Positions 1 through 55,034 of a stretch of 55,034 nucleotides of DNA are shown one piece after another. Numbering within the stretch: position 1 is the first letter of the stretch; the number at the start of each line of letters is the position of its first letter. This stretch comes from Bacteroidales bacterium. Its GTDB lineage: Bacteria; Bacteroidota; Bacteroidia; Bacteroidales; P3. The position numbers were made by a program, and so were the translations under genes. The DNA lies in the NCBI GenBank assembly GCA_017613375.1, contig JAGADZ010000065.1:1-55034 (forward strand), written 5' to 3'. The notes below the pieces were generated by a model. That model saw only the letters and a program-made list of their open reading frames with translations, was not told the origin of the DNA and searched no databases.

Positions 1-180
1 ACTGTCACACCGTGTATAGATTGGTATGTAATATCCTCGATTTGAAATTGAGTATGTTATTTTGTCTATCACTTCTTTCATCAAGGCTGTGTCTTCATAA
101 ATGGTACGGCGTGGACCGAGTTGGGGGAATGCAGCCTTCATCGCAAAGAGGCACAGTAATATAAGACATGTCTTTTTCAT
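1..180 (-). CDS. N-terminal fragment of a secreted protein (runs off the left edge)
   Basis: On the minus strand an ATG at 180 opens a frame that stays open for 60 codons to the window edge. It begins MKKTCLILLCLFAMKAAFPQ, a typical signal peptide: a basic n-region followed by a hydrophobic core of about 13 residues, with cleavage plausible near residues 17-19. The following residues (LGPRRTIYED and on) are not enough to name a family. A Bacteroidota-type promoter lies about 85 bp upstream of the start, which supports the start and strand. The product is probably periplasmic or exported; its function is unknown because most of the gene lies outside the window. Confidence 0.6.
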   Translation of the reverse strand, partial: MKKTCLILLCLFAMKAAFPQLGPRRTIYEDTALMKEVIDKITYSISNRGYYIPIYTRCDS

Positions 181-262
181 CTCGCTAATTGTTAGATTGT
201 CTATTTTATTTCAAATGTATGAGGACGACAATCATTTTCATCTGCTGTTGTTTATTTTTTTT

Positions 263-271
263 GCAAAGATA
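263..271 (-). promoter_or_regulatory. Bacteroidota -7 promoter element TATCTTTGC
   Basis: The minus strand reads TATCTTTGC, matching the TAnnTTTG(C) -7 consensus. It points at the secreted-protein start at 180 and would give a leader of about 75 nt. Confidence 0.55.
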
Positions 272-374
272 CATTATTTTTTTAATTTCTTGAAAAAAAG
301 TTTTTTTAGTTGCTCAGACAGTGCGTGTTTTGGGTGGGACTGCATTTTTTTTTTATCAGCTCGGGAAAAAGATG

Positions 375-383
375 TAATTTTGC
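375..383 (+). promoter_or_regulatory. Promoter -7 element of rnpB (TAATTTTGC)
   Basis: TAATTTTGC matches the TAnnTTTGC consensus and ends about 10 bp before the P1 helix of RNase P RNA, the spacing expected for a -7 element. A T-rich stretch at about 345-354 occupies the -33 position. Confidence 0.7.
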
Positions 384-390
384 ATCCTAA

Positions 391-757
391 AACGGCATCC
401 GCTCTATCGCTGGCATCGCAAGGTGCAAGAGGAAAGTCCGGGCAGCACAGAGTCACCATACTTCCTAACGGGAAGGGGCGGGCTTCGAAAGGGGCTCGTC
501 ACAGCAAGTGCCACAGAAAACAGACCGCCGGCCAAGGCCGGCAAGGGTGAAAACGCGAGGTAAGAGCTCACGACATGCACAGAGATGTGCATGATGGTAA
601 ACCTTATGGGCTGAAAAACCAAATATACCGACAGTTAAGGGTTGACTCGCCCGTTGTCGGGGGGTAGGTTGATTCAGGCAGCCGGCGACGGCTGTCGTAG
701 ATTAATGATAGAGGTTCGCTCCGCGAATACAGAACCCGGCTTACAGGTTGCCGTTTT
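391..757 (+). ncRNA. rnpB: RNase P RNA (bacterial type)
   Basis: This is the catalytic RNA of ribonuclease P, which removes 5' leaders from pre-tRNAs. Hallmark conserved segments are present in order: GAGGAAAGTCCGGGC near 429-443, a CACAGAAA block near 512-519, the AAGGGTGAAA and GGTAAGAGC blocks near 543-570, and the 3' universal ATAGAGG...ACAGAACCCGGCTTA near 709-744. The 5' CGGCATCC at 393-400 pairs with GGTTGCCG at 746-753 to form helix P1, and a run of T follows at once (754-760), acting as an intrinsic terminator. Length and architecture fit a type A RNA. Frames opening across this region on either strand are incidental to the RNA. Confidence 0.95.
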
Positions 758-793
758 TTTTATTTTGAATCACTGTTCATACGATAATATACT

Positions 794-1516
794 GTGAGGA
801 TAGAGCTTATTTTGTCACCGGTGCTTTATGACGGACGTGTCATGCAGAGCCACCACGCCACGGTGGCGGTGGATGTGTTGCGTGCCACTTCGTCCATATG
901 TGCTGCATTCATGTCGGGTGCCGAATCCGTAGTGCCTCTCGATTCGCTTGAGCCCTTGCAGGAGTATTTGAAGAAGGGCTACACGGTGGCGGCAGAGAGA
1001 AACGGGAAAAAACTCCCAGGTGCAGAATGCGGTAATTCGCCAACGGAGTATATGTCAATGAATCTTGCTGGTAAGCATCTGGCATATTCCACTACAAACG
1101 GCACGGTCTCTATAATCAAAGCCAGAAACTCGGACAGGTTGTATGTCGGTGCTTTCGCCAATTTGACGGCTCTGGCAGAAAAGATAATGTCCAATTCTTT
1201 ACAAGATTTGGTTATCCTCTGCTCTGGATGGAAGGGCGACCCGTCGATTGAGGACACCCTCTTTGCTGGAGCTCTGATAGACAGATTGCAGCATTCGGAT
1301 ATCGAGACGTTGCTGATAAACGATGCCGCTATGATGGCTGTCGACTTATGGCATTCGGCAAGGGGTGATGTGTATGGCTACTGCTCAAAGGCTACGCATG
1401 TACACCGTCTGCGTAATCTGGATTATGAGCGTGATATCCGTTGGGCTTTTCAGCTGGACAGCTGTCCTGTGGTGCCAGTGTATGACGTGAATACTAATTC
1501 TCTCGTTTTATGTTGA
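794..1516 (+). CDS. comB: 2-phosphosulfolactate phosphatase (ComB) family protein
   Basis: ComB-family enzymes are Mg-dependent phosphatases that hydrolyse 2-phosphosulfolactate to sulfolactate, a step known from coenzyme M synthesis. The 240-residue product has the family's signatures: DVLRATSS at 27-34, AAERNG near 66-71, GNSP at 80-83, STTNGT at 99-104 and CSGWKGDPSIEDTLFAGAL at 143-161. The start is GTG at 794; an in-frame stop lies just upstream, and the start is only about 40 bp after the rnpB terminator. The 3' end overlaps the PAP2 gene by 7 bp, implying co-transcription. No ComA or ComC homologue is in the window and Bacteroidales are not known to make coenzyme M, so the true substrate here is uncertain. 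Confidence 0.8.
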   Translation: MRIELILSPVLYDGRVMQSHHATVAVDVLRATSSICAAFMSGAESVVPLDSLEPLQEYLKKGYTVAAERNGKKLPGAECGNSPTEYMSMNLAGKHLAYSTTNGTVSIIKARNSDRLYVGAFANLTALAEKIMSNSLQDLVILCSGWKGDPSIEDTLFAGALIDRLQHSDIETLLINDAAMMAVDLWHSARGDVYGYCSKATHVHRLRNLDYERDIRWAFQLDSCPVVPVYDVNTNSLVLC

Positions 1517-2295
1517 TAATGCTTGGGCATGACGGTCATATCTGGAAATGTATCTGTATCGGTTTAATGATATTGTCGTTGACGTTTTCATCTGGCATCA
1601 AAGCTCAGGATAGTATTGCCCGGACACAACAGGACGGATGTTGCAGTGGGTTGTCTGACTGTTTTTTTCTGCCTCAGGGACCTGTGGCATTGACATCGTT
1701 GGCTTTTGGAACATCGACGCTTTTCTGGGATGAGGCACAGCGTCACAATTTGTTCTTTCAGGAACAGGTACAGCTATGGAGACGTGGCACTATGGATAAT
1801 GTTTTTCTTCACTTCGACAATGTTACACAGTATCTCCCTGCAGCGTCGATGGTGGCATTAAAGTTGGTTGGGGTTCCTTCTAAACATGGACTAAGGGAGA
1901 TTGTCCGCAACGAGGCTGTATGTTATCTCTCCCTCGCTGCGTGTGTATTGCCTGTCAAGTACGGCTTGGCTCTATTACGTCCTGACCGTAGCGGATATAA
2001 CAGTTTCCCATCAGGGCACACGGCTATATCATTTGCTGGTGCAGAAATGCTGCGTCTTGAATATGGACAAACGTCGGTGTTGATTCCTATTGCAGGCTAT
2101 ACTGTGGCAGCGTTGACAGGATTTCTGCGTGTATATAATAATTGTCATTGGACGGGAGATGTCCTTGCCGGTATTGGTATAGGAATCCTTTTGGCAGATT
2201 TCTCTTATTGGCTCAATGACCGCCTGTTTGACCGCCGCAAAGAAGCAATGAGGGAATGTGGGAATGTGGGAATTTGGGAATGTGTTAATTTGTGA
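1510..2295 (+). CDS. PAP2-family membrane-associated phosphatase
   Basis: Members of the type 2 phosphatidic acid phosphatase family dephosphorylate lipid phosphates such as undecaprenyl pyrophosphate or phosphatidylglycerol phosphate at the membrane. The 261-residue product has a signal-like N-terminus (hydrophobic to about residue 32, ...IKAQ) and all three catalytic motifs: K150 with RP at 157-158, PSGH at 167-170, and R207, H213 and D217 in LRVYNNCHWTGD. Hydrophobic segments follow to about residue 232. The start overlaps the end of comB. The last dozen or so residues (ECGNVGIWECVNL) and the stop codon are encoded by an intergenic repeat tract, so the C-terminus looks eroded or replaced by repeat DNA. 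The exact substrate cannot be read from sequence. Confidence 0.85.
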   Translation: MLIMLGHDGHIWKCICIGLMILSLTFSSGIKAQDSIARTQQDGCCSGLSDCFFLPQGPVALTSLAFGTSTLFWDEAQRHNLFFQEQVQLWRRGTMDNVFLHFDNVTQYLPAASMVALKLVGVPSKHGLREIVRNEAVCYLSLAACVLPVKYGLALLRPDRSGYNSFPSGHTAISFAGAEMLRLEYGQTSVLIPIAGYTVAALTGFLRVYNNCHWTGDVLAGIGIGILLADFSYWLNDRLFDRRKEAMRECGNVGIWECVNL

Positions 2296-2430
2296 ATGTG
2301 AGAATTTGGGAATTTGGGAATGTGTTAATTTGTGAATGTGAGAATTTGGGAATGTGTGAATCAAAAAAGTTAACGTTAAGGTTAAAGTCAAGGTTAAATA
2401 GATGTGGGAATGTGTTAATGTGGGAATTTT
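2252..2430 (+). repeat. Degenerate 8-9 bp tandem repeats (GGGAATKTG type)
   Basis: The stretch is built from variants of GGGAATGTG, GGGAATTT and TGTTAATTTG. A 40-bp higher-order unit occurs twice in tandem at about 2268-2350. It covers the 3' end of the PAP2 gene and fills the gap before trmO. A hexamer tract sits inside it (2369-2398). Confidence 0.85.
2369..2398 (+). repeat. GTTAAn hexamer tract (five units)
   Basis: Five consecutive hexamers: GTTAAC, GTTAAG, GTTAAA, GTCAAG, GTTAAA. Related tracts occur at 9419-9466, 36911-36978 and 42355-42384. Confidence 0.8.
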
Positions 2431-2453
2431 TAAATCATCAAATAATATCAACA

Positions 2454-3125
2454 ATGTTAACGCCAATAGCACATATCAGAAGTCCGTATTCCGACAAGTT
2501 TGGTATCCCTCGTCAGAGCAATATCATAAGTGATGTCGTCTCTACGGTCGTTTTTGAGCCGGAGTTCCGTAATGTTGACGCCATAAGAGGGATAGAGGAT
2601 TTTGATTATATTTGGTTGATATGGCAGTTCTCGGAGAATTTGCGTGATGGTTGGACTCCTACTGTCAGACCTCCGCGTCTTGGCGGAAACAAACGTCTTG
2701 GCGTTTTTGCCACACGCTCGCCGTTTCGTCCCAATGCATTGGGACTTTCTTCGGTACGGCTGCTCGGAGTGGAGCTGTCGCCTGTTGAAGGGCCTCTGCT
2801 ACATGTGGGTGGGGCAGACCTGAAGGACGGAACACCTATTTTTGATATCAAGCCGTATGTCCCATATGCCGACTCACATCCGGATGCCCGTGGCGGTTTC
2901 GCTTCGGAAGCTCCTGAGGCAAGATTGGAAGTTTGTTATGATGAATCTCAAATCGCAGTGATTCCAGAACCCATGCGTAAGCCTCTCATGGAAATTTTGT
3001 CGTCGGATCCAAGACCGTCATATCATAACGACCCGAATCGTGTATATGGTTTCTTTTTTTGTGACCATGAAGTAAAATTTAAGGTATTGGATAATAATAG
3101 ATTGGAAGTTGTTAATATATTTTAA
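2454..3125 (+). CDS. trmO: tRNA (adenine(37)-N6)-methyltransferase TrmO (TsaA/YaeB family)
   Basis: TrmO-type enzymes use S-adenosylmethionine to methylate N6 of t6A37 in certain tRNAs. The 223-residue product carries the family's motifs: an N-terminal PIAHIRSPYSDKFGIPRQ, FDYIWLIW, SPFRPNALGLS, and DGTPIFDIKPYVPYADS. The frame is open upstream to 2292, but that extension is translated repeat DNA (repeated W-E-C/F-G-N and K-L-T-L-R-L patterns), so the ATG at 2454 directly before the conserved PIAHIRSP block is the true start. It sits 158 bp after the PAP2 stop with the repeat tract between them. A sigma-factor gene follows 47 bp downstream. Confidence 0.9.
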   Translation: MLTPIAHIRSPYSDKFGIPRQSNIISDVVSTVVFEPEFRNVDAIRGIEDFDYIWLIWQFSENLRDGWTPTVRPPRLGGNKRLGVFATRSPFRPNALGLSSVRLLGVELSPVEGPLLHVGGADLKDGTPIFDIKPYVPYADSHPDARGGFASEAPEARLEVCYDESQIAVIPEPMRKPLMEILSSDPRPSYHNDPNRVYGFFFCDHEVKFKVLDNNRLEVVNIF

Positions 3126-3172
3126 CATTTTGTTAACGCAGCAAAATAGGCCTGTTTTGTGACTTTAATATA

Positions 3173-3709
3173 ATGAAATCGGAAGAAGCACAATTGGTGG
3201 AAGCATGTCGGAGAAAGGATCAACGAGCCTTCAAGCGTCTGTACGATTGCTATGCCCCTGTGATGTATGGTGTCTGTCTTAGATTTACGCGCTCGAAAAG
3301 CGATGCTGAGGATGTGCTTCATGACGGTTTTATTAAGGTCTTTCAAACAATTGACAAATTACGCGATGTCGAATCCCTTGGCGGATGGATTCGCAGTATT
3401 ATGATTTTTACTGCAATTAATTCCAATCGCAGGAAACTCCCTATTGCGGAACAACACTCTGACAACGACTTGGAAGAGACGAGTGTCGTTTCTGCCGATG
3501 GTGTGTACGATTCTCTGGACAGAGATTTTATTCTGGATGCCATACAGAAGTTACCTGACCAGTACAGGCTGGTTTTTAACCTTTGTGAGATTGAAGGATA
3601 TAGCTTGAACGATGTCGCTGATTTGTTGAAAATAGGACAGAGCACAGTAAGGTCTAATCTGACTCGGGCAAAACATAAATTGGCCGAGTTTTTAGGACCG
3701 TATTTATAA
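3173..3709 (+). CDS. ECF-type RNA polymerase sigma factor (RpoE-like)
   Basis: The 178-residue protein has the two-domain ECF layout. Region 2 spans about residues 20-90 (FKRLYDCYAPVMYGVCLRF, then the DAEDVLHDGFIKVF block and GGWIRSI). Region 4 spans about 120-175 (LPDQYRLVFNLCEIEGYSL, then DVADLLKIGQSTVRSNLTRAK as the -35-binding helix-turn-helix). There is no region 3, as usual for ECF factors. The next gene starts 21 bp downstream and encodes a membrane protein that looks like its anti-sigma partner, so the pair is probably one regulatory operon. The promoters it controls cannot be read from this window. Confidence 0.9.
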   Translation: MKSEEAQLVEACRRKDQRAFKRLYDCYAPVMYGVCLRFTRSKSDAEDVLHDGFIKVFQTIDKLRDVESLGGWIRSIMIFTAINSNRRKLPIAEQHSDNDLEETSVVSADGVYDSLDRDFILDAIQKLPDQYRLVFNLCEIEGYSLNDVADLLKIGQSTVRSNLTRAKHKLAEFLGPYL

Positions 3710-3730
3710 ATGTAATTGTTTAATAACATA

Positions 3731-4639
3731 ATGAGTACATTAAAAGAACGTTTCGAGGATTTCTCAGTAAAGCCGGATGAGAAGGTTTGGGAGAATATCA
3801 ACAAAACACTGAACCATAAGGTTGCAGTTCGCAGATGGACCATCGGTGGTTCGGCTTTGGCTGTCTTTGCCATTGCCGCTGTCGTTGCTTTTCTGGGACC
3901 TGACAAAGGAAGCGAGAATAATCTTGTCGCAGAAAACCAGAATGTCGCTTCTGTAACTAATCCGCAAATTAATGTAACTGCAGAATCAGGTATTGTCGAA
4001 GCAACACCGGAATCTGAGACTCGGTCTGCTGCAGATGCTGCAGTCTTGGTTGCTGACAATACTCCACAGCTGAATATTAATCCTGCAGCCTCGGTCTCTG
4101 CACCTGTTCCGACGGTTGTCCAAAATCTACAGGCTCCTCAGCCATTCAAGGCCCCATCGCTTCATGTTGTTGCAGACCAGTCGGCTATGAGGGTTTCTGC
4201 ACTTGATGTACCGGTGAGGAACAATGTTGTCGCACCTAATCTGGAGTCTCTTGACAACGATGGAGACGATGTTACTGCCGACAGCCCAGCTCCTGTTACG
4301 AAGCCCGCTCCTAAAGTGGAGAAGGTTAATCCTGTTACATCACAAGAAGAACTTGTCGTGTGGATTCCCAATGCGTTCGCTCCCGACGCAGTATCGGAAA
4401 GACCTGTTCAACAATTCCGTGTTGTCCCAAATAACGATGCCAATATTGTGTCATTTGAGATATTCATATATTCGCGTGCAGGACGTTTGGTCTATCATTC
4501 AAAGGACATCAACGCTGGTTGGGACGGCACTTTCAACGGACACGCTCAGCCTTCAGGCACATACACGTACATCATTGAGATTAATGATGCTACAAAGGGC
4601 ATTCAGCATACCCGTGGCTCTGTTACACTGATACGTTAA
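3731..4639 (+). CDS. Inner-membrane anti-sigma-like protein with C-terminal CHU_C/T9SS type B-like domain
   Basis: The N-terminus (MSTLKERFEDFSVKPDEKVW...) resembles the short cytoplasmic segments of Bacteroidales proteins encoded right after ECF sigma factors. It is followed by a single membrane segment at about residues 37-57, then a long Ala/Pro/Val-rich linker (about 60-205) expected to be periplasmic. The last 95 residues match the gliding-motility-associated C-terminal domain: WIPNAFAPD at the start, then IYSRAGRLVYHS, INAGWDGTFNG, PSGTYTYII and a final GSVTLIR. No cleavable signal peptide is visible, so the CHU_C-like domain is probably tethered in the periplasm rather than secreted. 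ATG at 3731 is preferred over TTG at 3716. The anti-sigma role is inferred from gene order and topology. Confidence 0.7.
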   Translation: MSTLKERFEDFSVKPDEKVWENINKTLNHKVAVRRWTIGGSALAVFAIAAVVAFLGPDKGSENNLVAENQNVASVTNPQINVTAESGIVEATPESETRSAADAAVLVADNTPQLNINPAASVSAPVPTVVQNLQAPQPFKAPSLHVVADQSAMRVSALDVPVRNNVVAPNLESLDNDGDDVTADSPAPVTKPAPKVEKVNPVTSQEELVVWIPNAFAPDAVSERPVQQFRVVPNNDANIVSFEIFIYSRAGRLVYHSKDINAGWDGTFNGHAQPSGTYTYIIEINDATKGIQHTRGSVTLIR

Positions 4640-4666
4640 ATAATAAATTGATATTAATATTATTAT

Positions 4667-4692
4667 GGGGTAATACATTTCTGTGTTACCTC
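4667..4692 (+). terminator. Hairpin after the sigma/anti-sigma operon (possible terminator)
   Basis: GGGGTAATACA and TGTGTTACCTC form an 11-bp stem with two G-U pairs around a 4-nt loop. The downstream T-tract (ATAGTTTT) is weak. It lies 27 bp after the stop at 4639 and could also end the minus-strand RNA proposed at 4704-4814. Confidence 0.45.
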
Positions 4693-4703
4693 ATAGTTTT
4701 AAT

Positions 4704-4814
4704 ATAACCTCCACAAGGGATTCTTCTAAAACAAAAGGAGGTGCTTTGTTGAGCATCCCCTTATTGTTGAGCTTCGGACTAAAACCGCTATTCTACTCGG
4801 TGGAAGATTATTCC
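4704..4814 (-). ncRNA. Candidate small RNA with 6S-like architecture
   Basis: A minus-strand promoter element (TACTTTTGC, 4819-4827) points into a 246-bp gap with no gene. Starting near 4813, the transcript can fold into a closing stem of about 11 pairs (arms about 4797-4811 and 4704-4717), a large internal bubble, and an apical hairpin formed by AAGGGGATGCT and AGCACCTCCTT (11 positions, one mismatch, 6-nt loop). A rod with a central bubble is the layout of 6S RNA, which binds RNA polymerase, but no family-specific sequence was recognised. The 3' end is uncertain and could extend to the hairpin at 4667-4692. Confidence 0.4.
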
Positions 4815-4818
4815 GTTT

Positions 4819-4827
4819 GCAAAAGTA
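4819..4827 (-). promoter_or_regulatory. Promoter -7 element TACTTTTGC for the candidate small RNA
   Basis: The minus strand reads TACTTTTGC, a match to TAnnTTTGC. It lies downstream of punA on the same strand and no protein gene follows it, so it most likely drives the small RNA. Confidence 0.5.
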
Positions 4828-4885
4828 CGATTTTTTTTTAATCTACCAAAAATCATTTCTTAATGGAATATATGGATAGGGTGTC

Positions 4886-5698
4886 CTAAACCAATTCTTT
4901 GAATATTGTTGTCATCATGTCGGCGGCTTTGTCGGCGGCAAGAACCACGTCGTCTCCATCGTTGACACAATCCTCACCAAGGTCTTTGGCACAGTTCGTA
5001 ATAACACTCATCCCAAAGATTTCCATTCCACAGTGTCTTGCCACGATTATTTCGGGTACTGTGGACATCCCTACAGCGTCGCCGCCTAATAGACCGTACA
5101 TCTTATATTCTGCAGGGGTCTCGTATGTGGGCCCGGTTTCGGCTACATAAACTCCTTCCTTGAGATGAATACCTGTTTTTTTTGCGGCCTCATGGGCTTT
5201 GACTCTAAGTTGACGACTGTATACTGTTGTCATGTCTGGGAAACGGGGTCCCATCTCTTCTATGTTTTTCCCTATCAGGGGATTTGGCATAAAACTGATA
5301 TGGTCGGTGATAATCATCATGTCCCCGACAGAAAAATCTGTATTTATCCCACCTGCGGCATTAGATACTAAAAGCCGTTTGACACCAAATCTGGAAAGAA
5401 CCCGGACAGGGAATGTCACTTCCTCCATGGTGTACCCTTCATAATAGTGGAAACGCCCTTGCATGGCGACTACTTCTCTGCCATTAAGGTGTCCGAAAAT
5501 AAGGTTGCCTTTATGGCCAGTGGCAGTACTTGTCTTAAAGTGTGGAATCATGCTATATGGTATCACATCTGCATCTTCTATGGCATCGGCGAGTTTGCCA
5601 AGTCCACTGCCAAGGATTATCCCTGTGGTGGGATTGTATGATGTGTGGTTGTGCAGATAATCCACAGCTTCATCATAAAATGCAATTCTGTTGTCCAT
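4886..5698 (-). CDS. punA: Purine-nucleoside phosphorylase (PNP/MTAP family)
   Basis: The enzyme catalyses phosphorolysis of purine (deoxy)nucleosides to the base and (deoxy)ribose 1-phosphate in the cytosol (purine salvage). The 270-residue product is of normal length for the trimeric type and shows GIILGSGLGKLA near residue 26, the phosphate-binding GRFHYYEGY, VSNAAGGIN, the base-binding AETGPTYETPAEYKM, and GDAVGMSTVPE. A 97-bp gap separates it from the upstream bifunctional-nuclease gene, so the three minus-strand genes rdgB, nuclease and punA may be one transcription unit. Symbol punA follows usual Bacteroidota practice; deoD-type enzymes are a different fold subclass. Confidence 0.93.
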   Translation of the reverse strand: MDNRIAFYDEAVDYLHNHTSYNPTTGIILGSGLGKLADAIEDADVIPYSMIPHFKTSTATGHKGNLIFGHLNGREVVAMQGRFHYYEGYTMEEVTFPVRVLSRFGVKRLLVSNAAGGINTDFSVGDMMIITDHISFMPNPLIGKNIEEMGPRFPDMTTVYSRQLRVKAHEAAKKTGIHLKEGVYVAETGPTYETPAEYKMYGLLGGDAVGMSTVPEIIVARHCGMEIFGMSVITNCAKDLGEDCVNDGDDVVLAADKAADMMTTIFKELV

Positions 5699-5795
5699 GA
5701 GTGTGATGGTATTGAAATTGTTTGTTATATGGCTGATAGGATGAATGATGTTATCAAGACAGGTGTTGATAGAGCCGTTAAAGAAAACGACAACG

Positions 5796-6350
5796 TTATT
5801 TTCTTTTCAAGTTCTCAATTTGTTTCATTATTTCTGCGGCACGCTCATAATCTTCGTTTTCCTCGCATTTGTGGAGCATCTCTTCGAGCTCTTCTATGGA
5901 ACTGTTCCCCGATAGGGTAGTGCCGATTTCAATGTCGTTGCTTTGTGGAGTGAAACCTGTCTCGCTCAAAACCTGCTCGGCAATTTCTATGTCTACAGAT
6001 TGATGAAGTGCCAATACGACAGCGTCGCTCACACGTGCATCTATGGTTTTCTTGTTGAAGCCGTCGCTCACTATAAGCATTGCATAAAAGATACCCTCCT
6101 CGAAACGGTAAATACGAACAAGCTGCAGCGTTAATGCAAATTCTTCGAGGATGGATATTATCAATTCATAGGTCATGGGACGACGTGCCTTGCGCTGCTC
6201 CTGCTCCATAATAATCATCTCGGCCTCATGTTCGCCTATCATCACTGGCACCTTTTTGTCTCCAACAGGGTCGTAAAGCATCAACACAAACATTGATGTG
6301 TCTGTGAAGCCTTGCAACACTTCTATCGGATATACTTTCCTGAATTCCAT
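5796..6350 (-). CDS. Bifunctional nuclease (DUF151/BFN) family protein with UVR motif
   Basis: The N-terminal ~130 residues match the bifunctional nuclease domain (VYPIEVLQGFTDTSMFVLML, then PVMIGEHEAEMI and RPMTYELI). This domain has reported RNase and DNase activity in plant homologues; its bacterial role is poorly defined. The C-terminal ~35 residues (IEELEEMLHKCEENEDYERA and on) form a UvrB/UvrC-type helical hairpin, an arrangement that is standard for Bacteroidales members of this family. Length is 184 residues. It lies between rdgB and punA on the same strand, suggesting a nucleotide or nucleic-acid metabolism cluster. Confidence 0.85.
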   Translation of the reverse strand: MEFRKVYPIEVLQGFTDTSMFVLMLYDPVGDKKVPVMIGEHEAEMIIMEQEQRKARRPMTYELIISILEEFALTLQLVRIYRFEEGIFYAMLIVSDGFNKKTIDARVSDAVVLALHQSVDIEIAEQVLSETGFTPQSNDIEIGTTLSGNSSIEELEEMLHKCEENEDYERAAEIMKQIENLKRK

Positions 6351-6398
6351 TAATATGTTTGTTGATACGTTTTATGTATATGACAACGTTGACTCTCT

Positions 6399-6977
6399 TT
6401 ACTGCTCTTGAAGATATTTCACCAGTTTTGCTACAGCTATGCCACGGTGACTGATACGATTCTTCACTTCGAGGGGCATCTCGGCAAAACTGACTGCAAA
6501 CCGGTCGGGCATAAAAATAGGATCATATCCAAATCCTTCTTTGCCGTATCGTTCTGTAAGAATCACCCCGTCAACACGACCCTCGAAATATTTCGGCACG
6601 CCGTTCTCGATAAGGCATATCACTGTGCGGAAACATGCTTTGCGGTTTGTTTTCCCTTCCATTTCGGCAAGCATCTTGTTGATATTGTCGTCAAACGTAC
6701 AATGCTCACCGGCATAGCGGGCGGAGAAAACTCCTGGACGACCGTCCAAAGCCTCTACTTCAAGACCGGTGTCGTCGGCAAAACAATCTTTCCCCGTACG
6801 GTCATATACCCATTGGGCTTTTTGTAATGCATTGCCTTCCAGTGTGTCGGCGGTTTCAGGGATGTCTCCGCTTAATCCTATTTCGTCCAAACACATTAGT
6901 TTTACATAGCCGGCAAGCATTTTTCCGACTTCTGTCAGTTTGTGCTTGTTGTTTGTCGCGAAGATGATTTCTTTCAT
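6399..6977 (-). CDS. rdgB: Non-canonical purine NTP pyrophosphatase (RdgB/HAM1 family)
   Basis: This house-cleaning enzyme hydrolyses dITP, ITP and XTP to the monophosphate and PPi, keeping deaminated purines out of nucleic acids. Motifs visible: FATNNKHKL at the N-terminus, ETADTLEGNALQKA, DDTGLEVEALDGRPGVFSAR, GFGYDPIF and ISHRGIA near the C-terminus. The frame is open for 19 further codons upstream, but that stretch lacks family similarity; ATG at 6977 (MKEIIFATNN) is the expected start and gives 192 residues, the usual family length. The gene stops 48 bp before the bifunctional nuclease gene on the same strand. Confidence 0.93.
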   Translation of the reverse strand: MKEIIFATNNKHKLTEVGKMLAGYVKLMCLDEIGLSGDIPETADTLEGNALQKAQWVYDRTGKDCFADDTGLEVEALDGRPGVFSARYAGEHCTFDDNINKMLAEMEGKTNRKACFRTVICLIENGVPKYFEGRVDGVILTERYGKEGFGYDPIFMPDRFAVSFAEMPLEVKNRISHRGIAVAKLVKYLQEQ

Positions 6978-7094
6978 ATAGAGTTGATGGTATTTAATAT
7001 AATAATTAACGGTAAAGTGTAAAAATAATTGCATTACATGATAAAAACAAGTGATTTATTCTTGTATTTATTTTGTCATGTTGCAAAAAATTCG

Positions 7095-7103
7095 TATTTT
7101 TGC
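7095..7103 (+). promoter_or_regulatory. Promoter -7 element TATTTTTGC of the phosphofructokinase gene
   Basis: TATTTTTGC at 7095-7103 is preceded by TTTTG at 7071-7075, leaving 19 bp between -33 and -7 elements, the optimal Bacteroidota spacing. It predicts a leader of about 70 nt. Confidence 0.7.
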
Positions 7104-7179
7104 CTCGTCATTGGTTCGCACGGAGTAGAGTGCGAATTGTTTAATTTTTTAACTTTAAAATATTTAAAAACAATACACG

Positions 7180-8415
7180 ATGAGTAAATCTATTGCAATT
7201 TTAACAGGTGGTGGTCCTGCACCTGGAATGAATACCGTTGTGGCCTCTGTGGCTAAAACTTTTTTACGTGACGGGTATCGCGTTATTGGTCTGCATGGAG
7301 GATATTCGGCACTCTTTACCGACAAGCCTCGTATGCAGGATCTCGACTTCCTCACTGCTGACGAGATTTTCAACAAGGGTGGCTCGATATTGAAAATGAG
7401 CCGTTTCAAACCCACAGATGATGACTTCGAGAACCGCTTTAATCTTAAATTCTTTACCGACAATGAGGTAAAGCTTCTCGTGACTGTCGGAGGTGATGAT
7501 ACTGCTTCAACAGCTAACCGTATTGCCAAATTCTTGGAAAGCAAGCACTATCCTATCGCAAATATCCACGTTCCAAAGACTATCGACAACGACTTGCCAT
7601 TGCCCAATAGCAGTCCCACTTTTGGATACAATAGTGCCAAGGCTCAGGGATGCGTACTTGCAACGGCGGTCATGGAAGATGCCCGTACAAGTGAAAACTG
7701 GTTTGTTGTCAGTGCTATGGGACGTTCTGCAGGACATCTCGCTCTCGGTATTGCCGGTGCCTGCCATTATCCAATGGTTATTATCCCCGAATTTTTTAAT
7801 AAGTCGGAGATAACTGTCGAGAAAATTGTGAACATGGTGGTGTCGTGTATCGTAAAGCGTAAACTGATGGGTATCAACTATGGTGCCGCTATGATTTCGG
7901 AAGGCGTTTTCCATAGCCTCAGTGATGAGGAGATTGCCAAGTCGGGCATCCATTTCAGCTATGACGAGCATGGTCATCCTGAATTAGGAAAGGTTTCGAA
8001 AGCACATATTTTTAATGACCTACTCGAACGCAAGGTCAAAGAATTGGGATTAAAGGTCAAGTCTCGTCCTGTCGAGATTGGCTATGAGATTCGTTGCCAT
8101 ACACCTATAGCATTCGACCTTACCTATTGTTCGCTGATGGGTATGGGTGTTCACACGCTGTACCAACGTGGCGCTACAGGATGCATGGTCTACTGCGATC
8201 ACCAAGGCAGCGTGTCGCCTCTGTATCTGAAAGACCTTCAGGATCCAGCCACGGGCAAGATTCCTCCTCGTCAGGTCAATGTTGACTCTAACAAGGTTAT
8301 GTCTTATGTGAATGATATAATGGATTATATTACGCCCGCAGACTACGAGGCTGCCAAGAAGTATTTGCCGAATCCTGAGGAATACGACTTCAAGCGTATA
8401 CTTAATTGGAATTGA
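7180..8415 (+). CDS. 6-phosphofructokinase, probably pyrophosphate-dependent
   Basis: The product phosphorylates fructose 6-phosphate at C1, the committing step of glycolysis. The 411-residue protein shows the PFK N-terminal nucleotide-binding ILTGGGPAPGMN, VTVGGDDT (GGDD at 104-107), PKTIDND (132-138), and VSAMGRSAGHLAL. ATP-dependent enzymes carry Gly where this one has the second Asp of GGDD, and PGTIDND where it has PKTIDND; Asp and Lys at these two places are the established signature of PPi-dependent, usually reversible, enzymes. It is monocistronic: its own promoter lies upstream and a strong terminator follows at 8435. Confidence 0.9.
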   Translation: MSKSIAILTGGGPAPGMNTVVASVAKTFLRDGYRVIGLHGGYSALFTDKPRMQDLDFLTADEIFNKGGSILKMSRFKPTDDDFENRFNLKFFTDNEVKLLVTVGGDDTASTANRIAKFLESKHYPIANIHVPKTIDNDLPLPNSSPTFGYNSAKAQGCVLATAVMEDARTSENWFVVSAMGRSAGHLALGIAGACHYPMVIIPEFFNKSEITVEKIVNMVVSCIVKRKLMGINYGAAMISEGVFHSLSDEEIAKSGIHFSYDEHGHPELGKVSKAHIFNDLLERKVKELGLKVKSRPVEIGYEIRCHTPIAFDLTYCSLMGMGVHTLYQRGATGCMVYCDHQGSVSPLYLKDLQDPATGKIPPRQVNVDSNKVMSYVNDIMDYITPADYEAAKKYLPNPEEYDFKRILNWN

Positions 8416-8434
8416 TTGGACAGTTTATGAATAT

Positions 8435-8465
8435 GGGAACGGGAACTGTTTCCCGTTCCCTTTTT
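8435..8465 (+). terminator. Rho-independent terminator of the phosphofructokinase gene
   Basis: GGGAACGGGAA and TTCCCGTTCCC form a perfect 11-bp stem with a 4-nt loop, followed directly by TTTTT. It begins 20 bp after the stop codon. Confidence 0.9.
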
Positions 8466-8511
8466 GAGGCTGTTTATTGCTTTTGAATTATTGCAATAAT
8501 ACTGGTAGGAT

Positions 8512-9417
8512 ATGAAAAGGACTTTTTTTGCATTAATTATTGCTTTTGTTTTTGTTTCTTTGACATCACCGACCTTTGGTCAGGCGGAACAAAAAAAGAA
8601 AAAGGATAATCCGGCAGCGTCTGCCAATACGTCATCTCGCAGTCTTATATCAAGTTCTTCAAACAACAACGAAAGAACAGCTGAGACTTTTGAAATTATC
8701 ACGGTAGATGACGTTAGTTTTAAGATGATTTTTGTCTCCGGAGGCGTTTTCCGGATGGGATGTACATCCGAAGTGGAGCAATATTGCTGGTCTGATGAAT
8801 ATCCAAGTCATGATGTTACATTAGACGATTATTACATTGGCGAGACGGAGGTGACCCAGGACCTCTGGCAAGTTGTAATGGGTACTTCTCCGACAGGAGA
8901 TGACAGATGGACTTACACCCTTGGATTGGGAGACAATTATCCTGCATATAGAATTAGTTATGAGGATGTCAAGGAGTTTATTACCAGATTGAACAGTATG
9001 ACAGGCCGTACATTCCGTATGCCCACGGAAGCAGAATGGGAATTCGCTGCCCGTGGAGGCAATAAGAGCAGACATTATATGTACAGCGGCAGTAATAACA
9101 TAAACGACGTGGCATGGTGTTTGGAAACAGCAGATGGTGAACATAACTACCCCGTAAAACAGAAAAAACCTAATGAACTGGGTATTTACGATATGAGTGG
9201 TAATGTCTATGAGTGGTGTTTGGACTGGTATGATGAGTATGTCGACCAAAGACAGGTAAATCCAAGTGGTCCAGCCTTCGGTGATGAACGTGTCTACAGA
9301 GGCTGTTGCGTTGCTGGCCCTCCGCGTAGCTGCCGTGTCTCTGACCGCAATAAGAACCAGCCCTCTTTCCGTGGCCAATTTCATGGCGTCCGTCTTGTAA
9401 TGGAACCGAATAAATAA
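8512..9417 (+). CDS. Secreted SUMF1/FGE-sulfatase domain protein
   Basis: The protein starts with a signal peptide (MKRTFFALIIAFVFVSLTSP, cleavage near residue 24) and a short Lys/Ser-rich linker. A formylglycine-generating-enzyme-type domain then runs from about residue 70 to the end: GGVFRMGC, IGETEVTQDLW, RMPTEAEWEFAARGG, ELGIYDMSGNVYEWC and FHGVRLVM. True FGE enzymes have two active-site Cys in an RGGSxLCxxxYC context; here the segment is RGCCVAGPPRSCRV, with Cys at the second position only, so this is more likely a non-catalytic SUMF1-fold protein, a type common in Bacteroidales envelopes. Function unknown. Confidence 0.8.
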   Translation: MKRTFFALIIAFVFVSLTSPTFGQAEQKKKKDNPAASANTSSRSLISSSSNNNERTAETFEIITVDDVSFKMIFVSGGVFRMGCTSEVEQYCWSDEYPSHDVTLDDYYIGETEVTQDLWQVVMGTSPTGDDRWTYTLGLGDNYPAYRISYEDVKEFITRLNSMTGRTFRMPTEAEWEFAARGGNKSRHYMYSGSNNINDVAWCLETADGEHNYPVKQKKPNELGIYDMSGNVYEWCLDWYDEYVDQRQVNPSGPAFGDERVYRGCCVAGPPRSCRVSDRNKNQPSFRGQFHGVRLVMEPNK

Positions 9418-9418
9418 C

Positions 9419-9466
9419 ATTAACCTTAACATTAACTTTAACTTTAACATTAACTTTAACTTTAAC
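9419..9466 (+). repeat. Hexamer tract, eight units of CNTTAA
   Basis: Eight hexamers in exact phase: CATTAA, CCTTAA, CATTAA, CTTTAA, CTTTAA, CATTAA, CTTTAA, CTTTAA. On the other strand this is the GTTAAn tract type seen at 2369 and 42355. It begins just after the stop of the SUMF1 gene. Confidence 0.9.
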
Positions 9467-9514
9467 TGGTTGTTTATTGGTCTAATAAGCTCAAAAAATA
9501 TATCACAATAAGTA

Positions 9515-10792
9515 ATGCATATAAAAAAACACATCTTGCCTATTCTGTTTGCGGTGCTTGTATGCTGTGCCATGCCGTCAATGGCTCAGCAGGGCAAGTC
9601 TAAGAAGCAGCTCGAAAAAGAACGTGCCCAAATTGAGGCAGAAATAAGGAGATTGAATGGAGAATTGGCTCGTGCAAAAAAGAATACAAGGCTGACAAAT
9701 AGTCAACTTGCGGCTCTGAATAAAAAAATCAATGAGCGTAACCGATTGATAGATAATATTAATGGCCAACTGTCAAATATAGATGTCCAAATTACACAGA
9801 TGAACGACAGTATTACAGCAATACAGTCGCGTCGACAAGCTCTACAGTATGCTTATGCAGCCACTGTCAGGTCTCTGTATAAAGAATACAACAATATGGA
9901 TAGGTGGGTGTTGCTTTTTGATAGTCCGTCGTATAACCATGCCCTGCTTCGTAGAAAATATTTCAAACGCTATAATGAATACCGACTCCAGCAGGCAAGG
10001 GCAATAAGACAATGTGAACAGCAACTTATTGATGTGAGTTCTGAATTGCAGCGCCAAAAGGATGAACAGAATAATCTGCTTAGCATGGAGACGCGTCAGC
10101 GTGACCAGTTGACAAGAGAACAGCGTCAGAAAGAGGCTTCTGTAAGACAGTCAAGGGCCAATGAACGACAAATAGCTAACCAACTTAGCACCAAGGAGGC
10201 TCAGAAAAAACAACTCCAAAAACAGATTCAACGTATCATTGACGAAGAGGTCCGTCGCGCTGCAGAAGCCAGGGCTGCTGCCAATCGCAATGCGAACAGA
10301 CCTGCTGCAAATAACCCTGCCCCGAACAAGCCGGCTCCGACAACGACAAATCCTGCAGTGGACAAAACTACTGCTGCCGAGGCAGCACTGTCGAACGATT
10401 TCGCATCAAACAAGGGTAAACTGGCATGGCCTGTGGTATACACGTCTATTTCGCGTAACTATGGTCGTTATACTCATGAGTCGGGAGGTGAGAATATGAA
10501 TAACGGCATAGACCTTGTGACAGTCCAGGGTACAAATGTGTATGCTATATTTAAAGGCACGGTATCGCGTACTTTCACTTGTCCTAACGGTACGATAGGA
10601 ATTATTATCCGACATGGAGATTATATGACCGTGTATTGCAACCTTGCGTCGGCTTCTGTGAAGGCAGGACAGAAGGTTAATACGCGTGCAGTCATAGGTA
10701 CTGTGGCATCCGATGGCAATGGGCATGGAGAATTCAGTTTCCAGTTGTGGAAGGGACGTGAAAGCCAGAACCCAAGGGCATGGTTGCGTTAA
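9515..10792 (+). CDS. EnvC-like murein hydrolase activator (coiled coil plus degenerate LytM/M23 domain)
   Basis: The 425-residue product has a signal peptide (MHIKKHILPILFAVLVCCAM, cleavage near AQQ), a long coiled coil at about residues 25-115 and 160-255 (many K/E/Q/R heptads), an Asn/Pro/Ala-rich linker (about 255-290) and a C-terminal LytM/M23-like domain (about 305-425). The M23 metal ligands are missing: NNGIDL replaces HxGxD and GHGEFSFQLW replaces the HLHFE motif. It should therefore not cut peptidoglycan itself; like EnvC it probably activates an amidase during cell separation. The stop codon overlaps that of the convergent lpxH gene. Confidence 0.85.
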   Translation: MHIKKHILPILFAVLVCCAMPSMAQQGKSKKQLEKERAQIEAEIRRLNGELARAKKNTRLTNSQLAALNKKINERNRLIDNINGQLSNIDVQITQMNDSITAIQSRRQALQYAYAATVRSLYKEYNNMDRWVLLFDSPSYNHALLRRKYFKRYNEYRLQQARAIRQCEQQLIDVSSELQRQKDEQNNLLSMETRQRDQLTREQRQKEASVRQSRANERQIANQLSTKEAQKKQLQKQIQRIIDEEVRRAAEARAAANRNANRPAANNPAPNKPAPTTTNPAVDKTTAAEAALSNDFASNKGKLAWPVVYTSISRNYGRYTHESGGENMNNGIDLVTVQGTNVYAIFKGTVSRTFTCPNGTIGIIIRHGDYMTVYCNLASASVKAGQKVNTRAVIGTVASDGNGHGEFSFQLWKGRESQNPRAWLR

Positions 10793-11550
10793 TGTGAAGG
10801 TTGAAAACTCTTCAATTCAGTTTTTTCTCCGTCGAAGACTGCGTAATCGCGGTTCTCGAGCCAGTTGCCTACATTGATATAGGTGGCATCGCCCAAGGAA
10901 CGTACAATGGGAGTATGGCGATGTCCAAAGATGAAATAATCAAATAATTGTGATCCCGCTTTTTGCCGTTCGTCTTGTCGACGGACACAGAACTGATAGA
11001 TGGCTTCTTTATCGTCGCCGAGGTAACGATTGTATTTCTTGCTATGAGAGTGACGACTTTTTGTGGACCAGCGTCGGGCTATGGAAAAACCGATTTTTGG
11101 ATGTATGCCGGCAAAAAGCCACTGGCAGATCCGATTCCTGAAAAGATGTTTTAGGATGTTGTAACTTAGGTCTTGGTTACCCATACCGTCTCCGTGTCCA
11201 ATTAGGAAATGTTTGCCATCAATAAACATCTCTTCAGGCTTGCTGTGCATATTGACACCTATTTCTTTTTGCAGGTAGTCGAACAGCCACATGTCATGGT
11301 TTCCGATAAAGAAATGGAATTCTACGCCGTCATCAGACATCTGTGCCATCTTGCCCAGAAGACGAGTGTAACCTTGTGGAACCACATACTTGTAGGTGAA
11401 CCAGAAGTCAAAGATGTCCCCTAGCATAATGACCCTTTGGGCTTCGTCTTCAATGCTGTCGAGCCATTTCACTAACTCTGCTTCCCTTTGTCGGCTATCA
11501 GTACCGCTACCCAAATGGGCATCAGTCACAAAAAACGTCTTGTGGCGCAT
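10789..11550 (-). CDS. lpxH: UDP-2,3-diacylglucosamine diphosphatase (LpxH family)
   Basis: LpxH cleaves UDP-2,3-diacylglucosamine to lipid X and UMP in lipid A synthesis at the inner membrane. The 253-residue calcineurin-like phosphoesterase shows the metal-binding motifs in order: FVTDAHLG (D and H), MLGDIFDFW, IGNHDMW, IGHGDGMG and FGHRHTP. Bacteroidota members keep these residues with this length. The gene ends in a convergent overlap with the EnvC-like gene and starts 4 bp after the stop of the DUF4369 gene, so the two minus-strand genes are probably co-transcribed. Confidence 0.9.
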   Translation of the reverse strand: MRHKTFFVTDAHLGSGTDSRQREAELVKWLDSIEDEAQRVIMLGDIFDFWFTYKYVVPQGYTRLLGKMAQMSDDGVEFHFFIGNHDMWLFDYLQKEIGVNMHSKPEEMFIDGKHFLIGHGDGMGNQDLSYNILKHLFRNRICQWLFAGIHPKIGFSIARRWSTKSRHSHSKKYNRYLGDDKEAIYQFCVRRQDERQKAGSQLFDYFIFGHRHTPIVRSLGDATYINVGNWLENRDYAVFDGEKTELKSFQPSH

Positions 11551-11554
11551 CAGA

Positions 11555-12358
11555 CTATTCTATTATGATTTCCTGTCCCTGCTGCTGTTGCTGTTGTGCT
11601 AAAGCACGTTCGCTTCTCATTCGCTCCACACGTGTTCTGAAATATTGTGTATGAGGATTGTCGGGACATCTCTCGTTAAGACCTTCCAACACTTGTTCGA
11701 AAACTTCGAAATCAGACTGTGCATAGAATATGCGCCATTTCTGGTTGAATGGGGCATCAATGGCATAAAGTGTGCTGAGAGAGCCGCTGTTGTCGGTAAT
11801 GAAGTTCAAGTACATCTGTTTGATGACATTATGCTCGTTTATGAATATCGAATCAGTAACCTTTTTGGCATCTTCATATTCATCTTTACTGAGGGTGCTT
11901 TTGTTCTGCTTGTCCTGTTGTGCGATATTGGCTATGACGTCGTTGGCTTCGTTGATATAGCTCACTATTTGCCACATGAGTCTTGATTCTGGTGAACCGT
12001 TTACAAGATAAGTAATCGCAAGTTGACCATATTTGCCACTAAGTTCAATCTTCTCACCGTCGTTGGGCAGGAGTACGATATAGTCATACTCGTTGCTGTG
12101 CAAGTTGAAGAATGTCTGGTATGTCATGTGACCTTCATATTTAAAATGACCTTTGCTGTCGCAGGGTATGGAGTCACAGAACTGAGCCCCGTTATCGGCT
12201 GTCATTTCTTCAATATAAAGCATTTTCCCTGCGGCATTTTCAAATGTCCCCTCTACTACGAAGGTCATCACTCCTTTTTTATTTTCCTTGTTGCCGCTGC
12301 AGGATGAAAAACCTATTGCGAACAGGATAATTGTCGTTATGTATAGAACTTTTTTCAT
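11555..12358 (-). CDS. DUF4369-type lipoprotein
   Basis: The signal sequence MKKVLYITTIILFAIGFSSC ends in a lipobox, followed by charged residues (SGNKENKKG), typical of surface-directed Bacteroidota lipoproteins. The N-terminal half (about residues 30-130: VVEGTFENAAGKMLYIEEM and DSIPCDSKGHFKYEG) matches the DUF4369 fold often found before thioredoxin-like domains, but no CxxC motif is present and the C-terminal half is helical and charged with a Gln-rich tail. The start at 12358 is preferred over an upstream ATG at 12376 because the signal peptide begins there. It lies directly upstream of lpxH. Function unknown. Confidence 0.75.
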   Translation of the reverse strand: MKKVLYITTIILFAIGFSSCSGNKENKKGVMTFVVEGTFENAAGKMLYIEEMTADNGAQFCDSIPCDSKGHFKYEGHMTYQTFFNLHSNEYDYIVLLPNDGEKIELSGKYGQLAITYLVNGSPESRLMWQIVSYINEANDVIANIAQQDKQNKSTLSKDEYEDAKKVTDSIFINEHNVIKQMYLNFITDNSGSLSTLYAIDAPFNQKWRIFYAQSDFEVFEQVLEGLNERCPDNPHTQYFRTRVERMRSERALAQQQQQQGQEIIIE

Positions 12359-12429
12359 TGAACTGTTTTTTGTCAAGTCTAAACGAGATAATTTTTTTTT
12401 TATTTTGTGAATTAAAAAATAGTGGGTTT

Positions 12430-13374
12430 TTACAGTGTCTTTCCACTAAGAAGCATTGCATCGGCTATGGTTAGTGCAGCCATGGCCTCAACTATTACAG
12501 CGGTACGAGGGATATGGCATATGTCATGACGGCCGCCAAGCATCACGGTCTTGATGTTGCCGTTATTGTCTATGCAGTGAGTCTCTTGTGGAACGCTTGA
12601 CGCTGCATGGAATGCTGTCCTGAATACTATTGGCATTCCATTGCTGATGCCTCCTTGAATTCCACCGCAGTGATTTGTTTTTGTGCTGAAGTCGCTGTTC
12701 CATTGGTCTCGCCACAGGCTTCCTGACATTTTTGAAGATTCGAAGCCTGTGCCAATCTCGAAGCCTGTAGCTGAGGGTATTCCCATCATAGCAGCAGCAA
12801 GCATGGCGTTGAGTTTTCCGAATACTGGATTGCCAATACCGGCTGGCATATTGCTGATACAACATTCAATGATGCCGCCACATGTGTCGTTTGCAATTCT
12901 CTCTCCAGTTTCTACTATGTGGCTTGTAATGATTATGTCCCATTCCCGTAACAGCATTTTTGCCACTGCCCCTCCTGCAACGCGTGCGGCAGTTTCTCGA
13001 GCAGAGGCTCTCCCTCCTCCACGAGGGTCGCGGATATTATAGCGTGCATCGTAGGTATAGTCGGCATGTCCAGGTCTGTATACTCCTGCGAGGTTGACAT
13101 AGTCGTCACTTCGTACATCCTCGTTGTGTATCAGGAATGCCAGGGGTGTGCCTAACGTCTTTCCCTCGTATAAGCCAGAAATGAACTCCACTTCATCAGG
13201 CTCTTGACGTGGTGTCCCGGAGACGATATCGTGTCGCCGGGCCATTTCATTTTTTAGTAGTTCGACATCGAATGATAATCCTGATGGGCAACCATCGATG
13301 ATACCCCCTATGGCTTTGCCATGAGATTCTCCAAAAGTTGTCAGCCTGAATAATGTTCCGAACGTGTTTGACAT
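12430..13374 (-). CDS. aroC: Chorismate synthase (short form)
   Basis: AroC converts 5-enolpyruvylshikimate 3-phosphate to chorismate using reduced FMN, the last step of the shikimate pathway; aroA is at 21892. Motifs: TTFGESHGKAIGG at the N-terminus, RPGHADYTY, the FMN/substrate segment RDPRGGGRASARETAARVAG, GFEIGTGF, and MLGGRHDICHIPRTAVIVEA. At 314 residues it is about 40 shorter than the usual 350-360. The missing part lies between SHIVETG and the GGIIECCI block, where most family members have a longer insert ending in DSxGG; here it reads NDTCGG. All catalytic landmarks remain, so it may be a compact but active enzyme. Confidence 0.9.
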   Translation of the reverse strand: MSNTFGTLFRLTTFGESHGKAIGGIIDGCPSGLSFDVELLKNEMARRHDIVSGTPRQEPDEVEFISGLYEGKTLGTPLAFLIHNEDVRSDDYVNLAGVYRPGHADYTYDARYNIRDPRGGGRASARETAARVAGGAVAKMLLREWDIIITSHIVETGERIANDTCGGIIECCISNMPAGIGNPVFGKLNAMLAAAMMGIPSATGFEIGTGFESSKMSGSLWRDQWNSDFSTKTNHCGGIQGGISNGMPIVFRTAFHAASSVPQETHCIDNNGNIKTVMLGGRHDICHIPRTAVIVEAMAALTIADAMLLSGKTL

Positions 13375-13403
13375 TTATCAGTAAGCAATATCAATTTACA
13401 ATT

Positions 13404-13430
13404 ACGGGGAACCGTGCGGCGGTTCCCCGT
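13404..13430 (-). terminator. Strong hairpin between the FKBP gene and aroC
   Basis: ACGGGGAACCG and CGGTTCCCCGT form a perfect 11-bp GC-rich stem with a 5-nt loop. No clear T-run follows on either strand, so it may be a partial terminator or a 3'-end stabiliser of the FKBP transcript. Confidence 0.6.
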
Positions 13431-13436
13431 ATTGAC

Positions 13437-14285
13437 TTATTTTACTATTTCAAGTAACTCCACTTCAAAGATAAGGGTCGATCCTGGCGGTATGTCTCCA
13501 ATAACCTGTTCGCCATAGGCGAGGTTGTAGGGAATATAGAATATGTATTTTGACCCTACGTCCATGAGTTGAAGACCTTCTGTCCAACCGGGTATTACAG
13601 CATTGACGGGAAATTCCGCGGGTACGCCGCGGTCAACGCTGCTGTCGAACTTGGTTCCGTTTATCAAGGTTCCTGTATAATGTACTCTGACAACATTGTT
13701 GATGGTAGGCTTTTTGCCGTTTCCACGCTTCAATATTTTGTACTGCAAACCACTGGCGGTTGTATATACAGCCTTGCTCCTTGCGTTGTCTTTCAGAAAT
13801 GCAGCACCTTCAGCCTTGTTGGTCTCAAGAGTTGCCATCATTTCTTGTTGCCGTTGCATCTGGTTTCTTTCGAACTCCATCTGGAAGCGTTGAAGCAGAG
13901 GATCCATGATGTTTCGTCCCCATGTGTTCTTGCCATGGAGTATGTCAAGCATGGACTGTGCTACAATCTCGATATTAATACCGAGTTTCTGTTGCTGCCA
14001 GTTCGTTACCAAATCCTTGCCAATGGCATATGAAGCCGAGTCGTTGAAAGAAGTCATCAGCTTGGGCTCATGGGTTTTCAGTTCAGCATTGGCTCTCTCC
14101 AGTTGTTGCTTATAGTCTGCCGCCTCACGTTCCATTTCGTTGTAGGCGTTGGCTCTCTGTTTCAACTGGTAGTAATATGCTTCATCAAGGATGGCTTTGC
14201 CGTTTCGGATAGTCACTTCGGGGTTCTGTGCCACTGCAGTAAGGGCACAGGCTAAAGCACATATCAATATGAGTGGTCTCTTCAT
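13437..14285 (-). CDS. FKBP-type peptidyl-prolyl cis-trans isomerase (FkpA/Mip-like)
   Basis: The enzyme accelerates cis-trans isomerisation of X-Pro bonds in exported proteins. The 282-residue product has a signal peptide (MKRPLILICALACALTAVAQ), a helical FKBP_N dimerisation segment at about residues 50-165 (including SYAIGKDLVTNW), and an FKBP domain from about 170 to the end: YKILKRGNGKKP, VRVHYTGTLINGTKFDSS, GWTEGLQLM, IPYNLAYG, IPPGSTLIFEVELLEI. It should act in the periplasm. It is transcribed with or just after butyrate kinase, whose stop lies 35 bp upstream; a strong hairpin separates it from aroC. Confidence 0.9.
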   Translation of the reverse strand: MKRPLILICALACALTAVAQNPEVTIRNGKAILDEAYYYQLKQRANAYNEMEREAADYKQQLERANAELKTHEPKLMTSFNDSASYAIGKDLVTNWQQQKLGINIEIVAQSMLDILHGKNTWGRNIMDPLLQRFQMEFERNQMQRQQEMMATLETNKAEGAAFLKDNARSKAVYTTASGLQYKILKRGNGKKPTINNVVRVHYTGTLINGTKFDSSVDRGVPAEFPVNAVIPGWTEGLQLMDVGSKYIFYIPYNLAYGEQVIGDIPPGSTLIFEVELLEIVK

Positions 14286-14320
14286 AATCGATGATGTTAA
14301 CTTTGAGAGGGAAAACTGTT

Positions 14321-15412
14321 TTATTTGTAGATTTTTGCTTTGGTGCCATCAAGAATCTCCTTGCCGCAGATTGCCAGAGCAAGCATCTCGTTTTCGCCTT
14401 TGTATACTTTCACTGGAGCAATCCAGTCAACACGTTTGGTGATTTCTGCCATCCAAGGTTTGCTGTAGGCAATACCGCCAGTGAGGAGAATAGCATCGAC
14501 TTTTCCGTTTACGACAGCGGCCAGACGGCTGATTTCCAACGAGACCTGATAGCAGAAAGCATCCACTAAAAGTTGGCATTTCTTGTCGCCTTTGCCGGCA
14601 CGGATCTCCACGTCGTAAGCGTCGTTGGTGCCAAGATATGCTACAAATCCACCTTCTGCGGTAATCATTTTCTTCACTTCAGCTTCGGTGTATTTGCCAC
14701 TGAAGCATACCTCAACGAGCTTGCTGGCATTTATGCTGCCGGCACGGGTGGGGGAGAATGCTCCCAATCCGCACAGTGCACGGTTGACTTCGACAACCTT
14801 TCCATGGTTATGAATGCCGACGCTGACGCCGCCTCCCATATGAGCGATAATCATATTCAGATCCTCATAATGCTTGCCGAGTTCACGTGCATATAGTTTA
14901 CCGGTCATCTTCTGGTTCAGACAGTGCCAGATAACACCTTCTCGATTCGGGTCAAGGTCGAAAACGGGATGTCCGCTGATTTTTGCCATGTCTGGACGCT
15001 CGTCAACGATACCTGGGTCTGCAATATAAGCGTGTGCAAGACCTATTTCACGCGAGATGCTGTCGGAAATCAGTGCTCCGAGGTTGCATGCGTGTTTGCC
15101 TTGAATACCTTCGTGACATTCCTGTTTCATTAGTTCATTCACTTCATAGGTGCCTGATTCACATGGGCGGGTAAGACCACCACGACCCATGACGATTGCA
15201 ATCTCGTCAGTGCCTACGTTGTGGCGTTTCAGCATATCCATGATGGCTCCCTTGCGGTAGTCGAATTGGTCTGCTACTTCCTTGTATTTCTGTATTTCTT
15301 CGATAGGATGACTCAGGTTCTCAGTAAACACTTCTGTCTCTCCTTCGTAGATGGCGGCTTTTGTCGATGTTGCGCCAGGATTAATCACTAAGGTATACTT
15401 CCTTGTATTCAT
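14321..15412 (-). CDS. buk: Butyrate kinase (ASKHA family)
   Basis: Butyrate kinase interconverts butyryl phosphate plus ADP with butyrate plus ATP; it can also act on branched-chain acyl phosphates. Family motifs: LVINPGATSTKAAIYEG at the N-terminus (phosphate 1), AHMGGGVSVG, GLGAFSPTRAGS and LLTGGIAYS. The ATG at 15412 (MNTRKYTLVIN) is chosen over an upstream ATG at 15436 on the basis of the conserved N-terminus; length is 363 residues, normal for the family. Promoter TAATTTTGC lies about 37 bp upstream. A phosphotransbutyrylase gene, often adjacent, is not in this window. Confidence 0.93.
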   Translation of the reverse strand: MNTRKYTLVINPGATSTKAAIYEGETEVFTENLSHPIEEIQKYKEVADQFDYRKGAIMDMLKRHNVGTDEIAIVMGRGGLTRPCESGTYEVNELMKQECHEGIQGKHACNLGALISDSISREIGLAHAYIADPGIVDERPDMAKISGHPVFDLDPNREGVIWHCLNQKMTGKLYARELGKHYEDLNMIIAHMGGGVSVGIHNHGKVVEVNRALCGLGAFSPTRAGSINASKLVEVCFSGKYTEAEVKKMITAEGGFVAYLGTNDAYDVEIRAGKGDKKCQLLVDAFCYQVSLEISRLAAVVNGKVDAILLTGGIAYSKPWMAEITKRVDWIAPVKVYKGENEMLALAICGKEILDGTKAKIYK

Positions 15413-15448
15413 ATGTATTATAATTTGTTTTTGCATTTTTTATTCGTT

Positions 15449-15457
15449 GCAAAATTA
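15449..15457 (-). promoter_or_regulatory. Promoter -7 element TAATTTTGC of butyrate kinase
   Basis: The minus strand reads TAATTTTGC, a match to TAnnTTTGC, about 37 bp upstream of the buk start, within an AT-rich intergenic region. Confidence 0.65.
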
Positions 15458-15645
15458 TGAATTTTTTTGCAATAATTGATAATATTTTTCTGCTATCTCT
15501 CTAAAAATACAAAAAAAAATGTTGATAACAATGGTAAAATTAGTCTTAATCAGTAATTTATGTAATTAAAACTTTTTTGTTATTTTTTTTGCATACTAAA
15601 ACGAACTCTTTTGAGTTATAATAAAATATAAATACGTTGAAACTA

Positions 15646-17163
15646 ATGAAAAAACACATATTTGGTCTATTTCTTTTCTTCGTCTTGCTTTTTCTGAGCG
15701 ATGCATTGCGTGCTCAGGCTCCAAACAACAGTATCGATACAGGGTTCTTTAAAGCTGTCGATGCTGCCAACTATGACAGCCTGCTCCATAACTTCTATAT
15801 GCAGCAATATGCACGAACTTCAAATAACAGTATCCGCCGTGCATCACAATATTATGCTGAATTTGACAATATTCCTGATTCTGTCTTTATACAGCGTCTA
15901 AAGAAACTGCATATGGTGGTTCCAATGTCGTACAATTCTGATGTTAGAGCCTATATTAAAGTTTATGTCCGGTTGATGTCATACCGTATTGACGCTATGA
16001 AGGCTCTGTCAGACTATTATTTTCCGATGTTTGAAGAGACATTGGACCGCTACAATGTGCCTGAAGAACTGAAATACCTTACCATCGTTGAATCGGCGTT
16101 GAATCCTCAGGCTACCTCACGTGCCGGCGCTGCAGGCCTGTGGCAGTTTATGTATTCTACAGGTAAGACATATGACCTTGAAATTAATTCGTTGATAGAT
16201 GAACGCAGGGACCCTTATAAATCGACTGTCGCCGCTGCAAAACTTTTGAAGGCTCTTTACAACATGTATCATGATTGGCATTTGGCTATGGCAGCTTATA
16301 ACTGTGGCCCGGGAAATGTCAACAAGGCTATAGCACGGTCGGGAGGAAAGACGAGTTTCTGGGAGATTTATCCTTATCTGCCACGAGAGACACGTAATTA
16401 TGTGCCGGCTTTCATAGGTGCCACTTATGTCATGAACTATTACCATGAACATGGTATTACCCCTGGCAAAGTGGAAATGCCATTGAAGGTTGATACCGTA
16501 CATCTGCGTCGCGATGTGCATTTCTTGGCCGTGGACAGTGTCGTAGGTATCCCTGCCAGCCAGCTGCGTGATTTGAACCCTCAGTACCGTGCCGATATTA
16601 TTCCGGCAAGTTCACATTCGTATGCTATTTGTATTCCATCAAATAAAATGTCCCGTTTCATAAGTCTTGAGGATTCAGTGTATGCTGTCTCCAAGAGAAT
16701 TATCTCCAAGAAAACAGACATACCAGTGTCAAACAATACGGTTGTCTATCATAAGGTTCGTAAGGGTGAGACATTTAATTCGATTGCACAGAAATATGGT
16801 GTTTCGGTGGCAAACCTGCGCAGATGGAATGGCAAGGGCAGAAAAAGCTCGTTACGTGTCGGGCAGACACTTAAAATATATCTTCCTATACGGGCTGACC
16901 AGAACAATACAAATCCTCCTGCAGGAAATACGACAACTCCCGCTCCGAATAATCCTACGGTGAACAAGCCCGCCCCCAATAAGCCTACACCTCCAAAAAC
17001 ACAACCGGCTAAGACTAACCAGCCAGTATACTATGTTGTCAAGAATGGCGATAACCTTTCCTCCATTGCAGCAAAATATCATACCACGGTAAATAAGATA
17101 ATGAAGTTGAATAATATGAAATCTACTGTGATAAGGGCTGGGCAAAAAATACGTGTGAAATAA
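15646..17163 (+). CDS. mltD: Lytic transglycosylase MltD-like with two LysM repeats
   Basis: It cleaves the glycan strands of peptidoglycan, forming 1,6-anhydromuramic ends. Layout of the 505-residue product: signal peptide (MKKHIFGLFLFFVLLFLSDA), an SLT domain at about residues 125-265 with catalytic Glu in TIVESALNPQA, SRAGAAGLWQFM and MAAYNCGPGNV, then two LysM repeats near residues 370-415 and at the C-terminus (YVVKNGDNLSSIAAKY... RAGQKIRVK), separated by an Asn/Pro/Thr linker. ATG at 15646 is preferred over TTG at 15637. It heads a plus-strand run with ftsB/divIC, an NlpC/P60 hydrolase and a SUI1 factor, a cell-wall and division group. Confidence 0.9.
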   Translation: MKKHIFGLFLFFVLLFLSDALRAQAPNNSIDTGFFKAVDAANYDSLLHNFYMQQYARTSNNSIRRASQYYAEFDNIPDSVFIQRLKKLHMVVPMSYNSDVRAYIKVYVRLMSYRIDAMKALSDYYFPMFEETLDRYNVPEELKYLTIVESALNPQATSRAGAAGLWQFMYSTGKTYDLEINSLIDERRDPYKSTVAAAKLLKALYNMYHDWHLAMAAYNCGPGNVNKAIARSGGKTSFWEIYPYLPRETRNYVPAFIGATYVMNYYHEHGITPGKVEMPLKVDTVHLRRDVHFLAVDSVVGIPASQLRDLNPQYRADIIPASSHSYAICIPSNKMSRFISLEDSVYAVSKRIISKKTDIPVSNNTVVYHKVRKGETFNSIAQKYGVSVANLRRWNGKGRKSSLRVGQTLKIYLPIRADQNNTNPPAGNTTTPAPNNPTVNKPAPNKPTPPKTQPAKTNQPVYYVVKNGDNLSSIAAKYHTTVNKIMKLNNMKSTVIRAGQKIRVK

Positions 17164-17182
17164 TCTTCCAAAAAACGTTGCA

Positions 17183-17485
17183 ATGGATTTCAAGAACAGT
17201 ACTATATGGCGAATTGTGAAGAACAAGTATGTCATTGCTTTCCTGGTGTTTTTGGCGGTGTTCTTTTTCTTTGATGAAAACAATTTTTTTGTCACACGGT
17301 CTCTTCGCCGTGATGTCGGCAACTTGAAGCATACTCTCGATACGTTGCATCAGGGAATCATCAACGACAGCATTCAAGCAGAACGGCTGAAAGACAATAT
17401 GGATTCAATAGAGCGTTATGGGCGTGAGAAATACTACATGAAACGTAATAACGAGGATGTCTTTGTGATAAACGATGCTGGATAA
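17183..17485 (+). CDS. Septum formation initiator FtsB/DivIC family protein
   Basis: A small bitopic division protein of 100 residues: a short cytoplasmic segment, one membrane helix at about residues 17-33 (YVIAFLVFLAVFFFFD), then a periplasmic coiled coil (RSLRRDVGNLKHTLDTLHQ and on) and the family's C-terminal IERYGREKYYMKRNNEDVF. FtsB/DivIC forms a complex with FtsL and FtsQ/DivIB that activates septal peptidoglycan synthesis. It begins 19 bp after mltD. Confidence 0.88.
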   Translation: MDFKNSTIWRIVKNKYVIAFLVFLAVFFFFDENNFFVTRSLRRDVGNLKHTLDTLHQGIINDSIQAERLKDNMDSIERYGREKYYMKRNNEDVFVINDAG

Positions 17486-17528
17486 GGGTTCAGTCCTTTG
17501 ATTCTATTGGCTCGAAATAATACATCTG

Positions 17529-18170
17529 ATGAAAAAAGCAAGAGAAATACATGGCAGCAAGCGTCTGCTGTTTATAATGGCGACCATTGTGGTTTACGGT
17601 GTCATGATGACATCATGCAATGCCATCAAGAAGTTTCTAAACACACGTCTCGATGATGAAGATTATATAGTTGGCCAACTATATGCTGACGAGTATGTCA
17701 CAGAACCTGCTGCGAATCCTACAGGTAGGCAGGATAACGCTGGGGTGGCAGGCTCAAAAACAGGAATTGAACTCAACGAAAAGGACAATCCAAAGCTCTA
17801 TGAGGCTATTGACAGTTGGATAGGCACCCCGTATCTTTATGGAGGATGTTCGACAGATGGTATCGACTGCTCTTGTTTTGTGGGGAAAATATACAAGAGT
17901 GTTTATGGTGTCAATTTACATCGTGTCTCAAACGACATTCAGCAGGATGTTACTCCAGTAAAACGTGATGAACTTCGTGAAGGGGATATTTTGTTTTTCA
18001 CCAATTCAAATGGACGAGTGTCGCATGTGGGTATATATCTCAAGGATGACATGTTTGTTCATTCTTCTACCTCTCGCGGTGTCTCTGTCAGTTCGTTGAA
18101 TAACTCATATTGGCAAAAGCATTTCTATAAGGGTGGACGTCATAAGTCTGTGACGACGAAGTATAAATAG
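17529..18170 (+). CDS. NlpC/P60 family lipoprotein (cell-wall endopeptidase)
   Basis: A 213-residue protein with a lipoprotein-type signal (hydrophobic LLFIMATIVVYGVMMTSC; lipidated Cys near residue 30). The NlpC/P60 papain-fold domain spans about residues 95-210: PYLYGGCSTDGIDCSCF carries the catalytic Cys, SHVGIYL and FVHSS carry the His region. Such enzymes cut D-gamma-glutamyl-diaminopimelate bonds in peptidoglycan stems. The residue after the catalytic Cys-Ser is Cys where most relatives have Gly (DCSGF). It lies 43 bp after ftsB/divIC in the same run of genes. Confidence 0.88.
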   Translation: MKKAREIHGSKRLLFIMATIVVYGVMMTSCNAIKKFLNTRLDDEDYIVGQLYADEYVTEPAANPTGRQDNAGVAGSKTGIELNEKDNPKLYEAIDSWIGTPYLYGGCSTDGIDCSCFVGKIYKSVYGVNLHRVSNDIQQDVTPVKRDELREGDILFFTNSNGRVSHVGIYLKDDMFVHSSTSRGVSVSSLNNSYWQKHFYKGGRHKSVTTKYK

Positions 18171-18195
18171 TTTATTCGACAAGAGTATTTAGAAT

Positions 18196-18528
18196 ATGTC
18201 TAAGAACAAGAATAAAGTTGGTGTTGTATATTCAACCAATCCTGATTTCGTTTATGAATATGAAGATGAATCTCCAATAGAGGAGACTCTTCCTCCGTCG
18301 CAACAGAAACTAAGGGTTACACTCGACCGAAGACAAAGGGGAGGCAAACAAGTGACTCTTGTTACAGGATTCATAGGCCACGATGAGGATATCGTCGCAC
18401 TTGGCAAGATGCTGAAAACCAAATGTGGGGTCGGGGGAAATGTGAAGGATGGTGAGATATTGATTCAAGGTGACTTTCGTGAGAAAGTACGTACGCTCCT
18501 TTTGGCAGAAGGTTATAAAGTTTCATAG
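18196..18528 (+). CDS. SUI1/YciH-family translation factor
   Basis: A 110-residue protein whose C-terminal ~75 residues match the SUI1 (eIF1-like) domain: RVTLDRRQRGGKQVTLVTGF, LKTKCGVGGNVKDGEILIQGD and KVRTLLLAEGYKVS. The bacterial family binds the 30S subunit and affects start-codon selection in the few cases studied; it is not essential. The N-terminal ~35 residues are acidic. It starts 25 bp after the NlpC/P60 gene. dnaG follows with its own promoter. Confidence 0.88.
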   Translation: MSKNKNKVGVVYSTNPDFVYEYEDESPIEETLPPSQQKLRVTLDRRQRGGKQVTLVTGFIGHDEDIVALGKMLKTKCGVGGNVKDGEILIQGDFREKVRTLLLAEGYKVS

Positions 18529-18586
18529 AATCTGTCACGTTTTTATACGAAAGAAAAAAATCATTACATAATTTCATTTTTCTTCG

Positions 18587-18595
18587 TATTTTTGC
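18587..18595 (+). promoter_or_regulatory. Promoter -7 element TATTTTTGC of dnaG
   Basis: TATTTTTGC ends 8 bp before the dnaG ATG, so transcription should begin at or within a few bases of the start codon, giving a leaderless or nearly leaderless message. Confidence 0.6.
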
Positions 18596-18603
18596 ATTTT
18601 ATT

Positions 18604-20583
18604 ATGATAAATCAGGAAACCATACAACGCATTATGGATGCGGTCCGTATAGAGGATGTGATTGGTGAATTCGTTCAGCTGAAAAAGCGCGGCACCAATC
18701 ATATTGGTTGTTGCCCGTTCCATAATGAGAAGACTCCGTCGTTTTCTGTCTCGCCGACCAAGGGCATATACAAGTGCTTCGGATGCGGTGAGAGTGGCAA
18801 TGTTGTTGGATTCCTTATGAAACATGAGCATTATACTTATCCGGAGGCTCTTAAATGGCTGGCAAATAAATATAATATAGAGATTGAAGAGGAACAGCTG
18901 TCGCAAGAACAGATAGAACGAAATAATGAACGCGACGCTCTCTTCCATGTTTCAGAATTTGCTCAGAAGTATTTCCATAATCTTCTCTATGAAGATGAGA
19001 TGGGTGTGGCTGTAGGACTGTCGTATTTCCATAGCCGTGGTCTTTCAGACAATGTCATTAAAGATTTTGGTCTGGGCTATAGTCTTGACGAATGGACGGC
19101 ATTTACTGATTATGCCCGTAAAAACGGATATAGCGACAATGTCCTTCAAAAGACAGGATTGACCATTTTTAAGGAAGATGGCAAGTGCTTCGACCGATTC
19201 AAGGGGCGTGTCATGTTCCCTATATTCAGTGTCAGTGGACGCGTGCTCGGTTTCTCTGGTCGCATCTTGTCGAAAGAGAAACAGGCAGCCAAGTATGTTA
19301 ATTCTCCTGATTCTGAGATTTACAACAAAAGCCATATTCTATATGGACTCTATCAGGCAAAGAATGCAATAAGCCGCCAAGATAAAGTCTATCTGGTTGA
19401 AGGAAATATCGATGTGATATCGATGTATCAGTCTGGAGTCGAGAATACGGTGGCTTCATGCGGGACATCGCTCACTATTGAACAGGTGAGACTGATGCGT
19501 CGCTATACCAAAAATGTCACAGTGCTGTACGATGGCGACAAGGCAGGAATAAAGGCGGCTTTCCGTGCGGTGAATATGTTGTTCGAGGAAGGAATGCATG
19601 TTCGTGTGGTGCTGTTCCCTGATGGCGAAGACCCTGATAGCTATGCTCAGAAATATGGCTCAACTCGTCTTCAAGAATTCTTAAAGGATAACGAGACAAA
19701 TTTTGTCCTTTTCAAGACAAAGGTCTTGATTGACGATATCAAAGGCGACCCTATACGTAAGGCAGAGGTTCTTACAGAGATTGTCCGCACCATAGCCCTC
19801 GTGCCGGATTTGATGGAACGCACCGAATATGTTTCTCAGTGTGCATCGTTGCTTCGTATTTCAGAGCAGACCCTGCAGAATGAACTCGCCAAGGAGTTGA
19901 ATCGACGTCTGCGTGCCACTGCGGCGAAACCGATAGCGACAAATGATAAAGATATACAGGAGATAATACCTTCAGGGGAGACTTCCCAGCAACTCGTTGT
20001 GCCGGAGTCTACAACAACGGTTATAAATCCTGCAGAATTCCAAGAACGTAAGATAATCAGTCTGCTGTTAAATCAAGGCAACAAAGTGTTGGAATATGAG
20101 ACCAAAGATAATGACGGCAATATCACGGTAATTAATTATACTATCGCTCAAATAATTGTAGGAGACATCCTTAATGATGGATTGACTTTTGAAAACAGTA
20201 CATATCTTGCAATCTTCAATGAGTTCGTCCGTCGTATTGAACGAAATGAGACTTCGTTTGATATGCAGTTCTTCGTAACACATCCGGACAGGGATGTGAG
20301 ACAAATTGCCACATCTCTGATGATGGAGGATTACCATATCAGTGACAAATGGATAAAAAAACAGATAGCCGTCCCCACACCTGATGAAAGACTTCGCAAC
20401 GATTTGGAGGAATCGCTACTGAACTTCAAATTAAAAAAACTGGATGTTAAAATCGACAATATTGACAGACAGTTCCCGTATGTTTCCACTGACGAGGATA
20501 AACTTGACTTGGTGTCGCAGAAGATGCATTATCTAAAACTACGTCGACAGATAGGTTCGGCATTAAACAGAGTGATTGTATAA
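18604..20583 (+). CDS. dnaG: DNA primase
   Basis: DnaG makes the RNA primers for lagging-strand DNA replication. The 659-residue product has the CHC2-type zinc-binding domain near residues 35-65 (CCPFHNEKTPSF, KCFGCGESGN), the catalytic core with RFKGRVMFPIF and GFSGRIL, the TOPRIM segment (VYLVEGNIDVISMYQ; LYDGDKAGIKAA with the acidic metal ligands; FPDGEDPDSYAQ) and a C-terminal helicase-interacting region. The frame extends to a TTG at 18592, but that codon lies inside the promoter element, so ATG 18604 is the start. The sigma-54 activator gene follows 19 bp downstream. Confidence 0.95.
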   Translation: MINQETIQRIMDAVRIEDVIGEFVQLKKRGTNHIGCCPFHNEKTPSFSVSPTKGIYKCFGCGESGNVVGFLMKHEHYTYPEALKWLANKYNIEIEEEQLSQEQIERNNERDALFHVSEFAQKYFHNLLYEDEMGVAVGLSYFHSRGLSDNVIKDFGLGYSLDEWTAFTDYARKNGYSDNVLQKTGLTIFKEDGKCFDRFKGRVMFPIFSVSGRVLGFSGRILSKEKQAAKYVNSPDSEIYNKSHILYGLYQAKNAISRQDKVYLVEGNIDVISMYQSGVENTVASCGTSLTIEQVRLMRRYTKNVTVLYDGDKAGIKAAFRAVNMLFEEGMHVRVVLFPDGEDPDSYAQKYGSTRLQEFLKDNETNFVLFKTKVLIDDIKGDPIRKAEVLTEIVRTIALVPDLMERTEYVSQCASLLRISEQTLQNELAKELNRRLRATAAKPIATNDKDIQEIIPSGETSQQLVVPESTTTVINPAEFQERKIISLLLNQGNKVLEYETKDNDGNITVINYTIAQIIVGDILNDGLTFENSTYLAIFNEFVRRIERNETSFDMQFFVTHPDRDVRQIATSLMMEDYHISDKWIKKQIAVPTPDERLRNDLEESLLNFKLKKLDVKIDNIDRQFPYVSTDEDKLDLVSQKMHYLKLRRQIGSALNRVIV

Positions 20584-20602
20584 CAACGCAAAGACTTGAG
20601 AC

Positions 20603-21871
20603 ATGGACATCCAAAGTATAAAAAACAGATACGATATTATAGGCAATGATCCAAAGCTTGTTTTCGCCATTAACAAGGCTATTCAAGTCGCCCCTACAGA
20701 TTTGAGTATTCTCGTCACTGGAGAGAGTGGTGTCGGTAAGGAAGTATTTGCACGCATGATTCATGACAACAGTACTCGTAAACATAAGAAATTGGTCTCT
20801 GTCAACTGCGGAGCGATTCCGGAAGGTACTATAGAAAGTGAGTTGTTTGGACATGTCAAAGGTTCATTTACTGGTGCAGACAAGGATCGTAGAGGCTATT
20901 TTGAAGAGGCTGACGGCGGCACTCTTTTTCTTGACGAAGTAGGGGAACTGCCTTTATCTATGCAGGTGAAACTGCTGCGTGTCCTTGAAAACGGTGAAAT
21001 CATTCCCGTTGGTTCGTCCACATCGCGTAAGATAAATGTGCGTGTGGTGGCAGCCACAAATATTGATTTATTAGCGGCAATCCGTAAAGGTCATTACCGT
21101 GAGGATCTCTATTACCGACTCAATCAGATATCAATTGCAATACCTCCTCTGCGAGAACGTAAAGAAGACATAGTGTTGCTATTCCGGAAATTTGCTTCCG
21201 ATGTGGCAGAGAAATATCAGATGCCACTATTACGTTTGGATGAGGATGCAAAACGATATCTTATGGACTATCCATGGTATGGCAATGTCCGTGAATTAAA
21301 GAATATTACCGAACAGATTGCTGTCGTCGAAAATGAGCGTGTTATTACCAAAGAGATTCTTCAAAATTATCTCAGTTATATTCCTGAACAGAAAATGCCT
21401 GTCCTTTTCCGTCAGGATTCTTCATCGACAAACACAATTACTGACCGAGAACTGTTGCTTAAGGCTCTTTCTATGGGGCAGATGATAAACGAGATGCGTT
21501 CGGAAATTAATAATCTTAAGCAGATTATTACTACAATGGCAGGTCACGGTATTGCCGTTGAAGATGGCTCCAATGGTGACCCTATTCTTATTGATAATTC
21601 TAACCTTCAGACGTTTCAACATTCCAGTATCCCTTCATTCCAGCATCCAAATATAGACTCGTTTTCGAATTCACAAAATGCCGAGGAGGTGGAATTTCAA
21701 GACTCTGAAATCGTTGAAGATGAACCTATGTCTTTGGAGGATAGGGAAAAGGCTGCCATTAGAAAAGCTCTTGAGCGTCATCATGGAAGACGTCGTCCTG
21801 CCGCACAGGAACTTGGTATTTCTGAACGTACATTGTACCGCAAAATAAAAGAATACAATATTGAAATTTGA
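20603..21871 (+). CDS. Sigma-54-dependent transcriptional activator without sensor domain
   Basis: An AAA+ bacterial enhancer-binding protein that remodels sigma-54 RNA polymerase. The 422-residue product starts directly with the AAA+ domain (about 8-250): Walker A GESGVGKE, the sigma-54 contact loop GSFTGA (a Ser variant of GAFTGA), Walker [10 protein letters not shown], and WYGNVREL. A Fis-type helix-turn-helix closes the protein ([20 protein letters not shown]). There is no receiver, PAS or GAF domain, so control must come from expression or a partner. The linker between the domains contains residues derived from repeat DNA (about 334-355: [13 protein letters not shown]). It follows dnaG by 19 bp and precedes aroA by 20 bp. 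Confidence 0.92.
21603..21670 (+). repeat. Short repeat carried in frame within the sigma-54 activator linker
   Basis: TTTCAACATTCCAG, TATCCCTTCATTCCAG and CATCCAAAT-like units form a degenerate 8-9 bp repeat, reading [13 protein letters not shown] in frame. It resembles the reverse complement of the GGGAAT-type repeats at 2252-2430. Confidence 0.6.
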
Positions 21872-21891
21872 TAGGTTAAAGTTTTAGACAC

Positions 21892-23106
21892 ATGGAAACA
21901 ATACAGATTACGTTACCTTCGTCAAAGAGTTTGTCAAACAGATGGTTGATGCTTGACTATATGTCTCGCACAGGAATAAAGATAAAAAATATCTCGTCTT
22001 CAAATGATACACAGCAATTAGGAAGATTGCTACATCAACTCAAAGCAGGCCGTAGGCACAACTTCGATTGCCGTGATGCCGCTACCGTTGCTCGTTTTCT
22101 TCTTGCATTGCTATCTATTACACCGGGAAAGCACACCCTGACAGGATCTCCTCAACTATGTAGTCGCCCTATGGGACAGTTGATAGATTCTTTGCGTTCT
22201 GCAGGCTGTATTATTGAATGTACCGGAGAAGAGGGTTGTTTGCCAGTCAAGATAACGGGTACTGTCCCTACGGCTCAGCGTATTGTAATAGATTGTAGTC
22301 TCAGTAGCCAATTCGCATCAGCACTGCTTATTGCATCGGCAACATTGCCACAGGGTGGTGTGGTGGAACTCGCAGGAGCGCCTGTTTCTGAACCATATAT
22401 CGAGATGACTTTGAAGGTTATGGAACAGGCTAAAGTCCAGTGGTGTCTCAAAGGAGTTCCCCCTGCATATTTTGTGGAACATTCGATACCTCAGTGTGAT
22501 GTCGTCTCTATTGAGAAAGACTGGTCTGCTGCTTCATACTTTTTTGAGGCGGCTGCTTTGTTGCCTGATGTTCCAATCCGTCTGCCAGGTTTGACTCGTG
22601 ATAGTCTGCAGGGAGACAAGGAAGTTCGTGATATCTTCAGCCAAATGGGTCTCACTGTTAGTCAAGGGGAACAGTCTGTGGAACTGAAAAGGGAGAAGAA
22701 TTTGACAGACAAGTTGGAATGGGATTTTACAAACACTCCAGACCTTGTACCAGCAGTTGCTGTTGCATGTGCCGCACTTGGTATCGAAGCACATCTTTCC
22801 GGTGTCGCAGCTTTGCGTTATAAAGAAAGTGACAGACTCGCCTCTATCGCAGAGGAACTTAAGAAACTGGGGCGTGAGGTCGTTATCGAGGATAATATTC
22901 TGACAATCCCCTCTGGAGAACCGTTTACCTCTAAGATGCTGAAGAAGGTGTCTGTCTTGGATTCTCATGGCGATCATAGAATTGCCATGTCATTCGGTGT
23001 CCTCAAGTTGATATGTCCTGAATTGACAATTCAAAATCCCGATGTGGTATCCAAATCTTTCCCTGATTTCTGGAAGATGCTTGACCGTTTGACAGGTCTT
23101 GAATGA
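21892..23106 (+). CDS. aroA: 3-phosphoshikimate 1-carboxyvinyltransferase (EPSP synthase)
   Basis: AroA transfers the enolpyruvyl group of PEP to shikimate 3-phosphate; its product is the substrate of AroC at 12430. The 404-residue product shows LPSSKSLSNRWLML at the N-terminus (substrate-binding SKS..NR), CRDAATVARFLLAL, CSRPMGQLIDSL, SSQFASALLIA, the KDWSAASYFF block, LRYKESDRLASI (K, E, D, R catalytic set) and SHGDHRIAMSFG. Length and motif order are normal. It ends a plus-strand run after the sigma-54 activator and is convergent with miaA. Confidence 0.94.
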   Translation: METIQITLPSSKSLSNRWLMLDYMSRTGIKIKNISSSNDTQQLGRLLHQLKAGRRHNFDCRDAATVARFLLALLSITPGKHTLTGSPQLCSRPMGQLIDSLRSAGCIIECTGEEGCLPVKITGTVPTAQRIVIDCSLSSQFASALLIASATLPQGGVVELAGAPVSEPYIEMTLKVMEQAKVQWCLKGVPPAYFVEHSIPQCDVVSIEKDWSAASYFFEAAALLPDVPIRLPGLTRDSLQGDKEVRDIFSQMGLTVSQGEQSVELKREKNLTDKLEWDFTNTPDLVPAVAVACAALGIEAHLSGVAALRYKESDRLASIAEELKKLGREVVIEDNILTIPSGEPFTSKMLKKVSVLDSHGDHRIAMSFGVLKLICPELTIQNPDVVSKSFPDFWKMLDRLTGLE

Positions 23107-23109
23107 ATG

Positions 23110-23129
23110 CAATAATGATTGAATTATTG
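23110..23129 (+). terminator. Weak hairpin between convergent aroA and miaA
   Basis: CAATAAT and ATTATTG form a 7-bp AT-rich stem with a 6-nt loop just after the aroA stop. The T-tract is poor, so a terminator role is only possible. Confidence 0.3.
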
Positions 23130-23151
23130 TTCAGTCATTTTGACAAGTTTA

Positions 23152-24039
23152 TTACTCAAGTGCTGAAAGCATCATGGAGAGATTGTTTCGCTCCACCCAG
23201 TGGATGTTGCTGTAACGAGCTAACCAGGTGATTTGCTTCTTGGCGTATTGCCATGTGTGGTTTTTGATTTCTGTTACTGCTTTTTGAAGAGTTGTAAGGT
23301 TGTCTAAGAAAGAGAATATTTCTTTGTAACCTACCGTATTCAAAGTGTTTAGTCCTCTGTATTGTTGTAAGCAGGATACTTCATTGAGTAATCCTTGCTC
23401 TATCATCCTTTCTGTTCTGAGACTGATTCGCTGACGTAACTCGTCGCGGTCGGTTTTTATTCCGATTTTGACAATGCGGAAAGGACGAGGTTCCAAGGGC
23501 TTTGACAATAGTTCACTATATTTGCATCCAGCAGTGATTATGGTTTCCATGGCTCTTTGGACACGAATAGGATTCTGCTTGTCTACTATTGCGTAATATT
23601 CGGGGTCTAAAGCCTGCAGTTTGTCAAGAATCTCAAGCAGTCCTCCGTCAGCTATTTTCTTACTCAGAGAGTCTCTTAGTTCAGGTGTGGGATCTGGAAG
23701 GTAATTAATGCCGGTGCATAATGCGTCAATGTAAAGGCCGCTTCCGCCTACGGCAATCATTGTATCGTTCTTTGTAAATAGTGATTTTAAAAGGTCTAAT
23801 GCTTCATGCTCATATTGGTACGCGTTATAGGGATGGGTTACGGACCTGTTGGCAATAAAATGATGAGGGACAGCGGACAGCTCTTCAGGCGTGGGCCTGG
23901 CGACACCGATATTAAGCTCCTTGTAAAACTGACGGGAATCACATGAAAGGATTTCCGTATTCAGTGCTTTTGCCAAAGTGATGGCTGATTCGGTCTTGCC
24001 TGATGCTGTGGGCCCGACAATGACAACAAGGGTTTTCAT
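23152..24039 (-). CDS. miaA: tRNA dimethylallyltransferase
   Basis: MiaA transfers a dimethylallyl group to N6 of A37 in tRNAs that read U-initial codons. The 295-residue product shows VVIVGPTASGKTESAITLA (P-loop), LSCDSRQFYKELNIGVARPT, VGGSGLYIDAL, NPIRVQRAMETI and TVGYKEIFSFL. The ATG at 24039 overlaps the TGA of the upstream cca gene (ATGA), which supports this start over an upstream in-frame ATG at 24084 and indicates translational coupling. Together with cca it makes a tRNA-maturation pair. Confidence 0.94.
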   Translation of the reverse strand: MKTLVVIVGPTASGKTESAITLAKALNTEILSCDSRQFYKELNIGVARPTPEELSAVPHHFIANRSVTHPYNAYQYEHEALDLLKSLFTKNDTMIAVGGSGLYIDALCTGINYLPDPTPELRDSLSKKIADGGLLEILDKLQALDPEYYAIVDKQNPIRVQRAMETIITAGCKYSELLSKPLEPRPFRIVKIGIKTDRDELRQRISLRTERMIEQGLLNEVSCLQQYRGLNTLNTVGYKEIFSFLDNLTTLQKAVTEIKNHTWQYAKKQITWLARYSNIHWVERNNLSMMLSALE

Positions 24040-25451
24040 GGTTTCAGCCCCATTTTTTTGCCCATGGATATCATCATGTCCCATGCGGCTTGCCGTTCAT
24101 TAGGGATAGTGCCGTCGAGTATGGCGTCTTTTATGGCATCTTTTATCACGCCGATTTCGTGGCAAGGGCCGAGATGGAAGGTCTCCATTATGTCGTTGCC
24201 GCTGACAGGGGGCTGGAAATTACGTATACGGTCTTTTTCTTCAAGTTCAACGAGCTTTCTGCGTACCAACTGATAATTGTCGCGGAAGCGTTTTTTCTTT
24301 TCCTCCTTCTTTGAGGTGATGTCAGCCTCGCAAAGAATCATCAGGTCGTCGATGTCGTCTCCTGCCTCGAACAGCAGTCGTCGTATAGCCGAATCGGTTA
24401 CCACATCCTCGGAAATGACAATGGGACGTAGGTGTAACAACACGAGTTTCTCCACATATTTCATTTTGTTGTCAAGAGGTAGTCGCAATCGCTTGAATAT
24501 ACGTTTGACCATCTGTGCCCCTTTTGCTTCGTGACCATGAAACGTCCATCCTGTTTTTTCGTCATAATGCTTTGTCGCAGGTTTCCCTATGTCGTGTAGT
24601 GCAGCGGCCCATCTGAGCCAAAGATTGTCACTTTTTTCTGCTACGTTTTCAATTACTTCCAGTGTGTGATAGAAGTTGTCTTTATGTCCGTGACCGTTTA
24701 TTGTCTCAACCCCTTTCAGTTTAGAGAACTCGGGGAAGAACAGAGGTAGAAGGCCTGCTTTCTGAAGCAGTTTCAATCCTATTGAAGGATGTGGCGACAT
24801 CAGAATCTTGTTCAATTCGGTAGTGATACGTTCTTGAGAGACTATACTGATTCGCGAGGCATTGTCGCATATTGCCTGAAACGTCCTCTCTTCTATGGTG
24901 AAGTTGAGTTGAGAGGCAAACCTTATAGCACGCATCATACGAAGGGGATCGTCGGAGAAGGTGATTCCTGGTTCCAACGGGGTGCGAAGAATACCATTGT
25001 TCAAATCCCGAATACCACCGAAGGGGTCGACGAGGTCGCCGAAGTGGTTTTTGTTAAGACAGACAGCCATTGCGTTTATTGTGAAATCGCGACGGTTTTG
25101 GTCGTCCTCCAATGTTCCGTCCTCAACTATCGGCTTGCGGCTGTCACGATGATACGATTCACGACGAGCGCCAACGAACTCCACTTCCCATTCAATGTTG
25201 TCGTATTGGTATTTTATCTGTGCTGTCCCGAAATTCTTGAATACGTGAACCTCTTTTATGGGACTGATTTGCTTCGCCACCTCCTCGGCTAACGCAATTC
25301 CGCTGCCAACACAAACGATGTCGATATCGGAGCAGGGACGCTGCAGGAAATAGTCGCGTACCACACCGCCTACGGCATAGGCTTCAATACCAATACGGTC
25401 TGCTGTCTCGCCGACAATTGTGTAAATAGGATGAGTCAGGATGACATCCAT
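24036..25451 (-). CDS. cca: CCA tRNA nucleotidyltransferase with HD domain
   Basis: The enzyme adds or repairs the 3'-CCA end of tRNAs. The 471-residue product has the class II nucleotidyltransferase head (AYAVGGVVRDYFL, then DIDIVCVG with the catalytic Asp pair), RRDFTINAMAV, the tRNA-binding DPLRMMRAIRFA and an HD-type phosphohydrolase domain (LRWAALLHDIGKPATKHYD) in the C-terminal half, an arrangement usual for Bacteroidota. The product lies in a minus-strand unit with a YwqK-like lipoprotein upstream (23-bp gap) and miaA downstream (overlap). Confidence 0.93.
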   Translation of the reverse strand: MDVILTHPIYTIVGETADRIGIEAYAVGGVVRDYFLQRPCSDIDIVCVGSGIALAEEVAKQISPIKEVHVFKNFGTAQIKYQYDNIEWEVEFVGARRESYHRDSRKPIVEDGTLEDDQNRRDFTINAMAVCLNKNHFGDLVDPFGGIRDLNNGILRTPLEPGITFSDDPLRMMRAIRFASQLNFTIEERTFQAICDNASRISIVSQERITTELNKILMSPHPSIGLKLLQKAGLLPLFFPEFSKLKGVETINGHGHKDNFYHTLEVIENVAEKSDNLWLRWAAALHDIGKPATKHYDEKTGWTFHGHEAKGAQMVKRIFKRLRLPLDNKMKYVEKLVLLHLRPIVISEDVVTDSAIRRLLFEAGDDIDDLMILCEADITSKKEEKKKRFRDNYQLVRRKLVELEEKDRIRNFQPPVSGNDIMETFHLGPCHEIGVIKDAIKDAILDGTIPNERQAAWDMMISMGKKMGLKP

Positions 25452-25474
25452 TTTATTGATGGAATGATTGAATG

Positions 25475-26203
25475 TTAGTGTTTGTCGTAGTCTTTACGGT
25501 CGACAAGGTTGCCGGCCTCATCATAGATTTCCCACACATTGGCTCGACTGCCATTGATGTAGAAGCCTCTGAAATATGGAATTCCTGTTTCGCGATAGGA
25601 ATTATATGCACCGTTTTCAAGTCCGTCCTGATAATGTGCTTCAAGCATTATTTGTCCATTGGCATAGTAAAACTCCCATGTGCCTTCTTTTTTGCCTCCC
25701 TTTACTAATCCTTTGGCATTGATGGTGAAGTTGTCGTTAAATTGGTAACGCATTTCTTCATCCCCATTGTAGTATGAGATAGAAAGAGGTCTGTGGTCGG
25801 GAGTGACTTCCAACACCGCCATGGAATCAAAGTCATTGTCATAGAATGGGGTGCCTTTATCAGTAAGTATTTTCCAATTGGAGCCAAGTTCCTTGTTGTC
25901 GCTATAGTCGCCTTCGGCAAAGATGTTGCCATTAGGATAGTAGAATTTCCAAATACCGTCAGGTTCATTGTTGTCGAAATATTTCTCATACATTATTTTC
26001 CCGTCGGCATAGTAATATTTTTCACCTATTTTTATTTTCTGGTTGTTTTTACTTTCTTTTATTGTATAGACAAGTTTTGGAGTCCCGTCATCATAGGCTG
26101 CCATAGTCTCGTCGTAAACCTTGCCGCTGCAGGAAGCAAGGGAGGCCAATAGTGTTGCCGTCAGAGAGAAAAGTAGAACCTTTTTAAAGCTTTTTATTGT
26201 CAT
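25475..26203 (-). CDS. YwqK/MORN-repeat lipoprotein
   Basis: A 242-residue lipoprotein: signal MTIKSFKKVLLFSLTATLLA followed by SLASC lipobox. The body is a series of MORN-like repeats with the YYxNGxxxxExxYxDGxxxGxWxxYY pattern (YYADGKIMYEKYF, FYYPNGNIFAEGDY, FYYANGQIMLEAHY, YRETGIPYFRGFY, YDEAGNLVDRKDY). Databases often call such proteins YwqK-family antitoxins, but a toxin partner is not visible here and the envelope location argues for a structural or scaffold role. It is the first gene of a probable operon with cca and miaA. Confidence 0.8.
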   Translation of the reverse strand: MTIKSFKKVLLFSLTATLLASLASCSGKVYDETMAAYDDGTPKLVYTIKESKNNQKIKIGEKYYYADGKIMYEKYFDNNEPDGIWKFYYPNGNIFAEGDYSDNKELGSNWKILTDKGTPFYDNDFDSMAVLEVTPDHRPLSISYYNGDEEMRYQFNDNFTINAKGLVKGGKKEGTWEFYYANGQIMLEAHYQDGLENGAYNSYRETGIPYFRGFYINGSRANVWEIYDEAGNLVDRKDYDKH

Positions 26204-26254
26204 AATGTTTTGTTATTTATCTGTTTGTAAAACTTCGTAAGTTTTGTCTTGAAT

Positions 26255-26263
26255 GCAAAAATA
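26255..26263 (-). promoter_or_regulatory. Promoter -7 element TATTTTTGC of the YwqK-cca-miaA unit
   Basis: The minus strand reads TATTTTTGC about 52 bp upstream of the YwqK-like start, in an AT-rich gap of 169 bp with nothing else recognisable. Confidence 0.6.
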
Positions 26264-26372
26264 CACTAATTTTTATTTTTGGGCAAATACAAAACTTTTA
26301 TGATTTATTCTACTGATTTTTATTGAAATATATAATGTAAAAACGCCAAAAACTGTTTTCGTGATTCACAGG

Positions 26373-27251
26373 TCACGGTACAAGTACCTTAAGGGATTTG
26401 CGGGTGTTGATGAAATGTAGCTCTTTCCCCAGCTTTTCTCCTTCGCCGTCAATATTAACCCATTCTTCATCATTATTGTAAACTGTAACTTCACGTGCTT
26501 TGTAGTATTCAACATGCTGCGACAACTCGAAATGGTTGAGGTACAGCAGCGGTGCTGTCAACGGTAGATGGAGCAGGGGGATGCGGTCGACGATGCAGAC
26601 GTCTATTAGACCGTCATCAAGTTTTGCGAGTGGAGCAATCGTAGTGTTATACCCAAACTGGTTGGAATTGGCGAAACTGACAAACCAGGCTTTGCGTTCC
26701 ACCTCGCGGCCGTCGATATTCATACGGAAAAGATGTTCCTTATAAGTGGGGTAGTCGTTTATAATGATCTTGGCATAGGCTTGTAATCCACGCACTTTTG
26801 CCTCTTTCATCCGTTTTGCTACAAGAGCGTCGAAACCAATGCCGGCAATGCTTGCCACTACACGGTTGTTCACTACGATGGTGTCTATCTCGGCTACCTT
26901 TAGATGATTCAACACTTCGATGGCATGAATCGGTGTCAAGGGAATCTTCAGATTGCGAGCAAGACCGTTGCCACTGCCGCAGGGTATGATGCCCAGAGCG
27001 ACGTGGCTGCCTATCATGCCTGACACAACATCGTTCACACTTCCGTCACCTCCCACGGCAACAATGGCGTCATAGTAGCCTTGTTCCACAGCCTCTTTGG
27101 CGATGTCTTTTCCGTGGTGTATATATTCTGTGTACTTGACAGTGTAGTTAATAAGAGTGTGGTCGATATATTTCTGAAGAATCTCCTCAATCTTCTTCTG
27201 TTTGCCGATTCCCGAGATTGGATTGACAATGAATAACAGATTTCTTTTCAT
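26373..27251 (-). CDS. Diacylglycerol kinase family lipid kinase (YegS/DgkB-like)
   Basis: The 292-residue protein has the catalytic DAGK fold: LFIVNPISGIGKQKK at the N-terminus, VAVGGDGSVNDVVSGM (the nucleotide-binding GGDGS), LGIIPCGSGNGLARNL and, near the C-terminus, DDGLIDVCIV and NIDGE. Family members phosphorylate diacylglycerol or other lipids with ATP at the membrane. It follows an LTA-synthase-like gene by 37 bp on the same strand. In Gram-positives LtaS releases diacylglycerol that a kinase recycles, so the pairing fits the recycling of a lipid product, though Bacteroidota do not make lipoteichoic acid. Confidence 0.88.
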   Translation of the reverse strand: MKRNLLFIVNPISGIGKQKKIEEILQKYIDHTLINYTVKYTEYIHHGKDIAKEAVEQGYYDAIVAVGGDGSVNDVVSGMIGSHVALGIIPCGSGNGLARNLKIPLTPIHAIEVLNHLKVAEIDTIVVNNRVVASIAGIGFDALVAKRMKEAKVRGLQAYAKIIINDYPTYKEHLFRMNIDGREVERKAWFVSFANSNQFGYNTTIAPLAKLDDGLIDVCIVDRIPLLHLPLTAPLLYLNHFELSQHVEYYKAREVTVYNNDEEWVNIDGEGEKLGKELHFINTRKSLKVLVP

Positions 27252-27288
27252 AAAAAAACTGATTTATTCGTGAATGGTGACGAGTGGA

Positions 27289-29223
27289 TTATCTCATTCT
27301 GTTATTAATCATTCTCTCGTTGTATTGCTGGAGGATGGCTTTCAGCAGATCAAGATGTCCGTTTCCGTCTTGTTCGAAACTCCTTGACGGAGTTTCTTCA
27401 AGCAAGGCGACACCGTTGTTGTCCACGAGTTGGTGATAGCCGCATCCGTAGGCTATCTGCCAACCGTTCGCTTGTTGCAGGGCGCTGGTGCCGAAACATA
27501 TGCATCTGTCATCAAGTCCAAGATAATCGATAAGTGTCGGCATGACGTCGCTCTGCTGCATTATGCGGTCGCTCCGCTGACCTTCGGGATGCTGTGGGTC
27601 GAAGACTATCATGGGTATGCGATACCAGTAGTCGTAGTTGTTGTACTGAGGTGACAGTGCCTGTGCAGGGTGGTCGGCCATGATGATGAACAGTGTATTC
27701 ATATACCATGGCTGCTGTGCCGCGGTGGCAAAGAATTTATGTAACGCCATATCACTGTAGCTCACGCATTCAAGTATAGGATGGATACCTTTCTTGAATT
27801 TTCCGACATATTCCTTCGGGAGTTTGTATGGGTGGTGCGACGAAATGGTGAAGACTCCCGCGAAGAATGGTTCGGGTATGCGTGTCAGTTGACGTGCCAT
27901 AAACTGAAGGAAAGGCTCGTCATATATGCCCCATGTGCCGTCGTAGCAGCTTTCATCGCCGAATTCATTGCGTCCGTAATAGGCGTCAAAACCGATTCTC
28001 TTACAAAATGCGTCGAATCCCATGGAACCATTATATGCTCCATGGAAAAATGCGGAGTTATAGCCGTGTCTCTTAAGTAGTTCTGGCAGTCCTGTCATTT
28101 CATTGTTTTTGTAGCTTGACATCAGGACTGGCTTGTCCATAAGCGTCGGGAGAGAGACCATCACGGACGGTATGGACTCGATGGATTTCTTGCCGTTGGA
28201 GCGGCCTTGGAACAGCAGGCTGTGTTCAGCTAACGAGTCGAGGAACGGTGTGAAACTCTCCATGATGCCGTTGTTGTAGCACCCCATATATTCCTGTGAG
28301 AAACTCTCCAGAATAATGATGACGACATTTTTGCCTCGGAAATGGGTGTTGCTGTCAGTCCCGAGGTAACTTATGCGTCCTGCGGCAGGTTTGAATTCCC
28401 CATAGGCAATACCTGTATTAGTGTTGCTACTGTCAGCCAATGGGATGAAGAGTGGGTCGAACAACATCTTGGCTTCGTTCTCGTCCATATAATTAACTTC
28501 TTGCAAGTCGGGAGTGCCCAAAGTACGGATGATGTTGTACGGAGAATTGAGTATCATGGGGGTGTTTTTCATTTGGCAGTAGCGGGCAGAATCGTTTAGT
28601 GATAAGAAGTGACGTTGGAACCCGCCACGAATGAAAAGGAAGCATAGCATTAGACCTATGCAGGCCCCGATGATATCGTTGCGTCTGTTGACATTGTACT
28701 CGTTAAAATACGGATATATGGTCTTGTGAGAGAATATGAGGAAAAAGATGATTATCAATGTGCCGCTGATGCTTACTGGCCAGTAGTCAACGAGGAATTT
28801 AGGTATGAGATTGCCCATGTCGCCACCGACTCCCATATAAGCGAACATTTCACTGCTCATCCTGCGGTATGTGAATTGGAAATAGGCTACATCGATATGG
28901 TTGACAAGTATTACAGTGATGGCAGGGATCAGGTATAAGAAATTACTTATGCATCGGTAGGCTTTTTTCCAGCGGAAGTTGAAAGGAAGCAGGTTCAAAA
29001 AGAAAAACGGTAGTAGAACCAGTGTCAGTGTCGCCATCCCATAACGCAGATTTCCCCACAAGATACCCATCCATTCGGAGAAACTCTCCACATCGAAGTG
29101 ATTGGTGTTGGCAAGATAATAGGCCACCTGAGTCGCAAGAAGTGCGAACAGGGCTATCAGTAATTTGATAACAAGATATCCATAAATATTACGAGGTTGG
29201 AACCACCCTTTTTTTTCGTTCAT
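27289..29223 (-). CDS. LTA synthase-like membrane sulfatase/phosphotransferase
   Basis: A 644-residue inner-membrane enzyme: about five hydrophobic segments in the first ~210 residues, then an extracytoplasmic sulfatase-fold domain. Visible motifs are IILESFSQEYMGC (metal-binding Glu), the probable nucleophile region NGKKSIESIPSVMVSLP, SSHHPYKLP and FIIMADHPAQ. Relatives transfer phosphoglycerol or phosphoethanolamine from lipids to glycans or lipid A. Bacteroidota lack lipoteichoic acid, so the acceptor is unknown. It sits between GldB (upstream, 71-bp gap) and a lipid kinase (downstream). Confidence 0.88.
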   Translation of the reverse strand: MNEKKGWFQPRNIYGYLVIKLLIALFALLATQVAYYLANTNHFDVESFSEWMGILWGNLRYGMATLTLVLLPFFFLNLLPFNFRWKKAYRCISNFLYLIPAITVILVNHIDVAYFQFTYRRMSSEMFAYMGVGGDMGNLIPKFLVDYWPVSISGTLIIIFFLIFSHKTIYPYFNEYNVNRRNDIIGACIGLMLCFLFIRGGFQRHFLSLNDSARYCQMKNTPMILNSPYNIIRTLGTPDLQEVNYMDENEAKMLFDPLFIPLADSSNTNTGIAYGEFKPAAGRISYLGTDSNTHFRGKNVVIIILESFSQEYMGCYNNGIMESFTPFLDSLAEHSLLFQGRSNGKKSIESIPSVMVSLPTLMDKPVLMSSYKNNEMTGLPELLKRHGYNSAFFHGAYNGSMGFDAFCKRIGFDAYYGRNEFGDESCYDGTWGIYDEPFLQFMARQLTRIPEPFFAGVFTISSHHPYKLPKEYVGKFKKGIHPILECVSYSDMALHKFFATAAQQPWYMNTLFIIMADHPAQALSPQYNNYDYWYRIPMIVFDPQHPEGQRSDRIMQQSDVMPTLIDYLGLDDRCICFGTSALQQANGWQIAYGCGYHQLVDNNGVALLEETPSRSFEQDGNGHLDLLKAILQQYNERMINNRMR

Positions 29224-29294
29224 TATTTCAGCTTTTTATAGGACTAATAGAATAGATGAGACTTTTTTATCCATATGTTACATTCTATCATTCA

Positions 29295-30284
29295 TCAAGG
29301 TTTGTATTGTGATGCTTGTAATATGGATTGGGAATCTGTGTTGGCGAACAGTTCTTTCATTGTCACTTTGTTGTTTTTCATATAGCTGCGAACAATATGC
29401 CATCCTATGAATTGGGTTGTCCTCGGTGCCGAATCTTTGAAGGCGTTGGTCTTGGGCGCTTCATCCATGAAATTATGGTATCTGTTCATGTCTTTCTCAT
29501 ACAGTAGGTTGTGTTGGATGAAATAGGCCCATATCATTGCCTCGTTTTTATTGCACCACTCCAGTTGCTCGGGAGTGTATCTTATCTTCAAAAAGTCGGC
29601 TTTGTCGGGCATCACCTCATCAAGGAAATACAGGACTTTGCCTTCCATTATCATATAGTCCAGCATTGTGAAATTCTTCACTTCGCCGATGGAAATATAA
29701 TGCCGGGCTATTTCTGCCATGATATCGGAGGCCAGGTAGATGCTGTCGCTAAGAGAGACGATAAACATCGGTAGATTGAAATAAGAGAAACGCTCCATTT
29801 CAGGCAGTGCATATTGGTCGATGCTAATCAGGAGGCTTTTGCTGTCACGGTCGACGAGGATACGTTGTTCATAGTCGAAAAAGACAGAAATGAATGTGGC
29901 AAAATTGGTTATGTCAATCTCGTCGTTTGCTTTGTGGGCTTTTTTCAGAGCTTCTGTAAGTTCGTTTTCCAACCAGAAAAGGTTGCCGTATTTCCTGTTT
30001 GTAATATTATACACGCTGCGGACCGTGGTGTCGTTGATGAAGCCGAAAATCTCTTGCATGAATTGCGGGTCTGACGCTATAATGTTCAGCAAAGGACTTC
30101 TGTACTCTTTGGCGAATTCGTCTAATTTGACGTAGAGTTGTGATTCAGGAGTCTCGAATAATACTTGTTCGAAACGCTTTATCTGAATGTTACCTTCCTT
30201 GTGTTCTGTCTGTTCGTTTTTGCAGCCGGAGACCAACAGGACTGGTAAAAGAGACAATGTTATAATTTTCCAAATGTTTTTCAT
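29295..30284 (-). CDS. gldB: Gliding-motility lipoprotein GldB homologue
   Basis: The 329-residue product has a lipoprotein signal (MKNIWKIITLSLLPVLLVSGC) and the GldB body: FEQVLFE near residue 40, FISVFFDYEQRILVDRDSKSL, and FNLPMFIVSLSD. GldB was found as essential for gliding in Flavobacterium, yet it is conserved in non-gliding Bacteroidales where its role is unclear. The neighbours here are an LTA-synthase-like enzyme and a lipid kinase, so a general envelope role is likely. Upstream lies a terminator ending the DUF349 gene; no TAnnTTTGC element was seen in the 106 bp before the start. Confidence 0.82.
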   Translation of the reverse strand: MKNIWKIITLSLLPVLLVSGCKNEQTEHKEGNIQIKRFEQVLFETPESQLYVKLDEFAKEYRSPLLNIIASDPQFMQEIFGFINDTTVRSVYNITNRKYGNLFWLENELTEALKKAHKANDEIDITNFATFISVFFDYEQRILVDRDSKSLLISIDQYALPEMERFSYFNLPMFIVSLSDSIYLASDIMAEIARHYISIGEVKNFTMLDYMIMEGKVLYFLDEVMPDKADFLKIRYTPEQLEWCNKNEAMIWAYFIQHNLLYEKDMNRYHNFMDEAPKTNAFKDSAPRTTQFIGWHIVRSYMKNNKVTMKELFANTDSQSILQASQYKP

Positions 30285-30390
30285 AATATATTATAAACTA
30301 TAAAAAAATATATTTATTGTCTAAAAAAGGGGATTTTTGTTAACAGTCTGAGAGACTCTTTTTGAGAGAAAAATATCTGATTATAAAAAA

Positions 30391-30418
30391 AGAATACTCA
30401 CAATTCTGTGAGTATTCT
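30391..30418 (-). terminator. Strong intrinsic terminator after the DUF349 gene
   Basis: AGAATACTCACA and TGTGAGTATTCT form a perfect 12-bp stem with a 4-nt loop, flanked by A7 and T8 runs, so it can work on both strands. It lies 24 bp past the DUF349 stop and separates that gene from gldB. Confidence 0.92.
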
Positions 30419-30441
30419 TTTTTTTGAGAACAGAATAATGA

Positions 30442-32496
30442 TTATTCTTCTGAAGCGTTATTGTTCTCCTCGGTTTTAGGGGTTTCTTTTTGGGAATCGT
30501 CAAGGATTTTCAGTTTGGCTTCAAGGAGAGCCACTTGCTGACGAGCATTCTGCATTTTCTTTTCGAATTCAGCTTTCAGCAGGTCGGCCTGTTTGGAACT
30601 TGCAAGGAATCCAAGGTTGTTTTCCCAAAGATTGATGTCGGCTTTGATTTTTTGTATCTGTTCCAACAGGTTGTTCCGTTCGCCACTCATCGAATTGCCA
30701 TGATTGGCTGCATTGCGCAAGTGCTCGCGGTAAGCGTTGGCCTCAGCTTCACGTGCACTGATTTTCAATTGGTCGAAGAGGGCGTTAATGGTAGAACGGA
30801 ATTCCTGCTGCAGGCGTTGTTTGTCGGCAATGGGAACAAATCCTACTTCCATCCAACGACGTTGGAATTCTTTGATGGCATTGAGATTTTCCTCTTTGTC
30901 TTCGCCAAAAGAGTAGGCTTTCAGTTCTGCGAGGATGCCCTCTTTTTTCTGCAGGTTGTCCTGTTCTGAACTGCGGAGATTGTTGTAATAAGCCGATTTC
31001 TTGGCAAAGAATTCATCGCATGCTCCTCTGAAGCGTTGCCATATCTTTTCAGATACTTTGCGACTTACAGTGCCAATCTGTTTCCATTCTTCCTGGAGCT
31101 TCAGGAGCTCTTCGGTGGCTTTCTTCCAGTCTTCACGTTTTGCTATGGCTTCAGCCTGCAGACAGAGGTCTATTTTCTTGTTGTAATTCTCGGTTTGTTC
31201 GTCCTTTATGGTCTCGAAGTAGGCTTTCTTCTCGGCATAGAAATTGTCTATTGTGCCTTTGAAGTTGTTCCATATCTCTTCGTTCTGCTCTTTCGGGACG
31301 GGGCCGATGCTTTTCCATACTTTCAAAAGCTCGTCAAGCTGGTTGGAAGTCTCGTTCCACATCTTGATGCTTGTCGGCTTTTCAACAGTCAACTCTTTCG
31401 CTTTTTCCAAGAGCGCCTGTTTGGCAAGGAGGTTATTGTCCTGTTCTTCGCGGCGTTGTTCGTAAAACTCTTTGCGGCGTTCGTCTATCTGGTTTGCAGC
31501 GTTGCGGAAACGAGCCCAGATTTCATCGTTTTGCTCTATGGGTACGGGACCTATCTCGCGCCATTGTTCGCGAAGGTTTTGCAGCTCTTTGAACGCTTTT
31601 GTAATAGAAGTCTCGACTATGAGTTCTTCTGCCTTCTCACAGAGAATGGTCTTGCTCTCAAGATTTTTCTTCTGGTCAAGGAGCATAAGCTCTTTGTTCA
31701 TCTTCACCTTGTTGAAGAACTGCTCGACGAGGAAATGGTAATTCTGCCAGAGACCGTTGATTTCCGAACGCGGTACATCGCCAATGGATTTCCATTTGTC
31801 TTGTATGGCGTTGAACTTGTCGTAGGTCTGTTTTAAACTTTCATTGTCGCTGTCGATAAGACTTCTGAGCTCTTCGAGAATCTGTTTCTTTTGCTCTAAA
31901 TTATGTTGTTTTTGAGCCTCGAGCTCGTCGATATGTTTTTGCCGGCGTTCGCGGTAGTTGTTGTATTCTTTACGGAATGCTTCTGCAATGGCATCGTCGC
32001 TGCTTACATATTCATCTTTGTTTCCACCCTCTTCGAGGAATTTCTCAAAGGCGGCTTTCTTAAACTCTCTGTCGGCATTGTTAAAACAGAGTTTAATGGC
32101 AGCTACACGGTTTTTTATTTTCGTGATGTCTTGCTCTTGAAGAAGTTCTTTGAGTGTCTCTGTAAGGGCGTCGCGGCTGTAATTGGTGTAGTCAGGGACA
32201 ACTTCCTCTTCTTCGGCAACAGGAGTCTCGTCGTTCTGCTGCTCAAGGGCATTCTCTTGTGGAGCCTCTTCCTTCTGCTCTACAGCAGGTTCTGGGATTT
32301 CGGCTTCTTTTTCTTCGGGTGCCGTTTCCGTGGCTTCTTCGGCTACGGGTTGTGCTGTCGGCTCTTCAGCCTGCGTGGATTCTGCAGAGGGTTCTGCCAG
32401 CATTTCATTGGAGTTCTCGGAAATGGTCTCCTCTGTGTTTACAGATTGCGTGGTTGCCTCCATAGCATCGTTCTGCATCTCTTTTGATTCTTCCAT
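30442..32496 (-). CDS. DUF349 repeat protein with acidic N-terminus
   Basis: A 684-residue, probably cytoplasmic protein without a signal peptide. The first ~110 residues are Glu/Ala/Pro/Gln-rich and acidic. Then come at least five DUF349 repeats, each recognisable by W-x2-IG-x-V...W...F: KWKSIGDVPRSE, QWREIGPVPIEQ, VWKSIGPVPKEQ, EWKQIGTVSRKV and RWMEVGFVPIAD. The tail is another coiled coil and an acidic end. The family is widespread in Bacteroidota and its function is not settled. The gene is monocistronic, with a promoter at 32580 and a strong terminator after it. Confidence 0.88.
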   Translation of the reverse strand: MEESKEMQNDAMEATTQSVNTEETISENSNEMLAEPSAESTQAEEPTAQPVAEEATETAPEEKEAEIPEPAVEQKEEAPQENALEQQNDETPVAEEEEVVPDYTNYSRDALTETLKELLQEQDITKIKNRVAAIKLCFNNADREFKKAAFEKFLEEGGNKDEYVSSDDAIAEAFRKEYNNYRERRQKHIDELEAQKQHNLEQKKQILEELRSLIDSDNESLKQTYDKFNAIQDKWKSIGDVPRSEINGLWQNYHFLVEQFFNKVKMNKELMLLDQKKNLESKTILCEKAEELIVETSITKAFKELQNLREQWREIGPVPIEQNDEIWARFRNAANQIDERRKEFYEQRREEQDNNLLAKQALLEKAKELTVEKPTSIKMWNETSNQLDELLKVWKSIGPVPKEQNEEIWNNFKGTIDNFYAEKKAYFETIKDEQTENYNKKIDLCLQAEAIAKREDWKKATEELLKLQEEWKQIGTVSRKVSEKIWQRFRGACDEFFAKKSAYYNNLRSSEQDNLQKKEGILAELKAYSFGEDKEENLNAIKEFQRRWMEVGFVPIADKQRLQQEFRSTINALFDQLKISAREAEANAYREHLRNAANHGNSMSGERNNLLEQIQKIKADINLWENNLGFLASSKQADLLKAEFEKKMQNARQQVALLEAKLKILDDSQKETPKTEENNNASEE

Positions 32497-32579
32497 CTCA
32501 GATTAAAATTAGATTACAAATAGATGTAAATGAATAGAATAAAACTAATTATTTGTTTACTTTGTTTTTATTTTGAATT

Positions 32580-32588
32580 GCAAAGGTA
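32580..32588 (-). promoter_or_regulatory. Promoter -7 element TACCTTTGC of the DUF349 gene
   Basis: The minus strand reads TACCTTTGC, about 85 bp upstream of the DUF349 start at 32496. Confidence 0.6.
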
Positions 32589-32693
32589 CAAAAAAAAACA
32601 TTGTCGGCAAAAAATAGTGTTTCGGGAAAGCTTTTTTGACATTTATTAAGTTATTGGTTTTATGAGGACGTATTGTGGTTGGGAGTGGATGTC

Positions 32694-33362
32694 TCAGATA
32701 TTGTTTGCTTTTCTCGAGCATTCATAATCAACTTCGTCATCTTCGAAGTTCGGTATCAGCTCGTCAAGGCCGACAAATAGGTCGGTCATATACTCTCTGT
32801 AAAATTGTAGGAATTTGAGTCTCTTTTTCTTTGTGGTTTCATTTGTCGCCGGACTGCTGAAATAGTTGGTTCTTATGTCATTGGCATCGGTGAAGTCAAA
32901 CACACCCATTTCCACGATACCGTTTTCTATAAACGATTTACACAGCTGTTCTCTCTCGATTTCAGCGATATTCATGCTGTTGGGCTTGGGCTTCATTATG
33001 TCGTTGTAGATATTCATTGAATATTTTTCCGCATCAGGACCCATGATCAGGAGAATCTTGTCGAAATAGGACAGTTGTTTTATTTCCTGTGTGCTGTTTG
33101 GGTCATTTTCAATGAGGAAGAAGACAAGTTGGTCTACGTTTCTCTGATAAGAGAACACCGAGCATGGGATTTCTTTCTTGGCGTTGGTCACAACGATATC
33201 ATCGCGGCGTTCCAGTTCGAGACCATATAGTTGGTTCAGATAGAAAGCGAATGTAAATGCAGGATATCGAGTGCTCCACATCGTAACAGATGTCATCGAG
33301 AAGAGACTTTCGAAATATTCACTGTAGTCGAAAAAAACATCGTTTAAACTTTGTCGTCCCAT
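32694..33362 (-). CDS. Unknown protein coupled to a radical SAM gene (weak IPExxxVDY-family resemblance)
   Basis: A 222-residue soluble protein (MGRQSLNDVFFDYSEYFESL...) with no signal peptide. The segment at about 25-110 (WSTRYPAFTFAFYLNQLYGL; FSYQRNVDQLVFFLIEND; EIKQLSYFDKILLIMG) recalls the IPExxxVDY family of Bacteroidota, in which a YRLAWxxN block is followed by a Y-x-LI-N strand and a VDYFL strand; the match is weak. The C-terminal half is charged and ends in an acidic patch. Its ATG at 33362 overlaps the stop of the radical SAM gene by one base (TAATG), so the two are translationally coupled. Function unknown; association with the radical SAM enzyme is the best clue. Confidence 0.65.
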   Translation of the reverse strand: MGRQSLNDVFFDYSEYFESLFSMTSVTMWSTRYPAFTFAFYLNQLYGLELERRDDIVVTNAKKEIPCSVFSYQRNVDQLVFFLIENDPNSTQEIKQLSYFDKILLIMGPDAEKYSMNIYNDIMKPKPNSMNIAEIEREQLCKSFIENGIVEMGVFDFTDANDIRTNYFSSPATNETTKKKRLKFLQFYREYMTDLFVGLDELIPNFEDDEVDYECSRKANNI

Positions 33363-34261
33363 TATGCGAATGATGTTTCTGTTGAAAAATGTGGCCTGTA
33401 ACTGTCTGAGGATTCCAGTTGTTGCACCCATCCTCTCCGGAAGCCCAAGTTCTGTAGCTCATTTATGACGGCTTCGTATTCGTCCTCTCCAAGTTTCCTG
33501 TTCAGTTGGTCAGGCAGGGCAAGTCCTTCAGGAGGATAGTATTGAGCCATTAACGAGATATGGATGGAAGTGCTGATATTTTCAGCTATCCATCTCAGGG
33601 AGTCAATGGAATTCTGCACTTGTCCTGGAAGAACGAGATGCCGAACAATGATACCCCTGAAAGCCATGTCGTTGTCATCTGTGGCAAGGGCCGACCCTTT
33701 TTGGCTGTACATCTCTTTCAGTGCAGCCCTTGCAATCTCGGGATAGTTGGCGGCGTTAGAATACCGCATGGCTAAACGGGAATCGGAGTATTTGAAGTCC
33801 GGCAGGTAAACATCTATGTATGGAGCAAGTGCCTTTAGGGTCTCCACACTCTCGTATCCGTTGGTGTTGTATACTATAGTGGGGTAGACGTCTCGCTTGT
33901 GCAATGCTTCTACCAGAATGGGGATAATATCTGAATATTGTGTTGCACTAACCAACCCCACAATGTTTTCGGTTTCTTGCAGGCTTGCCACAGTGGCATC
34001 GGCTATCTCGTCAATGCCACGGTATTTTACCAATTCAGGATTGACCTGTGCCCTTGAAATTATATGATTCTGACAATACAGGCATTGCAGGTTACAATGA
34101 GCAAAGAATATGTTACTGATGCCTTTCTCTCCTGAAATGGGAGGTTCTTCTCCACGGTGAGCATACACTGCCGCCACTTCCGGAAGTCTGGAATCAGCAT
34201 GGCAGAAACACTTCTCAATAAGAGTATTGTCACAGTGTCGTGGACATTTTTGGCAGGACAT
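33362..34261 (-). CDS. Radical SAM protein of the PflA-like COG1313 group
   Basis: The 299-residue enzyme has the 4Fe-4S-binding CxxxCxxC motif as HCNLQCLYCQN (Cys 56, 60, 63), then YNTNGYES, DVYLPDFKYSD and VRHLVLPGQ, as in the group annotated as putative pyruvate formate-lyase activating enzyme-like. Five further cysteines lie at the N-terminus (residues 3, 6, 10, 18, 20), suggesting a second metal site. No pyruvate formate-lyase gene is in the window, and the group's real substrate is unknown. It is the first gene of a two-gene unit with the protein at 32694. Confidence 0.85.
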   Translation of the reverse strand: MSCQKCPRHCDNTLIEKCFCHADSRLPEVAAVYAHRGEEPPISGEKGISNIFFAHCNLQCLYCQNHIISRAQVNPELVKYRGIDEIADATVASLQETENIVGLVSATQYSDIIPILVEALHKRDVYPTIVYNTNGYESVETLKALAPYIDVYLPDFKYSDSRLAMRYSNAANYPEIARAALKEMYSQKGSALATDDNDMAFRGIIVRHLVLPGQVQNSIDSLRWIAENISTSIHISLMAQYYPPEGLALPDQLNRKLGEDEYEAVINELQNLGFRRGWVQQLESSDSYRPHFSTETSFA

Positions 34262-34330
34262 CGGTTGTTGCTCTTTTGTTCCATAACGTTTTCTCTCTAA
34301 AAAAAATTTTGTCGTTTCCTAAAAAAAATG

Positions 34331-34338
34331 TAATTTTG
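34331..34338 (+). promoter_or_regulatory. Promoter -7 element TAATTTTG of pepD
   Basis: TAATTTTG at 34331-34338 has TTTTG at 34307-34311 upstream, a spacing of 19 bp, matching the Bacteroidota -33/-7 arrangement. The predicted leader is about 40 nt. Confidence 0.65.
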
Positions 34339-34383
34339 TAGCCTCAATAATAAAGTTGAATTTCATTTTAAATATATATTGTT

Positions 34384-35838
34384 ATGACTATCAAAGATCT
34401 TGAACCAAAAGCATTATGGAGTAATTTCTACTCTTTAACCCGTTGCCCTCGCCCTTCCAAACATGAGGATGCTGTCCGTAATTTCCTCGTTAAATGGGCT
34501 AAGGATAAAAAGATTGACTGCCGTGTAGACAAGGTCGGCAATGTTATTATGACCAAACCTGCCACCAAAGGTATGGAAAAACGTCGCCCTGTCGTCCTTC
34601 AAGCACATATGGATATGGTTCCCCAGGCACGTGCAGGCAAGGTGCATGATTTCTTGAAAGACCCCATCCAGACGAAGATTGTCGAAGACTGGGTATATGC
34701 ATGTGATACCACCCTTGGAGCAGATGACGGTCTCGGTGTCGCTGCCATCATGGCAGTCTTTGAGTCAAAAACTATCAAACACGGTCCTCTCGAGGCTCTC
34801 ATCACTACCGACGAAGAGACAGGTATGACAGGTGCTTTTGGTCTCAAGGCCAACGAACTGAAAGGTGAATTCCTCCTCAATCTCGACTCAGAGACCGAAG
34901 GAGAACTCTATGTAGGATGTGCAGGTGGTGTGGATGCAACTATCACCATTCCTTATGCCACAGAGAAAGCTCCCAAGGACTACTGCGCTTATAAACTGAT
35001 TCTTGGCGGTCTCAAGGGTGGTCACTCAGGTATGGAAATCAATACCGGTCGCGCCAACGTCAATAAGTTGTTGTTCCGTCATCTCCGTTGGGTGGCAGAA
35101 TGCGGCCTGCGTATCGTTAATATCAGTGGCGGCAATATGCGTAACGCCATTCCTCGTGATGCCGAAGCTGTTATAGCATTCCCAAAGAAACATGCCGAAT
35201 GTATCCTCGCAGAGTTTGACAAAGTCTCCGAATGGGTGAAGAAAGAACTCGCCAGCGTGGAACCTGATTTCTTTATGAAATACGAGAAAGTTCGTATGCC
35301 TCAGAATGTTATTAAAGATGCCGACACTCAGAAGATTATCAATATGATGATGGTCGCTCCCAACGGTGTCATCCGCATGAGCCGCGATATGGAAGGACTT
35401 GTCGAGACTTCACTCAACCTCGCTATTGTTAAGACAACAGGCAAAAACTTCACCGTTCAGGCTCTCCTGCGTTCGTCGGTAGACACCGCCAAGGAGGCTC
35501 TTGCTGAACGCCTTGTCTGTCTGGCAGAACTCGCAGGTGGCTCTTGCAAACTGTCAGGTGCTTATCCTGGATGGAAACCCAATATGCAGAGCCCGCTGTT
35601 GAAGACTATGAAGCAGACATACAAGAAACTATACAAGAAAGAACCCGCAGTTGTCGCTATCCACGCAGGTCTTGAATGTGGTCTCCTCGGTGGAAAATAT
35701 CCCGATATGGACATGATATCCTTTGGCCCCACACTCCAAAGCCCTCATAGCCCTGACGAGCGTGCCAACATCCCGAGCAGCAAGAAATTCTTCGACTATC
35801 TTGTTGCCGCTCTCGAGGCTATCCCCGAAAAAAAATGA
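34384..35838 (+). CDS. pepD: Aminoacyl-histidine dipeptidase (M20 family, PepD)
   Basis: A cytosolic di-zinc M20 peptidase that hydrolyses Xaa-His dipeptides. The 484-residue product shows the metal-binding QAHMDMV (His, Asp), DTTLGADDGLGVA, TTDEETGMTGA (catalytic and metal-binding Glu), LNLDSE, GGLKGGHSGMEI and, near the end, HAGLECGLLGGKYPDMDMIS with the last His at SPHSPDE. Length and motifs are normal for PepD. Codon choice is strongly biased toward C-ending codons compared with the neighbouring genes, suggesting high expression. A strong terminator follows at 35869. Confidence 0.94.
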   Translation: MTIKDLEPKALWSNFYSLTRCPRPSKHEDAVRNFLVKWAKDKKIDCRVDKVGNVIMTKPATKGMEKRRPVVLQAHMDMVPQARAGKVHDFLKDPIQTKIVEDWVYACDTTLGADDGLGVAAIMAVFESKTIKHGPLEALITTDEETGMTGAFGLKANELKGEFLLNLDSETEGELYVGCAGGVDATITIPYATEKAPKDYCAYKLILGGLKGGHSGMEINTGRANVNKLLFRHLRWVAECGLRIVNISGGNMRNAIPRDAEAVIAFPKKHAECILAEFDKVSEWVKKELASVEPDFFMKYEKVRMPQNVIKDADTQKIINMMMVAPNGVIRMSRDMEGLVETSLNLAIVKTTGKNFTVQALLRSSVDTAKEALAERLVCLAELAGGSCKLSGAYPGWKPNMQSPLLKTMKQTYKKLYKKEPAVVAIHAGLECGLLGGKYPDMDMISFGPTLQSPHSPDERANIPSSKKFFDYLVAALEAIPEKK

Positions 35839-35868
35839 CATGTGACAATTGACATATGACTTCTTTGG

Positions 35869-35899
35869 GCTGCGGTCGCCTTGTGACCGCAGCTCTTTT
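35869..35899 (+). terminator. Intrinsic terminator of pepD
   Basis: GCTGCGGTC and GACCGCAGC form a perfect 9-bp GC-rich stem around a 7-nt loop, followed by TCTTTTT. It lies 30 bp after the pepD stop. Confidence 0.9.
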
Positions 35900-35918
35900 T
35901 AAATTTAACGTAAAAACA

Positions 35919-36911
35919 TTGGAGAACTATCTGCTTTCTGTCGTTATCCCTGTCTACAATATGACACGCTTCTTTGAGCCATGCATTGCTTCACTGTCTC
36001 CTGAAAGCAACTCATGGATGCAGGTCATTGTTGTGGATGATGGTTCTGCACTGTGTGACACCGATATTATCAGAATGACGATACAAAGACATAATGGTTC
36101 AAATAATGTAGTATATTACCGCACCGAACATCGTGGTGCTGCGGCAGCACGTAATGCCGCCATCTCTATATCCGAAGGTCGTTTCCTGTGGTTTGTTGAC
36201 GCGGATGATTGTGTTGTCAAAGACCGTATGCAATGCCTTTTTTCTATACTTGATGAGCTGCCTGACGACACGGAATTGTTCCATACAGGTTCTATGATGC
36301 CTCTCTCTGAAGAGATTCCTGCTTGCAGCGGGTTTCAGGTTACAAAGGTCAACGCTGTCGACCTCGTGATTCCTCGCTCTGCTTGTTTCGACCATACAAC
36401 GTATATTGTGTCCAGGGCTTTTCTCTGTCGGGAGGACGAATTACGCTACCCGGAGAATTATTCCATTCTTGAGGATTCTCTATTTGTAATAGGTCTGCTC
36501 GAAAAGGCTCGTCAGGTATACAAATCGGATGATTTGTCTATATATTTGCTCCGAGAAAACAGATATTCCGCAACTTCTGGTCCATGGGATACTGAGCAGA
36601 GCACTCGATTTGTCACAGATATATGCAATTTCTTCAATCGCTTATACTCTTTTTCTTCAGGTTATGACACATGTCGACATCTCAGCCAGACATACAGACG
36701 ATACCGATATGTGTATATGCGTGTCCTTGCAGTCAAAGGAGTGAGGTGGAGAGATATAAAACGTTTTCGTGACACTGTTCCAGAACTGGCAAAAACAAAA
36801 CGCTTTACCAGTTTCTCCATTGCTGAATTTCTGTTGTCTATTCCTCTTGTCCATCGATTTATGGCGTTCTTATGTAGACATATTAGAAAGGTGGTCTGTT
36901 ATTCAATGTAG
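35919..36911 (+). CDS. Family 2 (GT-A) glycosyltransferase
   Basis: A 330-residue GT-A glycosyltransferase: LLSVVIPVYNMTRFFEPCI at the N-terminus, VIVVDDGS, RGAAAARNAAI, and the metal-binding WFVDADDCV. The frame opens at ATG 35856, but that stretch runs through the pepD terminator, so a start at TTG 35919 (five residues before the conserved VVIPVYN) is preferred. GT2 enzymes of this type transfer sugars to surface polysaccharides or lipids. It is followed 16 bp later by a NTP_transf_5 protein in the same direction; no other polysaccharide genes are nearby. Donor and acceptor cannot be inferred. Confidence 0.82.
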   Translation: MENYLLSVVIPVYNMTRFFEPCIASLSPESNSWMQVIVVDDGSALCDTDIIRMTIQRHNGSNNVVYYRTEHRGAAAARNAAISISEGRFLWFVDADDCVVKDRMQCLFSILDELPDDTELFHTGSMMPLSEEIPACSGFQVTKVNAVDLVIPRSACFDHTTYIVSRAFLCREDELRYPENYSILEDSLFVIGLLEKARQVYKSDDLSIYLLRENRYSATSGPWDTEQSTRFVTDICNFFNRLYSFSSGYDTCRHLSQTYRRYRYVYMRVLAVKGVRWRDIKRFRDTVPELAKTKRFTSFSIAEFLLSIPLVHRFMAFLCRHIRKVVCYSM

Positions 36912-36978
36912 TTTAAGGTCAGGATAAATGTTACAGTCAGCGTCAAGGTCAAAGATATCATTAAAGTTGAAGCTTCTA
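36911..36978 (+). repeat. Degenerate hexamer tract covering the start of the NTP_transf_5 gene
   Basis: About ten hexamers keep the same phase (GTTTAA, GGTCAG, GATAAA, TGTTAC, AGTCAG, CGTCAA, GGTCAA, AGATAT, CATTAA, AGTTGA). They are diverged relatives of the GTTAAn tracts and cover the start codon and first ~16 codons of the next gene. Confidence 0.5.
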
Positions 36979-38007
36979 CTACGCTTTGGACTTTTTGGCG
37001 GTCCAAACCCTTTCGGGACAGAAGATGCTGCTTTTGATACCGACGTATGGACAGCACTCTTCAATGAGGCAAAATCCCACGCAGTTACCGCATTGCTATA
37101 TGACGCCATTATGCAATTGCCACAACATCAGCGTCCACCTCGTATATTGATGTTACAGCTGGGGTGCAGTGTCGCGGAAATTGAGGATTCCTGCCGTCAG
37201 ATGGAGACAGCTGCAATTGCACTGTCGGATTTGGTGACTCAGAAATCTCATTCAGAAAACAAAATAGTGTTGACAGTTGTCAAGGGGCCAGCAATTGCAC
37301 TCCACTATCCTATTCCAAATCATCGTGAATACAGTGATATTGACCTGTTGACTCTTGGTGAAACGGAACGGATTGGCAGAATAATTGAAGAAACAGGTAT
37401 TTCTGTTGACCGTTCCGATCCACGTCATGCTTCTTTTGTCTTTAAGGATGTCGTTTTCGAATGCCATAATTATTTGCTCTACACATCTGATGAACATCAA
37501 TGGAATATTGTGCCGTTCACAGAAGACAAATCTGACAGATTAAGCTGTTTCAACCGACTCCCTGTTGAGGAAGAGGCTTTTTTCTTGGCGAAACACATGG
37601 AACATCATGCTGTGTTTTTTCATCAAAATGTTCCTTTACGCAGTCTGGTAGACTGGGCCATGCTGACAAATGATCCAGAATTCGACTTCAATAAACTGGA
37701 TGTCTTGAAAAGGGATACTGATGTGGACCGTTTTGTCATTCTACTGACTCTTTATTGCAAATCTCTTTTCGGTCTGCCCCGTTCATATGGCTCTGCATAT
37801 ACATTGCCATCTGGGATTGATGCTTCGGATTTCGACAGACTTTATATGAACTGTCCGCCAAGGCATCGCTCTGCTTTCGTACGTGTATTCCGTCGCAGCT
37901 GGCATTATTTGTCACATACACGTAAATACAAGTTGTTGTACGGCAAATCGATGTTTCGTCGCTTTTATTTCAGCAACCTGCGTATTGCCATAAAACAGAA
38001 TGTTTGA
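36928..38007 (+). CDS. NTP_transf_5-family nucleotidyltransferase-fold protein
   Basis: The 359-residue protein has the family's signature: LLLRFGLFGG near residue 22, VVKGPAIALHYP, then REYSDIDLL with the paired acidic residues of the nucleotidyltransferase fold, and a long C-terminal helical part (HMEHHAVFFHQ, RSLVDWAML). Such proteins occur with glycosyltransferases in exopolysaccharide and peptide-modification loci, and their activity is not established. The first ~16 residues (MLQSASRSKISLKLKL) come from a hexamer tract, so the annotated start may be late or secondary. It is co-oriented with the upstream GT2 gene. Confidence 0.78.
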   Translation: MLQSASRSKISLKLKLLLRFGLFGGPNPFGTEDAAFDTDVWTALFNEAKSHAVTALLYDAIMQLPQHQRPPRILMLQLGCSVAEIEDSCRQMETAAIALSDLVTQKSHSENKIVLTVVKGPAIALHYPIPNHREYSDIDLLTLGETERIGRIIEETGISVDRSDPRHASFVFKDVVFECHNYLLYTSDEHQWNIVPFTEDKSDRLSCFNRLPVEEEAFFLAKHMEHHAVFFHQNVPLRSLVDWAMLTNDPEFDFNKLDVLKRDTDVDRFVILLTLYCKSLFGLPRSYGSAYTLPSGIDASDFDRLYMNCPPRHRSAFVRVFRRSWHYLSHTRKYKLLYGKSMFRRFYFSNLRIAIKQNV

Positions 38008-38069
38008 GTTTGGGTATGTGGGAGTGCATTGATGACGGCAACACATACCGAGATGTCACTGAATAATCA

Positions 38070-41024
38070 TTAGCGTATTATTAATACGGTACCTATTGCG
38101 TGTTTTATTATGTCGGGTTGGCTCAGAGTGGTATATGTAATTTTCCACACATATGCCCCTTGAGGTAATGGCCGCCCTTTGGCAGTGCCGTCCCATGAAC
38201 CTTCATTAATGTCAAAGGAACTGATGAACAGGCCGTTCCTGTCGTATATGTATACTGTCCCGGAAGTGATGTCGGTTGATTTTACCAGAAATAAGTTGTT
38301 GGATTGCTCGTCAGGAGTGAATGCATTGGGAACCCACAATGTGGCTCTGTCAGGAATAATAACGAAATAGGACGAGTCCGCACATCCGTTCAGGTCATAA
38401 ACAGTCAAAGACCCCGTCACTGAATCGTCAGGGAACGGGTAGGGGAAAATGAATGTACGCGACGTGTCCGTCATGTCATTTACTTTCCAGAGTCTGCTTG
38501 GCGCCGACGAATTGTCGGTGAGGTGGATGATATTGTCGGTATATGTCGGAGTGTGTGGTGTCAGGCTGTAAGAGGCTCTGAGGTATTGGTTAGAGACATC
38601 GAGGTTAAGTAAGTGAACATGGAGGCATCCCGTAGAGTCAATTAGATTGAATAACTGGTTTTCTACAGGGTTTAGATATGTGACGCCATTTATCCATGTG
38701 AAGGGGGAACCGTTGCAGATGAAGGCTGTGGTGACCGTGGTGTCGACAGGTTCCACATTAAGGGTGAAAATGACAAGAGAGTCTGCCCCATGGTAAGTGC
38801 TATACAGTGTAAATACGCTGTCGGCGTTGTATAGCACAGAGTCTTTATAGGTGTATGGAAGTTGGTTCTCGCAAATCGTTTTATAAAGACGTGTTGTGTC
38901 GTTCCAGTATACGTGCAATGTGTAGTGCAGTAGGCTGTCGCAGCGGTAGTGGTTCCTGGTAAGAAATGCCGTATCGGTAACGGAGTCATAGAATGTGGTG
39001 CGGAGAAAGGTGAAAGGGAGCTGGTTTTGGACTATGGTGTCGGAGAAGTATGAATGTGTCGAGGGTAGCACTGTCACTATTGCCACGCGATGCCTGTCGG
39101 CACTGTCTAAAATGTATGTTCCTGCCGCGTCAATGGTTGTCCCATACATCGTTATGGTATGGTTTTCGCAGAGATTAAGATATACGGTATCGTCACATGG
39201 ATTCTTTATGTAAACGAGGCGTGTAAGTGTGTTTTCGCAGTTTTCTCCTGCCAGATAAGCCGTAAGGGTTACTGTATGCCATCCTGGAGAAAGATAAAAC
39301 ATAGGGTTTGTCTCGTGCGATACACGTGTGTGGTCTATCAACCAGTAGTAACTTTCGCATGGTATGGTTGTCAGGTTATTGTGGCTGCTGTCGGTTGATA
39401 TGACGCTATGATTGATGAACCGTACCAGCACGCTGTCACAAATTGAAGAGTCGAGATATTGTTTGTCAAACAACGCTGTAGGATAGCGTGCCCCGGCGAT
39501 ATTGATTAGGTTGAAGTGGCATTCTGTGTTGTAATTGGCTCCGAGGAACGTTAACTCGCACTTGTAATAACCTGGTGACGTGACATGTATAGAACGTGTC
39601 GTGTCTATGGTTACTGATGGGTTGTCAAGGTTGAACCAGCGGTATTTGAATCCTTCAGGTGCTGTGAATGTGTTGTCTGCATCTTCTCCGCAGTTGCTTG
39701 ATGTAATCACTGATCTGTCATTGCAATAGATTACATATCGAGCTTTCCCCATATGAGCACCTTGTTTGCAGTCGCGCGACATGAGGTATATGTATAGCGT
39801 CTGATTGTGATAAGGCGTAAGGTCTATCCCTATCGTTGTCCAGCCATTGTTAAAAAACGGATTGCTAAAATTCCAATTCCACATTTCATTGTCGGCGATG
39901 AAGTCTGCAGAATAGCATCGTGGATTGATGGTGTTGTAATAGTGGTCAAACACACGCAGGAAAAAACCCGGTTGCTCAGCATAAGAGTGGTCTGGGTTTT
40001 CGAGCCATGCACTGTGTTTCAGCATGAGCAGTTTGGTGTTCAAGGTGTCTACGTGGTACTCGTAGGTTATTGACGAAAAGCATGACCCTACTGAGTCGTC
40101 GCCTATTTGTACTGCCACGTTGTAACCGTCAGGCAAAGCACCTGATGTGACAATCTGGTGCTGCTTTATTTGGCGATGGTAGAAAAGGGCTTGATTTGGA
40201 TTGTTCTCATCATAAAGAAACAGGTCATAGAAACGCCCCCAACGGAAACTGATATATTCCGAGTTGAAATCAGCATAGTTGATACATGGACTAAAGGGCT
40301 CGTCAGCAAGTGTCTTGAAGTGGTAGGTCCGTGCTATGCATGGATTGGAGATATCGTAAGGAGCAATGTTGCTCAGCACCCTTATGTAAACATCCGTATG
40401 AGGAAGTAGCCCAGTGAGTGTGAGTTCCGGGGAGGTTGTCACTATGCTGTCTAATATGGTAGTCGTCGAGTACCCGTAGTATACTTTCCATTCGTCGGCA
40501 AAGGTCTGGTCGTCCCATGAAATATGTGCCGAAGAAGAGGTTATGTTTTCTATGTTGCAGTTGTGAATCTGTATACTTTCGGTATCACAGGCGGTGACCT
40601 GAAGTATAAAGCCGGCATAGTTGATTGAATGATCCGAAATGAAGCGTAACCGAGCCACTCCTGTAGGAATGACCATGTTGATGTTCTGGTTGTTATAGCT
40701 GTATTCTCTGATTCGTTTCTCTCCTTCTATGATGAAGAGGTGGTCATGTGCAGACTCTACCTCTATTGAACCTTGTATAATCAACGGCGTTCTGGCATTT
40801 GAGTAGATGAACAACTCTCCGTCGCAGTCGCCGGGATAATTGCCGTCTATTCCACCCGGGTCTGTAACATAATAGTAGAAACCAGGATTCAAGGCTACCT
40901 GCTCCGATGTGGTGTCGGGAATCTGTATCGTGATTTGTGAGAAGGCAATTGTGGGAGCAAAGCAAAGCAATAGCGTCAGAATAATCTGGACTAAGAACGA
41001 GCTATGTCTTGCATTGCATTTCAT
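38070..41024 (-). CDS. Secreted T9SS type B protein with fibronectin type III-like domain
   Basis: A large exported protein of 984 residues. The start at 41024 (MKCNARHSSFLVQIILTLLL...) gives a clean signal peptide ending near AFSQ; the alternative upstream ATG at 41060 adds 12 residues. Next comes a CUB-like beta domain (about 20-150), a fibronectin type III-like unit (CNIENITSSSAHISW... YHFKTL), a PKD-like stretch, and several Tyr/Thr/Asp-rich beta repeats. The C-terminal ~85 residues are the CHU_C/type B sorting domain (LWVPNAFTPDEQSNNLFLV, INEGSWDGTAKG, PQGAYVWKI, GTVLIIR), which directs export through the type IX system. Likely a surface adhesin or enzyme; no catalytic motif was recognised. 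Confidence 0.85.
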   Translation of the reverse strand: MKCNARHSSFLVQIILTLLLCFAPTIAFSQITIQIPDTTSEQVALNPGFYYYVTDPGGIDGNYPGDCDGELFIYSNARTPLIIQGSIEVESAHDHLFIIEGEKRIREYSYNNQNINMVIPTGVARLRFISDHSINYAGFILQVTACDTESIQIHNCNIENITSSSAHISWDDQTFADEWKVYYGYSTTTILDSIVTTSPELTLTGLLPHTDVYIRVLSNIAPYDISNPCIARTYHFKTLADEPFSPCINYADFNSEYISFRWGRFYDLFLYDENNPNQALFYHRQIKQHQIVTSGALPDGYNVAVQIGDDSVGSCFSSITYEYHVDTLNTKLLMLKHSAWLENPDHSYAEQPGFFLRVFDHYYNTINPRCYSADFIADNEMWNWNFSNPFFNNGWTTIGIDLTPYHNQTLYIYLMSRDCKQGAHMGKARYVIYCNDRSVITSSNCGEDADNTFTAPEGFKYRWFNLDNPSVTIDTTRSIHVTSPGYYKCELTFLGANYNTECHFNLINIAGARYPTALFDKQYLDSSICDSVLVRFINHSVISTDSSHNNLTTIPCESYYWLIDHTRVSHETNPMFYLSPGWHTVTLTAYLAGENCENTLTRLVYIKNPCDDTVYLNLCENHTITMYGTTIDAAGTYILDSADRHRVAIVTVLPSTHSYFSDTIVQNQLPFTFLRTTFYDSVTDTAFLTRNHYRCDSLLHYTLHVYWNDTTRLYKTICENQLPYTYKDSVLYNADSVFTLYSTYHGADSLVIFTLNVEPVDTTVTTAFICNGSPFTWINGVTYLNPVENQLFNLIDSTGCLHVHLLNLDVSNQYLRASYSLTPHTPTYTDNIIHLTDNSSAPSRLWKVNDMTDTSRTFIFPYPFPDDSVTGSLTVYDLNGCADSSYFVIIPDRATLWVPNAFTPDEQSNNLFLVKSTDITSGTVYIYDRNGLFISSFDINEGSWDGTAKGRPLPQGAYVWKITYTTLSQPDIIKHAIGTVLIIR

Positions 41025-41201
41025 GAAAGGATAGAAAATATTACACCCAATTTTACTCAAACGAGTATTTGTTATTAATATTGTGTATCTTAGTATAAAA
41101 ATGTTTTTTCAGGGCAAATGAAACAAAAACACCTGTTTGTCGTTAAACAATTGATATACTATACAGTTGTTTTTGTTCGAAAATATTAAAAAAGTAAAAA
41201 T

Positions 41202-42218
41202 ATGATTCTCATTGATGAACCCAACAACGTAGTCCTTGCCGCTGCAGCAGCGGGACAGCAGCTTACCGATTCCACAAAACAGACCGTCGAGGGCGGCATT
41301 GTGGATGTGACGATGAAGGCCGACAGCACGGTACACACGGTGATAGACAGTGTACGCAATCTCGGAATATCGGATATCAGAGATGTAGTGACAGGCCAAA
41401 ACACCATCTTCAAAGACGCTCTGTCAGGACTGTTGGATCTCGCAGTGGCTTTTGTGCCCAAACTCCTGGGCTGTATTCTGGTGCTGTGGGTGGGCTTCAA
41501 ACTTATCAAGCTGCTCCGCAAGGCGTTGACCAAGATGCTCGAAAAACGCAATGCCGAGGGCTCTCTCAAGGGCTTCCTGACCTCTTTGGTCGATGTGTTG
41601 ATGAAGGTCATGCTCGTCATCATGGCCATGGACATCATCGGCATCAAGGCGACCTCTTTCATCGCCATCCTTGGTGCTGCCGGTCTTGCTGTCGGTATGG
41701 CCCTGCAGGGCACGCTCCAGAATTTTGCGGGCGGTGTGATAATTCTCCTTCTGCGTCCTTTCCGTGTGGGTGACTATATCGAATGCGGCTCTTATAAGGG
41801 CTATGTCAAGGAGATTAGGATATTCCATACATTTATACGTCCTTTCAACGGCCGTGTCATCATTGTTCCAAACAGCGAGTTGGCTACCAAATCACTGATA
41901 AATCATACCAAGGATGCCGTAATTCGTCTTGATTTGACGGCGAGTGTCGCCTACGGTACCGACCTCGACAAGGCCAATGCCGTTATCCAGAGTATTATAG
42001 ACGCAGAACCACTTATTCTTAAGGACCCCATTCCCAAATACTGTGTAAGCAACTTGGGTGACAGTTCCGTGGACTATTCCATATGGGTTTGGACCACAGT
42101 CGACGACTATTGGACGCTGTGGATGCGTATCCGTGAGAATATCTACAAATCATTCTATCAGAATGGCATCGCCATACCGTTCCCACAGATGGATGTCCAT
42201 ATAAATTCCAATAATTGA
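41202..42218 (+). CDS. Small-conductance mechanosensitive channel (MscS family)
   Basis: The 338-residue inner-membrane channel releases solutes on hypo-osmotic shock. After an N-terminal amphipathic region (about 1-75) come three membrane segments, ending in the pore helix typical of MscS (FIAILGAAGLAVGMALQGTLQ, followed by NFAGGVIILLLRPFRVGDYI). The beta domain begins at IECGSYKGYVKEI and includes VIIVPNSELATKSLINHT. The C-terminal domain closes with IPFPQMDVHI, the family end motif. GC content is higher than in neighbouring genes. The gene stands alone between the type B protein (divergent) and a lipoprotein. Confidence 0.92.
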   Translation: MILIDEPNNVVLAAAAAGQQLTDSTKQTVEGGIVDVTMKADSTVHTVIDSVRNLGISDIRDVVTGQNTIFKDALSGLLDLAVAFVPKLLGCILVLWVGFKLIKLLRKALTKMLEKRNAEGSLKGFLTSLVDVLMKVMLVIMAMDIIGIKATSFIAILGAAGLAVGMALQGTLQNFAGGVIILLLRPFRVGDYIECGSYKGYVKEIRIFHTFIRPFNGRVIIVPNSELATKSLINHTKDAVIRLDLTASVAYGTDLDKANAVIQSIIDAEPLILKDPIPKYCVSNLGDSSVDYSIWVWTTVDDYWTLWMRIRENIYKSFYQNGIAIPFPQMDVHINSNN

Positions 42219-42284
42219 TTTTTGGAAAAGTCGAGTTGAAGGTATAAAACAGTTTCGCCCTCTCCGAAACGATTTGACTAAAAG

Positions 42285-42337
42285 GTATGATGTAAGATGT
42301 GAGAGGTATGATGTATGAGGTGTGATGTTTGAGGTAT
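42285..42337 (+). repeat. Degenerate repeat of ATGATGTATGAGG type
   Basis: Units GGTATGATGT, AAGATGTGA, GAGGTATGATGT, ATGAGGTGTGATGT and TTGAGGTATTT are variants of one short repeat. The same words recur inside the long array at 43471-44235 (GATGTATGAGGCGCGAGG). Confidence 0.75.
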
Positions 42338-42354
42338 TTATATTTTGACAAATA

Positions 42355-42384
42355 GTTAACGTTAAAGTTAATGTTAAAGTTGAA
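42355..42384 (+). repeat. GTTAAn hexamer tract (five units)
   Basis: GTTAAC, GTTAAA, GTTAAT, GTTAAA, GTTGAA in exact phase, just upstream of the lipoprotein promoter at 42398. The rest of the 312-bp gap between mscS and the lipoprotein gene contains the repeat at 42285, a small GTTTCG/CGAAAC hairpin at 42252-42270 and a leader of about 120 nt. Confidence 0.8.
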
Positions 42385-42397
42385 CAAAAGTTTTTGT

Positions 42398-42406
42398 TAT
42401 CTTTGC
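42398..42406 (+). promoter_or_regulatory. Promoter -7 element TATCTTTGC of the lipoprotein gene
   Basis: TATCTTTGC matches the consensus and is about 125 bp upstream of the lipoprotein start at 42531, directly after a hexamer repeat tract. Confidence 0.6.
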
Positions 42407-42530
42407 ATCATGGCGTTGCACTTCGTAGTTGAATCTACACGTTTTCTTCAATAAGAGTTGAAAACAATAAAACATTATTTAAAGTATTGAAAAATAATTT
42501 GTTGCAATGGCTGAAAAAACGATAAAAGAT

Positions 42531-43397
42531 ATGAGAAAAATAATATTATTGACAATAGTTATTTGTTCAATCGTCATGACATCGTGCTCGTCGAACAAAC
42601 ATTCCGTCAAGGTGAATCGCCCGAAACCTGAGCGGATTCAAACTGTTCTTGACAGTATCTGTAATGAAGGGTACAATCTTTTTATCGCTGAGCGTGTTAA
42701 CTGGATTGCCTCCGATTCGGTGCTTGGACATTATAGTGCAGATCGTTTTGGCGGCAATATTGTCTGGCAGCCAACCGACAGTACGTGGAGAGCGGTATTC
42801 TTTGACACCGAAATAGAAAACTGCATTTTTGAGTATAATTACAACACTCGCTGCAATAAGCAGCAGATATCATATAACTCTCGTGCAATCACTGAGGAAG
42901 AGCGTGTGCAATGGGCACTTAAAAACACTATGTGGGAGAATGCCTTGAGACGTTACGGTGACAGCCTGTACTACAATAGCAGTTACGGTATGCCAAACTT
43001 CGATTTTGTCCGCATTGATGCCAATACGATACGGCTGTATATCATCCAAGGTGTCGAACGCCCCAATGTTATTCCGTTTGGCAACGATTTCAGTATCGAT
43101 TTTGACAACAGCGGGACCATCTTGGCTTTCCGCCGCTACCATCGTTCGTTCATTCCTGTTCAAACGGTCGGTGAAAATGGCGAGTCAATTACTGCAACAT
43201 ACCATTCGCATTTAAATGACAACCCATATATCACTCCCACCGACATCTGCAATTTCTTGCTCTATAGGGGCGAAATGAAGCAGACATATGTCCTTAGCAC
43301 GGCACTGGAAGGCTATATAATCTACAACGCCGAGAATAACAGTGCCATATTCCTTACTAACGAGGCGATGGACAGAATCAACAATCATAGAAAGTAG
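42531..43397 (+). CDS. Lipoprotein of unknown function
   Basis: A 288-residue protein with a lipoprotein signal (MRKIILLTIVICSIVMTSC), followed by SSNKHSVK, a charged stretch typical of exported Bacteroidota lipoproteins. The ATG at 42531 is chosen because the signal begins there; the frame also contains an ATG at 42507. The mature part is a mixed alpha/beta sequence (FIAERVNWIASDSVLGHYS, WRAVFFDTEIENCIFEYN, FSIDFDNSGTILAFRRYH, YVLSTALEGYIIYNAEN) with no recognised domain. It is followed by the 200-bp repeat array and is convergent with the M6 protease gene. Confidence 0.6.
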   Translation: MRKIILLTIVICSIVMTSCSSNKHSVKVNRPKPERIQTVLDSICNEGYNLFIAERVNWIASDSVLGHYSADRFGGNIVWQPTDSTWRAVFFDTEIENCIFEYNYNTRCNKQQISYNSRAITEEERVQWALKNTMWENALRRYGDSLYYNSSYGMPNFDFVRIDANTIRLYIIQGVERPNVIPFGNDFSIDFDNSGTILAFRRYHRSFIPVQTVGENGESITATYHSHLNDNPYITPTDICNFLLYRGEMKQTYVLSTALEGYIIYNAENNSAIFLTNEAMDRINNHRK

Positions 43398-43470
43398 ACG
43401 AACGTCGCACCAGAAGATGTGCTGAGTGCTGAATCCGTTCTTTTCGTTAAGGTTAAGTAGACGTTGAGGT

Positions 43471-44235
43471 TTAACGAAAAAAAGATTAGTGAGATTCGGG
43501 AGATATGTGTTCAAAAAACAAAGACGAAAATTTTTGAAAGATTTTTATTAAGATTTTTGAACAATTTCTCGCCTTTAGGCGACCCGAAAAAAGAACACGA
43601 ATAGCACGAATTGACACGAATAAGGTTAAAGATGTATGAGGCGCGAGGTTGGTAAAGTTTATAGATTATAGGTTAAAGTTTAACGAAAAAAAGATTAGTG
43701 AGATATGTGTTCAAAAAACAAAGACGAAAATTTTTGAAAGATTATTATTAAGATTTTTGAACAATTTCTCGCCTTTAGGCGACCCAAAAAAAGAACACGA
43801 ATAGCCCAAATTGACACGAATAGGGTTAAAGATGTATGAGGCGCGAGGTTGGTAAAGTTTATAGATTATAGGTTAAAGTTTAACGAAAAAAAAGATTAGT
43901 GAGATTAGTGTTCAAAAAAACAAAGACGAAAATTTTTGAAAGATTATTATTAAGATTTTTGAACAATTTCTCGCCTTTAGGCGACCCCAAAAAAGAACAC
44001 GAATAGCCCAAATTGACACGAATAAGGTTAAAGATGTATGAGGCGCGAGGTTGGTAAAGTTTATAGTTTATAGTTTAACGAAAAAAAGATTAGTGAGATT
44101 CGGGAGATATGTGTTCAAAAAACAAAGACGAAAATTTTTGAAAGATTATTATTAAGATTTTTGAATAATTTCTCGCCTTTAGGCGACCCAAAAAAAGAAC
44201 ACGAATAGCACGAATTGACACGAAAAAAGTTTAAA
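43471..44235 (+). repeat. Tandem array of four ~200-bp units between convergent genes
   Basis: The 865-bp gap between the lipoprotein and the M6 protease gene is mostly a tandem array. Copies begin with TTAACGAAAAAAAGATTAGT at 43471, 43680, 43880 and 44075 (spacings 209, 200, 195); the fourth is truncated near 44235. Each unit has, in order: GTGTTCAAAAAACAAAGACG, an AT-rich stretch, a TCGCC-TTTA-GGCGA hairpin, AGAACACGAATAGC and AATTGACACGAA, GGTTAAAGATGTATGAGGCG, and TTTATAG. Copies 1 and 4 share variants that differ from copies 2 and 3. No gene or promoter was seen inside. Bases 43398-43470 hold nothing recognisable apart from short GTTAAG words. Confidence 0.92.
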
Positions 44236-44262
44236 GAAATTAGTTTTCGTTATCGTTTTCGT

Positions 44263-47200
44263 TTAATTAATCAACACTACTTTCCTTACAGGGAAGCCCT
44301 CAACCGATAGCAGATATACACCTGGCGTATTTACCGTCATTGATGTTGGTTCGCCGGCTTTGAGGTCATAAAGCTTGCGTCCTTTCAGGTCGAAGAGTCT
44401 TACATTGCGTCCGGCAGCTCCGCTGACAGTGACCGTGAGACCTCGCGTTATTACCTTTATTGTACTTCCGTCGGCGATGGACACAGGTGTTGACGAGAAG
44501 AGGGCTGTCAGTGTTGTGTCGGTGTTTAGATAAATACTACGCATTGTGAAATCCACACCGTCGCTCCATCCGTCAAATTGTGTCTGTACACTGGGGACAT
44601 CGGTACGCGCTTCGGCATAAAGCCATACTAATGTGCCGTGGTCAAGGGCCGCTGAGTGATAATGTTCGGAATTGTTCCCTACAATAAACCAGGCTCTTCC
44701 TATAGCGGTGTCATTTGACAGGACTGTGATTTGATGCTTGTCTCTCTCGAAATAGGCCGTGAGACTGCGATCGGATGTCACGGTGAAGCTGTAGGGATTG
44801 GCCGTCAAGGTCTCACCATTGGATATCCAATGTAAGAAATGGTTGTTCTCTGTGGGTGTGGCAGTGATTGTCGCTGTGCTGCCGTAGACAAACTCTCCGC
44901 CACCGGATACGTGCCCCATGGTCAAGTCGGACGAGGAAACGTTGACGGTATAGGTGATTTGCTGGAAATAGGCGGTGAATGCTTTGTCGGCAGCCACAGT
45001 GAAGCTGTAAGGGTTGTCGGTTATGGTGTCGCCCTCCGAAATCCAGTAAAGGAAACTGCATCCGTTGTTGGGTGTTGCAGAGATTGTGGCTGTAGTGCCG
45101 AGGGAGTAATCCCCGCCTCCGGAGACAGAACCCATGTTGCTGTTGGCGGAAGTCACGCTGACAGTGCGGGTGGCGAGACGGAAATGGGCGGTGAATGTCT
45201 TGTTGCCGACCACCGTGAAGCTGTACGGATTTGCGGTTATGGTGTCGCCGTTCGAAATCCAGCATACAAACACTGAGTTCGAATTCGGCGTTGCCGACAA
45301 GGTCGCGGTCTCACCATATGCATATTGTCCGCCGCCTTGCACGTATCCAAGGTTACTGTTGGCGTTGTTGACAGTTATGTCGTACAGGGTTGTCACGGGG
45401 CATCCGCCGAATCTGATGTCGGCACGGTATTGTAAACGTTTCTTTGAACCGCTGTAGCTTGATGCCGTCGGGTTGTAGTTATAGCTGTCGCTATAGTAGG
45501 AGAGCGTTCTGTATTGGCTTCCTGTAGAGGAACAATAGAAACGGTAGTTCGAGCCGTCATAGTCGCCGCTGTTGTCGTCGATGGCGACCACCAGATTGCC
45601 TGTACCGTTAAAATGGAACGATGAGTCGAGCTCTATGGTGTTCCATCCTTGGGAGAAGAACATCGGGCCTTCATAGACTTTCTGCATTTGTGAGAGTGGC
45701 ACAAACTCGCTTGCCCCTGTGCCTGAAAAACTGCTCTTCGTGGTGTTTCCAAGGTAGATGATGCAACTGTCTTTTGTCGACAGGTTATTGCTGTAGGAGT
45801 AATTGAAACTAAGGGTGTTGATGTTCATTTCACCGCCTATTTCAGCCGTTGTGTAGAGCATCTGTGTGTAGCTGTAGTTGTAGTATGTGTTAAGCGGCAG
45901 GAAATAGAGCGTGGTGTCGCTTGTGCCTATCGTCATGGTTTCAGGCATTGGGCACGATGCCGTCCTAAGATTGAACCAGCTGCTGAATGTGCTGGTGTCG
46001 CCAGTTCCGCAAATGCCGCGTACACGCCACTGGTATTCGGTGTTGAGTGTGAGATTGTTGAGTGTGAGGCTCGGCGATGTGGAGGTTGTGCTTTGTATTG
46101 CCCCTGTTGAACCTTGTCGCCATTGCACTATGTATTGCGGTGAATTCCCACTCCAATGCAGGTTGGCGCTGTGGCCAGTGATATTGTTGGCCAAGAGGTC
46201 GCTGGGCAGCCGGCATCCGCGGAGGTCACTGTAGGTGAAGCTTATCGTCACGCCCGGCGAAGTGACGTTGGTGATGGAAAAGGTGGTGTCGATAACGTTG
46301 CCAGTCAGCCAGGGATAGGGGTTTGTCGACGGTGTGAACGATGTGCGTGAGGTGTTTCCGCTGAAGTAGGCTTGCGATACGGTTCCGTTAACCGAGTCAT
46401 TGTAGCCTCCGGGACGGAAAAGATAGACCTCGTCGAAAGTTGTTGTGCCGTTATAGCTTGCATTGCCGCTATAGCGGTCGTCGATACGGAATATCAGAAG
46501 TCCTTTTCCCGGCAGTGCCGTCTCGAAAAACTCGGTGTTGTCGCGATATTCAAGCACATACCACTGGTGAGGCTCTTGGGCGGCTATTTTGTAGGCGCAG
46601 TTTTCGTAGCTGTTGTCGCCGAGACTGTGCAGGGTGTAGGTGCCGGGAACGGTTATCTGGGGTATGGAGTCAATCCAGTTGCCGTATTTCATCTTCATAT
46701 AGGTGCTCATGTGCTGTGGCGGCGTGGAATTGCTGCACATGAGATCCCATGAGCCGACACCGCTGACATTGGTGTTGACGTTGTATCTGTAGAGGTCGGG
46801 GGCTCCGAGGGTGTGGAACATCTCGTGGCAGAAAGTGGAGCTGCTGAAATAATGGCTTCCGCTGCCTTCAAGCTGCAGGTTGAAGGTGTAGACTCGCTTG
46901 CCATTGATGTATACATATCTGTCGTAAAGGCTCCATTTATGAGGCCAGAGCAGTTCGCTCCATCCGGTGTAGGTGCCTTTGACGACAAAGCAAATATTGT
47001 CCACTTTTCCGTCATTGTCCATGTCGAGGTTCAGCGAGGTGGATACAGGATAATTGGCATTGACATATTCCACGGCGCGTTGCAGCAGTCCGAATTCGCG
47101 AAGCCTGCTCTCGGTGTCGTCGTTGTAGCCGTTGGGGTTGGTGGTTGCATTGTAGGGCATGTAGTAGCTACGTGGCAGGCTGTCCTGATAGGAGATGATA

Positions 47201-47811
47201 TTGTTGCCGTTCGGGGTGGGGTAGTAGTGGGTCGGAATAAAAATCTTGCCGTAGGAAACGGTCTTGAAATAGTTGTACATCGACGTTGCCGTGGACGAAG
47301 AGTCGTTGAACATGGCGTTTATCGTCGACAAAGAGGTGGTGATCTCTGTTTCGTCGCTAAACCTGATGAAAATAACTATATTGTTAAGTGTGCCGTGGTT
47401 GGCTCCCGAAGTTTTGCGTCCGTTGGCGGTTTTCTCAATGGGGACATCGTAGCGGTGCTGCAGATTTTCCCAGGTTACTTGGTCGACACCGATATTTGGA
47501 TGAAGCCCAACAGAGGCGGGATTCACGCTGCCTGCCACATAGTTGGTGGCGACAACGTCCCATCGGTCGGCACTGTAGTGAACGGTGTCGGCATAGACCC
47601 AATAGCCTGTGCGTGGATTCTGGATGATTGTGTAGCCAGCCTCGTCATGAAGCCTATGGAAGTACTCGTCGCCGGACAGCAGGCAGTGCAGGGTGTCGCC
47701 GTTGGGCTGGATACGTATTGCAGGAGCATTGAAGATTGGCGCCGCGTTGGAAATACTGAACAGTGAAATAATCGCAAGAATAAAAGTGATTGATAACTTT
47801 TTGATATTCAT
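44263..47811 (-). CDS. Secreted M6-family metalloprotease with InlB-like repeats and T9SS type A sorting domain
   Basis: A 1182-residue exported protein. Layout: signal peptide (1-23), M6 peptidase domain with the zinc site HEMFH at residues 329-333 in FCHEMFHTLGAPDLY, a fibronectin type III-like unit (SDLLANNITGHSANLHWSGN...), a beta domain, then three full and one degenerate repeats of InlB/bacterial-repeat type (each with GGGxYxYGxTATxSATP, W-IS-GDT-T-NPYSFTV and FTAYF). The last ~75 residues are a type A sorting domain (VRLFDLKGRKLYDL... GVYLLSVEGFPVRKVVLIN). It probably degrades proteins at the cell surface or outside. Promoter at 47859. Confidence 0.9.
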   Translation of the reverse strand: MNIKKLSITFILAIISLFSISNAAPIFNAPAIRIQPNGDTLHCLLSGDEYFHRLHDEAGYTIIQNPRTGYWVYADTVHYSADRWDVVATNYVAGSVNPASVGLHPNIGVDQVTWENLQHRYDVPIEKTANGRKTSGANHGTLNNIVIFIRFSDETEITTSLSTINAMFNDSSSTATSMYNYFKTVSYGKIFIPTHYYPTPNGNNIISYQDSLPRSYYMPYNATTNPNGYNDDTESRLREFGLLQRAVEYVNANYPVSTSLNLDMDNDGKVDNICFVVKGTYTGWSELLWPHKWSLYDRYVYINGKRVYTFNLQLEGSGSHYFSSSTFCHEMFHTLGAPDLYRYNVNTNVSGVGSWDLMCSNSTPPQHMSTYMKMKYGNWIDSIPQITVPGTYTLHSLGDNSYENCAYKIAAQEPHQWYVLEYRDNTEFFETALPGKGLLIFRIDDRYSGNASYNGTTTFDEVYLFRPGGYNDSVNGTVSQAYFSGNTSRTSFTPSTNPYPWLTGNVIDTTFSITNVTSPGVTISFTYSDLRGCRLPSDLLANNITGHSANLHWSGNSPQYIVQWRQGSTGAIQSTTSTSPSLTLNNLTLNTEYQWRVRGICGTGDTSTFSSWFNLRTASCPMPETMTIGTSDTTLYFLPLNTYYNYSYTQMLYTTAEIGGEMNINTLSFNYSYSNNLSTKDSCIIYLGNTTKSSFSGTGASEFVPLSQMQKVYEGPMFFSQGWNTIELDSSFHFNGTGNLVVAIDDNSGDYDGSNYRFYCSSTGSQYRTLSYYSDSYNYNPTASSYSGSKKRLQYRADIRFGGCPVTTLYDITVNNANSNLGYVQGGGQYAYGETATLSATPNSNSVFVCWISNGDTITANPYSFTVVGNKTFTAHFRLATRTVSVTSANSNMGSVSGGGDYSLGTTATISATPNNGCSFLYWISEGDTITDNPYSFTVAADKAFTAYFQQITYTVNVSSSDLTMGHVSGGGEFVYGSTATITATPTENNHFLHWISNGETLTANPYSFTVTSDRSLTAYFERDKHQITVLSNDTAIGRAWFIVGNNSEHYHSAALDHGTLVWLYAEARTDVPSVQTQFDGWSDGVDFTMRSIYLNTDTTLTALFSSTPVSIADGSTIKVITRGLTVTVSGAAGRNVRLFDLKGRKLYDLKAGEPTSMTVNTPGVYLLSVEGFPVRKVVLIN

Positions 47812-47858
47812 TTTGCTGATGTATTATTAGTTTTGTAAAAAAGTCTCGTAACTAATCT

Positions 47859-47867
47859 GCAAAAATA
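47859..47867 (-). promoter_or_regulatory. Promoter -7 element TATTTTTGC of the M6 protease gene
   Basis: The minus strand reads TATTTTTGC, about 48 bp upstream of the protease start at 47811, followed by an oligo-A/T stretch. Confidence 0.65.
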
Positions 47868-47954
47868 CGATTTTTTTTAAATATGGTATATCGTAAATTT
47901 ATCATGCTTCAACTCTTTTAGTCTCTGGGACCTTCTTAATCAAAAAAAATGACG

Positions 47955-47963
47955 TATATTTGC
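47955..47963 (+). promoter_or_regulatory. Promoter -7 element TATATTTGC of the cupin operon
   Basis: TATATTTGC lies 26 bp before the cupin ATG at 47989, pointing the opposite way from the protease promoter; the two divergent promoters are about 90 bp apart. Confidence 0.65.
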
Positions 47964-47988
47964 AGTTGGATAGTAAATAGACCGAGTT

Positions 47989-48321
47989 ATGATTATCGAT
48001 TTTAGTAAGTTGGAAAATAATATTGTACCTCATTTCAAAGGAGGAGAGGGCGAAACGGAAACACGCATGTTCTCCGACGGTGTCAACAAGATCATGCAAG
48101 GCACTCTGAAACCAGGCTGTACTATCGGCTACCATTGTCATGAGACCAGCAGCGAAATGATATATATCCTCAGTGGATTGGCACGTTGTTTGTATGATGA
48201 CGGCGAAGAGTCTCTCGTCCCGGGACAGTGTCACTATTGCCCCAAGGGTCACAGTCATAGCCTTATCAATGCTTCCGTCACTGAACCTCTTGTCTATTTT
48301 GCCGTAGTCCCCGAACAGTAA
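47989..48321 (+). CDS. Small cupin-domain protein
   Basis: A 110-residue single-domain cupin. The first cupin motif reads CTIGYHCHETSSEMIYILSG (two His and a Glu as metal ligands) and the second is PGQCHYCPKGHSHSLIN (His). Single-domain cupins bind a metal and may act as isomerases, dioxygenases or ligand sensors; none is indicated here. It is the first gene of an operon: the lipoprotein gene starts 12 bp after its stop. Confidence 0.85.
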   Translation: MIIDFSKLENNIVPHFKGGEGETETRMFSDGVNKIMQGTLKPGCTIGYHCHETSSEMIYILSGLARCLYDDGEESLVPGQCHYCPKGHSHSLINASVTEPLVYFAVVPEQ

Positions 48322-48333
48322 AAACAGATAAAC

Positions 48334-49185
48334 ATGAAACGCACATTTTTTGTTGTCCTCACAGCCATGCTTATGGTGTCATGTGGCAATTCACAGAAGA
48401 ACAAAGCCATCGATAAAATCTCTTTGCAGGATTTTACAGGACAGAATTGCATTGAGATAACCACGAAAGAGGAGATAGACAATGTCAAAGACAACCACAT
48501 GCAGGTTGAGAATATATATTCCATCAACTGGCCTGATATAAGTGGCTTCAGCCCTGAAATAAAACGACAGCTTGTCATGCTGGCTTTTGGCGACAGTTCC
48601 GCGATGACGTTTGAAGAAGCATCAGAGCATTTCCTCGCCAGCACATGGGTGGATGATGACACATTCTTTGGTGGTATAACATCTAATGTGAAGGTCGATT
48701 CAATATTCATAGTTCCCTATAGCTATGTGCATCTGGATGGTTTCTGTGATCAGGACAGCAACCTGCTGCTTTTTACTGTCAACGAGGAGAGATACTGTGC
48801 CTATACAGATAAAACCACCCTTACCACAAGAATGCTTACTGTCGACCTCGCCACAGGGGATATCGTTCAGTTATGTGACCTCGTAGACACGTTCAAACTC
48901 GGCGAAGTAATGTTGCGAGCCCTCGAGGATGTTGCCGTAAACAAGGAAAATGGCAATTTCACGAAATACCTTTTTGACGATTATTCTGAACGACTGCCTC
49001 AGCCTGACGGTTTCTTTATCGACAATACCAGAAGCGTGATAGTTGCTTACTTCAATCCAGGTCATGTGCAATATCCCATCTGTGGAACACTCGAGGTCAT
49101 TATGCCGGTATTCTGGCTCTCTAAGCATATCCCTCTTAGCGAATATGCCAAAGAACTGTTTGGTCCTGACAGCTATATAGAATGA
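48334..49185 (+). CDS. Lipoprotein with DUF3298/RsiV-like C-terminal domain
   Basis: A 283-residue lipoprotein (signal MKRTFFVVLTAMLMVSC, then GNSQKNK). The C-terminal ~150 residues (MLTVDLATGDIVQLCDLVD, KYLFDDYSERLPQPDGFFID, VQYPICGTLEVIMPVFWL) match the DUF3298 fold found in the RsiV anti-sigma factor family and in many Bacteroidales lipoproteins. RsiV binds lysozyme in Bacillus; whether this protein binds such a ligand is unknown. It starts 12 bp after the cupin gene and its stop overlaps the next start (ATGA). Confidence 0.75.
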   Translation: MKRTFFVVLTAMLMVSCGNSQKNKAIDKISLQDFTGQNCIEITTKEEIDNVKDNHMQVENIYSINWPDISGFSPEIKRQLVMLAFGDSSAMTFEEASEHFLASTWVDDDTFFGGITSNVKVDSIFIVPYSYVHLDGFCDQDSNLLLFTVNEERYCAYTDKTTLTTRMLTVDLATGDIVQLCDLVDTFKLGEVMLRALEDVAVNKENGNFTKYLFDDYSERLPQPDGFFIDNTRSVIVAYFNPGHVQYPICGTLEVIMPVFWLSKHIPLSEYAKELFGPDSYIE

Positions 49186-49850
49186 TGGTGGAGAGTATCC
49201 ATACATGCCCTGAATTGATGGATGCCATCCAGCAGATAGGCCTTGTGCCGTTGCTTGACAGCGGCATCCCTGGTTTCTCTGCCGACGAGTTGGTGGCTCC
49301 GGAGTGCCGGTATGTGAGGAAAGACGACGGCTCCTGGGACTGGCCGCTGTGGGATTGGAAAGGTCCTATCGTCACTGAAGGCCATTTCGCCTACGGTAAG
49401 TTTTTCGGCGGCAAGGCGGGATTCGTCAGTATGGAATGGTGGCCTGATCTTTGCAACTACCGCCGGGCCAAATATCCCGAGCCTGCCGAGGACAGCGTCG
49501 AGGAAATCATCCTTGAGATATTACGTGTCAATGGAAACATGATTACGAGGGACCTGAGGAGTGCCTGCGGTTTCGACGGTGCCAAGATGCGTTCTCGCTT
49601 TGACAGTTACGTCACCCGCCTCCAGATGGCCTGCCGTGTGGTCACCGAAGATTTCGTCTACCCCACCGACAAACACGGTAACCGCTACGGCTGGGGTTGG
49701 GCCCTCCTCAACACCCCAGAGCACCTCTTCGGTCACGAAGCCTGCAATTGCGAGCGGACGCCCGAAGAGAGCCTCCAGCGTATCCTCACCCATCTCCGAG
49801 GCCTACTCCCGCAAGCTACAGAAAAACAGCTACTCAAACTTATCGCTTAA
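49182..49850 (+). CDS. AlkZ-related protein
   Basis: A 222-residue soluble protein resembling the Bacteroidales group called AlkZ-related: WDWPLWDWKGP, GHFAYGKFFGGKAGFVSMEWWPDL, NYRRAKYPEP, a winged-helix-like block (EIILEILRVNGNMITRDLRSA), RLQMACRVVTEDF and NTPEHLFG. AlkZ (YcaQ) enzymes are DNA glycosylases for crosslinks and alkylated bases; the related group has the helical/winged-helix elements but its catalytic activity is not shown. It starts with an ATGA overlap on the RsiV-like gene, so all three plus-strand genes form one unit; the end is convergent with the RAYT-type gene and overlaps it by about 20 bp. Confidence 0.65.
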   Translation: MMVESIHTCPELMDAIQQIGLVPLLDSGIPGFSADELVAPECRYVRKDDGSWDWPLWDWKGPIVTEGHFAYGKFFGGKAGFVSMEWWPDLCNYRRAKYPEPAEDSVEEIILEILRVNGNMITRDLRSACGFDGAKMRSRFDSYVTRLQMACRVVTEDFVYPTDKHGNRYGWGWALLNTPEHLFGHEACNCERTPEESLQRILTHLRGLLPQATEKQLLKLIA

Positions 49851-51128
49851 TACCAATTTTTGTGCCATCTCGTTGAGGGCGACAAAGCGGTAACGCTGTG
49901 ATGTGGTCGGGAGAGGCGTATAGCTATAATGACGGGTTTTCGCCTTGCGGCGTAATGTCTCTTCCACGGCAACTTTGACAGAACTTTCAAGGAAGGTCTG
50001 TTCGGTGGGTTCCAATAATAACAGCTGCCCTTTGGAGCATGCATCAAAATACACCCCTCCTGGCTTGTAGAAGTGTTCGTGGGGAGACCCTTCCTTTGGG
50101 AAGCCATCGCAAAGAAGCACCACCAGAGGGTATCCTTGTTCCCGAAGGGTGCGAGCAATCATTTTCTCTCCCTTGCTGATGGCGGCAGTGTAGGTGACAG
50201 CCCCGTTATGTGCTGCGGCAAGCACCAATTGCAAACGTTCCTGCATCTGCTCGCCGGTGGCACGGCGCGACATCTCCACCATCTGGCGGTCGGGCCAATC
50301 GAGGAGGAACTGGTTGCCCATCGAGGTGAACAACAGGCCATCGGATTCCGTCCGTCGATGAAGCTTGAAGAGGTCTGGATTATGGTTTTTGAGCCATAGG
50401 CGGCGTGGGTTATCCTTGACATAGTCAATCATGTGGCGTAGCTGTCCTGGTGCGTGAAGGATACGCTCATGATAGTAGGCCGGATTCTGCTCCCAGATGC
50501 TCCCTCTCCCCTCAAAAATGCAGGCAAACTGCACGAGAGCCTCATCGCCGCGTCCATCCCCTCCGCTTCTGTGCACCCCGGCGTCGTTCTCGCTGTTTTC
50601 CCCTGCATTCCCTCTGTTTCCGTGCACCTCGGTGGTGTTTTCGCAGTTTCCCCCTGCATTCCCTCTGTTTCCGTGCATCCCGGTGGCGTTTTCGCCGCCG
50701 TCAATCCTCTCGCCGCCGCCAAAATACTCCTCCTTGTAAACCTTGGTGCATCCGCTCTTAAACCCGCGGACCACCGCCCCGATGCTCTGCGGCAGCGGCT
50801 CCAGCACTTGGATGACAATGTGGATATGATCGGGCATCACCTTCTGTGCCAGCACCTTCAAGGCAAAGCCTTTCCCTGCGTAGAACTGTGCCAATCCGCT
50901 CAGCATCCTATACACCCTGTGTCCGAAGCTGTTGAGTTTGACGAACGCTGTCTCGGCGTTCTTGCCCTCCAGAGTTCCGAACAGAGGGAACCGTCTTTCT
51001 ACAACAAAAGTGAAATGATATATGGCACGTCCCCTGTAGTCCCAACCGTTCTCGCGATGGTGCCTCGTCGGGTCGACAGGCCGCCACACACTTGGTCTCT
51101 TGTCATTCTCTTGTGCCATATTATTCAT
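49830..51128 (-). CDS. Y1-transposase (RAYT-type) domain protein with extra C-terminal domain
   Basis: A 432-residue protein. The N-terminal part is a Y1/HUH transposase domain: YRGRAIYHFTFVVERRFPLF, the HUH pair in VMPDHIHIVIQV (His 101 and 103), VVRGFKSGC, and, after an insert, SIWEQNPAYYHERIL (candidate catalytic Tyr) and YVKDNPRRLWLK. The insert (about 140-200) is a low-complexity region with 51-bp DNA repeats. The C-terminal ~190 residues (GNQFLLDWPDRQMVEMSRRA, AISKGEKMIARTLREQGYPL, PGGVYFDACSKGQLLLLEP) form a separate domain that I do not recognise with confidence, though it resembles a Rossmann-type fold. GC is well above the neighbours. No flanking inverted repeats or target duplication were seen, so it is probably a single-copy, possibly domesticated gene. 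Confidence 0.85.
   Translation of the reverse strand: MNNMAQENDKRPSVWRPVDPTRHHRENGWDYRGRAIYHFTFVVERRFPLFGTLEGKNAETAFVKLNSFGHRVYRMLSGLAQFYAGKGFALKVLAQKVMPDHIHIVIQVLEPLPQSIGAVVRGFKSGCTKVYKEEYFGGGERIDGGENATGMHGNRGNAGGNCENTTEVHGNRGNAGENSENDAGVHRSGGDGRGDEALVQFACIFEGRGSIWEQNPAYYHERILHAPGQLRHMIDYVKDNPRRLWLKNHNPDLFKLHRRTESDGLLFTSMGNQFLLDWPDRQMVEMSRRATGEQMQERLQLVLAAAHNGAVTYTAAISKGEKMIARTLREQGYPLVVLLCDGFPKEGSPHEHFYKPGGVYFDACSKGQLLLLEPTEQTFLESSVKVAVEETLRRKAKTRHYSYTPLPTTSQRYRFVALNEMAQKLVLSDKFE
50561..50711 (-). repeat. 51-bp in-frame minisatellite in the RAYT-type gene
   Basis: CCTCTGTTTCCGTGC recurs at exactly 51-bp spacing (50611 and 50662), with diverged partial copies on both sides, about 2.7 units. 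It encodes 17-residue repeats (HGNRGNAGGNCENTTEV type) between the HUH motif and the candidate catalytic Tyr. Confidence 0.85.
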
Positions 51129-51140
51129 GCTTTTCTAATT

Positions 51141-51149
51141 GCAAAAGTA
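51141..51149 (-). promoter_or_regulatory. Promoter -7 element TACTTTTGC of the RAYT-type gene
   Basis: The minus strand reads TACTTTTGC only 12 bp upstream of the ATG at 51128, so the message would have a very short leader. Confidence 0.55.
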
Positions 51150-51202
51150 CGCCTTTTCATGCAAGTGGCAAAATTAATTTTTGCCGTTTGGATTTTTATT
51201 CG

Positions 51203-51211
51203 TATCTTTGC
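51203..51211 (+). promoter_or_regulatory. Promoter -7 element TATCTTTGC of the BspA-type gene
   Basis: TATCTTTGC at 51203-51211 has TTTG at 51180-51183, leaving 19 bp, the optimal -33/-7 spacing. Transcription should start near 51217, about 290 nt before the BspA-type start codon. Confidence 0.75.
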
Positions 51212-51216
51212 ACTTG

Positions 51217-51506
51217 CTTTCGAGAGCGAAAGCTGTAAGCAAGAAAAGCATTGCGATATAGTCCTTATCTATAAATTCGCCAAATTTTAGCAGGAGGATT
51301 GAGCATTTATGCTTTCGCTTGATTGTGTATGCTATAATTCCATAGCATATCTTCAGGCGTGAGATATGTTCCCTTCAAGTTCGTTCCTGCAAAGGTGTTT
51401 GGCGATACCTATAGATAAACGACATGAGCACATAACCTCATGCCTTTTCTTATTGGTATTGATTAACGTTCCGTTGGAGGGTCGGAATACAAAAGTAGTA
51501 TTTTAT
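51217..51506 (+). promoter_or_regulatory. Long structured 5' leader of the BspA-type surface protein gene
   Basis: This 290-nt leader holds several self-complementary segments: GCTTTCG/CGAAAGC at 51216-51233 (with CTTGC/GCAAG as outer pairing), GCGA-TATAG/CTATA-TCGC at 51253-51280, TATGCTAT/ATAGCATA at 51328-51349, and CATGAG/CTCATG at 51423-51442 followed by a T-rich stretch. A strong Shine-Dalgarno AGGAGG (51292-51297) precedes a 17-codon ORF. The remaining part (51366-51506) is open and in frame with the downstream gene. The length and organisation suggest a cis-regulatory RNA or leader-peptide attenuator; the trigger is unknown. Confidence 0.5.
51309..51362 (+). CDS. Candidate 17-codon leader peptide
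   Basis: ATG at 51309 follows AGGAGG with an 11-nt spacer and encodes MLSLDCVCYNSIAYLQA before a TGA at 51360. Shine-Dalgarno sequences this strong are unusual in Bacteroidota, where start sites are mostly recognised without them, so the match is notable. The hairpin TATGCTAT/ATAGCATA lies inside this ORF. Its stop is followed three bases later by ATG 51366, which is in frame with the BspA-type gene. Whether the peptide is made is not shown. Confidence 0.35.
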   Translation: MLSLDCVCYNSIAYLQA

Positions 51507-52955
51507 ATGAAACGTTTATTAATTATTGCATTGTTTACATTAGTTTCTTCGACTGTCATGGCTTATGATTTTATGGCTTATACCTTTGATGCAAATGGTG
51601 CTGTTAATGGTATGTTATATTATAATATTATTGACGGAGGGTGTCAAGTAACAAGTGAGTTTGATTCGTATCCATATAATGATAATTATTATGATCCGGT
51701 TGATATAATTATTCCTTCTACAGTTTGGTATGAGGGCACCTCATACTCTGTCATTAGTATAGGAGATCATGCTTTCGATAGAGGTTCTTGTATTAATTCG
51801 ATTACAATTCCTAATTCAGTCACAAGCATCGGAGAGAGCGCTTTTTGTGAATGCTATGACTTGACTTCAATAACCATTCCAAACTCTGTCACAAGCATCG
51901 GAGAGAGAGCTTTTTATTATTGCTATAGCTTGACTTCGATAACCATTCCAAGCTCTGTCACAAGCATTGGAGTTAAAGCTTTTTATGAATGCAGAGGTTT
52001 GACTTCAATAACCATTCCAAATTCTGTCACAAGCATCGGAGAGGGGGCTTTTTCTGGTTGCTCTGGCTTGACTTCAATAACCATTCCAAACTCTGTCACA
52101 AGCATTGAGGGGAAAACTTTTGCTGGATGCAGTAGCTTAACATCGATAACTATCCCGAACTCTGTCACAAGCATCGGAGAGTGGGCTTTTTCTGGTTGCT
52201 CTGGCTTGACTTCGATAACCATTCCAAGCTCTGTCACAAGCATTGGAGTTAAAGCTTTTTATGAATGCAGAGGTTTGACAAAAACAAACTACACGGGTTC
52301 TATTTCTCAATGGTGTAATATAGATTTTTCTATTACACCTGCTGATGGTGGGCCCGTTAATTCGAATTATTCGAGCAACCCTATTGTTTATTCACATAAT
52401 TTATTTATTAACAATATAGAAGTGATTGATTTGGTGATCCCTGATGATGTGACGATGATTAAGGATTTGGCTTTTGTTTGTTGCACGAGACTGTCATCGT
52501 TGACAATTGGAAGTTCTGTCACCAGTATTGGTGTTGGTGCTTTCTTTATCTGTACCGGATTGACTGAAATAACAAGTCTTAATACGGTTCCTCCAATTTT
52601 ATATATGTATATAGATTGGAACCCTTTTTATGGTATAAGTCTTTATTACATACCTAAAAATATTCCATGTGGAACATTAGCAGCATATCAATCAGCATGG
52701 GGAGGTATTAACTATAGCGAGGACTGTGGCGCTATAGAGGAAATATCGGAAGCTCCTCTTATATACCAACTCGATGGTGGAATTATTGTTGAGGGTGGAG
52801 AAGGCAACATAATAACGTTATATGACATGAATGGGCGTATGCTGGCCACTAAACGTGACGACTACACCCAATTACGGTTTGACGTCCCTGCCTCAGGAGC
52901 CTATTTGATTAAGATTGGTAACTATCCCGCTAGAAAGGTGGTGGTGATAAAATAA
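51507..52955 (+). CDS. BspA-type leucine-rich repeat surface protein with T9SS type A sorting domain
   Basis: A 482-residue exported protein. The signal peptide [19 protein letters not shown] fixes the start at ATG 51507; the frame is also open upstream to 51366. After a short beta region (20-90) come seven 23-residue LRR_5 repeats (consensus [18 protein letters not shown]..) and two more diverged repeats ([37 protein letters not shown]). The C-terminal ~70 residues are a type A sorting domain ([16 protein letters not shown]... [19 protein letters not shown]). BspA-like proteins bind host or bacterial surface molecules. The gene has a long structured leader and a strong terminator; the LRR array is nearly identical at the DNA level. 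Confidence 0.88.
51798..52280 (+). repeat. 69-bp tandem coding repeats (LRR array)
   Basis: Seven units of 69 bp encode the LRR_5 repeats. Units 3 and 7 share an identical stretch of about 72 bp starting at 51929 and 52205 (276 bp apart, exactly four units); units 4 and 6 are also very similar. Confidence 0.9.
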
Positions 52956-52987
52956 TATATTATCTTTAGCATACAATACTTTGAAAC

Positions 52988-53029
52988 CATGCTCATGATT
53001 CATCAATCATGAGCATGATTTTTTTTTCA
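52988..53029 (+). terminator. Intrinsic terminator of the BspA-type gene
   Basis: CATGCTCATGATT and AATCATGAGCATG form a perfect 13-bp stem with a 4-nt loop, followed by A and a run of about 10 T. Confidence 0.92.
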
Positions 53030-53099
53030 AAAACATATATCTGTGGGTGATTCAAATTCTCATTATGAAGAATTATTTTGGTATATTCAAGAAAAGTTG

Positions 53100-53108
53100 T
53101 ATTTTTGC
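53100..53108 (+). promoter_or_regulatory. Promoter -7 element TATTTTTGC of the AbiE operon
   Basis: TATTTTTGC at 53100-53108 with TTTTG at 53076-53080 (19-bp spacing) fits a Bacteroidota promoter. The leader would be about 85-95 nt. Confidence 0.7.
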
Positions 53109-53120
53109 ATCGTTTTTTGA

Positions 53121-53189
53121 ACGTTTTCGCAGGTCGAGCGCAGAGGACAAATCATATAGTGTATGGACTATGCTGAGGCGAGAAAACGT
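53121..53189 (+). promoter_or_regulatory. Inverted repeat in the AbiE leader (possible AbiEi operator or RNA stem)
   Basis: ACGTTTTC at 53121-53128 (extending to GC at 53130) and GAAAACGT at 53182-53189 are complementary; between them CATATAG and CTATG can form an inner stem. It lies just downstream of the promoter and before the abiEi start. AbiEi antitoxins are known to repress their own operon by binding inverted repeats, which makes this a candidate site; the arms are about 50 bp apart, so an RNA stem is equally possible. Confidence 0.35.
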
Positions 53190-53200
53190 CAACGAAGTTA

Positions 53201-53830
53201 ATGGAATATATGAATTATCTACAGTTCAGAGAGCAATGGCACAGTTTGGGGTGCTTCAACATTTACCAGGTACGTGCATGGCGAGCCGATTTTGACCGCA
53301 CCAACCTCTCCCGCTGGGTGAAGCGTGGATATCTGGCTCGGATTCGCCAAGACTGGTATGCTTTCAGCGATATGGTCTCCCAGCCAGACGCGGCAAGGTA
53401 TGTGGCCAGTACAATCTATAGCCCTTCCTACATAAGTCTTCATGCTGCATTGGCCTTTTTTGGCATCATACCCGAGGCTGTGACAAAGATTACCTGTATC
53501 ACGACCATGCGCACCACTTCATACAGCAATGTATTTGGTGAATTCAGTTACCAAACCGTCAAACCCAAGATCTTTTTCGGATATACACAAATGTCAATGC
53601 CTTCGGGAGGAAGTTATCTTATGGCACTTCCTGAGAAGGCAATGGTCGACTTATTGTATCTTTATCCTCAGTATGGTACCAAAGAGACTCTACTTGACCT
53701 TCGATTTGATGACGACTGGATGCAGGAGGAACTGAATATAGAACGGCTGCTGGATTTTGCCTCGCGATGCGATTCCAAAAGTCTCCAAAAAAGAGTAGAT
53801 TTACTTATCAATACCTATCTTCATGATTGA
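53201..53830 (+). CDS. AbiEi-type antitoxin (type IV toxin-antitoxin)
   Basis: A 209-residue protein with an N-terminal winged helix (FREQWHSLGCFNIYQVRAW, then NLSRWVKRGYLARIRQDWYAF) and the AbiEi C-terminal domain (YSPSYISLHAALAFFGIIPE, ITTMRTTSY, FFGYTQM, LPEKAMVDLLYL). It represses its own operon and neutralises the AbiEii toxin indirectly. A start at ATG 53210 (MNYLQFREQ) would fit relatives equally well. It overlaps the toxin gene by 8 bp (53823-53830). Confidence 0.85.
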   Translation: MEYMNYLQFREQWHSLGCFNIYQVRAWRADFDRTNLSRWVKRGYLARIRQDWYAFSDMVSQPDAARYVASTIYSPSYISLHAALAFFGIIPEAVTKITCITTMRTTSYSNVFGEFSYQTVKPKIFFGYTQMSMPSGGSYLMALPEKAMVDLLYLYPQYGTKETLLDLRFDDDWMQEELNIERLLDFASRCDSKSLQKRVDLLINTYLHD

Positions 53831-54611
53831 AATAAATTCGTTATTAGGCTATTATCCACAAGCGATTGCGACAAACAAGGCATTTCACAAACATATCTTG
53901 AAAGAATATGTTGAACTGCTGGCGTTGGAGCATCTGTCTCGGTCTCCACTGGTGGCCAAGATTGTATTCATAGGCGGAACCAATCTCAGGCTTGTTCATG
54001 GAATTGACCGCTTCTCCGAAGATTTGGATTTCGACTGCAAAGGACTGACCAAGACTGAATTTATAGCATTATCGGACGAAGTGGCAAAGTGTTTGAGAAA
54101 TAACGGTCTGCGGGTGGAACTGCGTGATAAGGACACCTCACACCTTACAGCGTTTCGGCGTAACCTCTATTTCCCTGAGTTGCTGTTCGAGATGGGGCTA
54201 TCCGGCCATCGCGATGAACGCTTCCTGATGAAAATAGAATCTCAGGATCAAGGTGTCAGTTATCAGTCACAGTCAGCATTGATTAATTGCTGTGGATTCT
54301 TGTTTCCCATGCCTGTGGCGCCCAAAGAGGTGCTTCTGTCCATGAAACTGTCGGCATTACTGACGAGAGCAAAAGGACGGGATTTCTACGATACAATCTT
54401 TTTATGGCAGCAGACAAGCCCTGACTACGACTTCCTTAGCGACAGATGCGGTATTGGTACGCCAAAGGCCCTGAAAGAGGCATTGAAAGAGAAACTGTCG
54501 TCCACAGACTTAAAATTGAAGCAGCGAGACTTCGAGCATCTGCTTTTCAATACGGCTCGTAGCGCACAGATTCTTTATTTCAAGGAGTTTATAGATGAGA
54601 AACTATCCTGA
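53823..54611 (+). CDS. AbiEii/AbiGii-type nucleotidyltransferase toxin
   Basis: A 262-residue nucleotidyltransferase-fold toxin. Key motifs are FIGGTNLRLVHGIDRFSED with LDFD (GG, then the acidic DxD pair), KIESQ, PKEVLLSMKLSALLTRAKGR and GRDFYD. AbiEii enzymes use a nucleotide (GTP in the lactococcal case) to modify a target and give reversible growth arrest, often protecting against phage; later work on relatives showed tRNA nucleotidylation. The target of this one is unknown. It is translationally coupled to abiEi and followed by a strong terminator. Confidence 0.86.
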   Translation: MIEINSLLGYYPQAIATNKAFHKHILKEYVELLALEHLSRSPLVAKIVFIGGTNLRLVHGIDRFSEDLDFDCKGLTKTEFIALSDEVAKCLRNNGLRVELRDKDTSHLTAFRRNLYFPELLFEMGLSGHRDERFLMKIESQDQGVSYQSQSALINCCGFLFPMPVAPKEVLLSMKLSALLTRAKGRDFYDTIFLWQQTSPDYDFLSDRCGIGTPKALKEALKEKLSSTDLKLKQRDFEHLLFNTARSAQILYFKEFIDEKLS

Positions 54612-54662
54612 TTTCCTATTGTGCAGAAAATAATTTGTATAATTGCCACATGAGCATAAAAT

Positions 54663-54694
54663 AAGCAAGGACATCCATTCGGGTGTCCTTGCTT
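54663..54694 (+). terminator. Bidirectional terminator between the AbiE toxin and DUF1015 genes
   Basis: AAGCAAGGACATCC and GGGTGTCCTTGCTT form a 14-bp stem (one G-U) with an ATTC loop. Both flanks are T/A-rich. It lies between the toxin stop at 54611 and the convergent DUF1015 gene ending at 54716. Confidence 0.85.
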
Positions 54695-54715
54695 GTTTAC
54701 ACATAAGTCTGTCGC

Positions 54716-55034
54716 CTAGCAGAGCTCGTGGATTACGAGGCCGGAGCGGAGCTTTGGCTCGAACCAGGTAGTCTTCGGAGGCATGATGTTGCCAGTGTCG
54801 GCAATGTCGATGATCTGCTTCATGCTCACGGGATAGAGGGCAAAGGCGACCTTCATCTCGCCGTTGTCGACGCGACGTTTCAGCTCGCCGAGGCCGCGGA
54901 TACCGCCGACGAAGTCGATACGCTTGTCGGTGCGGAGGTCCTTGATGCCAAGCACCTTGTCGAGGACGAGGTTGCTGAGGATGGTGACATCCAAAACTCC
55001 GATGGGGTCGTTGTCGTTGTAGGTGCCGGGCTTG
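54716..55034 (-). CDS. DUF1015-family protein, C-terminal part (runs off the right edge)
   Basis: The minus-strand frame stays open to the window edge. The last ~105 residues match the C-terminus of Bacteroidota DUF1015 proteins: GTYNDNDPIGVLDVTILSN, VLGIKDLRTDKRIDFVGGI, GEMKVAFALYPVSMKQIIDI and NIMPPKTTWFEPKLRSGLVI. The TTG/Leu near 54994 is internal, not a start. DUF1015 proteins are cytosolic, of unknown function, and in Bacteroidales often neighbour the serine-synthesis genes serC and serA, which may lie just beyond this edge. Confidence 0.85.
   Translation of the reverse strand, partial: KPGTYNDNDPIGVLDVTILSNLVLDKVLGIKDLRTDKRIDFVGGIRGLGELKRRVDNGEMKVAFALYPVSMKQIIDIADTGNIMPPKTTWFEPKLRSGLVIHELC

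Follow-up and report, generated by a model that had tools for sequence, protein, structure and literature searches.

To our knowledge, few cis-regulatory RNAs have been described in Bacteroidales. The DUF805 (RF03081) and DUF805b (RF02914) motifs are cis-regulatory hairpins that lie shortly before the start codon in Bacteroidetes mRNA leaders, while another class, the pseudoknotted transcription-terminating riboswitches, uses a strand that is shared by the terminator and the anti-terminator. Riboswitch candidates with this shared-strand layout are presented in PMC11109978. Structured RNA candidates of Bacteroidetes in PMC2864571 include Bacteroidales-1, Bacteroides-1, Bacteroid-trp, 6S-flavo, and Flavo-1, together with Bacteroides-2, reported there from one sequenced organism, and GUCCY-hairpin; the last two stand without an accession in the table of that paper and hence fall outside our comparison with Rfam. 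Other surveys report thousands of human-microbiome candidates (PMC8040213) and 64 structured leaders (PMC9723704). In B. thetaiotaomicron, 5′ UTRs have a mean length of 52 nt and a median of 32, and 13.5% of mRNAs carry a 5′ UTR of more than 100 nt (PMC7366714).

Here we analyze a leader of about 290 nt in the window, a 55,034-nt stretch of Bacteroidales DNA. With moderate confidence, we consider it probable that this leader belongs to a class of leader RNAs that spans the order Bacteroidales and acts in cis as a transcription attenuator.

A Long Leader before a Surface Protein Gene

The gene behind the leader (51507..52955, + strand) encodes a 482-aa BspA-type LRR surface protein (PF13306 (LRR_5), E 1.2e-74). 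An earlier note on this DNA had described the product as a BspA-type T9SS surface protein; the LRR_5/BspA part of that description holds, but the T9SS part is only suggestive, with the sorting domain TIGR04183 at 20.3 bits, below its cut-off of 23. About 300 nt ahead of the ATG at 51507, the sequence agrees with the Bacteroidota-type promoter proposed there, a −33 box TTTG (51180..51183, +) followed after a 19-nt spacer by a −7 box TATCTTTGC (51203..51211, +; pattern TAnnTTTG), and these boxes would place the transcription start near 51217. Upstream lies a divergent ORF (49830-51128, −) with weak resemblance to REP-associated tyrosine transposases (28.8 bits, cut-off 80) and a Y1_Tnp match of 21.9 bits (cut-off 23); by eye it contains an apparent internal tandem repeat near 50540-50700, and a few relatives have akin neighbors (by eye or DNA match). 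On the 3′ side of the BspA gene is an AbiEi/AbiEii-like toxin-antitoxin pair (53201-54611, +), in which AbiEii scores 72.4 bits (cut-off 22.5) and AbiEi 33.4 bits (cut-off 150).

Distribution across Bacteroidales

Homologs of the leader are common in its family and extend across the order, as both searches suggested in the earlier note found. At E ≤ 1e-3, BLASTN with a 307-nt query matched 105/190 genomes of the window's family, most of them in one genus (88 genomes at E ≤ 1e-20 and another 17 more weakly, as counted from the listing); this search scored three candidates per genome, so copies per genome cannot be taken from it. A covariance model built from 80 copies matched 70/393 genomes of the order at E ≤ 0.01, in 43/206 genera, and in a class-wide draw at E ≤ 0.001 it matched 6/295 genomes, the window's own included and two of the six lying outside the order. 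Each of six well-assembled relatives has between 2 and 8 matches at E ≤ 0.01, including partial ones. The genome of the window itself, which is 78% complete, has the window leader as its only good copy: a 341-nt leader query found one full copy and nine further matches that are pieces of 17-36 nt, and the covariance model added only two weak matches of 17-18 bits. An exact pattern found 86 stretches in a species-genome collection, and the 80 titles listed among these are all Bacteroidales/Bacteroidetes, from MAGs or uncultured organisms, with many names that point to ruminants.

Searches of plasmids with two queries gave no match, nor did the window leader match any phage record. The copy L214 matched one such record, MT837835.1, with host-like genes; this record (L266), named a phage, holds by eye a phosphoglucomutase-like ORF and a lipoprotein gene and is probably host DNA. 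Viral contigs gave 0, 0, and 2 matches. One RNA copy (L265, ~1028-1242) sits on a prophage-like contig, at what looks like a prophage edge, near an apparent tyrosine recombinase (by eye). A stretch in L045 (genome G113, ~1500-1760) has the same promoter and 5′ hairpin (H1, below), a much diverged core, and a strong long-range fold, and is possibly another branch of the leader class.

Two sets of homologs serve for comparison. The near set comprises 90 elements, from which identical elements, matches of less than 60 bits, and late-in-profile starts had been removed; 89 were carried forward and 80 of these form the near alignment, nine near copies having been left out by hand. For the order-wide set, the model listed 116 matches, 5 of them in the window's own genus, and the alignment holds 68 of the 111 listed from other genera, mostly the higher-scoring ones. 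Identity to the window leader is 85-91% for the best full-length near relatives. The promoter recurs in both sets: GTAnnTTTGCA lies no more than 40 nt from the element start in 88/90 near relatives, a count in which the profile defining the 90 takes in that stretch, and TAnnTTTG lies within 90 nt upstream of 58/68 order-wide homologs, where the box is outside the covariance model.

A Covarying Pseudoknotted Core

The leader is strongly structured, as had been proposed. Its 294 nt (51213-51506) fold at −87.7 kcal/mol, against −67.65 (sd 5.32) for shuffled sequences (z −3.77; 0/200 shuffles as good). Four hairpins, as first described, can be drawn locally, but the fold that is supported has two large hairpins with kissing loops, and the dominant pairing, absent from the earlier note, is long-range, between 51265-51295 and 51385-51418. 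Of the local elements, hairpin H1 at the predicted 5′ end of the transcript (51213..51243, +; −10.2 kcal/mol) is kept in near relatives, and a terminator-like hairpin, CATGAG-CACATAAC-CTCATG (51423..51442, +), is 99.4% paired in near relatives with double changes in 2/6 pairs. The latter is weak when folded alone (−6.1 kcal/mol), and each of the two by itself is only moderately better than shuffles (z −1.59 and −2.09, respectively). With the T-rich run that follows, CATGAG-CACATAAC-CTCATG-CCTTTTCTTATT (51423-51454), it is one of three sites returned by a terminator scan of 411 nt, in which 0.3 were expected; the others are its opposite-strand mirror and one at 51162, upstream of the predicted transcription start. 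An apical hairpin, GTATGCTAT/ATAGCATAT (51327..51350, +), is 90.8% paired in near relatives. Finally, a 3′ module, TTCCGTTGGAGGGTCGGAA (51469..51487, +), forms a hairpin with GGAGG in its loop 19 nt before the ATG; alone it barely beats shuffles (z −0.72), and a loose pattern finds it in 81/90 near relatives, with 8 lacking it and one match judged spurious on reading.

Covariation across the order supports a pseudoknotted core. A scan of the 68 order-wide homologs without a preset structure ranked kissing helix 3 first and the small hairpin presenting helix 4 next. In a 48-pair pseudoknotted model of these homologs, 88.6% of cells are paired versus 77.8% in shuffles, the covariation score is 0.361 versus 0.177, and the compensatory changes anticipated for the leader's pairings are abundant, with 395 double-change cells versus 143.7 and 34 pairs that have double changes; 0/500 shuffles do as well on each of five measures, and sliding the model by 1-3 columns lowers pairing to 34-50%. 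The near-relative model (79 sequences, 45 pairs, without helix 7) is 94.3% paired (0/500 shuffles) and has 416 double-change cells versus 122 (0/500), 22 pairs with double changes versus 17.1 (reached by 3/500), and 70 further pair types versus 64.5 (reached by 16/500), while a model of the alternative pairing has one measure reached by 89/500 shuffles; the sequences are related, so all such shuffle counts are not probabilities, and shuffle and permutation scores are inflated. RNAalifold, run on the 80-copy near alignment, cannot by itself show pseudoknots.

In this architecture, hairpin I is closed by helices 1 and 2 and its loop carries the 5′ strands of helices 3, 4, and 5, while hairpin II is closed by strand 6 and helix 7 with the 3′ partner of that strand and its loop carries the 3′ strands of helices 5, 4, and 3. 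In the near-relative model (all strands +), helix 1 joins AAAGCAT (51245..51251) to ATGCTTT (51309..51315), with 95.3% of cells paired in the 79 sequences and double changes in 1/7 pairs, and helix 2 joins AGTCC (51260..51264) to GGATT (51296..51300), with 82.8% paired and double changes in 2/5 pairs. Kissing helix 3 pairs TTATCTAT (51265..51272) with ATAGATAA (51411..51418) and has double changes in 8/8 pairs among near relatives. Helix 4, also kissing, pairs TCGCCAAA (51277..51284) with TTTGGCGA (51398-51405), is 90.8% paired in near relatives and 95.2% order-wide, and has its 3′ strand borne in the loop of a small hairpin, GGTG...TACC (51394..51409), whose closing pairs are 100% paired with T-A/C-G covariation. 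Kissing helix 5 pairs GCAGGA (51290..51295) with TCCTGC (51385..51390), with double changes in 5/6 pairs among near relatives, and is the weakest part of the order-wide model (63.1% of cells paired). At pairs with a Watson-Crick consensus, G.U exceeds A.C by 243 to 89 in the 68 order-wide sequences and by 126 to 40 in the 80 near ones, which indicates that the pairing is that of an RNA read on this strand, the structure having been drawn on this strand in a way that somewhat favors G.U in the count.

Two Partners for One Strand

The core contains a candidate switch. Strand 6, GGCGTGAG in the window (51356..51363, +) and GCGTGGG elsewhere, has an order-wide counterpart that covaries with two partners. 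The 5′ partner, CGCTTGA (51316..51322, +), pairs with TCAGGCG at 51353-51359, and the 3′ partner, CTCATGCC (51437..51444, +), is followed directly by a T-rich tract, TTTTCTTATT (51445..51454, +). Across the order, the 5′ pairing has 97.9% of cells paired with double changes in 4/7 pairs, and the 3′ pairing 91.7% with double changes in 5/8. The duplex energy of strand 6 is far better with its own than with permuted partners (z −10.8 and −9.7 for the 5′ and 3′ partners, respectively), compared to −0.2 for unrelated segments and −2.4 for the two partners with each other. Both pairings use overlapping bases and are thus mutually exclusive. In 67/68 order-wide homologs, the 8 nt that follow the 3′ partner include at least five T, a count that benefits from a homolog-finding model that contains the T tract and so favors copies having it. 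In the near family, the 5′ pairing (94.5% paired, zero double changes) and the 3′ pairing (99.7%, double changes in 1/8 pairs) hardly vary, so this family says little by itself and the case rests on the order-wide set. There, as computed, two exclusive pairings, one of them a stem followed by a T tract, appear to constitute the anatomy of an attenuator, and they lend weight to the original suggestion that the hairpin and T-rich stretch may attenuate transcription.

We propose that the transcript begins near 51217 and that its core would fold as two large hairpins that contact each other through a kissing helix between their loops. Strand 6 (51356-51363) would then pick either its 5′ partner within the core, with transcription continuing into the surface-protein gene, or its 3′ partner ahead of the T-rich tract, forming a terminator-like stem at which transcription would stop before the gene; in the window's family, the local hairpin CATGAG/CTCATG, which in the window (51423-51442) also claims the 3′ partner, may compete for it. 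Candidate triggers for this choice are a metabolite, an ion, a protein, a trans RNA, or transcription speed. Some features speak against attenuation: in the window, 73 nt lie inside the 3′-partner stem, whereas a usual terminator has a short loop, the local hairpin is weak (−6.1 kcal/mol), and the strand 6 pairings of the near family have few double changes.

Exchangeable Genes behind the Leader

The RNA recurs on the same strand directly before coding genes. A same-strand ORF starts within 100 nt of the RNA 3′ end in 69/76 near and 45/59 order-wide loci, versus 29/76 and 11/59 for a divergent ORF within 100 nt on the 5′ side (in the order-wide control, the count starts 95 nt from the RNA, since the 5′ part of the leader itself fills the nearer space; without the offset it gives 6/59). 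Within 300 nt the contrast is smaller (76/76 and 55/59 versus 57/76 and 31/59). Recurrence in this place together with compensatory changes is characteristic of cis-regulatory RNAs, and with homologs, covariation, and position all in agreement, the initial view of the leader as a conserved cis-regulatory RNA rather than spacer is supported.

Downstream genes are diverse. First proteins were analyzed for 75/84 near and 53/59 order-wide loci (six short or doubtful ones were left out of the latter), and they match 41 and 27 Pfam families, respectively, ranging from surface repeats to nucleases and kinases. LRR_5 proteins account for 10/75 near and 16/53 order-wide; the latter fraction overstates how often the link arose because 12/53 proteins come from one genus (f69 g80) and are mostly LRR-like by eye. 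Other near first genes encode fn3 proteins, methyltransferases, Mrr and PD-(D/E)XK nucleases, and TerB, lipoproteins are present by eye, and PADLOC reports one ZorA2 (1.1e-177) and several candidate-defense models. The expected position before secreted genes is therefore borne out insofar as LRR_5 and lipoprotein-like genes are among those just downstream, and the idea that surface LRR genes are targets holds in that LRR_5 recurs, but many other gene kinds follow the leader and BspA genes are not its sole company. LRR_5 matches number 9 to 113 per genome in six of seven genomes searched, with one in the seventh, so most such genes probably lack the leader. Two mini leaders (L056 and L059, genome G096, ~1500-1620) have the promoter, H1, the T-tract end, and the 3′ module without the switching core, and both are followed by LRR_5 matches, so the core is not indispensable there. 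We considered whether they might be empty sites bearing a perfect hairpin and dropped the idea, as one exact pattern searched in 119 genomes gave 0 matches; we read them as plain deletions.

The leader lies at a swap point in relatives, with different genes behind a shared flank. Both flanks are available for 79 near elements. Of these, 32 pairs, made up of 26 elements in 9 flank groups, have the upstream flank in common, and 4 of the pairs also agree at the downstream start; at that point the remaining 28 pairs lack any DNA match, and their first proteins lack detectable similarity. Conversely, of 35 pairs that share the downstream start, 31 have other flanks and 4 the same flank. One locus (L062) has a tandem element-gene-element-gene arrangement.

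Other sequences occur near the swapped genes. A repeat of ~90 nt with a period of ~11 nt, ending in GCAAAAGGGGAGCAAAACC (L068:10495-10600 and relatives), is often found at the 3′ end of swapped genes and occurs in 8/10 genomes searched, though not in the window's own. A repeated 83-nt match had raised the suspicion of a tRNA at the cargo 3′ end, and this was rejected, as ARAGORN found none in 13/15 loci and none at the repeat in the other two; the 83-nt match is 11-nt-periodic sequence that also occurs away from leaders, and it is therefore not counted as part of the leader. In 18/90 near copies, a GTTGCGCCCGACACGTAT-like motif (with up to 3 changes) starts no more than 60 nt 3′ of the leader.

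Matched Alleles of Helix 3

Kissing helix 3 is variable, with 33 distinct sequences among 80 near copies. Across 261 pairs in which the remaining core is at least 90% identical, helix 3 is identical (16/16) in 37, has 12-15 identical positions in 17, and has 11 or fewer in 207, and the two strands change together across ~138 nt of largely unchanged RNA. At the orthologous loci L062, L070, and L096, which share flank and gene, the promoter, H1, and the 3′ end are near-identical while helix 3 differs on both strands. One tentative reading, to which we give only a modest chance, is that the RNA is an identity-coded switch for an exchangeable arsenal, in which helix 3 serves as a kind of barcode and the promoter-leader stays while surface and defense genes are swapped behind it. 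If so, matched alleles could prevent pairing between co-resident leaders, or a trans partner specific to each allele could recognize them. A fourth same-flank, same-gene pair (L069 and L071) has the same helix 3 and counts against the barcode, and avoidance of equal alleles within genomes is not significant (0/28 pairs versus 135/3132 between genomes, with 1.2 expected). Fast neutral drift with compensation is also possible since helix 3 is free in sequence while the rest is constrained.

Alternative Explanations

Several explanations compete with cis-acting attenuation. One, which we consider unlikely, is an independent trans-acting RNA of ~235 nt, non-coding and terminated at the T tract, with the gene behind it transcribed through read-through only. 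Such an RNA would fit a core with long-range closing pairs and a T tract at its end, the several copies per genome in relatives, and loops that are conserved in sequence, but the same-strand ORF within 300 nt in all near and nearly all order-wide loci, more frequent than divergent ORFs on the 5′ side, argues for a role in cis; a scan for a second promoter between the T tract and the ATG covered the sigma-70 type, as distinct from that of Bacteroidota. The swap-point data could instead suggest a recombination seam or mobile DNA element, in which promoter and leader form a module where accessory genes exchange and the fold matters as single-stranded DNA. The 28/32 same-flank pairs with unrelated first genes, the 31/35 same-start pairs with other flanks, the tandem arrangement in L062, and the Y1/RAYT-like gene that adjoins the leader in the window are all in keeping with this, which we nonetheless regard as quite unlikely: an excess of G.U over A.C is not favored by single-stranded DNA, the promoter is kept in relatives, and RAYT-like neighbors occur in only a few of the loci listed (by eye).

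A passive stabilizing 5′ UTR, shared by recent duplication, would explain the 85-91% identity of the best full-length near relatives but is decidedly improbable given that the structure persists, with compensatory changes, in order-wide homologs of far lower identity. Scarcely credible is a leader-peptide attenuator, in which translation of a short leader ORF decides the fold. A 17-codon ORF does begin with ATG at 51309 in the window, and near relatives have ATG there in 60/80 copies and ATG, GTG, or TTG in 75/80. However, this start lies within helix 1, where base pairing could suffice to explain why it is conserved, the order-wide homologs have ATG there in 15/68 and ACG in 35, and the frame ends after anywhere from 4 to 268 codons in 75 near relatives (17 codons in 16 and 21 in 12), so that no conserved short ORF is seen at the one place examined.

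Comparison with Known RNAs

Cis-acting attenuation would make the leader a large pseudoknotted, apparently switching RNA class for an order with many gut bacteria, placed before fast-changing surface and defense-like genes. It raises the questions of what signal unrelated genes might have in common and why both strands of one helix change in concert in an otherwise near-constant RNA. With Rfam 15 at the gathering cut-off, no listed match overlaps the RNA in the window or at 20 order-wide loci, and at E ≤ 1 no match at gathering score overlaps it at 8 loci; sub-threshold matches of the window region (up to E 10) look like chance. Elsewhere in the window, Rfam identifies a class A RNase P RNA (391-759, +; RF00010, 255 bits). 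Among the entries listed, a search of an open-access literature library gave no description of the leader class. An earlier listing may exist in supplementary tables, such as those of PMC8040213 and PMC9723704, or in papers outside that library. Bacteroidales-1, Bacteroides-1, Bacteroid-trp, 6S-flavo, and Flavo-1 share with the leader their phylum and their nature as structured RNAs; all five carry Rfam accessions and are absent from the Rfam matches of the window and of the homologs scanned.

DUF805 is similar in position. An RF03081 match (68.5 bits) lies 20 nt 3′ of the RNA in L217, one of 20 homologs scanned, at about the position of the window's 3′ module; the window region itself has no DUF805 match even at E ≤ 10. 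In contrast to DUF805, the leader has a 218-position core that is not part of RF03081, and a DUF805b match in L203 is on the opposite strand, 5′ of the RNA. The leader also resembles pseudoknotted transcription-terminating riboswitches, with which it shares conserved loops, pseudoknots, exclusive pairing, a T tract, and an upstream position. It differs from them in its two large kissing hairpins, in the 33 helix-3 sequences among 80 copies, and in its unrelated downstream genes: the 75 near and 53 order-wide first genes point to no single pathway, which is unusual for a metabolite riboswitch.
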